A DNA stretch of 40,919 nt, from contig JAIUOJ010000015.1 of assembly GCA_020161335.1 (NCBI GenBank), positions 1-40,919 of the forward strand, in the 5' to 3' direction. How positions within the stretch are numbered: position 1 is the first letter of the stretch; every line of letters begins with the position of its first letter. The notes below the pieces were generated by a model, which was not told the origin of the DNA, made no database searches, and saw only the letters and a program-made list of their open reading frames with translations. The DNA is from Pseudomonadota bacterium (GTDB lineage Bacteria > Pseudomonadota > Gammaproteobacteria > Xanthomonadales > Xanthomonadaceae). The position numbers and the translations under genes are program-made. Of the stretch, positions 1 to 40,919 are shown piece after piece.

Positions 1-2195
1 GTGAACAGCGTCTGCGCGGCATGGAGCACGGTGGCGGTCTTCGCCGGCGCACCCATCAGCGTGTACATCCACGGCGCATGCAGGTCGGGCTCGTTGTTGG
101 GGTTGTAGCGGAACTGGTTGTAGTAGCTGTACGGGCCGACCACCCACTCCTTGCGCGCGGCGGCCGCCGGATCGGCGCGCAACGCATCGTAGGCGAAGAA
201 CGCATCGAGCCGCCGCAGGGCCTGGTCACGGCCGTGCATCGCCTCGACCAGCCCCGGCACGTCCTGTTGCACGAGCCATTGGTACTGCCAGGCCGTACCT
301 TCGTGGAAGCCGTGGTGCGAGCGCGGGCTGTAGCGGTCGTCGGCCGGGACATACCATCCGCCATCGTCGGTACGCGGTCGCGGAAAGCCGGTGAAGCCGG
401 TCTCCATGTCGCGCACCGCCGGATCCCATACGTTGCGCCAGTGCCGCCCCCGTTTGGCGAGCGCACCGGCGTCGCCCGCCTCGCCGAGCGCCCCGGCCAT
501 CTGCGCCAGCGCGCAATCGGCCAGCGCGTACTCCAGCGTCGCCGAACCGCCATGGTGCGGGTCCACGTCCATGCCCTTCGACGGGAACGTGCGGTCGTAC
601 TGCACGAAGCCATCGGCAAGGTAGCGCGCGTTGCCGGAGCGGCCGGCATGGCGCGAGTTGAACGGCGGCTCGCCGAAGGCGTTCTCGCGCAACGCCGCGT
701 ATGCCTGCCGCTCGCGTCCTTCCAGTGCGCCGAAGCGCCACAGGTCGACGAGGAACGGCGTGACCGGGTCGCCGGTCATGATGTTGGTCTCGAAGCTGGC
801 GTAGCCCCACCGTGGCAGCCAGCCGCCCTGCTCGTGGATGGCAAGCACGCTGCGCGCGATGTCGCGCGCGCGCTGCGGGCGCAGCAGGGCAAGGAGCTGG
901 TTCTGCGACCGGTAGGTATCCCACAGCGAGAAATACTCGTAGTAGGTCCAGCCATCCGCGTGGTGGATGCGGTTGTCGTAGCCGCGGTAGCGGCCGTCGG
1001 CGTCGCTGCCGGTCAGCGGCTGCAGCAGGGCGTGGTACAGGGCGGTGTAGAACACCACGCGATCATCGGCAGCGGCGCCGTCCACGCGCACCGCTCCCAG
1101 CTCGCGGTTCCATGCCGCCTGCGCCTGCGCGCGCATCGCGTCGAAATCGAGCAGGTGGCCATCCGTCATGGCATCCGCGCGGAGGTTGCCGCGCGCGCCC
1201 TCCGCATCGACGTGGGAGATCGCCGACACCAGGGTCACCGAGCGGTCGCCGCCAAGCGCGAAGCTGAGCCACGCACCGTTGGGCTTGGCTTCGCCCGCCA
1301 TGCTGTGACGCCCGCCGGGCAGGCCGCCGTCCTCTCCCCACACGCCATGCGTCCGGAACGGCCGATCGAACTCGATGCGGAACCAGGTGGTGTACTGGTG
1401 ACCGCCGCAGAAGCTCTTCGTGGTCACGCGGCCTTCGACCGCACGATCGCCCACGACCTCGATGCTGCTGCCGATCACGGCGTGGCGTTCGTTCGCCTGG
1501 CCGACGTTGACCAGCACGTGGCCCTCGGGCTGCCCTGCGGCAAAGGTGTAGCGCTCGGCCGCGGCACGCACCTTGGCCGTGGCTTCGGCGTCGATGCCGC
1601 CATAGTCGGTCAGCCTCACGCGGTAGTAGCCGGCCTGTCCCACCTCGCCCTCGTGCGCATAGCGTGAGGCGTACTGCGTGTGGTCGAACCGCTTGGGGTC
1701 GGTGGTGTCGAAGTCGCCGCCGGGGCCGATCCGGCCGGTCACCGGCAGCACGGACACCTGGCCTCCCTGTTCCCAGCAGCCTGCGCCCGAGAGGAAACTG
1801 TGGCCGAAGCCGCGGATCTGCGGATCGTCGTAGCGCCAGCCCGAGTAATGCGCCCCGATCGGGCTGACCTGGATCTTGCCGAAGGGTGCCGACGCACCGG
1901 GGAACGTGTTGCCGTCGTCCTTGCTGCCGATGAACGTGTTGACCGTGGCGGCGTCACCGGGCGCGGCTTGGGCGTGGGTGGGTGCCATCGCACAGGCGAA
2001 CACGGCACAGGCGAACAGCGGCAGCGCGCGCGACAGGATCCAACGTCCGGCGCGTGACCCGACGGTTGCCGCCGGATCGCTCAGCTGCTCGTGGCCTCGG
2101 CCCGGCAACGCCTGGGGACGGCGAGGCGCCCGGCATGGCTTCACTTGGACACCGGAACGCGCGATGGAGCCGTGCACTCCCTGACGGTCAGGCAT
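1..2195 (-). CDS. GH92 alpha-mannosidase, 3' end beyond window
   Basis: Exo-acting, calcium-dependent alpha-mannosidase of family GH92, probably exported and trimming mannose from glycans. The reading frame is open from 2195 to the left edge, so the C-terminus is missing. The mature part begins near 1960 with VNTFIGSKDDGNTFPGASAPFG, written here as its key pieces TFIG and TFPGASAPFG, which is the family N-terminus. Near the left edge HEGTAWQYQW carries the expected general acid (about E632), and NNEPDLHAPW (E about 702) is the +1-subsite region. A hydrophobic stretch ending in THAQA at about residues 55-75 looks like a signal peptide. ATG 2195 is the only upstream ATG in frame but leaves a long n-region, so a GTG or TTG start further in is possible. 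The gene runs away from lacI, and a LacI-type operator lies 20 bp upstream. The family call is firm; the linkage specificity is not known. Confidence 0.88.
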   Translation of the reverse strand, partial: MPDRQGVHGSIARSGVQVKPCRAPRRPQALPGRGHEQLSDPAATVGSRAGRWILSRALPLFACAVFACAMAPTHAQAAPGDAATVNTFIGSKDDGNTFPGASAPFGKIQVSPIGAHYSGWRYDDPQIRGFGHSFLSGAGCWEQGGQVSVLPVTGRIGPGGDFDTTDPKRFDHTQYASRYAHEGEVGQAGYYRVRLTDYGGIDAEATAKVRAAAERYTFAAGQPEGHVLVNVGQANERHAVIGSSIEVVGDRAVEGRVTTKSFCGGHQYTTWFRIEFDRPFRTHGVWGEDGGLPGGRHSMAGEAKPNGAWLSFALGGDRSVTLVSAISHVDAEGARGNLRADAMTDGHLLDFDAMRAQAQAAWNRELGAVRVDGAAADDRVVFYTALYHALLQPLTGSDADGRYRGYDNRIHHADGWTYYEYFSLWDTYRSQNQLLALLRPQRARDIARSVLAIHEQGGWLPRWGYASFETNIMTGDPVTPFLVDLWRFGALEGRERQAYAALRENAFGEPPFNSRHAGRSGNARYLADGFVQYDRTFPSKGMDVDPHHGGSATLEYALADCALAQMAGALGEAGDAGALAKRGRHWRNVWDPAVRDMETGFTGFPRPRTDDGGWYVPADDRYSPRSHHGFHEGTAWQYQWLVQQDVPGLVEAMHGRDQALRRLDAFFAYDALRADPAAAARKEWVVGPYSYYNQFRYNPNNEPDLHAPWMYTLMGAPAKTATVLHAAQTLF

Positions 2196-2214
2196 GTTGC
2201 GCCTTTTCTGCTAG

Positions 2215-2230
2215 TTTGGATCGATCTAAT
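2215..2230. promoter_or_regulatory. LacI-type operator O1 (TTTGGATCGATCTAAT)
   Basis: A 16-bp near-palindrome in the spacer between the leftward GH92 gene and rightward lacI. It shares the GATCGATC core and TTTG/YAAW flanks with five other sites in the window. The right arm has one change (TAAT instead of CAAA). Its position 20 bp upstream of the GH92 ATG suggests control of that gene and perhaps of the divergent regulator. The assignment to the adjacent LacI protein is inference from repetition, symmetry and the central CG typical of LacI-family operators. Confidence 0.75.
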
Positions 2231-2444
2231 CGAAACACAGAAGCCGCCCCGATTCATGCTGTCCTGCAACAAACCCTGCGTGCCGGTGACGCATGGCCGA
2301 GCGGCGCACCACGCGCGATCGTGGCCGCGGCGACGCGGCCTCGGCGTGTCCCGCCCAGGCGCAGCCATGCGCGCGATCCCGCGTCACACGCGGCGTGCAA
2401 GGCGCATGCGAGTGCCGGCACCTGCCCTTGCGACCCGCGAACGG

Positions 2445-3539
2445 ATGCCGCAGGATGAATGGCTTGGATCGATCCAAACACGAAGGTATCCCCTCCTGGA
2501 CAGGCCGCGCCGGATCACCCTGAACGACATCGCGCGCGCCTGTGGCGTCTCCCGCGCGACCGTGTCGCTGGTGTTGCGCGGCAGTCCGCTGGTGCATGCG
2601 GACACGCGGCGTCGCGTCGAGGACGAGATGCAGCGCCAGGGTTACGTCTACAACCGCGCCGCGGCCAACCTGCGCCAACGGGTGTCCAGCGCGGTGGCGC
2701 TGGTGATCAACGACCTGTCCAATCCCTTTTTCGCGGAGTTCGCGGCGGGCGTGGACGAGGCACTCGGCGCGAAGGGCTACGTCACCCTGCTCGGCAGCAG
2801 CAACGAGTCCCCGGCGCGGCAGCGCCAGGTGCTGGGCTCGCTGATGGAGCACCATCCTGCCGGCATCATCCTCTCACCCGCCGAGTCCAGCGACGCCGGC
2901 GACATCGAACTCGTGATCGGCAGGCATACGCCACTGCTGGTGTTCAACCGCGAGCTGGCCGGGTCCGCTGCCGGCTTCGACTACGACTTCCTCGGCCTGG
3001 ACAACCGCGCCGGCGCGCGCTCCGCCACCGAGCGCCTGCTGGCGCTGGGCCACACGCGCATCGCCTTCTTCGGCGGCCATGCCGAGTCCAGTTCCTGCCG
3101 CGAACGCCGCCTGGGATACCAGGATGCGCTGCGGGCATCCGGCCTGCCCGTCGAGCCACGCTGGATGATCGAGACCGCGCCCACGCGACTGGAGGCGAAC
3201 GCGCATGCCGACGCGCTGTTCGCCGCAGATGCCGATGGCGCGCCGACCGCGGCGGTCTGCTACAACGATGCGGTGGCGTTGGGCCTGATGCTGGGTCTCG
3301 CGCGCCTCGGCCGCCATCCCGGCGTGGACTTCGCCGTCACCGGTTTCGACGACATCCCCGAAGCCGCCGTCGGCATCCCGCCGCTGACCACCATGAGCGC
3401 GGCGCCCCGCGCCCGCGGGCGGCAGGCGGCGGAAATGCTGCTGCAGCGCGCCGCGGCACCCAGCCTGCCGCGGCGTTCCGTGGTGGTTCCCGTGCAACTG
3501 ACTGAACGCGACAGCACACCCCATGCGTCCAATCCCTGA
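2445..3539 (+). CDS. LacI-family transcriptional regulator of the mannoside locus
   Basis: DNA-binding repressor of about 364 residues. The helix-turn-helix is at residues 24-46 (ITLNDIARACGVSRATVSLV), followed by the hinge (YVYNRAAANLR) and a periplasmic-binding-protein-like effector domain (VINDLSNPFFAEF; later TGFDDIPEA near the C-terminus). This is the full LacI layout. ATG 2445 is chosen because no ATG, GTG or TTG lies in frame between it and the HTH; it gives an unusual 23-residue leader. Another in-frame ATG lies at 2406. An operator copy (2463-2478) falls inside this leader and encodes residues 7-12, which suggests autoregulation. The likely ligand is mannose or a metabolite of it, inferred only from the neighbouring genes. 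pfkB follows after 54 bp on the same strand. Confidence 0.88.
   Translation: MPQDEWLGSIQTRRYPLLDRPRRITLNDIARACGVSRATVSLVLRGSPLVHADTRRRVEDEMQRQGYVYNRAAANLRQRVSSAVALVINDLSNPFFAEFAAGVDEALGAKGYVTLLGSSNESPARQRQVLGSLMEHHPAGIILSPAESSDAGDIELVIGRHTPLLVFNRELAGSAAGFDYDFLGLDNRAGARSATERLLALGHTRIAFFGGHAESSSCRERRLGYQDALRASGLPVEPRWMIETAPTRLEANAHADALFAADADGAPTAAVCYNDAVALGLMLGLARLGRHPGVDFAVTGFDDIPEAAVGIPPLTTMSAAPRARGRQAAEMLLQRAAAPSLPRRSVVVPVQLTERDSTPHASNP
2463..2478. promoter_or_regulatory. LacI-type operator O2 (CTTGGATCGATCCAAA)
   Basis: A 16-bp palindrome with one mismatched outer pair. It lies 248 bp (centre to centre) from O1 and inside the predicted 5' coding end of lacI. The sequence matches the consensus of O3-O6. 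Binding here would block transcription of lacI, and the O1/O2 pair could support looping. That is inference. Confidence 0.72.
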
Positions 3540-3593
3540 TTCCCGCCCGTTGCCCGGCGTGGCAAGGCACGTCCGCGCCCACGGAGGCGGCCG

Positions 3594-4583
3594 ATGAGCC
3601 GTGCCGACACCATCGTCTGCTTCGGCGAGGCGCTGATCGACTTCCTCGCCGCGCCGGTCGTGCCGGGCCAGACGCGCACCTTCCAGCAGTTCGCCGGCGG
3701 CGCGCCGGCGAATGCCGCAGTGGCGGTCGCCAAGCTTGGCGGACGCTGCGAGTTCGTGGGCATGCTCGGCGAGGACATGTTCGGCGACTTCCTGCTGCAC
3801 AGCCTGCGCGACGCAGGCGCCGGCGTGCGCTACGTCCGGCGCACGTCGCGGGCGAACACCGCGCTGGCGTTCGTTTCGCTGGATGCGGGTGGCGAACGCA
3901 GCTTCAGCTTCTACCGGCCGCCGGCCGCCGACCTGCTGTTCCGTGGCACCGACTTCGATCCGGCCTGCTTCGCCGAGGCAGGCGTGTTCCACCTCTGCAG
4001 CAACAGCCTGACCGATGAGGACATCGCCGCGGCCACGCTGTCCGGCATGGCGCTTGCCCGCGCCGCCGGCGCACTGGTGAGCCTGGACCTCAACCTGCGC
4101 CCGGCGCTGTGGCCGGGTGCCACGCCGGCGCTGCCGGTGCTGTGGCGCGCGCTGGAAGCCGCGGACCTCATCAAGCTCGCGCGCGAGGAACTGGATTACC
4201 TGGTCCGCGGCGGCCTCGACGAAGTCGCCGTGGTCGAACGCCTGCTGCGCCATGCGCGACTGGTGCTGGTCACCGACGGCGCCGCTTCGATGCGCTGGCA
4301 TGCGCGCGACGGCAACGGCGTGCTGGACACCATCCGCGTGAATCCGGTGGATACGACCGCGGCAGGTGACGCCTTCATCGGCGGCCTGCTGTCGCAGCTG
4401 CAGCTGGCGGGCGTCGACGCCGCGCGCTTCGATGCGTTCCTGGCGGACACGCCCGAGCTGGAACGCTGCCTGCGCTATGCCTCGGCTTGTGGTGCGCTCG
4501 CCGTCACCCGGCACGGCGCGTTCGCCGCCCTGCCGACGCGCGAGGAAGCACTGGCCCTGCTGGACGCAGCCGTCAGCGCCTGA
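3594..4583 (+). CDS. PfkB-family carbohydrate kinase, probable fructokinase
   Basis: Sugar kinase of the ribokinase/PfkB family, 329 residues, cytoplasmic. The N-terminal signature contains GGAPANAAVAVAKLGG (residues 36-51). The C-terminal signature DTTAAGDAFIGG is at about 253-264, with catalytic base D259. Overall similarity is to bacterial fructokinases, which make fructose 6-phosphate. This fits the mannose isomerase encoded downstream at 14517-15797: mannose would become fructose and then fructose 6-phosphate. It lies 54 bp behind lacI on the same strand, probably co-transcribed. Its 3' end overlaps the convergent glk gene by 11 bp. 2-Keto-3-deoxygluconate kinase activity is an alternative within the family but fits the context less well. 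Confidence 0.88.
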   Translation: MSRADTIVCFGEALIDFLAAPVVPGQTRTFQQFAGGAPANAAVAVAKLGGRCEFVGMLGEDMFGDFLLHSLRDAGAGVRYVRRTSRANTALAFVSLDAGGERSFSFYRPPAADLLFRGTDFDPACFAEAGVFHLCSNSLTDEDIAAATLSGMALARAAGALVSLDLNLRPALWPGATPALPVLWRALEAADLIKLAREELDYLVRGGLDEVAVVERLLRHARLVLVTDGAASMRWHARDGNGVLDTIRVNPVDTTAAGDAFIGGLLSQLQLAGVDAARFDAFLADTPELERCLRYASACGALAVTRHGAFAALPTREEALALLDAAVSA

Positions 4584-5571
4584 TCGTCCCCGCGGCCGGG
4601 TCGGAAGCCGCCTCCCCGCGGCGCAGGAACCACGCCGCCGCGCCGATCACGCCGAGATCCGGATGCTCGATCAGCCGTACCGGGACGGCCTCCAGCACCG
4701 CGCGCATCACGTCCTTGTCCACCAGCCGCGCGGCAAAGCCGCCTTCGAGCAACGCCTGCCGCAGCTTGAGGGCAACACCGCCGGCGATGAACACGCGGGT
4801 TGCGCCCGTGATCATCGCCAGGTCGCCGATCACGCTGCCAAGCAGCGCGCAGAACATCGCTACCGCTTCCACGGCGTGCGCATCGACGCCGCGAACCGCC
4901 GCATGCGAAACCTCATCGGTAGACGCCAGTCGGGGCTCCACGCCGTCGAGCGCACACAGGGCGCGGTACAGGTGGAGCAGGCCCGGCCCCGAGACCGCGT
5001 GGCCGGTGCCCACATGCGCCATGCCGCCGCGCTTCCAGAGCGCGAGCACCGCCAGCTCGCGCTCCGTCCCCGGTGCCAGCGCCACCTGCTGCGGCTCACA
5101 GGGCAGCACCAGCGTCCGCGCACCGACCGGCACGCGCAGCGCCGCGCCCAGGCCCGTCCCGGGCCCGACCACCAGCGCCGGTCCGGGCGTGGGCGAAGCG
5201 GCCTGTGGCGTCAGCAGCGTGGTCGTGGCGTCGTCCATGCACTGTTCGGCATGCGCCACCGCGACGAAGTCGTTGACGGCGGCGACCTCGCGCACTCCAA
5301 GCGCACGCACCTGGGCCGGGATGATCGGCCACGGCACGTTGCGGCTGATGACCTCGTCGCCGTGGACTACACCCGCCACGCCGATGGCCATCGCGTCGAT
5401 GCCGCTGCGCCCACCGAGGAAGTCGGCGACGATCGCCGTCAGCGACGGATGCGCGGCACACAGGTAGTGGCGCTGCTCGAGGAGTTCGACGTGACCGTCG
5501 TCGCGCGCACGCACCAGCGCCAGGCGCGCGTTGGTGCCACCGATGTCGGCCGCAAGGAAGGGGGCACTCAT
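4573..5571 (-). CDS. glk: Glucokinase
   Basis: ATP-dependent hexokinase of the bacterial glucokinase family (Glk type), 332 residues, cytoplasmic. The phosphate-binding motif DIGGTNARLAL starts at residue 9. AVNDF contains the expected catalytic Asp, and VVGPGTGLGAA is the second phosphate/connector motif. It would phosphorylate glucose and possibly mannose released from glycans. The start ATG (5571) overlaps the cutC stop in an ATGA arrangement, so the two are translationally coupled and would share the promoter and operator O3 upstream of cutC. The 3' end runs 11 bp into convergent pfkB. Confidence 0.88.
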   Translation of the reverse strand: MSAPFLAADIGGTNARLALVRARDDGHVELLEQRHYLCAAHPSLTAIVADFLGGRSGIDAMAIGVAGVVHGDEVISRNVPWPIIPAQVRALGVREVAAVNDFVAVAHAEQCMDDATTTLLTPQAASPTPGPALVVGPGTGLGAALRVPVGARTLVLPCEPQQVALAPGTERELAVLALWKRGGMAHVGTGHAVSGPGLLHLYRALCALDGVEPRLASTDEVSHAAVRGVDAHAVEAVAMFCALLGSVIGDLAMITGATRVFIAGGVALKLRQALLEGGFAARLVDKDVMRAVLEAVPVRLIEHPDLGVIGAAAWFLRRGEAASDPAAGTIRR

Positions 5572-6317
5572 GTGGACGGCGCGCCGTCGCGCAAGGCCAC
5601 GACGAGGCGCCGGACCTCGTCCTCGCTGCTGCGGATCTCGCCTTCCTCCATCCCCGGCGCTCGCCGACCCGGCGACGCCATGCGCGACGGCAGCGCGCGC
5701 CGCGCAGACGCGTGGAACTCGCGCGCGCCGGTGACCGCGGCCAGGGCCGCGACATTGCCCGCGTGCAGGCCCGCACCGGGCATCACCACGATGCGGTCCG
5801 CGGCCTGGCGGACCAGGGCGCGCAGGACCGGCGCACCCTCGAGCGCGCTCGCCGCCCCGCCGGAACTGAGTACGCGCGTGAAGCGAAGATCGATCACCGC
5901 CTCCAGCGCCTCCGCCATGTCGCGACTGACATCGATCGCGCGATGGAAGGTCGTCGCCAGCGTTCCGGCGGCATCGACCAGTTCGCGGCAGCGGGTCACG
6001 TCGACTTCGCCGCTGTCGGTCAGCGCGCCGAACACCACGCCGTCGCAACCGGCGGCGACGCAGTGCACGACATCCGCCAGCATCGTGCGGTGCTCTTGTG
6101 CGGAGTACGCGAAGTCGCCCGCGCGCGGGCGCACGAGGACATGCACGGGGATGGAGAGGCGTTCGCGCACCAGCGCGATCTGGGCTGCGGACGGCGTCAG
6201 ACCGCCGAGCTCAAGAGCGGCGCACAGCTCGACCCGCGTGGCCCCGCCCGCCTGCGCGGCCTCTGCCGAGGCCACCGAATTGGCGGCGACCTCGAGCGCG
6301 CGCGACATCGCACTCAT
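5568..6317 (-). CDS. cutC: CutC-family TIM-barrel protein
   Basis: CutC-family protein of 249 residues, matching the usual length of about 250. Visible conserved segments include EVAANSVASAEAAQAGGATRVELC, seen here as SVASA and ATRVELC, then GGLTPS, PVHVLVRPR, GCDGVVFGAL, TFHRAID and VMPGAGLHAGN. The historic name refers to copper tolerance, but the biochemical role is not settled. Co-translation with glk and an operator upstream argue for a sugar-related role here (inference). Two starts are possible, ATG 6317 or ATG 6308 (MSAMSRALEV); the first is used. Confidence 0.85.
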   Translation of the reverse strand: MSAMSRALEVAANSVASAEAAQAGGATRVELCAALELGGLTPSAAQIALVRERLSIPVHVLVRPRAGDFAYSAQEHRTMLADVVHCVAAGCDGVVFGALTDSGEVDVTRCRELVDAAGTLATTFHRAIDVSRDMAEALEAVIDLRFTRVLSSGGAASALEGAPVLRALVRQAADRIVVMPGAGLHAGNVAALAAVTGAREFHASARRALPSRMASPGRRAPGMEEGEIRSSEDEVRRLVVALRDGAPST

Positions 6318-6557
6318 GACGCCAACCCCGTGGCCGCAAGCGACCTCCACAGCCCACTGCCCGCGGCACACGGCCGCGCCCCCGCGCTCCCCCGGGTCGG
6401 CCTCGTGCCGGAGCGGTGCCTGGGGCGGAAGGAGAGCGACATGCGGTTCCAGGCGAGCGGTCGGGAGTGGGCGGCGGCGATGGCGCGCCCCGTCATCGGA
6501 CGCCCCCGCCACCTCGCGGGCACGCCACGATTCCCGGTCGAGGGCGGCAGGTCAAGG

Positions 6558-6573
6558 TTTGAATCGATCCAAA
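6558..6573. promoter_or_regulatory. LacI-type operator O3 (TTTGAATCGATCCAAA)
   Basis: A 16-bp palindrome with one mismatched pair, 241 bp upstream of the cutC start. It most likely controls cutC-glk and may loop to O4 or O5. It has the same core as O1, O2 and O4-O6. Confidence 0.75.
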
Positions 6574-6813
6574 TGAAGCGAACGGCATCGATCGACCCCG
6601 CCGCGCAAGCAGCGGACTTCCGACCGATCAACGAGTTGCCGACGTCCTGCCAACGCCGTCCCCGCGGCCTGCACGCCCTCGCCCATGGACCCCGCCGAGC
6701 AGGGCAACACATCTCTTGCACTGCAGCCCGCGTGCGCTGTCGCATCCGACGCAAGCCTTGCTGCCCTGCAGCATGCGTGGCGACGCGCATCGTGCTACAT
6801 CTTTGCCGTCGAA

Positions 6814-6829
6814 ATTAGATCGATCCAAT
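6814..6829. promoter_or_regulatory. LacI-type operator O4 (ATTAGATCGATCCAAT)
   Basis: A 16-bp near-palindrome, 143 bp upstream of the TonB receptor start and 103 bp from O5. It is probably an upstream operator of the receptor promoter. Confidence 0.72.
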
Positions 6830-6916
6830 TCGACGCTGGCGCTGCAGGCGTCGCCACCCTTTGGACCTCGGGCACCTGTCCGGGAGCAGTCGTGGTGGGG
6901 GCGTTTCGCATCGCGA

Positions 6917-6932
6917 TTTGGATCGATCCAAA
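6917..6932. promoter_or_regulatory. LacI-type operator O5 (TTTGGATCGATCCAAA)
   Basis: The best copy in the window. The perfect palindrome extends to 20 bp (6915-6934). It lies 39 bp upstream of the TonB receptor ATG, where binding would block the promoter or early elongation. It serves as the consensus for the other five sites. Confidence 0.82.
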
Positions 6933-6971
6933 TCACACCCGACGCTGTCAATCCTGGAGAGGGAGATTGCA

Positions 6972-9900
6972 ATGAAGTTGAAGCCACATTCGGCGGCGCG
7001 GACCTCGCTGTCGACCGCCATCGCGATCGCGCTGACCGCAATCGCCGCCGCCCCGATGCTGGCGCTCGCGCAGACGCCGGCTGCGGAGGCCTCCACGCAG
7101 ACGCCGTCGAGCGCAACCGAACTCGACGCGGTGCGGGTGACGGGCTACCGCTACGCGATCGAAAAGAGCCTCGAACAGAAGCGCAACGCCAACGCGATCG
7201 TCGAAGTCATCACCGCCGAGGACGTGGGCAAGTTCCCGGACAAGAACGTGGCCGACGCGCTGCAGCGCGTCCCTGGCGTAATCGTCACGCGCAGCGGTGG
7301 CGAGGGCAAGAACGTCAGCGTCCGCGGCCTGTCCTCGGAGTTGACCCTGACCGAATTGAACGGCAACTACGTCGCCACCGCCGAATCCAACGGCAACCCG
7401 ACCCGTTCGTTCAATTACACGCTGCTGCCGTCGAACATGCTGTCCAGCGCGGAGCTGTACAAGACCCCGGAAGCGCGCATCGACGAAGGCGGCGTCGGCG
7501 GCACGGTGATCCTGCGCACCCGGCGCCCGCTTGAGCTCGAAGCGAACAGCGGTTTCGTCTCGGCCGAAGGCACCTGGGCCGATACCACCAAGCAGACCGA
7601 CGGGCAATTCTCCGGCTCGTATTCCTGGCATGACCAGGACGATCGCTTCGGCGTCTTCGTCGGCTACACCGACCAGAAGCGCACCACCCGCACCCTGGGC
7701 GCCAGCACCGAAAGCTGGCAGTGGTACGGCCGCGACGAAGGCGGCACCGCGGTCGACGTCAACGGCCAGCCCTCCGACTTCGACTCCAACTGGTGGGGCG
7801 GCACGGGATTCTGGGACCAGAACGGCAACTACTACACCGGCTTCATGATGCCGACCTCGGTCAACTTCGCCGCCAGGGAAGAAGCGCGCGAGCGCAAGGG
7901 CGGACAGCTGACCCTGCAGTTCAAGCCGACCGACAACCTGACCCTGACCGCCAACTACTTCCGCTTCGAGCTGTCGCAGGACTCCCAGACCAACACCATC
8001 AAGGTGCCGGAATGGAACATCGCCCGCTACCACGGTGACGGCAACTGGCCGGGCGGTCGCCTCCTCGACCGGCTGCACTTCGACCGCAGCGGCACCATCG
8101 TCACCGGCGCGGACTACAGCCTGCATGCCGGCAAGCCCTACTACTGCAGCGAGGCCGAGGCCGCCGCCGCCGGCATGGCCCCGGGCGGCTGGGGTTCGGA
8201 CGACTGCACCGTGCCGACCCCGCAGATCACCGGCAGCTACAACCTCGAGAAGGCGCTGTCGCAGACCGCCGACTTCGCCGCCGAATGGCGCGGCGGATCG
8301 GTGGACGTCGCCTTCAAGGGTGGCCGGACCTGGGCCAAGGGCGGGCCCGAGCTGCAGTTCACGGTGCCGATCAAGCCGCGCCGCCAGAACGCGGACGGCA
8401 GCTGGACCAACGGCAACTTCGCCAGCGCCTGGGACCTGACCGGCACGCCGACGATGACGTTCTCGCCGGAACTGATGCAGAACCTGCAGGCCGGCATCCT
8501 GCAGGTCGACCTCGGCTCGACCGGGTCCTCCTGGACCCGCAACGACAACGAGCAGACCTACGCGCAGCTCGACGTCACCTGGTACAACGACGGCAACTTC
8601 CTGGACTCGATCCAGTTCGGGATCAAGGGACGGGATGGCGGCGTCCACCGCAGCACCGGCAACAGCTACTGGGTGTGCCCGGGGACCGACCCGTCGAACT
8701 ACGAGAACCGTTTCTGGAACGGCGGCTGCAACGATCTGGCCACCCAGTTCTCGCCGAGCTTCCTGCGCGCAATGGGCAACCAGACCGGCGCGATCCAGGC
8801 CAGCGCGTTCCCGGCGATCGACTATCCAGCCTACATCGCCTATCTCAACAGCACGTACGGCCCGATGCAGACCCGCGAAGAAGACAACTTCGTGTACAAC
8901 GTGGACGAACGGCTCTATTCGACCTACCTGCAGGCCAACTTCCGCACCGAGCGCCTTCGCGGCAACGTCGGCGTGCGTGTCGCCAGTACGCGCCAGCATG
9001 CCGACTCGACCGATCGGGTCACCTCATACAACGACTACTTCTTCGATGGTGCCGATGGCAACCCGCTGGCCTGCCAGCAGGGCGCCGCGACGCCCGTTGG
9101 TGCGCCGGCCAACACCTACTGCGGCAGCGAGGGCTACTGGAGGCTGTCGGACAGCGTGGCGCGCGTCGAGTCGTACGAGGTCAGTTCGCTGGATCGCAGC
9201 TACACGGACGTGTTGCCGAGCTTCAACCTGGCGTACGACCTGAGCGACAACCTGGTCCTGCGCGCGGCCGCCTCCAAGGTGATCTCGCGCCCGCGCTACG
9301 AGGACATCTCCGCTCCGGGCAGCCTGGAGTACTTCAGTCCGGAGTATGTCGCCGACCGCCGCCTGACCGGAGGCGCGGGCCAGCAGGGATGGTACGGATC
9401 CGGCAGCAACAAGACGCTGGAACCGTACAAGGCCACGCAGTACGACCTGGGCCTGGAATGGTACTTCCATCCGGGCTCGGTGCTCGGCGCGGCGCTGTTC
9501 CGCAAGGATGTCGGCAACTTCGCCATCCCGGTGATCACCGATGTGGCGATGGTGGTCAATGGCGAGACCGTTACGGTGCAGAACTATTCCACCTCGGCCG
9601 GTGGTCGCGACGGGGTTTCGCAGGGTGTAGAGCTGTATGCGCAGCACACACTCGATTTCGGGCTTGGCTTCCAGGCCAACTACACCTACAACGACACCAA
9701 CCTGGCTTCCGTCGCTCTCGAGGACGGCACCGAGCTGGCGCGATCCCCCCTCATCGGCAGCGCGAAGAATCAGGTCAACTTCACGGTGTTCTACGAAGCG
9801 CACAATCTGCTGCTGCGCGCCTCGTACAACCGTCGCGGCGAGATGGTGCAAGGCCAGGTCAACCGCTTGAACGTGTATGAAGAGCCCTACCAGCAGATCG

Positions 9901-10070
9901 ACCTGAATGCTGCCTACAACTTCTCCCCCGCCTTCAGCATCAGTGCCTCGGTGCTGAACCTGACCAAGGAGGAGACGCGTGCACACCTGGGCAACGACAC
10001 CAAGGACCGCTTCTACACCAATGGCTACGCCGGGCGCGTCGCCTACCTGGGGCTGACCTACAAGTTCTGA
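6972..10070 (+). CDS. TonB-dependent receptor for mannose-containing glycans
   Basis: Outer-membrane TonB-dependent transporter, 1032 residues. Residues 1-34 form a signal peptide (MKLKPH..., hydrophobic core, cleavage near ALA-QTP). The plug domain follows (VRVTGYRYAIEKSLEQKR region, KFPDKNVADALQRVPGV, VSVRGL). The remainder is a long beta-barrel ending in YLGLTYKF, with the terminal Phe usual for outer-membrane proteins. The plug sequence resembles the large carbohydrate-type receptors of Xanthomonas and Caulobacter. ATG 6972 has an excellent Shine-Dalgarno sequence 6 nt upstream. It is the first gene of a rightward series (halogenase-like, beta-mannosidase, isomerase, GH92). The substrate, oligomannosides or N-glycan fragments, is inferred from those neighbours. 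Confidence 0.93.
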   Translation: MKLKPHSAARTSLSTAIAIALTAIAAAPMLALAQTPAAEASTQTPSSATELDAVRVTGYRYAIEKSLEQKRNANAIVEVITAEDVGKFPDKNVADALQRVPGVIVTRSGGEGKNVSVRGLSSELTLTELNGNYVATAESNGNPTRSFNYTLLPSNMLSSAELYKTPEARIDEGGVGGTVILRTRRPLELEANSGFVSAEGTWADTTKQTDGQFSGSYSWHDQDDRFGVFVGYTDQKRTTRTLGASTESWQWYGRDEGGTAVDVNGQPSDFDSNWWGGTGFWDQNGNYYTGFMMPTSVNFAAREEARERKGGQLTLQFKPTDNLTLTANYFRFELSQDSQTNTIKVPEWNIARYHGDGNWPGGRLLDRLHFDRSGTIVTGADYSLHAGKPYYCSEAEAAAAGMAPGGWGSDDCTVPTPQITGSYNLEKALSQTADFAAEWRGGSVDVAFKGGRTWAKGGPELQFTVPIKPRRQNADGSWTNGNFASAWDLTGTPTMTFSPELMQNLQAGILQVDLGSTGSSWTRNDNEQTYAQLDVTWYNDGNFLDSIQFGIKGRDGGVHRSTGNSYWVCPGTDPSNYENRFWNGGCNDLATQFSPSFLRAMGNQTGAIQASAFPAIDYPAYIAYLNSTYGPMQTREEDNFVYNVDERLYSTYLQANFRTERLRGNVGVRVASTRQHADSTDRVTSYNDYFFDGADGNPLACQQGAATPVGAPANTYCGSEGYWRLSDSVARVESYEVSSLDRSYTDVLPSFNLAYDLSDNLVLRAAASKVISRPRYEDISAPGSLEYFSPEYVADRRLTGGAGQQGWYGSGSNKTLEPYKATQYDLGLEWYFHPGSVLGAALFRKDVGNFAIPVITDVAMVVNGETVTVQNYSTSAGGRDGVSQGVELYAQHTLDFGLGFQANYTYNDTNLASVALEDGTELARSPLIGSAKNQVNFTVFYEAHNLLLRASYNRRGEMVQGQVNRLNVYEEPYQQIDLNAAYNFSPAFSISASVLNLTKEETRAHLGNDTKDRFYTNGYAGRVAYLGLTYKF

Positions 10071-10290
10071 GTTGTACGTCCCTCCCCTCGCATCGCACTG
10101 GCGCGAGGGTCCGGATCGGCGGTCGCAGCCCTCCCGCGCCCGCCGGTCCCTCTTCAGCCCTGCAGTCCCGGCGCCATTCGAGTCCGGGGCGAGGCCGCCC
10201 CCCCCTGCGCAGCACCCGTGCCCGCCGGCCTATCATTCCTTCGGCCCAGCTCCAGCGGGCCTGCACCGCCACCGGGAGCCGAGAGCGCCG
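10071..10290 (+). other. Intercistronic spacer with a weak hairpin and possible promoter
   Basis: 220 bp between the receptor and the halogenase-like gene. CCCTCGC (10085-10091) can pair with GCGAGGG (10103-10109), which may attenuate or stabilise the receptor message; no T-tract follows. TATCAT at 10231-10236 could be a -10 box, but no clear -35 is seen. No copy of the regulon operator is present, so the downstream genes may depend on read-through. Confidence 0.35.
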
Positions 10291-11814
10291 ATGACCGTCG
10301 ACGACCACCGGATCAAGCGCATCGTCGTGGTCGGCGGCGGCAGCGCCGGATGGATGGCCGCCGCCGTGTTGTCGACGTACGTCGGCCAGGGCACCTCGGT
10401 GCGCGTGGTGGAATCCGAAGAGATCGGCATCGTCGGGGTCGGCGAGGCCAGCGTGCCACACCTGAAGTCGTTCAATGCCGACCTGCTGGGCATCGGTGAA
10501 GCAGACTTCGTGGTGCACACGCGCGGCACGTTCAAGCTCGGCATCCAGTTCCGCGACTGGGGGCGGATCGGCGACCGCTACATGCACGGCTTCGGACGGA
10601 TCGGGCAAGGCATCGGTCCGCTCCCGTTCCACCAGTTCTGGCTCAAGCTGTTCCTCGCCGGGCGCGCGCGTGACATCGGCGGTTATTCGCTGCAGACCGC
10701 GGCGGCGCCGCTCAACCGGTTCATGCCCGGACCCGAGGACGCGCCGCCGGGGTCGCCAATGGCCGACCTGGCCTACGCGTACCACTTCGATGCCGGCCTG
10801 TACGCGCGCTTCCTGCGAACGCTATCCGAGCGCCGCGGCGCGGTCAGGAGCGAAGGCAAGGTGGTGGACGTGGTCCTCCGTGGAACGGACGGCTTCGTCG
10901 AGGCCTTGCAACTGGAGAGCGGCGAGCGCGTCGAGGGCGACCTGTTCATCGACTGCTCGGGCTTCCGCGGCCTGCTGATCGAGCAGGCCCTGCAGACCGG
11001 CTACATCGACTGGACGCACTGGCTGCCCTGCGACCGCGCGATCGCGGTGCCCTGCGAGAGCGCCGGCGAACTGACCCCCTATACCCGCGCCACCGCCCGG
11101 ACCGCGGGCTGGCAATGGCGCATCCCGCTGCAGCATCGCACCGGCAACGGCTACGTGTATTCGAGCGCGCACATCAGCGACGACGAGGCCGCCGCGACGC
11201 TGCTCGCCAACCTCGACGGGCGCGCGCTGGCCGATCCACGCCCGCTGCGCTTTACCACCGGCATGCGCCGGCGCTTCTGGAACCGCAACGTGGTCGCCCT
11301 CGGGCTGGCCAGCGGCTTCATGGAACCGCTCGAATCCACCAGCATCTATCTCGTCCAGTCCGGACTGCAGCGCCTGCTCGCGCTGTTCCCCGACCGCGAC
11401 TTCGACCCGCTGCTGGCCGAACGCTACAACCGCGATACCACCTTCGAGTACGAGCGCATCCGCGACTTCCTGGTGCTGCACTACCACGCGACCGAACGCG
11501 ACGACAGTCCGTTCTGGAACCACTGCCGCGCGATGGCCGTCCCTGCGCCGCTGCAGGAAGCGCTCGACCTGTTCCGCGCGGACGGACGCTACCTGCGCCT
11601 GGGCGAGGACTTCTTCGCGCTGCCCAGCTGGGTCCAGGTGATGCTGGGACAGCGCGTGCTGCCGCGCGGCTACCACCCGATCGTGGACCAGATGCCGGAC
11701 GACCGCCTGCTGCAGCACGTCGAGCGGGTGCGGCAGGCCATCGCCACCTGCGTCGAGGCGATGCCCTCGCACCAGCGCTTCATCGACGAGCACTGCAAGG
11801 CGACGATCGAATGA
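10291..11814 (+). CDS. Flavin-dependent halogenase-like protein (tryptophan halogenase family)
   Basis: FAD-dependent protein of the tryptophan halogenase family (PF04820 type), 507 residues. The dinucleotide-binding motif GGGSAGWMAA is at residues 13-22. VGVGEASVPHL and FKLGIQFRDW follow, the latter holding the Lys that aligns with the catalytic Lys of PrnA-type enzymes. WQWRIPL matches the halogenase WxWxIP motif, and EPLESTSIYL contains the second catalytic-type Glu. All hallmarks of an active halogenase are therefore present. Its stop overlaps the beta-mannosidase ATG (ATGA), so it is co-translated with a glycosidase. Family members next to TonB receptors are common in Xanthomonadales and Caulobacterales, but their natural substrate is generally unknown. 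Activity on tryptophan should not be assumed. Confidence 0.87.
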   Translation: MTVDDHRIKRIVVVGGGSAGWMAAAVLSTYVGQGTSVRVVESEEIGIVGVGEASVPHLKSFNADLLGIGEADFVVHTRGTFKLGIQFRDWGRIGDRYMHGFGRIGQGIGPLPFHQFWLKLFLAGRARDIGGYSLQTAAAPLNRFMPGPEDAPPGSPMADLAYAYHFDAGLYARFLRTLSERRGAVRSEGKVVDVVLRGTDGFVEALQLESGERVEGDLFIDCSGFRGLLIEQALQTGYIDWTHWLPCDRAIAVPCESAGELTPYTRATARTAGWQWRIPLQHRTGNGYVYSSAHISDDEAAATLLANLDGRALADPRPLRFTTGMRRRFWNRNVVALGLASGFMEPLESTSIYLVQSGLQRLLALFPDRDFDPLLAERYNRDTTFEYERIRDFLVLHYHATERDDSPFWNHCRAMAVPAPLQEALDLFRADGRYLRLGEDFFALPSWVQVMLGQRVLPRGYHPIVDQMPDDRLLQHVERVRQAIATCVEAMPSHQRFIDEHCKATIE

Positions 11815-14513
11815 AATCCCGAGGCATCCGCGCGGCAACGGCCTCGATCGCAGCGGTGACGCGCGGTTGGCGCGCAGCCCTCGCGCTCGCGGGCCTTGTG
11901 GCCTGTTCGATGGCCAGCGCTGCAGGCATGCACGAAGCAGTGCTGGATGCGGGCTGGGAGTTCCGGCTCGCGCGCGGTGACGTGCGCGCATCGCACCCGG
12001 CCGCCGCCACGCAGTGGCACGCCGCGACCGTACCCGGCACGGTCCACACCGACCTCCTGGCGCACGGCCTGATCCCGGATCCCTACGTGGGCGCGCCCGA
12101 GGCGGGCTTGCAGTGGATCGGCCTGGCCGACTGGGAGTACCGCCTCGCGTTCGACGCTCCGCCCGAGGCGCTCGCGGCGTCGCGCAGCGACCTGGTGTTC
12201 GACGGGCTGGACACGTTCGCCGAAGTCTTCCTCAACGGCGAGAAGGTCCTCGACGCCGACAATTTCTTCCGCACCTGGCGCATCCCGGTGCGGGACAGGC
12301 TGCGTCCGGGTCGCAACGAGCTGCGCGTGCTGCTGCACTCGCCGATCAGCAGGCTGCTGCCGAGCGTGCTGGCCATGCCGCACAGGATCGCCGGCAACTA
12401 CCCCTCGCCCTACGGCGACGAACCGCCGGACGCCATGACCGGCAATTTCGTGCGCAAGCCGGGTTACCACTACGGCTGGGACTGGGGACCGCGCTATGTC
12501 ACCTCGGGCATCTGGCAACCGGTACGACTGCAGAGCTGGGACGCGGCGCGCATCGCGGACCTGTTCCTGCGCCAGGAGGGGATTGATGCGCGACGCGCCG
12601 ACCTGACCGCCCTCGTCGACATCGATGTGGCACGCGCGGGCCGCTACACGCTGCGGCTGACTCAGGCCGCGCCCGACAACGTGGTCAGCACCATCGACGT
12701 GCGCGAGACCACGCTGGCCGAAGGCAAGCACGTGATCGCCGTGCCGATCCGGGTGGAATCGCCGCGCCGCTGGTACCCGGTGGGCTATGGCGAACAGGCG
12801 CTCTACCGCTACGAGGTGGAACTGGTCCAGGACGGTGCGACCGTGGCCCGGCGCGCGACCCGTACCGGGCTGCGCAGCGTGGAACTGCGCCGCGAACCCG
12901 ATGCCACGGGCAGCGGCTTCGAATTCGTGGTCAACGGCGTCCCCGTGTTTGCCAAGGGCGCCAATGCGATCCCCTTCGACATGTTCCTGCCGCGGGTGGA
13001 CGACGCGCGCCTGCGGCACGTGCTGCGATCCGCGGTCGATGCCAACATGAACATGCTCCGCGTCTGGGGCGGCGGGGCCTACCAGACCGACGCGTTCTAC
13101 GCGCTCGCCGACGAGCTCGGGCTGCTGGTCTGGCAGGACTTCATGTTCGGCGGGGGCATGCAGCCCGCGTACGACCCCGGCTTCCGCGCCAACGTCGTGG
13201 CCGAGGCGCGCCAGCAGGTGCGGCGACTGCGCAACCATCCCTCCATCGTGCTGTGGTGCGGCAACAACGAGGAGGAGATCGCCTGGAAATACTGGGGCCA
13301 TGGCGAATCACTGCGCAAGGCAGACCCCGCCTTTGCCGAGACGGTCTGGGACGGCTACGTGCAACTGTTCGGGCATGAACTGCGCGCAGTGGTCGCCGAG
13401 GACGCCGGGGGCGTCGCATACTGGTCGAGCTCGCCCAGCAACGACCTGGCCGAGGTCGCGAACACGCCGGCCGCGGGCAACATGCATTACTGGGAAGTCT
13501 GGGGCAACCCCGCGCGCCCGCCGGAAGCCTATCTCGACGTCACGCCTCGCTTCATGGCCGAGTTCGGCATGCAGGCGTGGCCGGTCCAGCGTACCGTCGA
13601 CAGCTTCGCATCGCGCGGCGAGCAGGCCATCGATGCGCCCGTGATCGAGGCCCACCAGAAGTTCCTCGCCGGCAAGGGAAACGAACGCTTGCTGCACTAC
13701 ATCCGGATGGCATACGGCGAACCCCGCGACTTCGCCGACTTCATCTACCTCAGCCAGGTCACCCAGGCCGATGCCATCGCGCTGGCCGCGCTGCACCATC
13801 GCGCGAGCAGGCCCCGGACCATGGGCTCGCTGTACTGGCAGCTCAACGACGTTTGGCCCGGTGCCTCGTGGTCGGGAATCGACTGGTACGGTCGCTGGAA
13901 GGCCCTGCACTACCACGCGCGCCGATTCTTCGCGCCCGTCACGGTCGCGGCCCTGCGCAAGGATGGCGCCACCCGCGTGACCCTCGTGTCCGATCGCACC
14001 GAGCCGCGCGCGGGGCGGCTGCACCTGCGCGTGCTCGCACTGGACGGGCGCCTGCTGCGCGAGGAATGGCAGGCGGTCACGCTACCGCCGCTGTCGGCGA
14101 CGCAGGTCGCGACGCATGCCGACGAGAACCTGCTGTCGGGTGCGGATCCGGCCACGACGGTCGCGGTGTTCGACCTGCTGGTCGACGGCGAGCCGCCCGC
14201 CCGGGGAATCGTCTACTTCAGGCCCGCGAAGGACATCGCCTGGATCGATCCGGCGATCACCGCTTCGCTGCGGGAGAGTGACGGGGACCGCGTGCTCGAA
14301 CTGTCCTCGGCCGCACTGGCGCATGCGGTCTGGATCGACTTCGGCTCGATCGATGCCGAACTGTCCGACAATGCCATGACCCTGCTACCCGGCGAGTCCG
14401 CGCGCGTACATGTGCGCTCGTCCGCTTCCCTGGCCGACCTCCGCGCCGCGCTGAGGATCCGCGCGTTCCCTGGTCCCGTGCACCCTGTCTCCGAACCGCC
14501 CCGAGGCCCCTGA
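11811..14513 (+). CDS. GH2 beta-mannosidase, exported
   Basis: Exo-beta-mannosidase of GH2, 900 residues, expected to release the beta-linked mannose of N-glycan cores or mannans. The N-terminus has a signal peptide with hydrophobic core ALALAGLVAC; LVAC (Cys32) could be a lipobox, so a lipoprotein is possible, while cleavage after SMASA is the alternative. The jelly-roll domain (about 45-220) includes AGLQWIGLADWEYRL and LVFDGLDTFAEVFLNG, typical of beta-mannosidases. The catalytic barrel contains LRVWGGG, LWCGNNEEE with acid/base E487, and FMAEFGMQAWP with nucleophile E584. Length and motifs agree with the MANBA/Man2A group. The start codon overlaps the preceding stop, and the isomerase gene begins 3 nt after its stop, so this is a tight operon. 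Confidence 0.92.
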   Translation: MKSRGIRAATASIAAVTRGWRAALALAGLVACSMASAAGMHEAVLDAGWEFRLARGDVRASHPAAATQWHAATVPGTVHTDLLAHGLIPDPYVGAPEAGLQWIGLADWEYRLAFDAPPEALAASRSDLVFDGLDTFAEVFLNGEKVLDADNFFRTWRIPVRDRLRPGRNELRVLLHSPISRLLPSVLAMPHRIAGNYPSPYGDEPPDAMTGNFVRKPGYHYGWDWGPRYVTSGIWQPVRLQSWDAARIADLFLRQEGIDARRADLTALVDIDVARAGRYTLRLTQAAPDNVVSTIDVRETTLAEGKHVIAVPIRVESPRRWYPVGYGEQALYRYEVELVQDGATVARRATRTGLRSVELRREPDATGSGFEFVVNGVPVFAKGANAIPFDMFLPRVDDARLRHVLRSAVDANMNMLRVWGGGAYQTDAFYALADELGLLVWQDFMFGGGMQPAYDPGFRANVVAEARQQVRRLRNHPSIVLWCGNNEEEIAWKYWGHGESLRKADPAFAETVWDGYVQLFGHELRAVVAEDAGGVAYWSSSPSNDLAEVANTPAAGNMHYWEVWGNPARPPEAYLDVTPRFMAEFGMQAWPVQRTVDSFASRGEQAIDAPVIEAHQKFLAGKGNERLLHYIRMAYGEPRDFADFIYLSQVTQADAIALAALHHRASRPRTMGSLYWQLNDVWPGASWSGIDWYGRWKALHYHARRFFAPVTVAALRKDGATRVTLVSDRTEPRAGRLHLRVLALDGRLLREEWQAVTLPPLSATQVATHADENLLSGADPATTVAVFDLLVDGEPPARGIVYFRPAKDIAWIDPAITASLRESDGDRVLELSSAALAHAVWIDFGSIDAELSDNAMTLLPGESARVHVRSSASLADLRAALRIRAFPGPVHPVSEPPRGP

Positions 14514-14516
14514 CCC

Positions 14517-15797
14517 ATGACCCGACGCCTGCCCACCCACGGCGACTTCCGAAGCCAGGCCTTCCTGCGCGACCACATCCGCCAGACCATGGCGTTCTAC
14601 CACCCGCACTGCATCGATCCGGCCGGTGGATTCTTCCACTACTTCAAGGACGACGGTCGCATCTACGACGCCAGCCACCGCCACCTGGTCAGCAGCACGC
14701 GGTTCGTCTTCAACTACGCCACCGCCCTGCTCGAATTCGGCGGTGAGGATCCGAGGCGGGACGACGAGTATCGCGATGCCGTGCAGCACGGGCTGGCATT
14801 CCTGCGTGAGCGCCACCTCGATCCGGAAAGCGGCGGCTACTACTGGACGCTGCGCGACGGCGTCCCGGAGGACGACACCCAGCACTGCTACGGCGCCGCC
14901 TTCGTGCTGCTGGCGTACGCGATCGCGCTGAAGGCCGGTTTCGAGCAGGCCAGGCCCTGGATCAACGCACACTGGGACCTGCTGGAGCAGCGCTACTGGG
15001 AACCCGGGCCGGGCCTGTACCGCGACGAGGCCTCGCGCGACTGGCGGTTCAGCGAATACCGCGGCCAGAATGCCAACATGCACATGTGCGAGGCGATGCT
15101 GGCGGCCTTCGAAGCCACCCACGACCGCAGGTTCCTGGATCGTGCCCTGCAACTGGCAGACCACATGACCCGGCGCCAGGCCGCGCAAAGCGACGGACTC
15201 ATATGGGAGCACTACGACGTGCGCTGGCAGGTGGATACGGATTACCACCGCGACGAGCCAAGGCACCTCTTCCGGCCCTGGGGTTTCCAGCCCGGCCACC
15301 AGACCGAGTGGGCCAAGCTGCTCCTGATCCTCGACGGCCACCTCCGCGCCGACGGCCGACCGGCCGACTGGCTGGTGCCGCACGCAACGTCGTTGTTCGA
15401 CCGCGCCGTGGACGCGGCCTGGGACCCCGAGTTCGGCGGCCTGGCCTATGGCTTCGCGCCGGAGGCGCTGCGCAGGGACATTCCCGGTCGAGCGCTGCCG
15501 GACGGCAAATCCTTCATCTGCGACGACGACAAGTACTTCTGGGTGCAGGCCGAGTCGATCGCCACCGCCGCGCGGCTGGCAACGGCCACCGGCGACGACC
15601 GCTACTGGCAATGGTACGAGCGCCTCTGGGAGTACGCCTGGGCGCACATGATCGACCACGAATACGGCGCCTGGTATCGCATCCTGGACCGCAGCAACCG
15701 CAAGTACGACGACGAGAAAAGCCCCGCCGGCAAGACCGACTACCACACCATGGGCGCGTGCCATGACGTGCTGGCGGTGCTTCGTGCGCGCGGCTGA
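14517..15797 (+). CDS. AGE-family sugar isomerase, probable mannose isomerase
   Basis: Cytoplasmic (alpha/alpha)6-barrel enzyme of the N-acylglucosamine 2-epimerase superfamily, 426 residues with no signal peptide. Features include DPAGGFFHYF near the N-terminus, SSTRFVFNYA, a repeated set of His and Trp residues along the barrel, and KSPAGKTDYHTMGACHDVL at the C-terminus. This pattern resembles bacterial D-mannose isomerases and related 2-epimerases more than N-acetylglucosamine epimerases (family recognition from memory). In this context it would convert mannose to fructose for the PfkB kinase at 3594-4583. Mannose 2-epimerase (to glucose, then Glk) is the main alternative. It lies 3 nt after the beta-mannosidase stop. 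Confidence 0.85.
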   Translation: MTRRLPTHGDFRSQAFLRDHIRQTMAFYHPHCIDPAGGFFHYFKDDGRIYDASHRHLVSSTRFVFNYATALLEFGGEDPRRDDEYRDAVQHGLAFLRERHLDPESGGYYWTLRDGVPEDDTQHCYGAAFVLLAYAIALKAGFEQARPWINAHWDLLEQRYWEPGPGLYRDEASRDWRFSEYRGQNANMHMCEAMLAAFEATHDRRFLDRALQLADHMTRRQAAQSDGLIWEHYDVRWQVDTDYHRDEPRHLFRPWGFQPGHQTEWAKLLLILDGHLRADGRPADWLVPHATSLFDRAVDAAWDPEFGGLAYGFAPEALRRDIPGRALPDGKSFICDDDKYFWVQAESIATAARLATATGDDRYWQWYERLWEYAWAHMIDHEYGAWYRILDRSNRKYDDEKSPAGKTDYHTMGACHDVLAVLRARG

Positions 15798-15825
15798 CCG
15801 GCGCGGCGCGCGCCGGGGATGCCGC

Positions 15826-18800
15826 GTGCGCATGGCTGGCTGGGTAACGCTGCCGGCCTGGCTGGCGTTGGCGTGCGTCGCCGTCGCCGGCAACGCCCCG
15901 CGCTTCGCGACGTCCTTCGAAGGCGGCGATCCGCTGCCCGCGTCTCCGGCCCTGGACGTGCAGGTCGACGTCGGGTCCGGTCCCGCCAGCCCCTACGCCG
16001 CGAAAGCGGGGATGGGCTACAGCGGCCTGCGCGCACTGCGCTATCGAGGTGAAGGCGTCGGCGGACGCGCAACACTGTTCGAAGTGGACATGGCGGTCGG
16101 CAGGGACACGGAATTTTCCTGGATGGTGCTGCCGGAGATCGTCGATGGCGACACCGTCGCCTCCACCGGCATCTCGCTGGACCTGGTGTTTGATGACGGC
16201 CGCAGGCTGTCCGAGCTCGGCGCGCGTGACCAGCATGGCGTGCACGTCGGCGCGGTGGCGCAAGCGCGATCGAACACGCTGTATCCCGAGCAATGGGCGC
16301 GCAAGGCAGTCCGCCTGGGCGATGTACCGGCCTTGCAAGGGCGCCGGATCCGCGCCATCGAGATCGAGGCTCGCCCGGTCGGCGAAGCCGCCGCGCAAGG
16401 CTGGATCGACGACCTCGCCATCGCCGAGGTCCCGCGTGCCGCGGTCTCCTCGCCGGTCGAACGCGTCCTCACCACCCGAGGCACGCAATCCAACGGGCGC
16501 TTCTCGCGTGGCAACAACCTCCCTGCCACGGCGATGCCGCACGGCTTCAACTTCTGGGTGCCTGTGACCGACGCCGGTACCCTTGGCTGGCTGTATCGCT
16601 GGAACGAGCAAAACGACGACCACAACCGCCCTCGCCTGCAGGCGCTGTCGATCAGCCACCAGCCCAGCCCCTGGATGGGTGACCGCCAGACCTTCCAGGT
16701 GATGCCGTCGGCCACGCGCGGCGTGCCTGAAGCAGACCGTGCGCGCCGAGCGCTGTCGTTCTCGCACGACCGCGAGCGTGCGCGCCCCCACGTCTACGAG
16801 GTGGCGTTCGACAACGGCATCCGCGCCGCGATCGCACCCAGCGAACGCGCTGCGCTCTTCCGCTTCCAGTTCCCGCGCGATGGCGACGCGAACCTGCTGT
16901 TCGACAACGTCGATGCGCGTGGCGGACTGTCGCTCGATGCATCCACGCAGACGCTCAGCGGCTACACGGACACCCGCAGCGGACTGTCCAACGGTGCCAC
17001 GCGCATGTTCGTGTACGCGCGCTTCGACCAGCCATGGGCCGCCAGCGGCATGATCCGGACGGAACGGCCGACCGGCTACGTGAAGTTCTCGCCGGGGCCC
17101 GATGGCGAAGTGCGCATGCGGATTGCGACGTCGCTGATCTCGGTCGAGCAGGCGCGGCGCAACCTCGATCTGGAAATCGGTGGTGATTCGTTCGAAGCCG
17201 TCCGCGACCGGGCCGCCGACGCCTGGAACGCCTTGCTCTACCGCGTCCAGGTGCAAGGCGCGAGCGACGACCAGCTGGCGACGGTCTACGGCAACCTGTA
17301 CCGCCTGTTCCTGTATCCCAACGTGGCGCACGAGAACGTCGGCAGCCGCGACCGTCCGGAATGGCGGCATGCCGACCAGAGCAGCTGGTCCAAGGACGCC
17401 CCCGGCGGCGACGCGCAGCGCACTTCGGCGGTGATCCGCGCCGGCAAGGTCTACGTCAACAACGGCTTCTGGGACACCTTCCGCACCAGTTGGCCGGCGT
17501 ACGCGCTGTTCGCGCCCGGGCAGGCCGGCGCCATGGTCGATGGCTTCCTGCAGCAGTACCGGGACGGTGACTGGGTGGCGCGCTGGTCATCGCCCGGCTA
17601 CGCGGACCTGATGGTGGGCACCAGTTCCGACGTCGCGTTCGCCGATGCCTGGATGAAAGGCGTGCGCGGCTTCGACCCGCACGAGGCCTATGCAGCCGCG
17701 CTGCGCAACGCCACCGTGGTGCCTCCGGTGTCGAACGTCGGCCGCAAGGGCCTGGCTAACTCGCTGTACCGTGGCTACGCCGACACCTCGGTCCACGAGG
17801 GCCTGTCGTGGACGCTCGAGGGCGCGCTCAATGATGCCGGCCTGGCGCAGCTTGGCGAGCGCCTGGCCGCCACGGACAGCGACACCGCGCGCGCCCGACG
17901 CTATCGCGACGATGCCGAGTACTTCCGCGCCCGCGCCGCCGGTTACCCGCGGCTGTTCGACCAAGCCACCGGCTTCTTCCGTGGACGCGGCGCGGACGGA
18001 CAGTGGCGCCAGCCCGCCGCCGATTTCGACGCCAGGGTCTGGGGCCACGACTACACCGAGGCGAATGCCTGGACGTTCGCCTTCACCGCGGCGCACGATG
18101 GCGAGGGCCTGGCGTGGCTGTACGGCGGTCGCGATGCCCTGGCGCGCAAGCTCGACGCGTTCTTCGCCACCCCGGAGACCGCCGAGGCCCGCTTCGCCGG
18201 CAGCTACGGCCAGGTCATCCACGAGATGACCGAGGCGCGCGATGTGCGCATGGGCATGTATGCGCACAGCAACCAGCCCTCGCACCACATCCCCTGGCTG
18301 TACGTGCATGCCGGCCAACCCTGGAAGACGCAGCGCATCAGCCGCGAGGTGCTGCGCAGGCTCTATCTGGGCGGCGAGATCGGACAGGGCTATCCGGGCG
18401 ACGAGGACAACGGCGAGATGTCGGCGTGGTACCTGTTCGCGATGCTGGGCCTGTATCCCCTGCAGATGGGTTCTGGCGACTATGTCATCGGCTCGCCGGC
18501 GTTCGACCGCGTCGACGTGCGCCTCGACGGCGGACGGATGCTGCGCGTGATCGCCCGAGACAACAGCCCCGACCATGTCTACGTGCAGTCGCTGACGCTC
18601 AACGGCAAACCGTGGCCACGGGCGTGGCTGCGCCACGCCGACATCGCCAGCGGCGGCACGCTCGAATTCACCATGGGACCCACACCGTCGACCTGGGGCA
18701 GCGCTGCCGGGGACCTGCCGCCTTCGCTGACGCCACCGGGCAAGGCACCTGCGCGCCTCGACGACCACGCCAGCGCGGACGGCACGCGGCTGGACGACGG

Positions 18801-19161
18801 GCGCGACGGGCGTCCGCTGGTGGACGACGATGCCACCACCGTACTGGCAATGCCCGCCGGAGCGTCTTCGGTCGAACTGGCCCTGTCCCCCGGGACGGAG
18901 GCGGTGCATTCCTACACGCTCACCAACGGCGCGCACCCGTTGCCGCGGCTGTCATGGGTGCTGGAGGGCCGTGAGGGCGACGGCCCCTGGCGCGTCGTCG
19001 ACGCCCGCCAGCAGGAAGCATTCACGTGGGCGAGGCAGCTGCGGCCGTTCCGCATCCAGAAGCCAGGTGCATACACGGCTTATCAAATCCGGTTCACGAG
19101 CGAAGCGTCATGGGACCTGGCCGAGATCGAACTTCTGCAGATCGACGCGTTCGCACGTTGA
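15826..19161 (+). CDS. Large GH92 alpha-mannosidase with extra N- and C-terminal domains
   Basis: Exported GH92 enzyme of about 1111 residues, longer than the usual 750. After a signal peptide (WLALACVAVAG) comes an extra N-terminal domain of about 180 residues, then the GH92 core and a discoidin-like C-terminal domain (about 975-1110; DDDATTVLAMPAG, AEIELLQIDAF) that may bind glycan. In the core, DYTEANAWTF has general acid E745 and GDEDNGEMSAWYLF has the basic Asp residues (D859, D861). The +1-subsite motif reads SNQPSHH (Q817), where many alpha-1,2-mannosidases have NEPSHH. The start is uncertain: GTG 15826 has GGGG 6-8 nt upstream and a basic n-region, while ATG 15832 and ATG 15763 (35-bp overlap with the isomerase gene) are also in frame. 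It is the last gene of the receptor operon. Confidence 0.9.
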   Translation: MRMAGWVTLPAWLALACVAVAGNAPRFATSFEGGDPLPASPALDVQVDVGSGPASPYAAKAGMGYSGLRALRYRGEGVGGRATLFEVDMAVGRDTEFSWMVLPEIVDGDTVASTGISLDLVFDDGRRLSELGARDQHGVHVGAVAQARSNTLYPEQWARKAVRLGDVPALQGRRIRAIEIEARPVGEAAAQGWIDDLAIAEVPRAAVSSPVERVLTTRGTQSNGRFSRGNNLPATAMPHGFNFWVPVTDAGTLGWLYRWNEQNDDHNRPRLQALSISHQPSPWMGDRQTFQVMPSATRGVPEADRARRALSFSHDRERARPHVYEVAFDNGIRAAIAPSERAALFRFQFPRDGDANLLFDNVDARGGLSLDASTQTLSGYTDTRSGLSNGATRMFVYARFDQPWAASGMIRTERPTGYVKFSPGPDGEVRMRIATSLISVEQARRNLDLEIGGDSFEAVRDRAADAWNALLYRVQVQGASDDQLATVYGNLYRLFLYPNVAHENVGSRDRPEWRHADQSSWSKDAPGGDAQRTSAVIRAGKVYVNNGFWDTFRTSWPAYALFAPGQAGAMVDGFLQQYRDGDWVARWSSPGYADLMVGTSSDVAFADAWMKGVRGFDPHEAYAAALRNATVVPPVSNVGRKGLANSLYRGYADTSVHEGLSWTLEGALNDAGLAQLGERLAATDSDTARARRYRDDAEYFRARAAGYPRLFDQATGFFRGRGADGQWRQPAADFDARVWGHDYTEANAWTFAFTAAHDGEGLAWLYGGRDALARKLDAFFATPETAEARFAGSYGQVIHEMTEARDVRMGMYAHSNQPSHHIPWLYVHAGQPWKTQRISREVLRRLYLGGEIGQGYPGDEDNGEMSAWYLFAMLGLYPLQMGSGDYVIGSPAFDRVDVRLDGGRMLRVIARDNSPDHVYVQSLTLNGKPWPRAWLRHADIASGGTLEFTMGPTPSTWGSAAGDLPPSLTPPGKAPARLDDHASADGTRLDDGRDGRPLVDDDATTVLAMPAGASSVELALSPGTEAVHSYTLTNGAHPLPRLSWVLEGREGDGPWRVVDARQQEAFTWARQLRPFRIQKPGAYTAYQIRFTSEASWDLAEIELLQIDAFAR

Positions 19162-19605
19162 GGCGCACGCGCCTGCAAATCCGGGCGTGAAGCGACGCCT
19201 GGTCCTCAACGCCGGGCGCCACCACCGGTGGGCACGGCCGACGCGGCCCCTCCATGGGGCCGCTGGCGCCGTGCACGGCGCGGGGCCGGATCAGCGCGCC
19301 TGGGCGTGCGTGCACAATCTGATGCCACTGCCGTGGCACGCGGGTCACGCCTTGATGTCACGCGCCACTGCCGCGGCGCGGTCGGCTTGATCTTGCCCCG
19401 ACTCCCGTCCGGGGCCACGACATCGTTCGCGACACGGCTAGGCGCCACGATCCCGGATCCGATCCGCATGCGCTTCGAGCAGGAGATCGATGGCGGCGAC
19501 ATCCCGGCCGAGGTCGATGCCGGGGACGGCACGCATCCGTGGCTGATGACCGCGACGGAAGCCCTCGGCGCCGCACGCTTTGGCCATTCAACCCACTGAT
19601 CGGCC
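19162..19605. other. Intergenic region, no supported gene
   Basis: 444 bp between the GH92 gene and the 3' end of the tRNA gene. Open frames exist on both strands (for example + 19228-19599), but none has recognisable domains or a convincing ribosome binding site. The short inverted repeat AGGCGC-AC-GCGCCT just after the GH92 stop (about 19162-19176) lacks a T-tract. No integrase fragment or operator copy was seen. Confidence 0.5.
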
Positions 19606-19681
19606 TGGTGGGCCCACCAGGATTCGAACCTGGAACCAAAGGATTATGAGTCCTCTGCTCTAACCGTTGAGCTATAGGCCC
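19606..19681 (-). tRNA. tRNA with CAU anticodon, probably tRNA-Ile2 (lysidine type)
   Basis: A complete 76-nt cloverleaf with encoded CCA. The acceptor strand is GGGCCTA, the D-arm GCTC/GAGC, and the anticodon loop CTCATAA closed by GAGGA/TCCTT. The T-arm is CCAGG-TTCGAAT-CCTGG and the discriminator is A. The CAU anticodon fits elongator Met, initiator Met or Ile2. Acceptor pairs C4-G69 and C5-G68 match the known TilS recognition pairs of tRNA-Ile2 and differ from elongator Met (U4-A69, A5-U68 in E. coli), and G1-C72 pairing excludes the initiator. Ile2 is therefore the better call. It lies 43 bp downstream of the GH92 gene on the same strand. Confidence 0.9.
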
Positions 19682-19724
19682 GCGACCGGCGCAGTTTACC
19701 GGTCAGGGACGTATCGCGCCCGGC

Positions 19725-22064
19725 TCAACGCAGGTTCGACATCGAATAGGGCGCCTCGGCGCCTGCGCCGGGCCACGCGCGGTTCGGCGCGTCCTGCATC
19801 TCGAAGCGCAGCTCGCCGCCGGCCATGAGTTCGTCATGGCGCAGGAACGCCCGCTGCAGCGGCTGGCCGTTCAAGGTCGCCGCACCAACGTGGCCATGCC
19901 CGGCGTCGAGTCCGTCGGCGACGATGCGGAAGCGCTTGCCGTTGGGCAGGTGCAGCGTGGCCTCGGGCAGGAACGGGCGACCGATGATGTACTCGCCGCT
20001 GCCCGGCGCGACCGGGTAGAAGCCCAGCAGGGTGAACAACTGCCACGCCGACATCTGGCCGAGGTCGTCGTTGCCGGCAAGGCCATCGGGACGATCGGCG
20101 TACTGGGTGGCCAGGATCTGCGTCAGCCGCGCCTGGGTGCGCCAGGGCTGGCCGGCGTAGGCGTAGAGGTAGGCGACGTGGTGGCTGGGTTCGTTGCCGT
20201 GCGCGTACCACCCGATCAGGCCGACGATGTCCTCCATGTGCGCGAAGACCGCCGGATCGACCTTGGCATCGAACACCTGGTCAAGCTTGTCCAGCAGCTT
20301 GCCGGCGCCGCCGTGCACGCCGGAAAGTCCGGCGACGTCGTGCGGCACGTACCACGAATACTGCCAGGCGTTGCCCTCGGTGTAGTCGCTGCCATAGCCG
20401 CTGGCGGTGGGATCGAAGGGTTCCCGGAAGCTGCCATCGCGATTCTTGGCGCGCATGAAGCCGGTGCCGGGATCATAGGCATTGCGCCAGTTCCCGGCGC
20501 GCCGTTCGAACTCACCGGCGATGTCGTCGCGCCCCAGCGACCGCGCCATGCGTGCGATGGTCCAGTCGCCGTAGGCGTACTCGAGGGTCTTGGACGCGGC
20601 CTCGCCTTCCTCGTCGATCGGCACCCAGCCCAGCGCCATGTACTGCGCCAGGCCGTCGTAGGGACCGTAACGCGCGCTGGCGACCATCGCATCGAGCGCG
20701 GCGTTGGCATCGAAGCCGTGGATGCCCTTGAGGTGCGCGTCGGCGATCACCGGCACCGCGTGGTAACCGATCATGCACCACGTCTCCAGCCCGTGGAACG
20801 ACCACACCGGCAGGATGCCGTAGGGACTGTGCCGCTGGTGCGCGAGCAGCGAATTGACGAAATCGGCGTTGCGTCGTTCGGGCTGCACGATGGTCAGCAG
20901 CGGGTGCAGCGCGCGATAGGTGTCCCACAGCGAGAACGTGGAGTAATGCGTGAAGCCTTCGGCCTGGTGCACCGCGTTGTCGGGGCCGCGATAGCGGCCG
21001 TCGGTATCCATGAACAGCGTCGGCCCGAGCAGCGTGTGGTACAGCGCGGTGTAGGCGCTGCGCCGGTCGTGCCCGGGCGCTTGGATGTCGAGCACCGACA
21101 GGGCCTCCACCCACTGCCGCTTCGCATCCGCGTGCACGCGGTCGAAGTCGAAGCCGGGCACCTCGGCACCGAGATTGGCGATGGCGCCGGCTTCGCTCAC
21201 CGGCGAGATGGCGACCTTCACCACCAGCGGCGCGTCGAGCGGGCCGAAGTCGAACGTGCCGACCAGTTGCCGGCCCTCGATCTGCGCGCGTTGCGTGGGG
21301 TCGCGGTCGGCCGGGGGCGCGAAACCCTTGTACGGGATGTCGGCCTCGGTGTTGTGGAAGGCATGGCCGGCAAGCGGCCGCGAGAAACGCATCGCGAAAT
21401 ACAGCTGCCGCCCCGGTGCCCAGCCACGCGTTTCGCGGAACCCGGTGATGGTGCCGTCGGGCATCCTCCGCAGACGCGACCAAGAGATCTTGCCGGGGTA
21501 GTCATACATCGACGTGCGCAGGTCGACCAGCACGCGCGCGACCTCGCCCTTGGGAAAGGTGTAGCGATGCACGCCGGCGCGTGCGCTGGCGGTGAGTTCG
21601 GCGCGCACCCGGTAGTCGTCGAGCGTGACTGCGTAGTAGCCGGGGCGCGCGATCTCGTCGTCATGACGGAAGCGCGAGGTATAACCGCTGCGCGGTACCT
21701 CCGGGTCGCCGCGCTCGAGCCCGGGATCGCCGGTGAACGGCATCAGCAGCACGTCGCCGAGGTCGGAATGGCCGGTGCCGGAGAAGTGCGTGTGCGAGAA
21801 GCCGACGATGCTGCTGTCGTCGTAACGATAGCCCGCGGCCCAGCCGTAGGCGTCCTTGCGCGGCTGGATGCGCGTGTCGGGGCTGAGCTGGACCATGCCG
21901 AAGGGCACCGTAGCGCCGGGGAAGGTGTGGCCTTCGCCGCCGGTGCCGATGAAGGGATCGACCGCCGCATACGCACGCTCGCCGACCGCCTGTGGACCGG
22001 CCAGGGCCGTGCCCACCCCCAGCATCGTCAACGCCGCAAGACCCATCGCCCACCTCGCCGCCAT
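19725..22064 (-). CDS. GH92 alpha-mannosidase, canonical alpha-1,2-type motifs
   Basis: Exported alpha-mannosidase, 779 residues, standard GH92 length. The signal peptide is [22 protein letters not shown]. The core begins with [33 protein letters not shown] has general acid E563, GNEPSHH has E625 in the +1-subsite motif, and [11 protein letters not shown] has D666/D667 as base residues. These match the well-studied Bacteroides alpha-1,2-mannosidases of the family. ATG 22064 follows an AGGTGGAAGG ribosome binding site. An operator copy (22078-22093) lies just 13 bp upstream of the ATG, so this gene belongs to the same LacI regulon although it is transcribed in the opposite direction to the receptor operon. 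Confidence 0.94.
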
Positions 22065-22077
22065 CCTTCCACCTCGA

Positions 22078-22093
22078 TTTGAATCGATCCAAC
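22078..22093. promoter_or_regulatory. LacI-type operator O6 (TTTGAATCGATCCAAC)
   Basis: A near-palindrome 13 bp upstream of the GH92 start, immediately before its ribosome binding site. This position is probably downstream of the transcription start, so a bound repressor would act as a roadblock (inference). Confidence 0.75.
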
Positions 22094-22286
22094 GAGTGTG
22101 GACGCTAGCACCCCGCATCGCATGCGTCACGCTGCAGGCGAGCCATCCGGACCGGGCCGCAAGAAGGACGCGAAGCGGATGCCTGCACGCGGCGCTCGTT
22201 CCTTCCGCCATGCCGGGCACCGCCGCCAGGAGATCGTCGAAGGTTCCCGCAGGCCATCGCGCCGTGCCTGCCGAGCGCTTGAAACG

Positions 22287-22314
22287 ACGAAGCCCCGCTT
22301 GCGCGGGGCTTCGT
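22287..22314 (-). terminator. Rho-independent terminator of rpoD
   Basis: A perfect 12-bp stem (ACGAAGCCCCGC) with a 4-nt loop, 38 bp beyond the rpoD stop. The leftward transcript continues CGTTTC, a weak T-tract. The rest of the 22094-22352 spacer holds no recognisable gene. Confidence 0.75.
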
Positions 22315-22352
22315 GGCGGTTCCGGCGCCGCTGCGGCGTGCCGGGAGGCGGA

Positions 22353-24215
<1,863 letters not shown>

Positions 24216-24241
24216 GAGGCGCGCACCGTGGGGCAAAGTGA

Positions 24242-24260
24242 ACCCATAATTATACCATTC
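24242..24260 (-). promoter_or_regulatory. Extended -10 promoter of rpoD
   Basis: On the minus strand TGGTATAAT contains a consensus TATAAT (plus 24249-24254) with the upstream TGn of an extended -10 element. It is an AT island in GC-rich DNA. The predicted start near 24242 leaves a leader of about 26 nt before the rpoD ATG. No good -35 is visible, as expected for an extended -10 promoter. Confidence 0.7.
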
Positions 24261-24280
24261 CGCGGGGCGGGATCGGGCCC

Positions 24281-24350
24281 GGAAGGAAGGTCGCCGGGCC
24301 GTCGTTGGCCGGGCTGGACACCATATGGGCCCCCGATGGGCCGGTTTCCA
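24281..24350 (-). pseudogene. Decayed duplicate of the dtd 3' end
   Basis: Read on the minus strand this stretch gives [18 protein letters not shown] followed by ATFLP. It aligns without gaps to the true Dtd C-terminus [18 protein letters not shown] followed by VTFLL, with 16 of 22 positions identical. At DNA level 24284-24310 matches 24423-24449 at 25 of 27 bases. No start, no complete domain and no stop are present, so it is a remnant. It abuts the rpoD promoter. Confidence 0.75.
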
Positions 24351-24409
24351 GCCCCCGCCGCCCGTAAGGGGGCGATGGCGGCCCGGGTCGGGCGCGACGC
24401 CCCCCGGCT

Positions 24410-24850
24410 TCAGGCCCGCAGCAGGAAGGTCACCGGGCCGTCGTTGACCAGCGAAACGGTCATGTGCGCCCCGAAACGCCCGGTTTCCACCGCCCCGGCA
24501 TGCCGGGCCCGGCATTCAGCCACCAGCCGGTCGAACACCCGTTCCGCCTCGGCCGGGGCCGCGGCCGTGCTGAACCCCGGGCGCATCCCCGAGCGGGTGT
24601 CCGCGGCCAGGGTGAACTGGCTGACCAGCAGCAGGCCGCCCCCGGCGTCGGCCAGGGACCGGTTCATCCGCCCCTCGGCGTCGGCGAACACGCGGTAGCC
24701 GAGCAGGCGCTCCGCCATCCGCGCCACCTGGGCGTCGCCGTCGTCCGGTTCCACCCCGACCAGGGCCAGCAGGCCCGGGCCGATCTGGCCCACGGCGTCG
24801 CCGTCGACGGCGACGGCCGCTTCGGTGACGCGCTGGATCAGCGACAGCAT
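24410..24850 (-). CDS. dtd: D-aminoacyl-tRNA deacylase
   Basis: Proofreading enzyme that hydrolyses D-aminoacyl-tRNA (and glycyl-tRNA-Ala), 146 residues, matching the family length of about 145. The SQFTLAAD motif is in the centre and the NDGPVTF motif, with the Gly-cisPro active-site dipeptide, is at the C-terminus. Start ATG 24850 gives the typical [12 protein letters not shown]-terminus; the upstream extension of the open frame is spurious. It lies 194 bp upstream of rpoD on the same strand, and that spacer carries a partial copy of its own 3' end. Confidence 0.95.
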
Positions 24851-24979
24851 CGGCAGGGCCAAGTGTTGGGGTGGATGGCAGCGTAACGCGTTTGTGCGTC
24901 GCCCCCGGCGCGGACGCGGCCCGGCGTTGCCGGCCATCCCCGGCGCATCGATAGCCGACTGTCGATATCCAACTTAGCC

Positions 24980-25005
24980 GTCGTCCCGGCGCACGCCGGG
25001 ATGAC
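24980..25005. repeat. REP-like palindrome
   Basis: GTCGTCCCGGC and GCCGGGATGAC pair around GCAC with one G-T wobble. It resembles the widespread proteobacterial repeat whose translation gives VIPACAGTT-like peptides. It lies between dtd and the acyltransferase gene; the remainder of 24851-25197 shows no gene. Confidence 0.65.
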
Positions 25006-25089
25006 GATGCGAAAAGCACTCGCGGGCTCCGCGACCACGCCGCAGAGCATTTCCGGCCGCTTCGAACCGCATCGGCACAACAGGCGCTG

Positions 25090-25113
25090 GGTCCCGGCCT
25101 GCGCGGGGATGCC
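25090..25113. repeat. Second, degenerate REP-like palindrome
   Basis: GGTCCCGGCCTGCGCGGGGATGCC is written here as its arms GTCCCGGC and GCGGGGATG; it is an imperfect copy of the element at 24980-25005, 85 bp away. The minus-strand translation gives GIPAQAGTQ, a frequent signature of such repeats. The pair may form a BIME-like unit. Confidence 0.5.
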
Positions 25114-25197
25114 GGTGGGATGCGCCCTCACGGTCTTCGCAGCCGGGGCGCGGCCGCCGCGCGGCGGCTTCGCGTGCGCGGTCGCTACACTTCACCG

Positions 25198-26118
25198 ATG
25201 ACCGATCTCGTCGCCCGCCTGCTGTACCTGTTCGCGTCCGCCGCCGGCCGCCTGCCGTGGGCGTGGCGGCGCCGGATCGGCGACGCGCTGGCCTGGCTGT
25301 CGCTCCGCACCGGCTCGCGCGAGAGCGAGGTGACGCTGCGCAACCTGGAGCTGGCCTATCCGGACCTGCTGCCGGGGCAGCGTGCGCAATGGCGTCGCGA
25401 GGTGCTGCGCACCACCGCCCTGCAGACACTGGAAACCCTGCGGCTGTGGACCCGCCCGCACGCCGGGAACCTTGCGCTGATCCGCGAGGTCCACGGCGAG
25501 GCGCTGTTCGATGCCGCCCTCGCCGATGGCCGTGGCCTGATCGTGGCCGCGCCGCACTTCGGCAACTGGGAGCTGCTGAACCAGTGGCTGGCGGCGAAGA
25601 CGCCGCTGGCGATCCTCTACAAGCCGCCGGAATCGGCCGTCGGCGAGGCGTTCCTGCGCCTGGTGCGTGCGGATGCCGACGCCGGGCGCATCACCCAGGT
25701 GCGCGCCGAGGGCGCCGGCGTGCGCCAGCTGTTCAAGCGGCTGCAGGCCGGCGGCGTGGTCGGCATCCTGCCCGACCAGCAGCCCAAGGGCGGCGATGGC
25801 GCGTTCGCGCCGTTCTTCGGCGTGCAGGCGCTGACCATGACCCTGCTCGGCCGGCTCGCCGGGCGCAGCGGCGCGACCGTGCTGTTCGCCTGGTGCGAGC
25901 GCATCGGTCCGGGGCCGGCATACGCGCTGCGGATCGAACCGGCCTCGCCCGGCATCGCCGACGCCGACCCGGCCATCGCCACCGCCGCGCTCAACGCCGA
26001 CGTCGAACGCATCGCGCGTCGCGACCCCGCGCAGTACCAGTGGACCTACAAGCGCTTCAAGGCGCGTCCGCCCGGCAGCGACGAGCGCCACCCCTACGCC
26101 GACCTGGAGCGCCGATGA
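25198..26118 (+). CDS. Lipid A biosynthesis acyltransferase (LpxL/HtrB-like)
   Basis: Inner-membrane acyltransferase of the LpxL/LpxM family, 306 residues, adding secondary acyl chains to lipid A. The catalytic HX4(D/E) motif is HFGNWE (about residue 118). GILPDQQP and the C-terminal YQWTYKRFK match the family. The N-terminus is hydrophobic (LVARLLYLFASAAGRLPWAW), consistent with membrane anchoring. ATG 25198 gives the normal family start, although its ribosome binding site is weak. Its TGA overlaps the ATG of the next gene (ATGA), coupling it to the PH-domain proteins. Confidence 0.93.
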   Translation: MTDLVARLLYLFASAAGRLPWAWRRRIGDALAWLSLRTGSRESEVTLRNLELAYPDLLPGQRAQWRREVLRTTALQTLETLRLWTRPHAGNLALIREVHGEALFDAALADGRGLIVAAPHFGNWELLNQWLAAKTPLAILYKPPESAVGEAFLRLVRADADAGRITQVRAEGAGVRQLFKRLQAGGVVGILPDQQPKGGDGAFAPFFGVQALTMTLLGRLAGRSGATVLFAWCERIGPGPAYALRIEPASPGIADADPAIATAALNADVERIARRDPAQYQWTYKRFKARPPGSDERHPYADLERR

Positions 26119-26660
26119 GCGACGCCGCCGACACCCTCGCGACGCCGGCCGACGATGCACCCGCGGCGCCGCCGGCCCGCGCGTTCCCCGATGGCTGGCA
26201 ACCGCTGCCGCTGCGCGCGCGCCGCCTGTTCGTGCTCGGCAACGTGTTCGGCCTCGGCCTGCTCGCGCTGGGACTGCTGGTCCCGATCGGCCTGCTGCTG
26301 CGCGATACCGCCCTCGCCCTGCCGCTGGCGATCGCGGTACTCGTGCTGCTGCCATCCTGGGGCGCGTGGCTGGCCTACCGGCAGTTCGAATACACGCGCT
26401 GGCGCGTCGACCGCGACGGCTACGCGCTGCGCCGCGGACGCCTGTGGCGGCAGGAAACCTTCGTGCCGAAGTCGCGCGTGCAGCACCTCGACCTGCAGCG
26501 CGGCCCGATCGAACGCCGCTTCGGCCTGTCGACGCTGGTCATCCACACCGCCGGCACGCGCCAGAGCGCGGTGTCCACGGCGGGGCTGGACGCCGACGAC
26601 GCCGAGGCCCTGCGCGACCACCTCGCGCGCTGGATCGAGCGCGATGACGACGACGCCTGA
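26115..26660 (+). CDS. Bacterial PH-domain membrane protein (YdbS-like)
   Basis: Small membrane protein of 181 residues. Two transmembrane helices (about 38-60 and 65-88; FVLGNVFGLGLLALGLLVPI and LPLAIAVLVLL) precede one bPH2 domain (YTRWRVDRDGYALRRG, VPKSRVQHLDLQRGPIER, FGLSTLVIHTAG). It is encoded immediately before the larger three-domain partner, the usual ydbS-ydbT arrangement. The biochemical role is unknown. The start overlaps the acyltransferase stop and the 3' end overlaps the next gene by 17 bp. Confidence 0.85.
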   Translation: MSDAADTLATPADDAPAAPPARAFPDGWQPLPLRARRLFVLGNVFGLGLLALGLLVPIGLLLRDTALALPLAIAVLVLLPSWGAWLAYRQFEYTRWRVDRDGYALRRGRLWRQETFVPKSRVQHLDLQRGPIERRFGLSTLVIHTAGTRQSAVSTAGLDADDAEALRDHLARWIERDDDDA

Positions 26661-28164
26661 GCCCGCGCCGGCCGTGGTCGCCAGCGCGGAGCGACGACTG
26701 CATCCGTGGTCGTGGCTGTTCGTGCTGCTCGGCTCGCTGCGCCAGTTCATCGTGCCGCTGGTCGTGCTGGTGTTCCTGGGCGGTCGCCGTGACGAGGGCT
26801 ACCAGCTGTTCGGCGCGCTGGTCTTGGTCACGGTGCTGGCGCTGGCGTCGGTGTGGCGCTACTTCACCTACCGCTACCGCATCGACGGCGACAGCTTGCT
26901 GATCCGCAGCGGCCTGCTGGAGCGCAGCCTGCGCCAGGTGCCGTTCTCGCGCATCCACAACGTCGAGCTGCGGCAGACGCTGCTGCATCGGCTGTTCGGC
27001 GTGGCCGAGGTCAAGCTCGAATCCGCCGGCGGCGACAAGCCCGAGGCGCAGATGCGCGTGCTCAAGCTGTCCGACGCGCTGGCGCTGGAGCGGCTGATCC
27101 GCCACCGTGGCCGCGCCGGCGACGCGGACGCACCCGACGCGGCGGACGACGGCGACACGCTGCTCGCCCTGCCCACCGCCGAGATCGTGCGCCTGGGCCT
27201 GGTCTCCAACCGCGGCATGGTGGTGGTCGGCGCCGCGTTCGCACTCGCCTGGCAGGTGTTGCCGGAGGATGCGATGGCGCAGGCCATGCGCAGCCTGTGG
27301 CGGCAGGCGTTCGGCTACGTCAGGCACCTGGACGGCAGCGTCGTCCTGAACACGCTCACCGTGGCCGGCTTCGTGCTCGCCGCCCTGGCACTGGTCCGCG
27401 CGTTCTCGGTGGTGCTGGCGATCGTGCGCTATCACGGCTTCCGCCTGCGCGAACATGGGCGCCGGCTCACCGTCGAACGCGGCCTGCTGGCGCGGGTGCG
27501 CAGCAGCGTGTCGCGGCGGCGCATCCAGGCATGGACGCTGCGCGAGGGCCTGCTGCATCGCCTGTTCCGGCGCCGTTCGCTGGCGATCGACACCGCCGGC
27601 TCGCGCACGGACGGCGCGCAGCAGCAGGACCGTGGCCTGCACGAACTCGCGCCGATCGCCACGCCCGCGGCCTGCGACACCCTGGTGCGGCACGTGCTGG
27701 CGCGCGACGCCTGGCCACCGCGCGACTGGCTGCCGCTGCATCCGCGCGCCTGGCAGCGCCTGCTGCTGGGCGACGTCGTGTTCGCCGCGGCGCTGGTCGC
27801 GGGGTTGTGCTGGTACCTCGGCGGCTGGGGCGCGTTCGGCCTGCTGTGGCTGCCGTGGGCCTGGCTGGCGGCGCGCCGGCAGGCGCGCTTCGCCGGCTAC
27901 CATGTCGACGACCATCTGGTCGCCGTGCGCGAGGGCTGGTGGTCGCGGCACTGGCGCTTCGCCGAGATCGACAAGCTGCAGGCGCTTCAACTGCGGCAGT
28001 CGCCGCTCGACCGCCGCTTCGGCATGGCCTCGCTGTGGCTGGACACCGCCGGCGCGAACCCGATGGCACCGGCGCTGCGCATGCGCTACCTGCCGCTGGA
28101 CGAGGCGCGCGCGCTGGCCGAACGGTTGGCAGGTGACGTCGCAAGGCGGCCCTTGCGCTGGTAG
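26644..28164 (+). CDS. Bacterial PH-domain membrane protein (YdbT-like, multiple domains)
   Basis: Membrane protein of 506 residues with repeated bPH2 domains. The first follows two N-terminal helices (YRYRIDGDSLLIRSG, VPFSRIHNVELRQTLLHR). The second is in the middle (FRLREHGRRLTVERGLLARV, SRRRIQAWTLREGLLHR). The third is at the C-terminus (YHVDDHLVAVREGWW, KLQALQLRQSPLDRRFG). Three pairs of transmembrane helices separate them. This is the standard YdbT layout and length (E. coli about 490). ATG 26644 is used; it overlaps the preceding gene by 17 bp. It probably forms a complex with the YdbS-like protein; the function is unassigned. It ends 15 bp from a convergent glycosyltransferase gene. 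Confidence 0.87.
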   Translation: MTTTPEPAPAVVASAERRLHPWSWLFVLLGSLRQFIVPLVVLVFLGGRRDEGYQLFGALVLVTVLALASVWRYFTYRYRIDGDSLLIRSGLLERSLRQVPFSRIHNVELRQTLLHRLFGVAEVKLESAGGDKPEAQMRVLKLSDALALERLIRHRGRAGDADAPDAADDGDTLLALPTAEIVRLGLVSNRGMVVVGAAFALAWQVLPEDAMAQAMRSLWRQAFGYVRHLDGSVVLNTLTVAGFVLAALALVRAFSVVLAIVRYHGFRLREHGRRLTVERGLLARVRSSVSRRRIQAWTLREGLLHRLFRRRSLAIDTAGSRTDGAQQQDRGLHELAPIATPAACDTLVRHVLARDAWPPRDWLPLHPRAWQRLLLGDVVFAAALVAGLCWYLGGWGAFGLLWLPWAWLAARRQARFAGYHVDDHLVAVREGWWSRHWRFAEIDKLQALQLRQSPLDRRFGMASLWLDTAGANPMAPALRMRYLPLDEARALAERLAGDVARRPLRW

Positions 28165-28179
28165 CCGTTGCGGGCCGCG

Positions 28180-29214
28180 CTATGGCGCCCCGTCGCCGCG
28201 CAGCCAGCGGACCTGGTCCCGGTAGAACGCGTCCAGTTCGCGCAGCTTTGCATCGATGCGCATCGACGCCAGCGGATAGCCCTGCCGCTGCGGACGCGCG
28301 TCGACCATGTCCGAGAGCGCCTGCGCCAGCGCGGCGACATTCTCCACCGGCACCAACCCGCGTCCGATCAGCGGCGCGAGGTGACGCGCGCCGCCCGTCT
28401 GCGTGGCCAGCACCGGCAGCCCCGCCTGCATCGCCTCCAGCAGCACCAGGCCGAACGGCTCCTCGCGCGAGGCGCTGACGAAGCCATCGAACGCCGCCAG
28501 CCAGTCCTCCGGCCGCTCCACGAAACCGGGCATGGCGACATCGCGCCCGGCCCGCGCGCGCAGGGCGTCGAGTTCGCGGCCACCGCCGACCAACGCAAGC
28601 CTCGCGCGCGGCGGCGCGGCGTGCCTGAAGGCGTCGATCAGCAGGTCCATGCCCTTGCTCGGCTCCATGCGCCCGATCGAACCCACGAGGAAGTCATCCT
28701 CCCCCGCGCCGATCGACGCGCGGATCCGCGCGCGCGCATCGGGCGAAGGTGCGCGCGGCACCACCCAATTGTCGATCTGCACCGAATGCCGGCGCAGCGG
28801 TTCCGGGATCGTCGGCAGCTGCCAGGGCGCGATCGCGACCAGCCCGTCCAGGTGCGCGTGCTGGCGGCGGTCGTAGCCGATGTGCAGCGTGGCCACGCGC
28901 GGGAACCCGCGCACGCCGCGCAACGCGATCGAAGCGGAGCCCAGGTGCGCATGCGCGACGTCCGGCGCGAGCCGGCGCACCACCGCGCGCGCCTGCGGCA
29001 CCGACGGCCAGCGCGCGAGGAAGTCGTGCACGAGCTCGACCTGCACGCGCGGATCCACCCGATGCGCAATCGCGTCCGCGCGCGCCTGTGCCGCCTTGCG
29101 CCGCAGGACCAGGGTGACGCGATGCCCGGCCTCGGCCTGGGCCGCGGTCAGTTCGAGCACGTGCCGCTCGGTGCCGGCGAAGCGTGCGGTCAGCAGCAGG
29201 TGGACGATGTGCAT
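28180..29214 (-). CDS. GT4-family glycosyltransferase
   Basis: GT-B fold glycosyltransferase of the group 1 (GT4) type, 344 residues. The N-terminal acceptor domain starts MHIVHLLLTARFAGTERHV. The donor domain shows VGSIGRMEPSKGMDLL and the sugar-nucleotide motif EEPFGLVLLEAMQAGLPV. Start ATG 29214 gives the expected beta-strand N-terminus. It lies divergent from a heptosyltransferase-like gene and close to lipid A and GT2 genes, so a role in LPS core or another surface glycan is likely. The sugar and acceptor cannot be read from sequence. Confidence 0.9.
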   Translation of the reverse strand: MHIVHLLLTARFAGTERHVLELTAAQAEAGHRVTLVLRRKAAQARADAIAHRVDPRVQVELVHDFLARWPSVPQARAVVRRLAPDVAHAHLGSASIALRGVRGFPRVATLHIGYDRRQHAHLDGLVAIAPWQLPTIPEPLRRHSVQIDNWVVPRAPSPDARARIRASIGAGEDDFLVGSIGRMEPSKGMDLLIDAFRHAAPPRARLALVGGGRELDALRARAGRDVAMPGFVERPEDWLAAFDGFVSASREEPFGLVLLEAMQAGLPVLATQTGGARHLAPLIGRGLVPVENVAALAQALSDMVDARPQRQGYPLASMRIDAKLRELDAFYRDQVRWLRGDGAP

Positions 29215-29323
29215 GGCCGGGCCGGCGTGATGTCGGCCGCGATTCTCGCCCATCGCCGGCGCGGCCACCACGGCGCCGCTGGGTTACGCTGGCCGCCGCA
29301 CCGCCAGGCCGCGTCCCGCCGAC

Positions 29324-30367
29324 ATGCCGCTTCCCGCACCCGCCTCACCGAGCCCTGCCCCACCCCTGATCGTCCGCTGCGGCGCGTTCGGCGACATGGT
29401 CATGCTGACCACGCTGATGCGCCTGGTGTCGGCGCGTTACGGGCAACCGGTGGACGTGGTCAGTTCCGGCGGCTGGACGCCGCCGCTGCTCGAACGCGAG
29501 CCGACGCTGGGCCACCTGCAGATGGTGACCAGCCGCAAGACCCCCTACCTGCTGTGCCCGAGCCAGTGGGCGCTGGTGCGCTGGCTGCGCGCGCGCGGGC
29601 GCGGGCCGGTGTACCTGGGCGACATCGATCCGGAGATGCGCGCCCTGCTTCGGCGCGGCGGCGTGCGCGACGAGGACATCGTGGCGCGCCCGGCGGCCGG
29701 CGAAGACGCGCCGGTGCTGTGGCCCGACCGCTGGCTCGCGCTCGGCGCGCAGGATCCGTCGCACGCGTGGCCCACCGTTGCCGTGGACGCGGCGCAGTTC
29801 CGCCTGCCGCGGCTGGTGGTGACCGATGCCGAGCGCGCCGCGTTCGCGCAATGGCGCGACGACCGGCGGCTGCACGGCCCGCTGGTGCTGTTCCAGCCCG
29901 GCAACAAGCGTACGCACAAGCGCGGCAAGGTGATGACCGCCGACCACCCCAAGCACTGGGATGCCGCGCATTGGGCGGCGGTCGCGCAGGCGGTGCTCGA
30001 AGACCTGCCGGAAGCGCAGGTGCTGCTGTGCGGCTCGCCGCCCGAACACGAAGTGCTCGAGGACATCCGCCTTGCCGCCGGACACGACCCGCGCGTGCAC
30101 AACCTGTCCAACGAGCTGCCGATTCCGCGGCTGCTGCCGCTGATCGAACAGGCGCACAGCATGGTCTCGGTCGACACCGGGCCGGCGCATGCCGCGGCCG
30201 CGCTCGGCTGCCCACTGGTCGTGATGTTCGGCGCGGCCTCGCCGGAGAAATGGCGGCCGATCGGCCCCGGACGCATCGCGCTGCTGGGCGGCGAACGCGG
30301 CGCGGCCAGCCGCGTGGCCGACATCCCGGTGGACCGCGTGGTCGCGGCCTGGCGTTCGCTGGCGTAG
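29324..30367 (+). CDS. GT9-family (heptosyltransferase-like) glycosyltransferase
   Basis: Glycosyltransferase of family 9, 347 residues, resembling LPS core heptosyltransferases. The N-terminus PPLIVRCGAFGDMVMLTTLMRL has the GDM/T signature after the first strand. The C-terminal half contains VSVDTGPAHAAAALGCPLVVMFG, the conserved donor-site segment. ATG 29324 leaves a short proline-rich leader (PLPAPASPSPAPP). The 109-bp divergent spacer to the GT4 gene must hold both promoters. The donor is probably ADP-heptose, but other sugars are used in the family. Confidence 0.88.
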   Translation: MPLPAPASPSPAPPLIVRCGAFGDMVMLTTLMRLVSARYGQPVDVVSSGGWTPPLLEREPTLGHLQMVTSRKTPYLLCPSQWALVRWLRARGRGPVYLGDIDPEMRALLRRGGVRDEDIVARPAAGEDAPVLWPDRWLALGAQDPSHAWPTVAVDAAQFRLPRLVVTDAERAAFAQWRDDRRLHGPLVLFQPGNKRTHKRGKVMTADHPKHWDAAHWAAVAQAVLEDLPEAQVLLCGSPPEHEVLEDIRLAAGHDPRVHNLSNELPIPRLLPLIEQAHSMVSVDTGPAHAAAALGCPLVVMFGAASPEKWRPIGPGRIALLGGERGAASRVADIPVDRVVAAWRSLA

Positions 30368-30401
30368 CACGCCGGCCCGGCGCATGCCGCCGGGCGAAGC
30401 C

Positions 30402-31382
30402 TCAGGCGCAGGCCGCGAGCACGCGCCGTGCGCGCAGCGCGCGCATCCACCAGCCGCGCCGCAGGTAGGCCTGGATCACGGCGTCGCCGCGGCGCGCGAA
30501 CAGGTCGCGGACCACGCGGCGGAATTCGGCCTGCAGCCCGGCATCCTGCGCCGGCAGCTTGGCGGCCAGCGACACCACGCTGCGCAGGCTGAAGTGGTCG
30601 ATCGCGAACCAGGCGCGGCGGTCCAGGCCCGCCATCGCCGCGAAGTCGGCGCGCAGGCTCGACAGCGCGGCCAGCAGGTCGCGCGCACGCGCGGGCGATG
30701 GCGTCCTCAGCGTGCTGCCCGGCCACTGCCGGTAGCCCACCCAGACCTCCGGGATGTACACGTGCCGGCGCGCCGCCGACAGCAGCCGGGCCATCACCGC
30801 GACGTCCTCGAAGATGCGGCCCTGCGGGAACGCGCCACCCTCCCACAGCGAGCGGCGCGCGATCTTGCTCCACACGTGCAGCTCGCCGTTGCGCAGCACG
30901 CCGGCGACCAGCGCGCAGCGGTCGGTCGACACGGCGCGCGCGCGGCCCGCGAACGTCCGCCGGTGCCGTTCCCCGCGCAGGCGATGCTTGAGCCCGGACG
31001 CCTCGCGCAGCGTGCGGTAGTCGCAGAGCACGAGGTCGGGATCGCTGGCCTCCAGCGTGCGACGAAGCCCCGCCAGCGCACCCGGCAACAGCACGTCGTC
31101 GGCGTCGAGGAACCACACGTAGTCGCCGCGCGCCTCCGCCAACAACCGGTTACGGGCGGCCGCGATCCCGCCATTGCGCGGCGCGCGGTGCACACGTACC
31201 ACCCCGGGGTGTTCGGCCTGCAGGCGCGCGCAGATGTCGCCGGTGGCATCGGTGGAGGCGTCGTCGAGCACGACGACCTCGATGCCCTCGATGCCCTGCG
31301 CAAGGACCGAAGCCATGCAGGCGTGGACATGCGTCCCGGCGTTGTACGCCGGGACCAGGAGGCTGAGCCAGGGGGAAGGCAT
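30402..31382 (-). CDS. GT2-family glycosyltransferase
   Basis: GT-A fold family 2 glycosyltransferase, 326 residues, cytoplasmic face of the inner membrane. The N-terminus is WLSLLVPAYNAGTHVHACM. VVVLDDASTDATGDIC and the DXD-type motif WFLDADDVLLPG complete the nucleotide-sugar site. HVWSKIARRSLW and FEDVAVMARLL match the acceptor side of GT2 enzymes. It is probably part of surface-glycan assembly with its neighbours. It is convergent with the GT9 gene (34-bp gap). Confidence 0.9.
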   Translation of the reverse strand: MPSPWLSLLVPAYNAGTHVHACMASVLAQGIEGIEVVVLDDASTDATGDICARLQAEHPGVVRVHRAPRNGGIAAARNRLLAEARGDYVWFLDADDVLLPGALAGLRRTLEASDPDLVLCDYRTLREASGLKHRLRGERHRRTFAGRARAVSTDRCALVAGVLRNGELHVWSKIARRSLWEGGAFPQGRIFEDVAVMARLLSAARRHVYIPEVWVGYRQWPGSTLRTPSPARARDLLAALSSLRADFAAMAGLDRRAWFAIDHFSLRSVVSLAAKLPAQDAGLQAEFRRVVRDLFARRGDAVIQAYLRRGWWMRALRARRVLAACA

Positions 31383-31575
31383 GCGTGGGGGCGCGTGGGA
31401 AGGAGGGTGGGACCGCGTTCCATGCGGCTGGGCTGACCGGGCACCAGCATGGCGCGCGCACCCCCAACGTTGCGTGACGGCCCCGGCCGGAAATGGCGAC
31501 GGCAATCGCGTTTCGCGCCTCCGGCCTCGACCGCAGCGGTGGCCCCACCGGCCCGGACGCGGCGGTCCGGCCGGG
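31383..31575. other. Spacer between two GT2 genes
   Basis: 193 bp without a supported gene. CCGGAC (31553-31558) and GTCCGG (31565-31570) form a small hairpin just beyond the stop of the right-hand GT2 gene and may terminate or stabilise its transcript; no T-tract follows. The promoter of the left-hand GT2 gene should lie here but cannot be pinpointed. Confidence 0.4.
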
Positions 31576-32439
31576 TCAGTGCGTTGCCGCGTCTTGGGCC
31601 GACGCCAGCAGGCCCGTGCCGCCGCACGGCTTCTCGATGCCGTGCGGCGTCCAGCGCAGCCGCGCCTCGCGCGCCTGCACGCGGATCGCGCGGTTCGCCT
31701 GCATCGACGCCTCGGTCTTGTAGCCGCGCGCATGGTCGAGGTGCACGCACACCGCGCGATGCCGCACCTGCTTGCCGCGGATCCCGTGGCGCTCCAGCCG
31801 TTCACCCAGCTCGCGGTCGGCGCCGCCGTACTTCATGCGTTCGTCATAGCCGTTGACCGCCAGCAGGTCGGCCTTCCAGGCCGAGGAGTTGCAGTTGTTG
31901 AAAGTGGCGCCGGCGGTGGTGATCGCGTCCAGCACGCGCGCCGCGAGCGGCCCGGCGCCGAGCTTGCGCCGGTTCGAGCCGCCCAGCCGCTCGTGCGACC
32001 GCAGCCACGCCGGTTCAAAGCAGCGCCCGCTGGCGATGTCGTCCAGCGAGATGCGCGTGCTCAAGGCCATGCCGAGCTTGCAGTAACCGCCCGACAGGAA
32101 CCGCCCCGGTTCGGCCAGGCGCGCATGCACGGCGAGGAAGTCGCTCCGCGGGATGCAGTCGCCGTCGGTGAACATCACGTAGTCGTGCGCGGCCAGCGGG
32201 ATCGCCTTGTTGAGGATTTCCTGGCGGCGGTAGCCGTCGTCCTCGTGCCACAGATGCCGCAGCGGCACCGGGTAGTCGGCGGCGAGCTGCGCGACCAGTT
32301 CCGCCGTGGCGCGGCGCGAACCGTCGTCGGCCACGATCACTTCGAAGTCCCGGTGCGCCTGCCGGGCATAGCCGGCCAGCACTTTCCGCAACCAGTCTTC
32401 CGCGTTGTAGGTACTGACGACCACCGAGATCGACCGCAT
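31576..32439 (-). CDS. GT2-family glycosyltransferase with galactosyltransferase-like C-terminus
   Basis: Family 2 glycosyltransferase of 287 residues. SISVVVSTYNAEDWLRKVL begins the GT-A fold, VIVADDGS follows, and VMFTDGDCIPRSDFL carries the DXD motif. The C-terminal part has NNCNSSAWKADLLAVNGYDERM followed by YGGADRELGERL, the pattern of the galactosyltransferase C-terminal domain. It probably acts in LPS core or surface polysaccharide synthesis. The donor is unknown. It lies 90 bp downstream of rsmB in the same direction. Confidence 0.9.
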   Translation of the reverse strand: MRSISVVVSTYNAEDWLRKVLAGYARQAHRDFEVIVADDGSRRATAELVAQLAADYPVPLRHLWHEDDGYRRQEILNKAIPLAAHDYVMFTDGDCIPRSDFLAVHARLAEPGRFLSGGYCKLGMALSTRISLDDIASGRCFEPAWLRSHERLGGSNRRKLGAGPLAARVLDAITTAGATFNNCNSSAWKADLLAVNGYDERMKYGGADRELGERLERHGIRGKQVRHRAVCVHLDHARGYKTEASMQANRAIRVQAREARLRWTPHGIEKPCGGTGLLASAQDAATH

Positions 32440-32529
32440 CCACGCCCTCCGCGCTTCCCCGCGCCTTCCGCCGCGAATCCTACCGGGTGCGCGGGGTCGC
32501 GGCGTCTTCGCGCCCGCCGCGGGCGCAGG

Positions 32530-33843
32530 TCACGCGGCGCGGCGCAGCGCGGCGTAGAAGAACCCGTCCATGCCGGCCTCGCCCGGCAGGCGCTGGCGAC
32601 CCGCTCCCGCTTCGCGGCCGAAGGTCTCCGGCAACGCGACGGCGGCGGCATCCGGGGTGCGCGCCAGGAACGCCGCCACCTGCGCCTCGTTCTCGGCCTT
32701 GAGGATCGAGCAGGTGGCATAGAGCAGCACGCCACCGGGGGCCAGCAGCGGCCACAGCGCATCGAGCAGCCTCGCCTGCAGCGCGACCAGCGCGTCGACG
32801 TCGCGCTCGCGCCGGTGCAGCAGCACGTCGGGCTGGCGGCGGATGATGCCGGTCGCCGAGCACGGCGCGTCGAGCAGGATCGCGTCGAAGGGTTCGCGGT
32901 CCCACCAGGCCGCGGTGTCGGTCGCGTCCGCGGCCAGCAGCCGGGCGTCGGCGCCCACGCCCAGTCGCGCGAACGTGGCGCGCACCTTGCGCAGGCGCGC
33001 CTCGTCGATGTCCAGCGCCACCAGGCGCAGCCCGGGGTCGAGCTCCAGCAGGTGCGCGGCCTTGCCGCCGGGCGCGGCGCAGGCGTCCAGCACGCGCGCG
33101 CCGGACGCGGGCGACAGGGCGCCGGCCACGCGCTGCGCGGCGCCGTCCTGCACCGAGACGTCGCCCTCGGCAAAACCGGGCAGCAGCGCGACGGGCAGGC
33201 TGGCGTCGATGCGCAGCGCGTCGTCGAGCCCGCCTTCGATCATCGCCTCGATCCCGGCGGCGTGCAGGCGATCGCGATAGGCGTCGCGCGTGCCACGCTG
33301 GCGATTCACGCGCAGCCAGGTCGGGGCCCGCGCGCTGCTCGCCTCGACGATGCGCTCCAGTTCGCCCGGCCAGTCGGCCACCAGCCGGCCACGCAGCCAC
33401 GACGGCCACAGGTCGCGCCAGTCGGCTTCGGGCAACCCGTCGCGCTGCGCGCGGCGCAGCAGCGCGTTGACCAGGCCGGCCTGGTGGGTGCGGCCGAGCG
33501 CGCGCGCCGCTTCGACCGTGGCGGCAAGCACCGCGTGCGCGGGCATCTCCAGCGGATCGAGCTGGGCGAAGCCGGCCAGCAGCAACGCGCGCAACGGCGC
33601 ATCGCGCCTCGGCAGCGGCCGCGGCATCCACGCCGCCAACGCGGCGTCACCGCGCGCGCGGATGCGCAGGGCCGCGAAGCAGATCGCCTCGACCAGGGCA
33701 CGGTCGCGCGCGTCGGCGAGGCCGGGCAGCGTGGCGGCGAATTCGGCCTTCAGCGAATGGCCGTGGTGCAGCACCGCGTCGAGCACGCGCGCGGCGGCAA
33801 CGCGCGCGGCCACGCCCGGCGGCAGCGGCGGCTCGCGCGTCAT
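32530..33843 (-). CDS. rsmB: 16S rRNA (cytosine-967-C5)-methyltransferase
   Basis: SAM-dependent rRNA methyltransferase, 437 residues. An N-terminal NusB-like RNA-binding domain (about 10-140; [29 protein letters not shown]) precedes the Rossmann methyltransferase. [16 protein letters not shown] is the SAM motif, [15 protein letters not shown] holds the first Cys and LLYATCSIL the catalytic nucleophile Cys. Length agrees with E. coli RsmB (429). The start codon overlaps the fmt stop (ATGA), so rsmB is translationally coupled to fmt, the typical order in this lineage. Confidence 0.96.
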
Positions 33844-34769
33844 GCGCCGGCCTTCAGGTCGCGGCGCGCGTTGAGGTAGTCGGCGGCCGTGATCGCGCGC
33901 GCGCCGGCGCGCTGCAGCGCGCGGATGCGCAGGGCGCCGGTCCCGCAGGCCACGTCCAGCCCATCGCGCGACGCCGCCAGCAGCGTGCCGGGCGCGGCGG
34001 CATGCGCCAGCGACAGGGCGTCGGCCGCATGGATCCGCACGCGTTCGCCGGCAAGCTCGGCCTCGGCCACCGGCCAAGGGAGGAAGGCGCGCACCTTGCG
34101 CGCCAGCACCTCGGCCGGCGCGGCCCAATCGAGCAGCGCTTCGCCTTTTTCCAGCTTGTGCGCGTAGGTGGCGCCGGCGTCGGGCTGCGGCGTCGCCGCA
34201 GGCAGGCGACCGCCGCGCAGCGCGGCAAGCCCCTCGGCCAGCGCCTGCGCACCCAGCTCGGCGAGGCGATCGTGCAGTGCCCCGGACGTTTCCGTCGCGG
34301 CGATCGGCGTACGTCGTTCCAGCAGCACCGGGCCGGTGTCGAGGCCCTGCGCCATGCGCATCAGGCACACGCCGGTCTCGGCATCGCCGGCTTCGATCGC
34401 GCGCTGGATCGGCGCCGCGCCGCGCCAGCGCGGCAGCAGCGAGGCATGCACGTTCCAGCAGCCGTGGCGCGGGATCTCCAGCACCTTCGGCGGCAGCAGC
34501 AGGCCATAGGCCACCACCACCATCAGGTCGGGCCGCAGCGCGCGCAAGGCGGCGCGCGCCTCGACCGTGCGCAAGGTCTCCGGCTGCAGCACCGGCAGGC
34601 CGAGTTCCAGCGCCGCCTGCTTGACCGGCGAGGCGGCCAGGCCGCGGCCGCGCCCGGCGGGGCGGTCGGGCTGGGTATAGACGGCCACCACCTCGCCGTC
34701 GGCCGCGGCCACGCGCAGCGACGGCACGGCGAAGCCGGGCGTGCCGGCGAAGACGATGCGCAGTGCCAT
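33840..34769 (-). CDS. fmt: Methionyl-tRNA formyltransferase
   Basis: Formylates initiator Met-tRNA using 10-formyltetrahydrofolate; 309 residues, family length about 315. The N-terminus [18 protein letters not shown] is typical. The active site segment [17 protein letters not shown] contains the Asn and His, and GLDTGPVL the Asp. The C-terminal OB-like domain starts near residue 205. Normally the gene lies directly behind def; here a 267-bp inverted-repeat element separates them, and the element's end is 11 bp from the fmt ATG, so the fmt ribosome binding region is partly element-derived. Confidence 0.96.
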
Positions 34770-34780
34770 CGCCTGGGCCC

Positions 34781-35047
34781 TAGGGCCTGTTGACGCGATT
34801 GGCATGGGCCACGTTGTCCTGTCCGGCCGCCAGGTGGTCGTGCGCGGCGCAGCGGCAGGCTGGCCGCCTGTCCAGGCCGCGCGCGGCCGGCTGGCGGCGG
34901 GACACGGCCACCCGGAGGGCCGCGCTTGAATGCGCACGGGGCCGCGTCATCACTCGGTCATGGATCGACATCCATTCCCTCCCTCTTCCTTGCCCCGCGC
35001 GCACTCAAGCGCGGCGTGGCCCATGCCAATCGCGTTCACAGGCCCTA
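34781..35047. mobile_element. MITE-like element with 33-bp terminal inverted repeats, TA duplication
   Basis: The ends TAGGGCCTGTTGACGCG (from 34781) and CGCGTTCACAGGCCCTA (to 35047) belong to terminal inverted repeats of 33 bp (34781-34813 and 35015-35047) with 2 mismatches. The outer TA at each end looks like a target duplication. GGGCCTGTT ends with TA targets recall the IS427 group of IS5-family elements (from memory). No transposase is present. Two further inverted repeats lie inside: 34820-34833 with 34891-34904 (13 of 14) and 34920-34935 with 34999-35014 (15 of 16). Transcribed from def to fmt it would fold as a three-way junction. It contributes the last base of the def stop codon. 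Confidence 0.82.
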
Positions 35048-35566
35048 TTCGACGTCGCCCTGCTTGCGCAGCTTGTCGTACTTCTTGATCGCGCGGTCGC
35101 GCTTGAGCGCGGACAGGTGGTCGATGAACAGCTTGCCGTCGAGGTGGTCGACCTCGTGCTGCACGCAGGTGGCCAGCAGGCCGTCGACGCGCAGCTCGAA
35201 CGGCGCACCGTGGCGATCCAGCGCCTCGACCACGATGCCGTCCGCGCGGGTGACGTCGGCGAAGATGCCCGGGATCGACAGGCAGCCTTCCTGGTGCACG
35301 CGCAGGTCGGCCGAACGCTCGCGGATCACCGGGTTCACGAACACCAGCGGCTGCTCGCGCCCCTCGGTGACGTCGATCACCATGAAGCGCTGGTGGGTGT
35401 CGACCTGGGTCGCGGCCAGGCCGATGCCGGGCGCCTCGTACATGGTCTGGAACATGTCGTCGAGCAGGCGCTGGAACGCGGAGTCGTGCAGCTGCGCGGC
35501 GTCCACCGGCCGGGCGACGGTGCGCAACCGGGGATGGGGATACTCGAGGATCGGGAGCAGGGCCAT
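35045..35566 (-). CDS. def: Peptide deformylase
   Basis: Metalloenzyme removing the N-terminal formyl group from nascent proteins, 173 residues. All three motifs are intact: GIGLAATQ (motif 1), EGCLSIPG (motif 2, metal Cys) and QHEVDHLDG (motif 3, HExxH metal site and catalytic Glu). Start ATG 35566 gives the typical [16 protein letters not shown]-terminus. The stop TAG is formed at the junction with the inserted element (35045-35047). The C-terminus [13 protein letters not shown] is normal, so the protein is probably not altered. Confidence 0.96.
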
Positions 35567-35676
35567 GGGCAGGGGTCGTTGGGGGCCACGGACACGGGTC
35601 GCGCCGGCGCCGTGCGTGAAAGGGGGGCGGCGGTCACAACCGCGCGGTACGGCCGTGCATTGTAGCCCCGCCCGGC

Positions 35677-35707
35677 TTGCAATCGGCCGGGCCTTGTACG
35701 CTATAGT
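35677..35707 (+). promoter_or_regulatory. Possible promoter of the LysM gene
   Basis: TTGCAA (35677-35682) and TATAGT (35702-35707) resemble -35 and -10 boxes but are 19 bp apart, longer than ideal. They lie 40 bp upstream of the LysM ATG and after the divergent def start. A strong ribosome binding site (AAGGGGAG) follows. Confidence 0.4.
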
Positions 35708-35746
35708 GCCGGCGCTGCAAGGGGAAATCTCAAGGGGAGCAATTAG

Positions 35747-36919
35747 ATGGCCCGCATGCTTCAGCGCCTTTCTCAGGGGCTTCGCACGACGTGCGCCGTC
35801 GCGTTGCTGACGGTGGCGACGTTCGCGACCGCCCAGACGATGCGTGGCGACCATCCGGACACCTACGTGGTCAAGCGTGGCGACACGCTGTGGGACATCG
35901 CCGGCCGCTTCCTGCAGAAGCCCTGGCTGTGGCCGGAGATCTGGCAGGCCAATCCGCAGATCGCCAACCCGCACCTGATCTACCCGGGCGACGTGATCAG
36001 CCTGGCCTACCTCAACCGCGTCGCGCTCCAGCCCGGGCCGCGCGAGGACGCGCAGCCGATCAACGCGATCCCGCTGTCCGATGTCGAGGCCTTCCTCAAG
36101 GACCTGCGCGTCGTCGACGACTTCGACGACCTGCCGTACGTGGTCGGCCTGGAGGAAGACCGCCTGCGCGTGACCCAGGGCCAGGTGGCCTACATCCGCG
36201 GCCTGCCCGGCGCCACCGCCGGCCAGCGCTACGCCGTGGTCCGCCCGACCGTGAGCTTCACCCGGATCGCGCGCAGCGGCCTGTGCTGCGACCTGCTGTA
36301 CAAGCAGGACCTCGATTTCCGCGGCCACCGCACCGCCGACTTCCAGCAGTACTGGACCAATGTCGTGTTCCCGGACAAGGGCCACGAGCACCTGGGCTAC
36401 GAGCTGCAGCGCGTCAACGTGGGCACGATCACCCGCGGCGAGGTGGACGGCATCCAGGCCAGCACCCTGCTGCTCGACGAGACCGGCCGCGAGGTGCGCA
36501 TCGGCGACCGCCTGATCCCGGTCGACGCCCAGCCCTACGACCTGCAGTTCTTCCCGCATCCGCCCTCGCAGCAGCATGAGTACGGGCGCGCCCGCGTGCT
36601 GGCCGTGTCCGACATGCTGTCCCACGGCGGCCCGCGCGACGTCGTGGCGCTGTCGGTCGGCCGCCGCGACGGCGTCGACAACGGCACCGTGTATTCGATC
36701 TGGCGCGAAGGCACCAACACCGTCGACCGCGTCGAGAAGGGCGGCTACCGCGACGAGGACACGGTGTTCTTCGAGAACAAGGTGCGCCTGCCGGACGAGT
36801 TCGCCGGCCACGTGATGGTGTTCCGCACCTTCGAGAACGTCAGCTACGGGCTGGTGATGGACAGCATCAAGCCGACCCGCATCGGCTACCACCTCAAGCA
36901 TCCCGACGCGACCCACTGA
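35747..36919 (+). CDS. Secreted LysM-domain protein
   Basis: Exported peptidoglycan-binding protein of 390 residues. The signal peptide is residues 1-29 ([19 protein letters not shown]). One LysM domain follows (about 39-85; [37 protein letters not shown]). The remaining 300 residues have no recognised enzymatic motif and resemble the long LysM proteins found beside dprA in gammaproteobacteria. It is probably periplasmic and linked to cell-wall maintenance. ATG 35747 has AAGGGGAG upstream; ATG 35756 is also in frame. A terminator follows the stop. Confidence 0.9.
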
Positions 36920-36937
36920 CCGCGGTCGCGGGTTTTT
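36920..36937 (+). terminator. Rho-independent terminator after the LysM gene
   Basis: CCGCG (36920-36924) pairs with CGCGG (36927-36931), followed by GTTTTT. It directly follows the LysM stop codon. Confidence 0.65.
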
Positions 36938-36950
36938 CCTACAGCAGGTC

Positions 36951-36976
36951 ACGACGGCGCCCGAGGGCGCCGTCGT
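36951..36976. terminator. Second hairpin before dprA
   Basis: A perfect 12-bp inverted repeat (ACGACGGCGCCC) with a 2-nt gap, followed by CGTT. It may act as a second terminator or a 3'-end stabiliser for the LysM transcript. Confidence 0.5.
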
Positions 36977-36999
36977 CGTTCCGGGGGCACGCTGGCGGG

Positions 37000-38130
37000 A
37001 TGACGCCCGACGACCACGCCCTGCTGCAACTGCTCGCCTGCGGCGGCGCCTCCGCACCGCGCCGGCAACTGCTCGACCGCTACGCCGCCGCCGAGGCCGC
37101 GCTGGCCGCCGGTCCGGCCGCCTGGCGCGACGCCGGGCTGGACGCGGCGCAGGTGCGCGCGCTGGCGACGCCCGCGGACCTGCCGCGCGCGACCCGCGAC
37201 TGGCTGGCCCATCCCGACCACCGCGTGGTGGGCTGGCACGACCCGGACTACCCGGCCCTGCTGCGGCGCATCCCCAGCCCGCCGCTGGCGCTGTTCGTGG
37301 CCGGCGACGCCCACCTGCTGTGGCACCCGTCGGTGGCCGTGGTCGGCAGCCGCTCACCCACCGCCGGTGGGCGCGACCATGCCCGCGACTTCGCCCACGC
37401 CTTCGCCCGCGACGGGCTGGTGGTGTGCAGCGGGCTGGCCGCGGGGATCGACACCGCGGCGCACGAGGCCGCGCTCGCCGCCGGTGGCGGCACCATCGCC
37501 GTGCTCGGCAGCGGCATCGACGTGCCCTACCCGCGCGAGAACACCGCCCTGCACCAGCGGATCGCCGAGGCCGGGGCGGTGGTCAGCGAGCACCCGCCGG
37601 GGACGCAGGCGCGGCGCGAGCACTTCCCCGCGCGCAACCGGATCATCGCCGGGCTGGCGCTGGGCACCCTGGTGGTCGAGGCGGCCGAACGCTCCGGGGC
37701 GCTGATCACCGCGCGCCTGGCCGCCGACGCCGGGCGCGAGGTGTTCGCCGTGCCCGGCTCGATCCGCAACCCGATGGCGCGCGGCTGCCATCGCCTGATC
37801 CGCGACGGCGCCGGCCTGGTCGAGTCCGCCGCGGAAGTGACCGCGGCCCTGGCGCCGCTCGCGCTGGAGCTGGCCGACGCCCTGCGCGGGCGCCTGGACA
37901 CGCTCGCACCCGGTCCCGGGAACGCTGCATCCGGCCCGCGCAACGACGCGCCCGTGCTCGATCCCGACTACCAGAGCTTGTGGCAGGCGCTCGGTCATGA
38001 CCCAAGCCCTATGGATCGACTGGTCGAACGCACCGGATTGACGGTGGCGGAACTGTCGTCCATGCTGCTGGTCATGGAGCTGGATGGCCGCGTCGTGACG
38101 GAACACGGCCGGTATTCCCGAACGTCTTGA
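37000..38130 (+). CDS. dprA: DNA-processing protein DprA
   Basis: Single-strand DNA-binding RecA loader in natural transformation, 376 residues, cytoplasmic. An N-terminal SAM/HhH-like region (1-70) precedes the extended Rossmann fold: [57 protein letters not shown] and [14 protein letters not shown] are all family signatures. The C-terminal winged-helix segment (about 310-370; [21 protein letters not shown]) is present. ATG 37000 fits the family start. Smg follows 32 bp later, the usual order in this lineage. Confidence 0.95.
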
Positions 38131-38162
38131 ACCACCGCGCCCACGGGCGCAGGCCGGGGGAA

Positions 38163-38636
38163 ATGAAAGAGAGCATCCTCGACGTCCTGCTCTACCTGTT
38201 CGAACACTATTTCACCGAAGACGCGGACCTCGTCCGCGACCGCGACTCCCTCCAGAACGGCCTGCTCCAGGCCGGCTTCAGCCCGGCGGAGATCAACAAG
38301 GCCTTCGACTGGCTCGACGCCCTCGCCCAACAGCGCCCGGTGGCCGGCGAGGCCCGCGCCGACGGCCCGACCCGCGTCTACTTCGGCCCCGAACTCGACA
38401 AGCTGGACGTGGAATGCCGCGGCTTCCTGCTGTTCCTGGAGCAGCACGGCATCCTCGATGCCGACCAGCGCGAGCTGGTGCTCGACCGCGCGATGGCGCT
38501 GGACCAGGAGGAGCTGGACCTCGACGACCTCAAGTGGGTCGTGCTGATGGTCCTGTTCAACCAGCCCGGCAGCGAGGCCGCGTACGCCTGGATGGAAACC
38601 CAGATGTTCTCGGACGAGCCCGAACCGGTCCACTGA
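38163..38636 (+). CDS. smg: Smg family protein (DUF494)
   Basis: Small acidic protein of 157 residues, DUF494/Smg family, routinely encoded between dprA and topA. The N-terminus [17 protein letters not shown] and the C-terminal [19 protein letters not shown] are family-typical. ATG 38163 follows a GGGGGA ribosome binding site; a TTG at 38127 in frame is a weaker choice. The function is not established. Confidence 0.93.
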
Positions 38637-38655
38637 CGCCCACGGACGCCGCCGC

Positions 38656-39156
38656 TTGAACCAGACCCCGCCGGGCACCAGCCCGCCGCCGCTGCCACCC
38701 AGGACCGCCGCGCCGCCGCCGAAGAAGCGCATGCACGGCTGCCTGATCGCGCTGATCGTGGCCCTGTGCCTGATGGTGCCGGTCGTGGGCATCCTCGCGG
38801 CGATCGCGATCCCAGCCTACAACGACTACGTGGCGCGCGCGAAGGTGGCGCAGGCGATGGGCACGACGATGGCGCTCAGGTGGCGCGTCGTCGAGTTCCG
38901 CGAGCGCGAGGAACGCTGCCCGGTGAACGGGGACGCAGGCTTCTCCGACGACGACCTGATGCTCGGCCCGCCGGTCGCCGGCGTGCGCCTTGGCGACGCC
39001 GGCGAGAACCGCTGCACGATCACGCTGACGCTGGGCGACGCCACCCCCGCGCTCGACGGCCGCCACCTCGACTACGCGTTCGACCCGGGCACCGGCGACT
39101 GGCGCTGCCGGTCCGACGTGGACGCCCGCCACCTGCCGGCCGGCTGCGGGCCGTAG
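38656..39156 (+). CDS. Pilin-like membrane-anchored protein
   Basis: Predicted protein of 166 residues: a proline-rich cytoplasmic head (PPGTSPPPLPPR, KKRMHG), one transmembrane helix (LIALIVALCLMVPVVGILAAIAIPAYNDY region) and a soluble C-terminal part with two Cys. The helix end GILAAIAIPAYNDYVARAK is typical of type IV pilins, but the GFTLIE cleavage signature is absent. It is therefore unlikely to be a normal processed pilin. The start is uncertain: TTG 38656 keeps the proline-rich head, ATG 38731 would start just before the helix. It sits in the smg-to-topA interval beside a GYF-RDD protein with a similar helix end. Confidence 0.75.
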   Translation: MNQTPPGTSPPPLPPRTAAPPPKKRMHGCLIALIVALCLMVPVVGILAAIAIPAYNDYVARAKVAQAMGTTMALRWRVVEFREREERCPVNGDAGFSDDDLMLGPPVAGVRLGDAGENRCTITLTLGDATPALDGRHLDYAFDPGTGDWRCRSDVDARHLPAGCGP

Positions 39157-39229
39157 CGAGCCTGCCGCGCACCGGCCGCCCGCCGCGGGGACACGGCAGG
39201 CGGCCGTACAAACACTCACGGGGAACGAC

Positions 39230-40165
39230 ATGTCTGTCTGGTACTACGCCGACGCGAGCAACGACCGCCAGGGGCCGGTGACGCCGGCCGAGCTGGTGCG
39301 CCTGCGCCTGCAGGGCACGCTGGGCTGGGGCAGCCTGGTCTGGCGCGACGGCATGGGTGACTGGCAGCCGATGCGCGATTTCGCCGGCGAACTGGCCCAG
39401 GCCGACGACCGCGGCCCGCTGCTGTCCACGGCCGACGGGCGCGTGCACCCGGCGACGGCCGACGGCCCCGCGTCCGTGGCGCCGGCCGAGCCGCTGTCGC
39501 CGTACGCGCCGCCCACCGCCGCGATCGCCCAGGAGGCCGCCATCGTCCACGGCCACGAGGTGGTCTATGCCGGCTTCTGGAAGCGCTTCGCGGCGCTGGT
39601 GATCGACTCGATGCTGGTCACGGCCGTGTACTACGCGGTGTTCTTCGTGCTGCTGATGATGTTCGGCCTGGGCAGCATGGGCGCGCTGTCCGCCGCCGGG
39701 GGCGCCGGCGGCGCGGAGGCCTTCGGCACCGGGATGGCGATGGCGATGGTGCTGGCCTACCTGTGCTATCCGGTGATCAGCGGCCTGTACTACGTGCTGA
39801 TGGAGTCCTCCAGCCACCAGGCCACGCTCGGCAAGCTGGCCGTGGGGATCAAGGTCACCGGCATCCAGGGCGCCCGGATCGGGCGCGGCAATGCCCTTGG
39901 CCGCTGGGTCTCGCACCTGCTGTGCTACTTCACCGTGTACATCGGCTACCTGATGGCCGCCTTCACCGAGCGCAAGCAGGGCCTGCACGACATGGTGGCC
40001 TCGACCCTGGTCGTCGACCGCTGGGCCTTCACCGACCGGCCCGAACTGCAGCGCCGGGAGCTGGGCGTGGTCACCTGGGTCATCCTGGCCATCGCCGGCG
40101 GCCTGATCGGCCTGTCCCTGCTGGCAATCGTGGCGGCCATCGCAATTCCGGCCCTGTCCCGCTGA
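39230..40165 (+). CDS. GYF-like/RDD membrane protein with pilin-like tail
   Basis: Membrane protein of 311 residues. An N-terminal GYF_2 (DUF4339-like) domain (WYYADASNDRQGPVT, SLVWRDGMGDWQPM; residues 1-60) is followed by a linker, then an RDD domain (YAGFWKRFAALVIDSMLV, LGKLAVGIKVTG, RWVSHLLCYF, KQGLHDMVASTLVV; residues 105-265). A final helix (about 283-308) ends LLAIVAAIAIPALSR. That ending matches the pilin-like helix end (ILAAIAIPAYN) of the gene just upstream. ATG 39230 follows a GGGGAA site. RDD proteins are often transporters or membrane adaptors; no substrate can be read. Confidence 0.88.
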   Translation: MSVWYYADASNDRQGPVTPAELVRLRLQGTLGWGSLVWRDGMGDWQPMRDFAGELAQADDRGPLLSTADGRVHPATADGPASVAPAEPLSPYAPPTAAIAQEAAIVHGHEVVYAGFWKRFAALVIDSMLVTAVYYAVFFVLLMMFGLGSMGALSAAGGAGGAEAFGTGMAMAMVLAYLCYPVISGLYYVLMESSSHQATLGKLAVGIKVTGIQGARIGRGNALGRWVSHLLCYFTVYIGYLMAAFTERKQGLHDMVASTLVVDRWAFTDRPELQRRELGVVTWVILAIAGGLIGLSLLAIVAAIAIPALSR

Positions 40166-40195
40166 ACTGCGGCGCCGGCCGGCGCACGGATGTGC

Positions 40196-40231
40196 TTGAC
40201 AGCCCCCCACGGGCCGTGATTCCACTATAAA
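40196..40231 (+). promoter_or_regulatory. Possible topA promoter region
   Basis: TTGACA (40196-40201) and TATAAA (40226-40231) are good individual boxes but are 24 bp apart, too far for one standard promoter. TATAAA with an unseen -35, or a regulated promoter, is possible. topA starts 110 bp downstream. Confidence 0.35.
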
Positions 40232-40341
40232 AAGGCGCCCAACCTGAACGGCGCAAGCCAGGCACCCGGGTCCCCCGGGCGCCGCGTTCCCCGAATTCCC
40301 CCGAATGGCGTGGCCGGAAGCCGCGCCCGGAACCATCCCCG

Positions 40342-40919
40342 ATGCCCAAGCACCTCCTCATCGTCGAGTCGCCCGCCAAGGCCAAGACGATCAACAAGTA
40401 CCTCGGCAAGGACTTCCAGGTCCTCGCCTCGTATGGCCATGTCCGCGACCTGGTGCCCAAGGAGGGCGCGGTCGATCCGGACCACCGCTTCCGGATGCGC
40501 TACGAGCTGATCGAGAAGAACGAGAAGCACGTCGCCGCCATCATCAAGGCGGCCAAGGACTCCGACGCGCTGTTCCTGGCCACCGACCCGGACCGCGAGG
40601 GCGAGGCGATCAGCTGGCACATCGCGAAGATCCTCGAGGAGCACGGCCTGCTCGACAACCTCGACCAGGCGCACCGGGTGGTGTTCACCGAGATCACGCC
40701 GCGCGCGATCAAGGAAGCGATGGCGCAGCCGCGCAGGATCGCGATGGACCTGGTCGACGCCCAGCAGGCGCGGCGCGCGCTCGACTACCTGGTCGGCTTC
40801 AACCTCTCGCCGGTGCTGTGGCGCAAGGTGCAGCGCGGGCTGTCGGCCGGCCGCGTGCAGTCGCCGGCGCTGCGCATGATCGTCGAACGCGAGGAGGAGA
40901 TCGAAGCCTTCGTCGCCCG
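40342..40919 (+). CDS. topA: DNA topoisomerase I, 5' part
   Basis: Type IA topoisomerase that relaxes negative supercoils; only the first 192 codons are in the window. The TOPRIM domain starts at once (KHLLIVESPAKAKTI, YGHVRDLVP) and carries ATDPDREGEAISWH with the metal-binding acidic residues. LDYLVGFNLSPVLWRKVQ and GLSAGRVQSPALR match domain IV segments of bacterial TopA. The downstream active-site Tyr lies beyond the right edge. Confidence 0.96.
   Translation, partial: MPKHLLIVESPAKAKTINKYLGKDFQVLASYGHVRDLVPKEGAVDPDHRFRMRYELIEKNEKHVAAIIKAAKDSDALFLATDPDREGEAISWHIAKILEEHGLLDNLDQAHRVVFTEITPRAIKEAMAQPRRIAMDLVDAQQARRALDYLVGFNLSPVLWRKVQRGLSAGRVQSPALRMIVEREEEIEAFVA

What the first reader, a model, noticed from the sequence alone, without database searches (positions are those of the whole stretch)
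34781..35047. Structured MITE split the def-fmt operon; excision restores a tight junction
A 267-bp element with 33-bp terminal inverted repeats and TA at both ends sits exactly between def and fmt. Deleting the element and one TA on paper leaves the def TAG stop followed by 10 nt and the fmt ATG, the compact arrangement expected for this operon. This strongly supports a real and fairly recent insertion. Inside are two more hairpins side by side, so the transcript would fold into a three-way junction just before the fmt start, which could alter fmt translation, processing or termination.
Basis: seen in the sequence. Interest (0 to 1): 0.7.

Follow-up and report, generated by a model that had tools for sequence, protein, structure and literature searches.

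The report
Folded mobile element in def stop codon
A 267-base "jumping" DNA with no genes of its own landed exactly in the stop codon between two protein-maturation genes; it belongs to an old, many-copy family in Xanthomonas-like bacteria whose elaborate fold seems to be kept for the element's own spread rather than for the host gene.

Summary
Window 34781-35047 is a non-autonomous transposon (MITE) with 33-bp inverted ends between def and fmt. The genome holds six further full copies at 90-95% identity; the family's signature core occurs in 55 of 297 sampled genomes and 25 of 54 genera of its bacterial family, and in Rhodanobacteraceae. Its ends match 15 of 18 outer bases (commonest form 17) of 809-818 bp IS5-family insertion sequences in relatives; the TA duplication and YTAR targets fit IS5. 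Empty sites: exact for two sister copies, compact but diverged for def-fmt.

New here: (1) 21 of 34 copies with both TAs intact occupy a neighbouring gene's TAG/TAA stop, against 10 of 86 background YTAR sites; the element's first G rebuilds TAG, sparing the upstream gene. (2) The interior is a four-way-junction fold with strong covariation (62 of 90 pairs) and a conserved purine-rich loop. (3) Seven young copies decay alike in paired and unpaired positions, while lineages differ by compensated pairs, without net G-U excess outside three fixed wobble pairs. So the fold appears kept in the spreading lineage (or by arm correction), not for fmt. No such transposase was found in this genome; mobilisation by IS5 is inferred.

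The parts
34781..35047 (-). Whole element with one TA at each end (263 bp GGGCC...GGCCC plus TA/TA); family-forward strand is the minus strand, the direction of def-fmt transcription
34781..34782 (.). TA target-site duplication, fmt side
   Evidence: in copies at non-CTAG targets the G after the left TA and the C before the right TA stay, so the duplication is read as TA, not four bases
35046..35047 (.). TA target-site duplication, def side; first two letters of the def stop codon
35015..35047 (-). Left terminal inverted repeat / outer stem P1 (forward strand); 15 of the outer 18 bases equal the IS5-family IS end
34781..34813 (-). Right terminal inverted repeat / outer stem P1; 15 of the outer 18 bases equal the IS5-family IS end
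34921..35013 (-). Hairpin A: long covarying stem around a conserved purine-rich internal loop
34945..34993 (-). Conserved core pattern of hairpin A (GCAAGGAAGA..GA........ATGTCGAT......C.GAG.GATGACG), signature of the family
   Evidence: 0 mismatches here; reversed-pattern control 0
34910..34920 (-). Hinge mini-hairpin CCC-TCC-GGG between hairpins A and B
34815..34909 (-). Hairpin B: covarying stem with conserved inner part
35045..35566 (-). def, peptide deformylase, 173 aa; its TAG stop is formed with the element's TA+G
33840..34769 (-). fmt, methionyl-tRNA formyltransferase, 309 aa

Best explanation
It is a non-autonomous IS5-type transposon (MITE). Shown: it is a repeat family with IS5-like ends, a duplicated TA and a YTAR (mostly CTAG) target, inserted here at the TA of the def stop codon; because the element starts with G after the TA, the TAG stop is rebuilt and def is unharmed. 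Inferred: an IS5-family transposase acting in trans (from an element now lost from this genome, or supplied from outside) cut and joined it; insertions at stop codons survive because they break no gene. Also inferred: the conserved four-way-junction fold helps the element to propagate (for example by bringing the ends together on single-stranded or extruded DNA), or is renewed by arm-to-arm correction in spreading copies; it does not serve def-fmt regulation. The side effect on the host is about 265 extra structured nucleotides between def and fmt, probably loosening translational coupling.
For: Multi-copy in own genome: 42 matches, six other full copies at 90-95%; 55 end-like sites with up to 2 mismatches against 6 for the reversed control. 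Family-wide core: 55 of 297 genomes, 25 of 54 genera, reversed control 0. IS of 809-818 bp with ends TAGGGCCTGTTAACAC; IS5 transposase domains in L091 and L094. Better end of each of 33 copies against the 18-base IS end: 18 matches in 1, 17 in 11, 16 in 8, 15 in 10, 14 in 3. Empty-site tetramers of 34 copies: CTAG 16, TTAG 6, CTAC 4, CTAA 3, ATAG 2, GTAG 2, TTAC 1, like published IS5 targets (PMC5493358, passages). Empty sites: the HK-RR site aligns across the junction in at least 43 of 51 relatives, reading CTAGGGCATGG at the exact place in G027 and G049; folK-panB site with CTAGGG in G017, G025, G019 and G049; def-fmt aligned across in at least 20. Stop codons: 21 of 34 copies against 10 of 86 background YTAR sites (10 of 75 without intragenic ones), Fisher p = 5e-7; reading phase 43/13/10. 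Fold: 95.1% of cells paired, 62 of 90 pairs with double changes, 0 of 500 shuffles as high. Resident copies: substitutions 4.3% paired, 4.0% unpaired.
Against: No IS5-group transposase found in this genome (genome 94.95% complete, 252 contigs) and none at E <= 0.001 in 16 of 25 element-bearing genomes tested, while of 10 IS-rich genomes 9 have no core and the tenth (G027) has no match to the element: IS and MITE largely avoid each other. The window copy matches only 15 of 18 IS end bases at either end. The def-fmt empty site is not letter-identical in the five relatives aligned. The stop-codon effect was not seen in 28 Rhodanobacteraceae loci (6 usable flanks, phase 0/1/2 = 2/3/1). Flank calling uses a codon model trained on this window only, and copies and sites are not fully independent, so p values are rough.
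Confidence: 0.82

Rival explanations
1. Domesticated RNA regulator: the element's transcript acts as a cis element (RNase III site, attenuator or stabiliser) tuning fmt, and this maintains its structure.
For: Very stable fold right before fmt. The element is co-oriented with the gene whose stop it carries somewhat more often (20 against 12; 15 against 7 between co-directional genes; no test was run there, and the difference is small). Raw cell counts show more G-U (275) than A-C (177) in stems, carried by three fixed wobble pairs. The internal loop of hairpin A has few changes in young copies (4 of 175). Known precedents: ERIC and Correia/NEMIS (PMC2229807, passages).
Against: Young copies change equally often in paired and unpaired positions; at cluster level G-U is 97 and A-C 114 once the three wobble pairs are set aside; no full-length element in the 26 other readable def-fmt junctions; no promoter or terminator match.
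Confidence: 0.07
2. The pairing is only a by-product: replication-fork template switching keeps copying one arm onto the other, so arms stay complementary without any function of the fold.
For: Double changes without a G-U intermediate excess (outer stem P1 G-U 41 and A-C 33 at cluster level; hairpin A outer 39 and 31, or 28 and 31 without its two wobble pairs; hairpin B outer 11 and 31); even the terminal repeats vary with compensation in some lineages.
Against: Unpaired stretches, which correction would make palindromic or leave to drift, are among the best kept: hairpin A internal loop 0.84 identity between distant copies against 0.53-0.57 in the long stems; length is held at 264-270 bp in 63 of the 91 copies with paired ends; young copies show mainly one-sided changes (47 of 50 altered pairs).
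Confidence: 0.3
3. Conserved RNA gene or riboswitch native to the def-fmt operon.
For: Strong covariation.
Against: No full-length copy in 26 of 26 readable relatives' junctions; many copies at unrelated loci; no Rfam match at gathering score within the element, and only weak chance-like hits at E up to 1.
Confidence: 0.01
4. REP/REPIN-type repeat moved by a RAYT (tyrosine transposase).
For: Intergenic, palindromic, many copies.
Against: 263 bp rather than the 20-40 bp given for REPs (PMC3733652, abstract start in the listing), long terminal repeats, TA duplication and IS5-like ends. RAYT genes were not searched for.
Confidence: 0.02

Closest known systems
IS5-family insertion sequences (NF033580 transpos_IS5_3; the group name IS427 is recalled)
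   Same: Outer ends (14-18 of 18 bases), TA flanks, YTAR/CTAG target preference
   Different: No transposase and no convincing similarity inside; conserved fold instead. The published IS5 duplication is a tetranucleotide (PMC5493358, passages), here TA
MITEPsy1 of Pseudomonas syringae (PMC3189936, passages read)
   Same: MITE tabled as 'IS5?', CTAG or YTAA target
   Different: 100 nt, 18-nt ends, 4-nt duplication, restricted distribution; no complex fold in the passages read
Correia/NEMIS, ERIC, RUP (review PMC2229807, passages read)
   Same: TA-ended MITEs with highly paired transcripts; RUP is tied to an IS630 by its ends
   Different: Under 200 bp and mostly A+T-rich, typically one end-to-end stem loop; here 263-302 bp, GC-rich, a four-way junction conserved through covariation
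CIR repeats of Caulobacter/Brucella (same review, passages)
   Same: Two-arm structure conserved across taxa
   Different: Two arms joined by a linker rather than by paired ends; carries a GANTC motif

Membership tests
MITE | Short, no transposase gene, terminal inverted repeats | tested here: met
   267 bp, too short for a transposase; 33-nt arms 94% complementary
MITE | Many dispersed copies with target duplication and empty sites | tested here: met
MITE | Ends matching an autonomous transposon | tested here: met
   15 of 18 outer bases in the window copy, 14-18 of 18 over 33 copies
MITE | Actual mobilisation by that transposase | not testable with these tools
   needs a transposition assay; no transposase found in own genome
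IS5-derived element | YTAR/CTAG target | tested here: met
   25 of 34 empty sites are YTAR, 16 CTAG
IS5-derived element | Internal deletion derivative of the IS | tested here: not met
   33 copies against four IS; inside only short matches of 10-22 bases, best E 1.6e-4 (16 bases, in 2 of 33 copies); tested against these four IS only
Rfam RNA family | Covariance-model match at gathering score | tested here: not met
Structured RNA under selection | Excess of G-U over A-C in stems of the transcribed strand | tested here: not met
   123 and 114 at cluster level, 97 and 114 without three wobble pairs; raw cells 275 and 177
REPIN/RAYT | RAYT gene in the genome | not tested
   not searched

The most novel reading that the evidence does not exclude
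The fold, not the ends, is the constant heart of this mobile family: a 263-300 bp single-strand-folding module with a purine-rich internal loop (which can be drawn as tandem G-A pairs) that is selected at each round of spreading, carries IS5-type ends, and settles preferentially in stop codons, so that it spreads through two bacterial families without breaking genes. That would be a class of transposon whose propagation requires a folded nucleic acid.
Probability: 0.3. Interest if true: 0.75.

Novelty: new variant of a known kind. Interest (0 to 1): 0.52.

Why it matters
Covariation is normally read as proof of a functional RNA. This family shows strong covariation without a net G-U signature and without visible upkeep in resident copies, so it is a warning case and a test bed for structure-dependent transposition. 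It also gives a clear example of a transposon whose rare target (CTAG) and end sequence together let it occupy stop codons harmlessly, which helps explain how MITEs build up inside operons.

Tried and rejected
Transposase in own genome: PF01609 none; PF13358 gave one weak sub-cutoff hit, by my reading of the translation an IS3-like fragment; IS5 protein none; NF033580 none. Phages and plasmids: no match. Rfam: no match in the element at gathering score; hits in fetched loci are a SAH riboswitch or weak. Orientation bias of the element: 20 against 12 and 15 against 7, not convincing. Stop-codon test in 28 Rhodanobacteraceae loci: only 6 usable flanks, phase 0/1/2 = 2/3/1, not replicated. Literature: searches listed no paper that describes this family (open-access PMC only; several listings were capped, for example 12 of 91 and 20 of 33; 26 and 77 searched for end and core letters).

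Rows dropped: one search found 134 distinct cores, 91 with paired ends and 43 without; one search used 76 (68 of the 91 with length 262-303, plus 8 taken); one search used the 34 of 76 with TA at both ends and enough flank. In one search, 26 of 30 junction loci were parsed (the own locus and three others failed the fmt pattern); def was found in 51 of 52 genomes but only 30 loci were fetched.

Full report
WHAT IS THERE. The element at 34781-35047 is as described: inverted arms of 33 nt, 94% complementary, TA at both ends, lying between def and fmt. Because def runs on the minus strand, its stop TAG is the duplicated TA plus the first G of the element. Removing the element and one TA leaves TAG, 10 nt, ATG. 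The single strand folds at -197.5 kcal/mol as RNA (z -14.1) and -112.7 as DNA (z -12.4). The junction has four arms: the outer stem, hairpin A, a tiny CCC/GGG hairpin and hairpin B.

A FAMILY. In the own genome BLAST gives 42 matches, including six other full copies at 90, 93, 94, 94, 95 and 95% and one at 85%. In the genus 33 of 52 genomes (own included) have a match at E <= 0.001, many of them short. A 49-nt core pattern with up to 3 mismatches is found in 55 of 297 sampled genomes of the family and 25 of 54 genera; the reversed control pattern is found in none. An exact scan of named genomes returned 69 stretches, from Lysobacter, Luteimonas, Pseudoxanthomonas, Xanthomonas bonasiae, Vulcaniibacterium, Rehaibacterium, Dyella, Rhodanobacter, Frateuria, Rudaea and others, some of them MAGs named only to phylum, class or order. 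NCBI places Luteimonas in Lysobacteraceae and Dyella and Rudaea in Rhodanobacteraceae, both in the order Lysobacterales. No match in 50,697 phage or 72,556 plasmid records.

WHO MIGHT MOVE IT. A search for exact ends showed pairs about 810 bp apart; four are IS of 809-818 bp with both ends, and a fifth of 961 bp carries an insert. Not all have intact reading frames. In L091 and L094, the two examined, the two frames match DUF4096 and DDE_Tnp_1 and the IS5 model NF033580 (one of the four pieces is just under its cut-off). The window copy agrees with the IS end in 15 of 18 outer bases at either end; over 33 copies the better end agrees in 14-18 of 18. Inside, a sensitive BLAST of 33 copies against four IS gives only short matches of 10-22 bases, the best 16 bases at E 1.6e-4 in two copies, so the element is not an obvious deletion derivative of these IS. 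IS with other ends (for example TAGAGCGTGTTATGAAC) also start with TAG. The own genome shows no such transposase. Of 25 element-bearing genomes tested, 16 had no NF033580 match at E <= 0.001; the 10 genomes that I chose for IS or many ends all had one, and nine of these held no core, while the tenth (G027) had no element match. So the link to IS5 rests on ends, TA and target choice; movement itself is inferred, and the IS may have been lost after a burst.

EMPTY SITES. Six sites with the element left out were searched in the genus (the list of matches was truncated, so counts are minima, counted by hand). The HK-RR site (copy L006) aligns across the junction in at least 43 of 51 relatives; of four examined, G027 and G049 read CTAGGGCATGG at the exact place, G025 GTAGGG and G010 differs with a two-base gap. 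The folK-panB site (L007) shows CTAGGG in all four examined, G017, G025, G019 and G049. Gene names folK, panB, HK, RR, mucD and lepA are my reading of the translations and sequences, not a database result. For def-fmt itself, at least 20 relatives align across the junction, and in 26 of 26 parsed relatives the gap is 3-195 nt; in the five aligned, the letters at the junction differ, so the def-fmt empty site is compact but not exact.

TARGET AND STOP CODONS. Among 34 copies with TA at both ends, the reconstructed targets are CTAG 16, TTAG 6, CTAC 4, CTAA 3, ATAG 2, GTAG 2, TTAC 1. CTAG is rare: 4 in the window, one of which is created by this element, against 33 expected from its sub-words. 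Using a codon model trained on the window, 21 of these 34 copies sit in the TAG or TAA of a neighbouring gene, 2 in frame at a Tyr codon, 11 elsewhere, and none was called intragenic; of 86 background YTAR sites in the same loci 10 are stops, 11 intragenic and 65 other; p = 7e-8, or 5e-7 after removing intragenic ones. With TAG alone counted, the figures are 17 of 34 copies against 4 of 33 CTAG sites. In the wider set of 76 copies, genes reading into the element are in the stop phase 43 times and in the other phases 13 and 10. Insertion at TAA turns it into TAG. In 28 Rhodanobacteraceae loci, where the ends are mostly AGAGYCTG-like (the Rudaea copy L336 has TAGGGCCTGTTAAC), the effect is not seen (6 usable flanks).

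THE FOLD. On 33 copies, 95.1% of paired cells are standard pairs, 62 of 90 pairs show changes on both sides and the covariation score is 0.494 against 0.163 in shuffles (0 of 500 reach it); sliding the partner by 1-3 columns drops pairing to 29-39%. These 33 were picked by ends or by similarity to the window copy, not by the core. Three further facts shape its meaning. First, G-U is not in net excess over A-C outside three fixed wobble pairs: cluster-level counts over 76 copies are 41 and 33 in the outer stem, 39 and 31 in hairpin A outer stem (28 and 31 without its two wobble positions), 9 and 7 in its inner part, 18 and 0 in the hinge (15 of them one fixed wobble), 11 and 31 in hairpin B outer stem, 5 and 12 in its inner part; together 123 and 114, or 97 and 114 without the three wobbles. 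Raw cells give 275 and 177, which leans the other way because the wobbles are shared by many copies. A stem selected as RNA would be expected to tolerate G-U more than A-C. Second, unpaired positions are not free: the internal loop of hairpin A is 0.84 identical between distant copies, the ends 0.91, but the long stems only 0.53-0.57. Third, the seven young copies of the own genome (L001-L007) carry substitutions equally in paired (53 of 1246) and unpaired (25 of 621) cells, 47 of 50 altered pairs being changed on one side only, whereas between copies under 70% alike 68% of differing pairs are changed on both sides and kept; between copies over 88% alike 14% are. The internal loop had 4 changes in 175 cells, somewhat fewer, too few to judge. 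So a copy seems to decay where it sits, and the fold is restored or selected in the lineage that goes on spreading.

HOW IT MOST LIKELY WORKS. Shown: insertion, family, ends, target, stop-codon placement, fold. Inferred: an IS5-type transposase in trans joins the ends to a YTAR site; insertions in stop codons survive because TA plus the element's G restores TAG; the fold or its renewal matters during spreading. For def-fmt the result is an untouched def, and a fmt start moved about 265 nt from the def stop behind a very stable stem, with the last 13 nt before the fmt ATG unchanged. Whether fmt expression drops is unknown.

KNOWN OR NEW. As a kind it is a MITE; a MITE with IS5-like ends and CTAG/YTAA targets is known (MITEPsy1, PMC3189936, passages), IS5's YTAR/CTAG target is published (PMC5493358, passages; PMC10379815, passages), and highly paired transcripts are usual for bacterial MITEs (PMC2229807, passages). 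What differs is the conserved four-way fold with a kept internal loop across two families, the evidence that it is upheld in the mobile lineage rather than in place, and the strong preference for stop codons. My searches listed no paper describing this family; they cover open-access PMC only and several listings were capped.

Noticed in passing
L043, L045, L047, L053, L055 (def-fmt junctions of relatives): Other inverted or repeated short motifs (such as GATTGGTGATTCG with CGAATCACCAATC) sit at or near the def stop in several genus mates: the junction looks like a hot spot for unrelated repeats.
   Followed up: no
L093:1512-2472: An IS copy carries an insert of about 144 bp whose ends (GGCTAACAAAAC) look like those of another IS5-group IS (L253, L260).
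   Followed up: partly
L016:1490-1540 and L118:1479-1524: Solo mini-copies of about 51 and 46 bp in which almost only the two ends remain.
   Followed up: no
IS-rich and element-rich genomes: IS5-group IS and the MITE largely exclude each other across genomes; loss of the IS after MITE spread, or another mover, would both fit.
   Followed up: partly
L013:2792-2869: SAH riboswitch (Rfam RF01057, 54.7 bits) near another copy of the element.
   Followed up: no
window:19609-19681 (-): tRNA gene, the only Rfam match in the window at gathering score.
   Followed up: no
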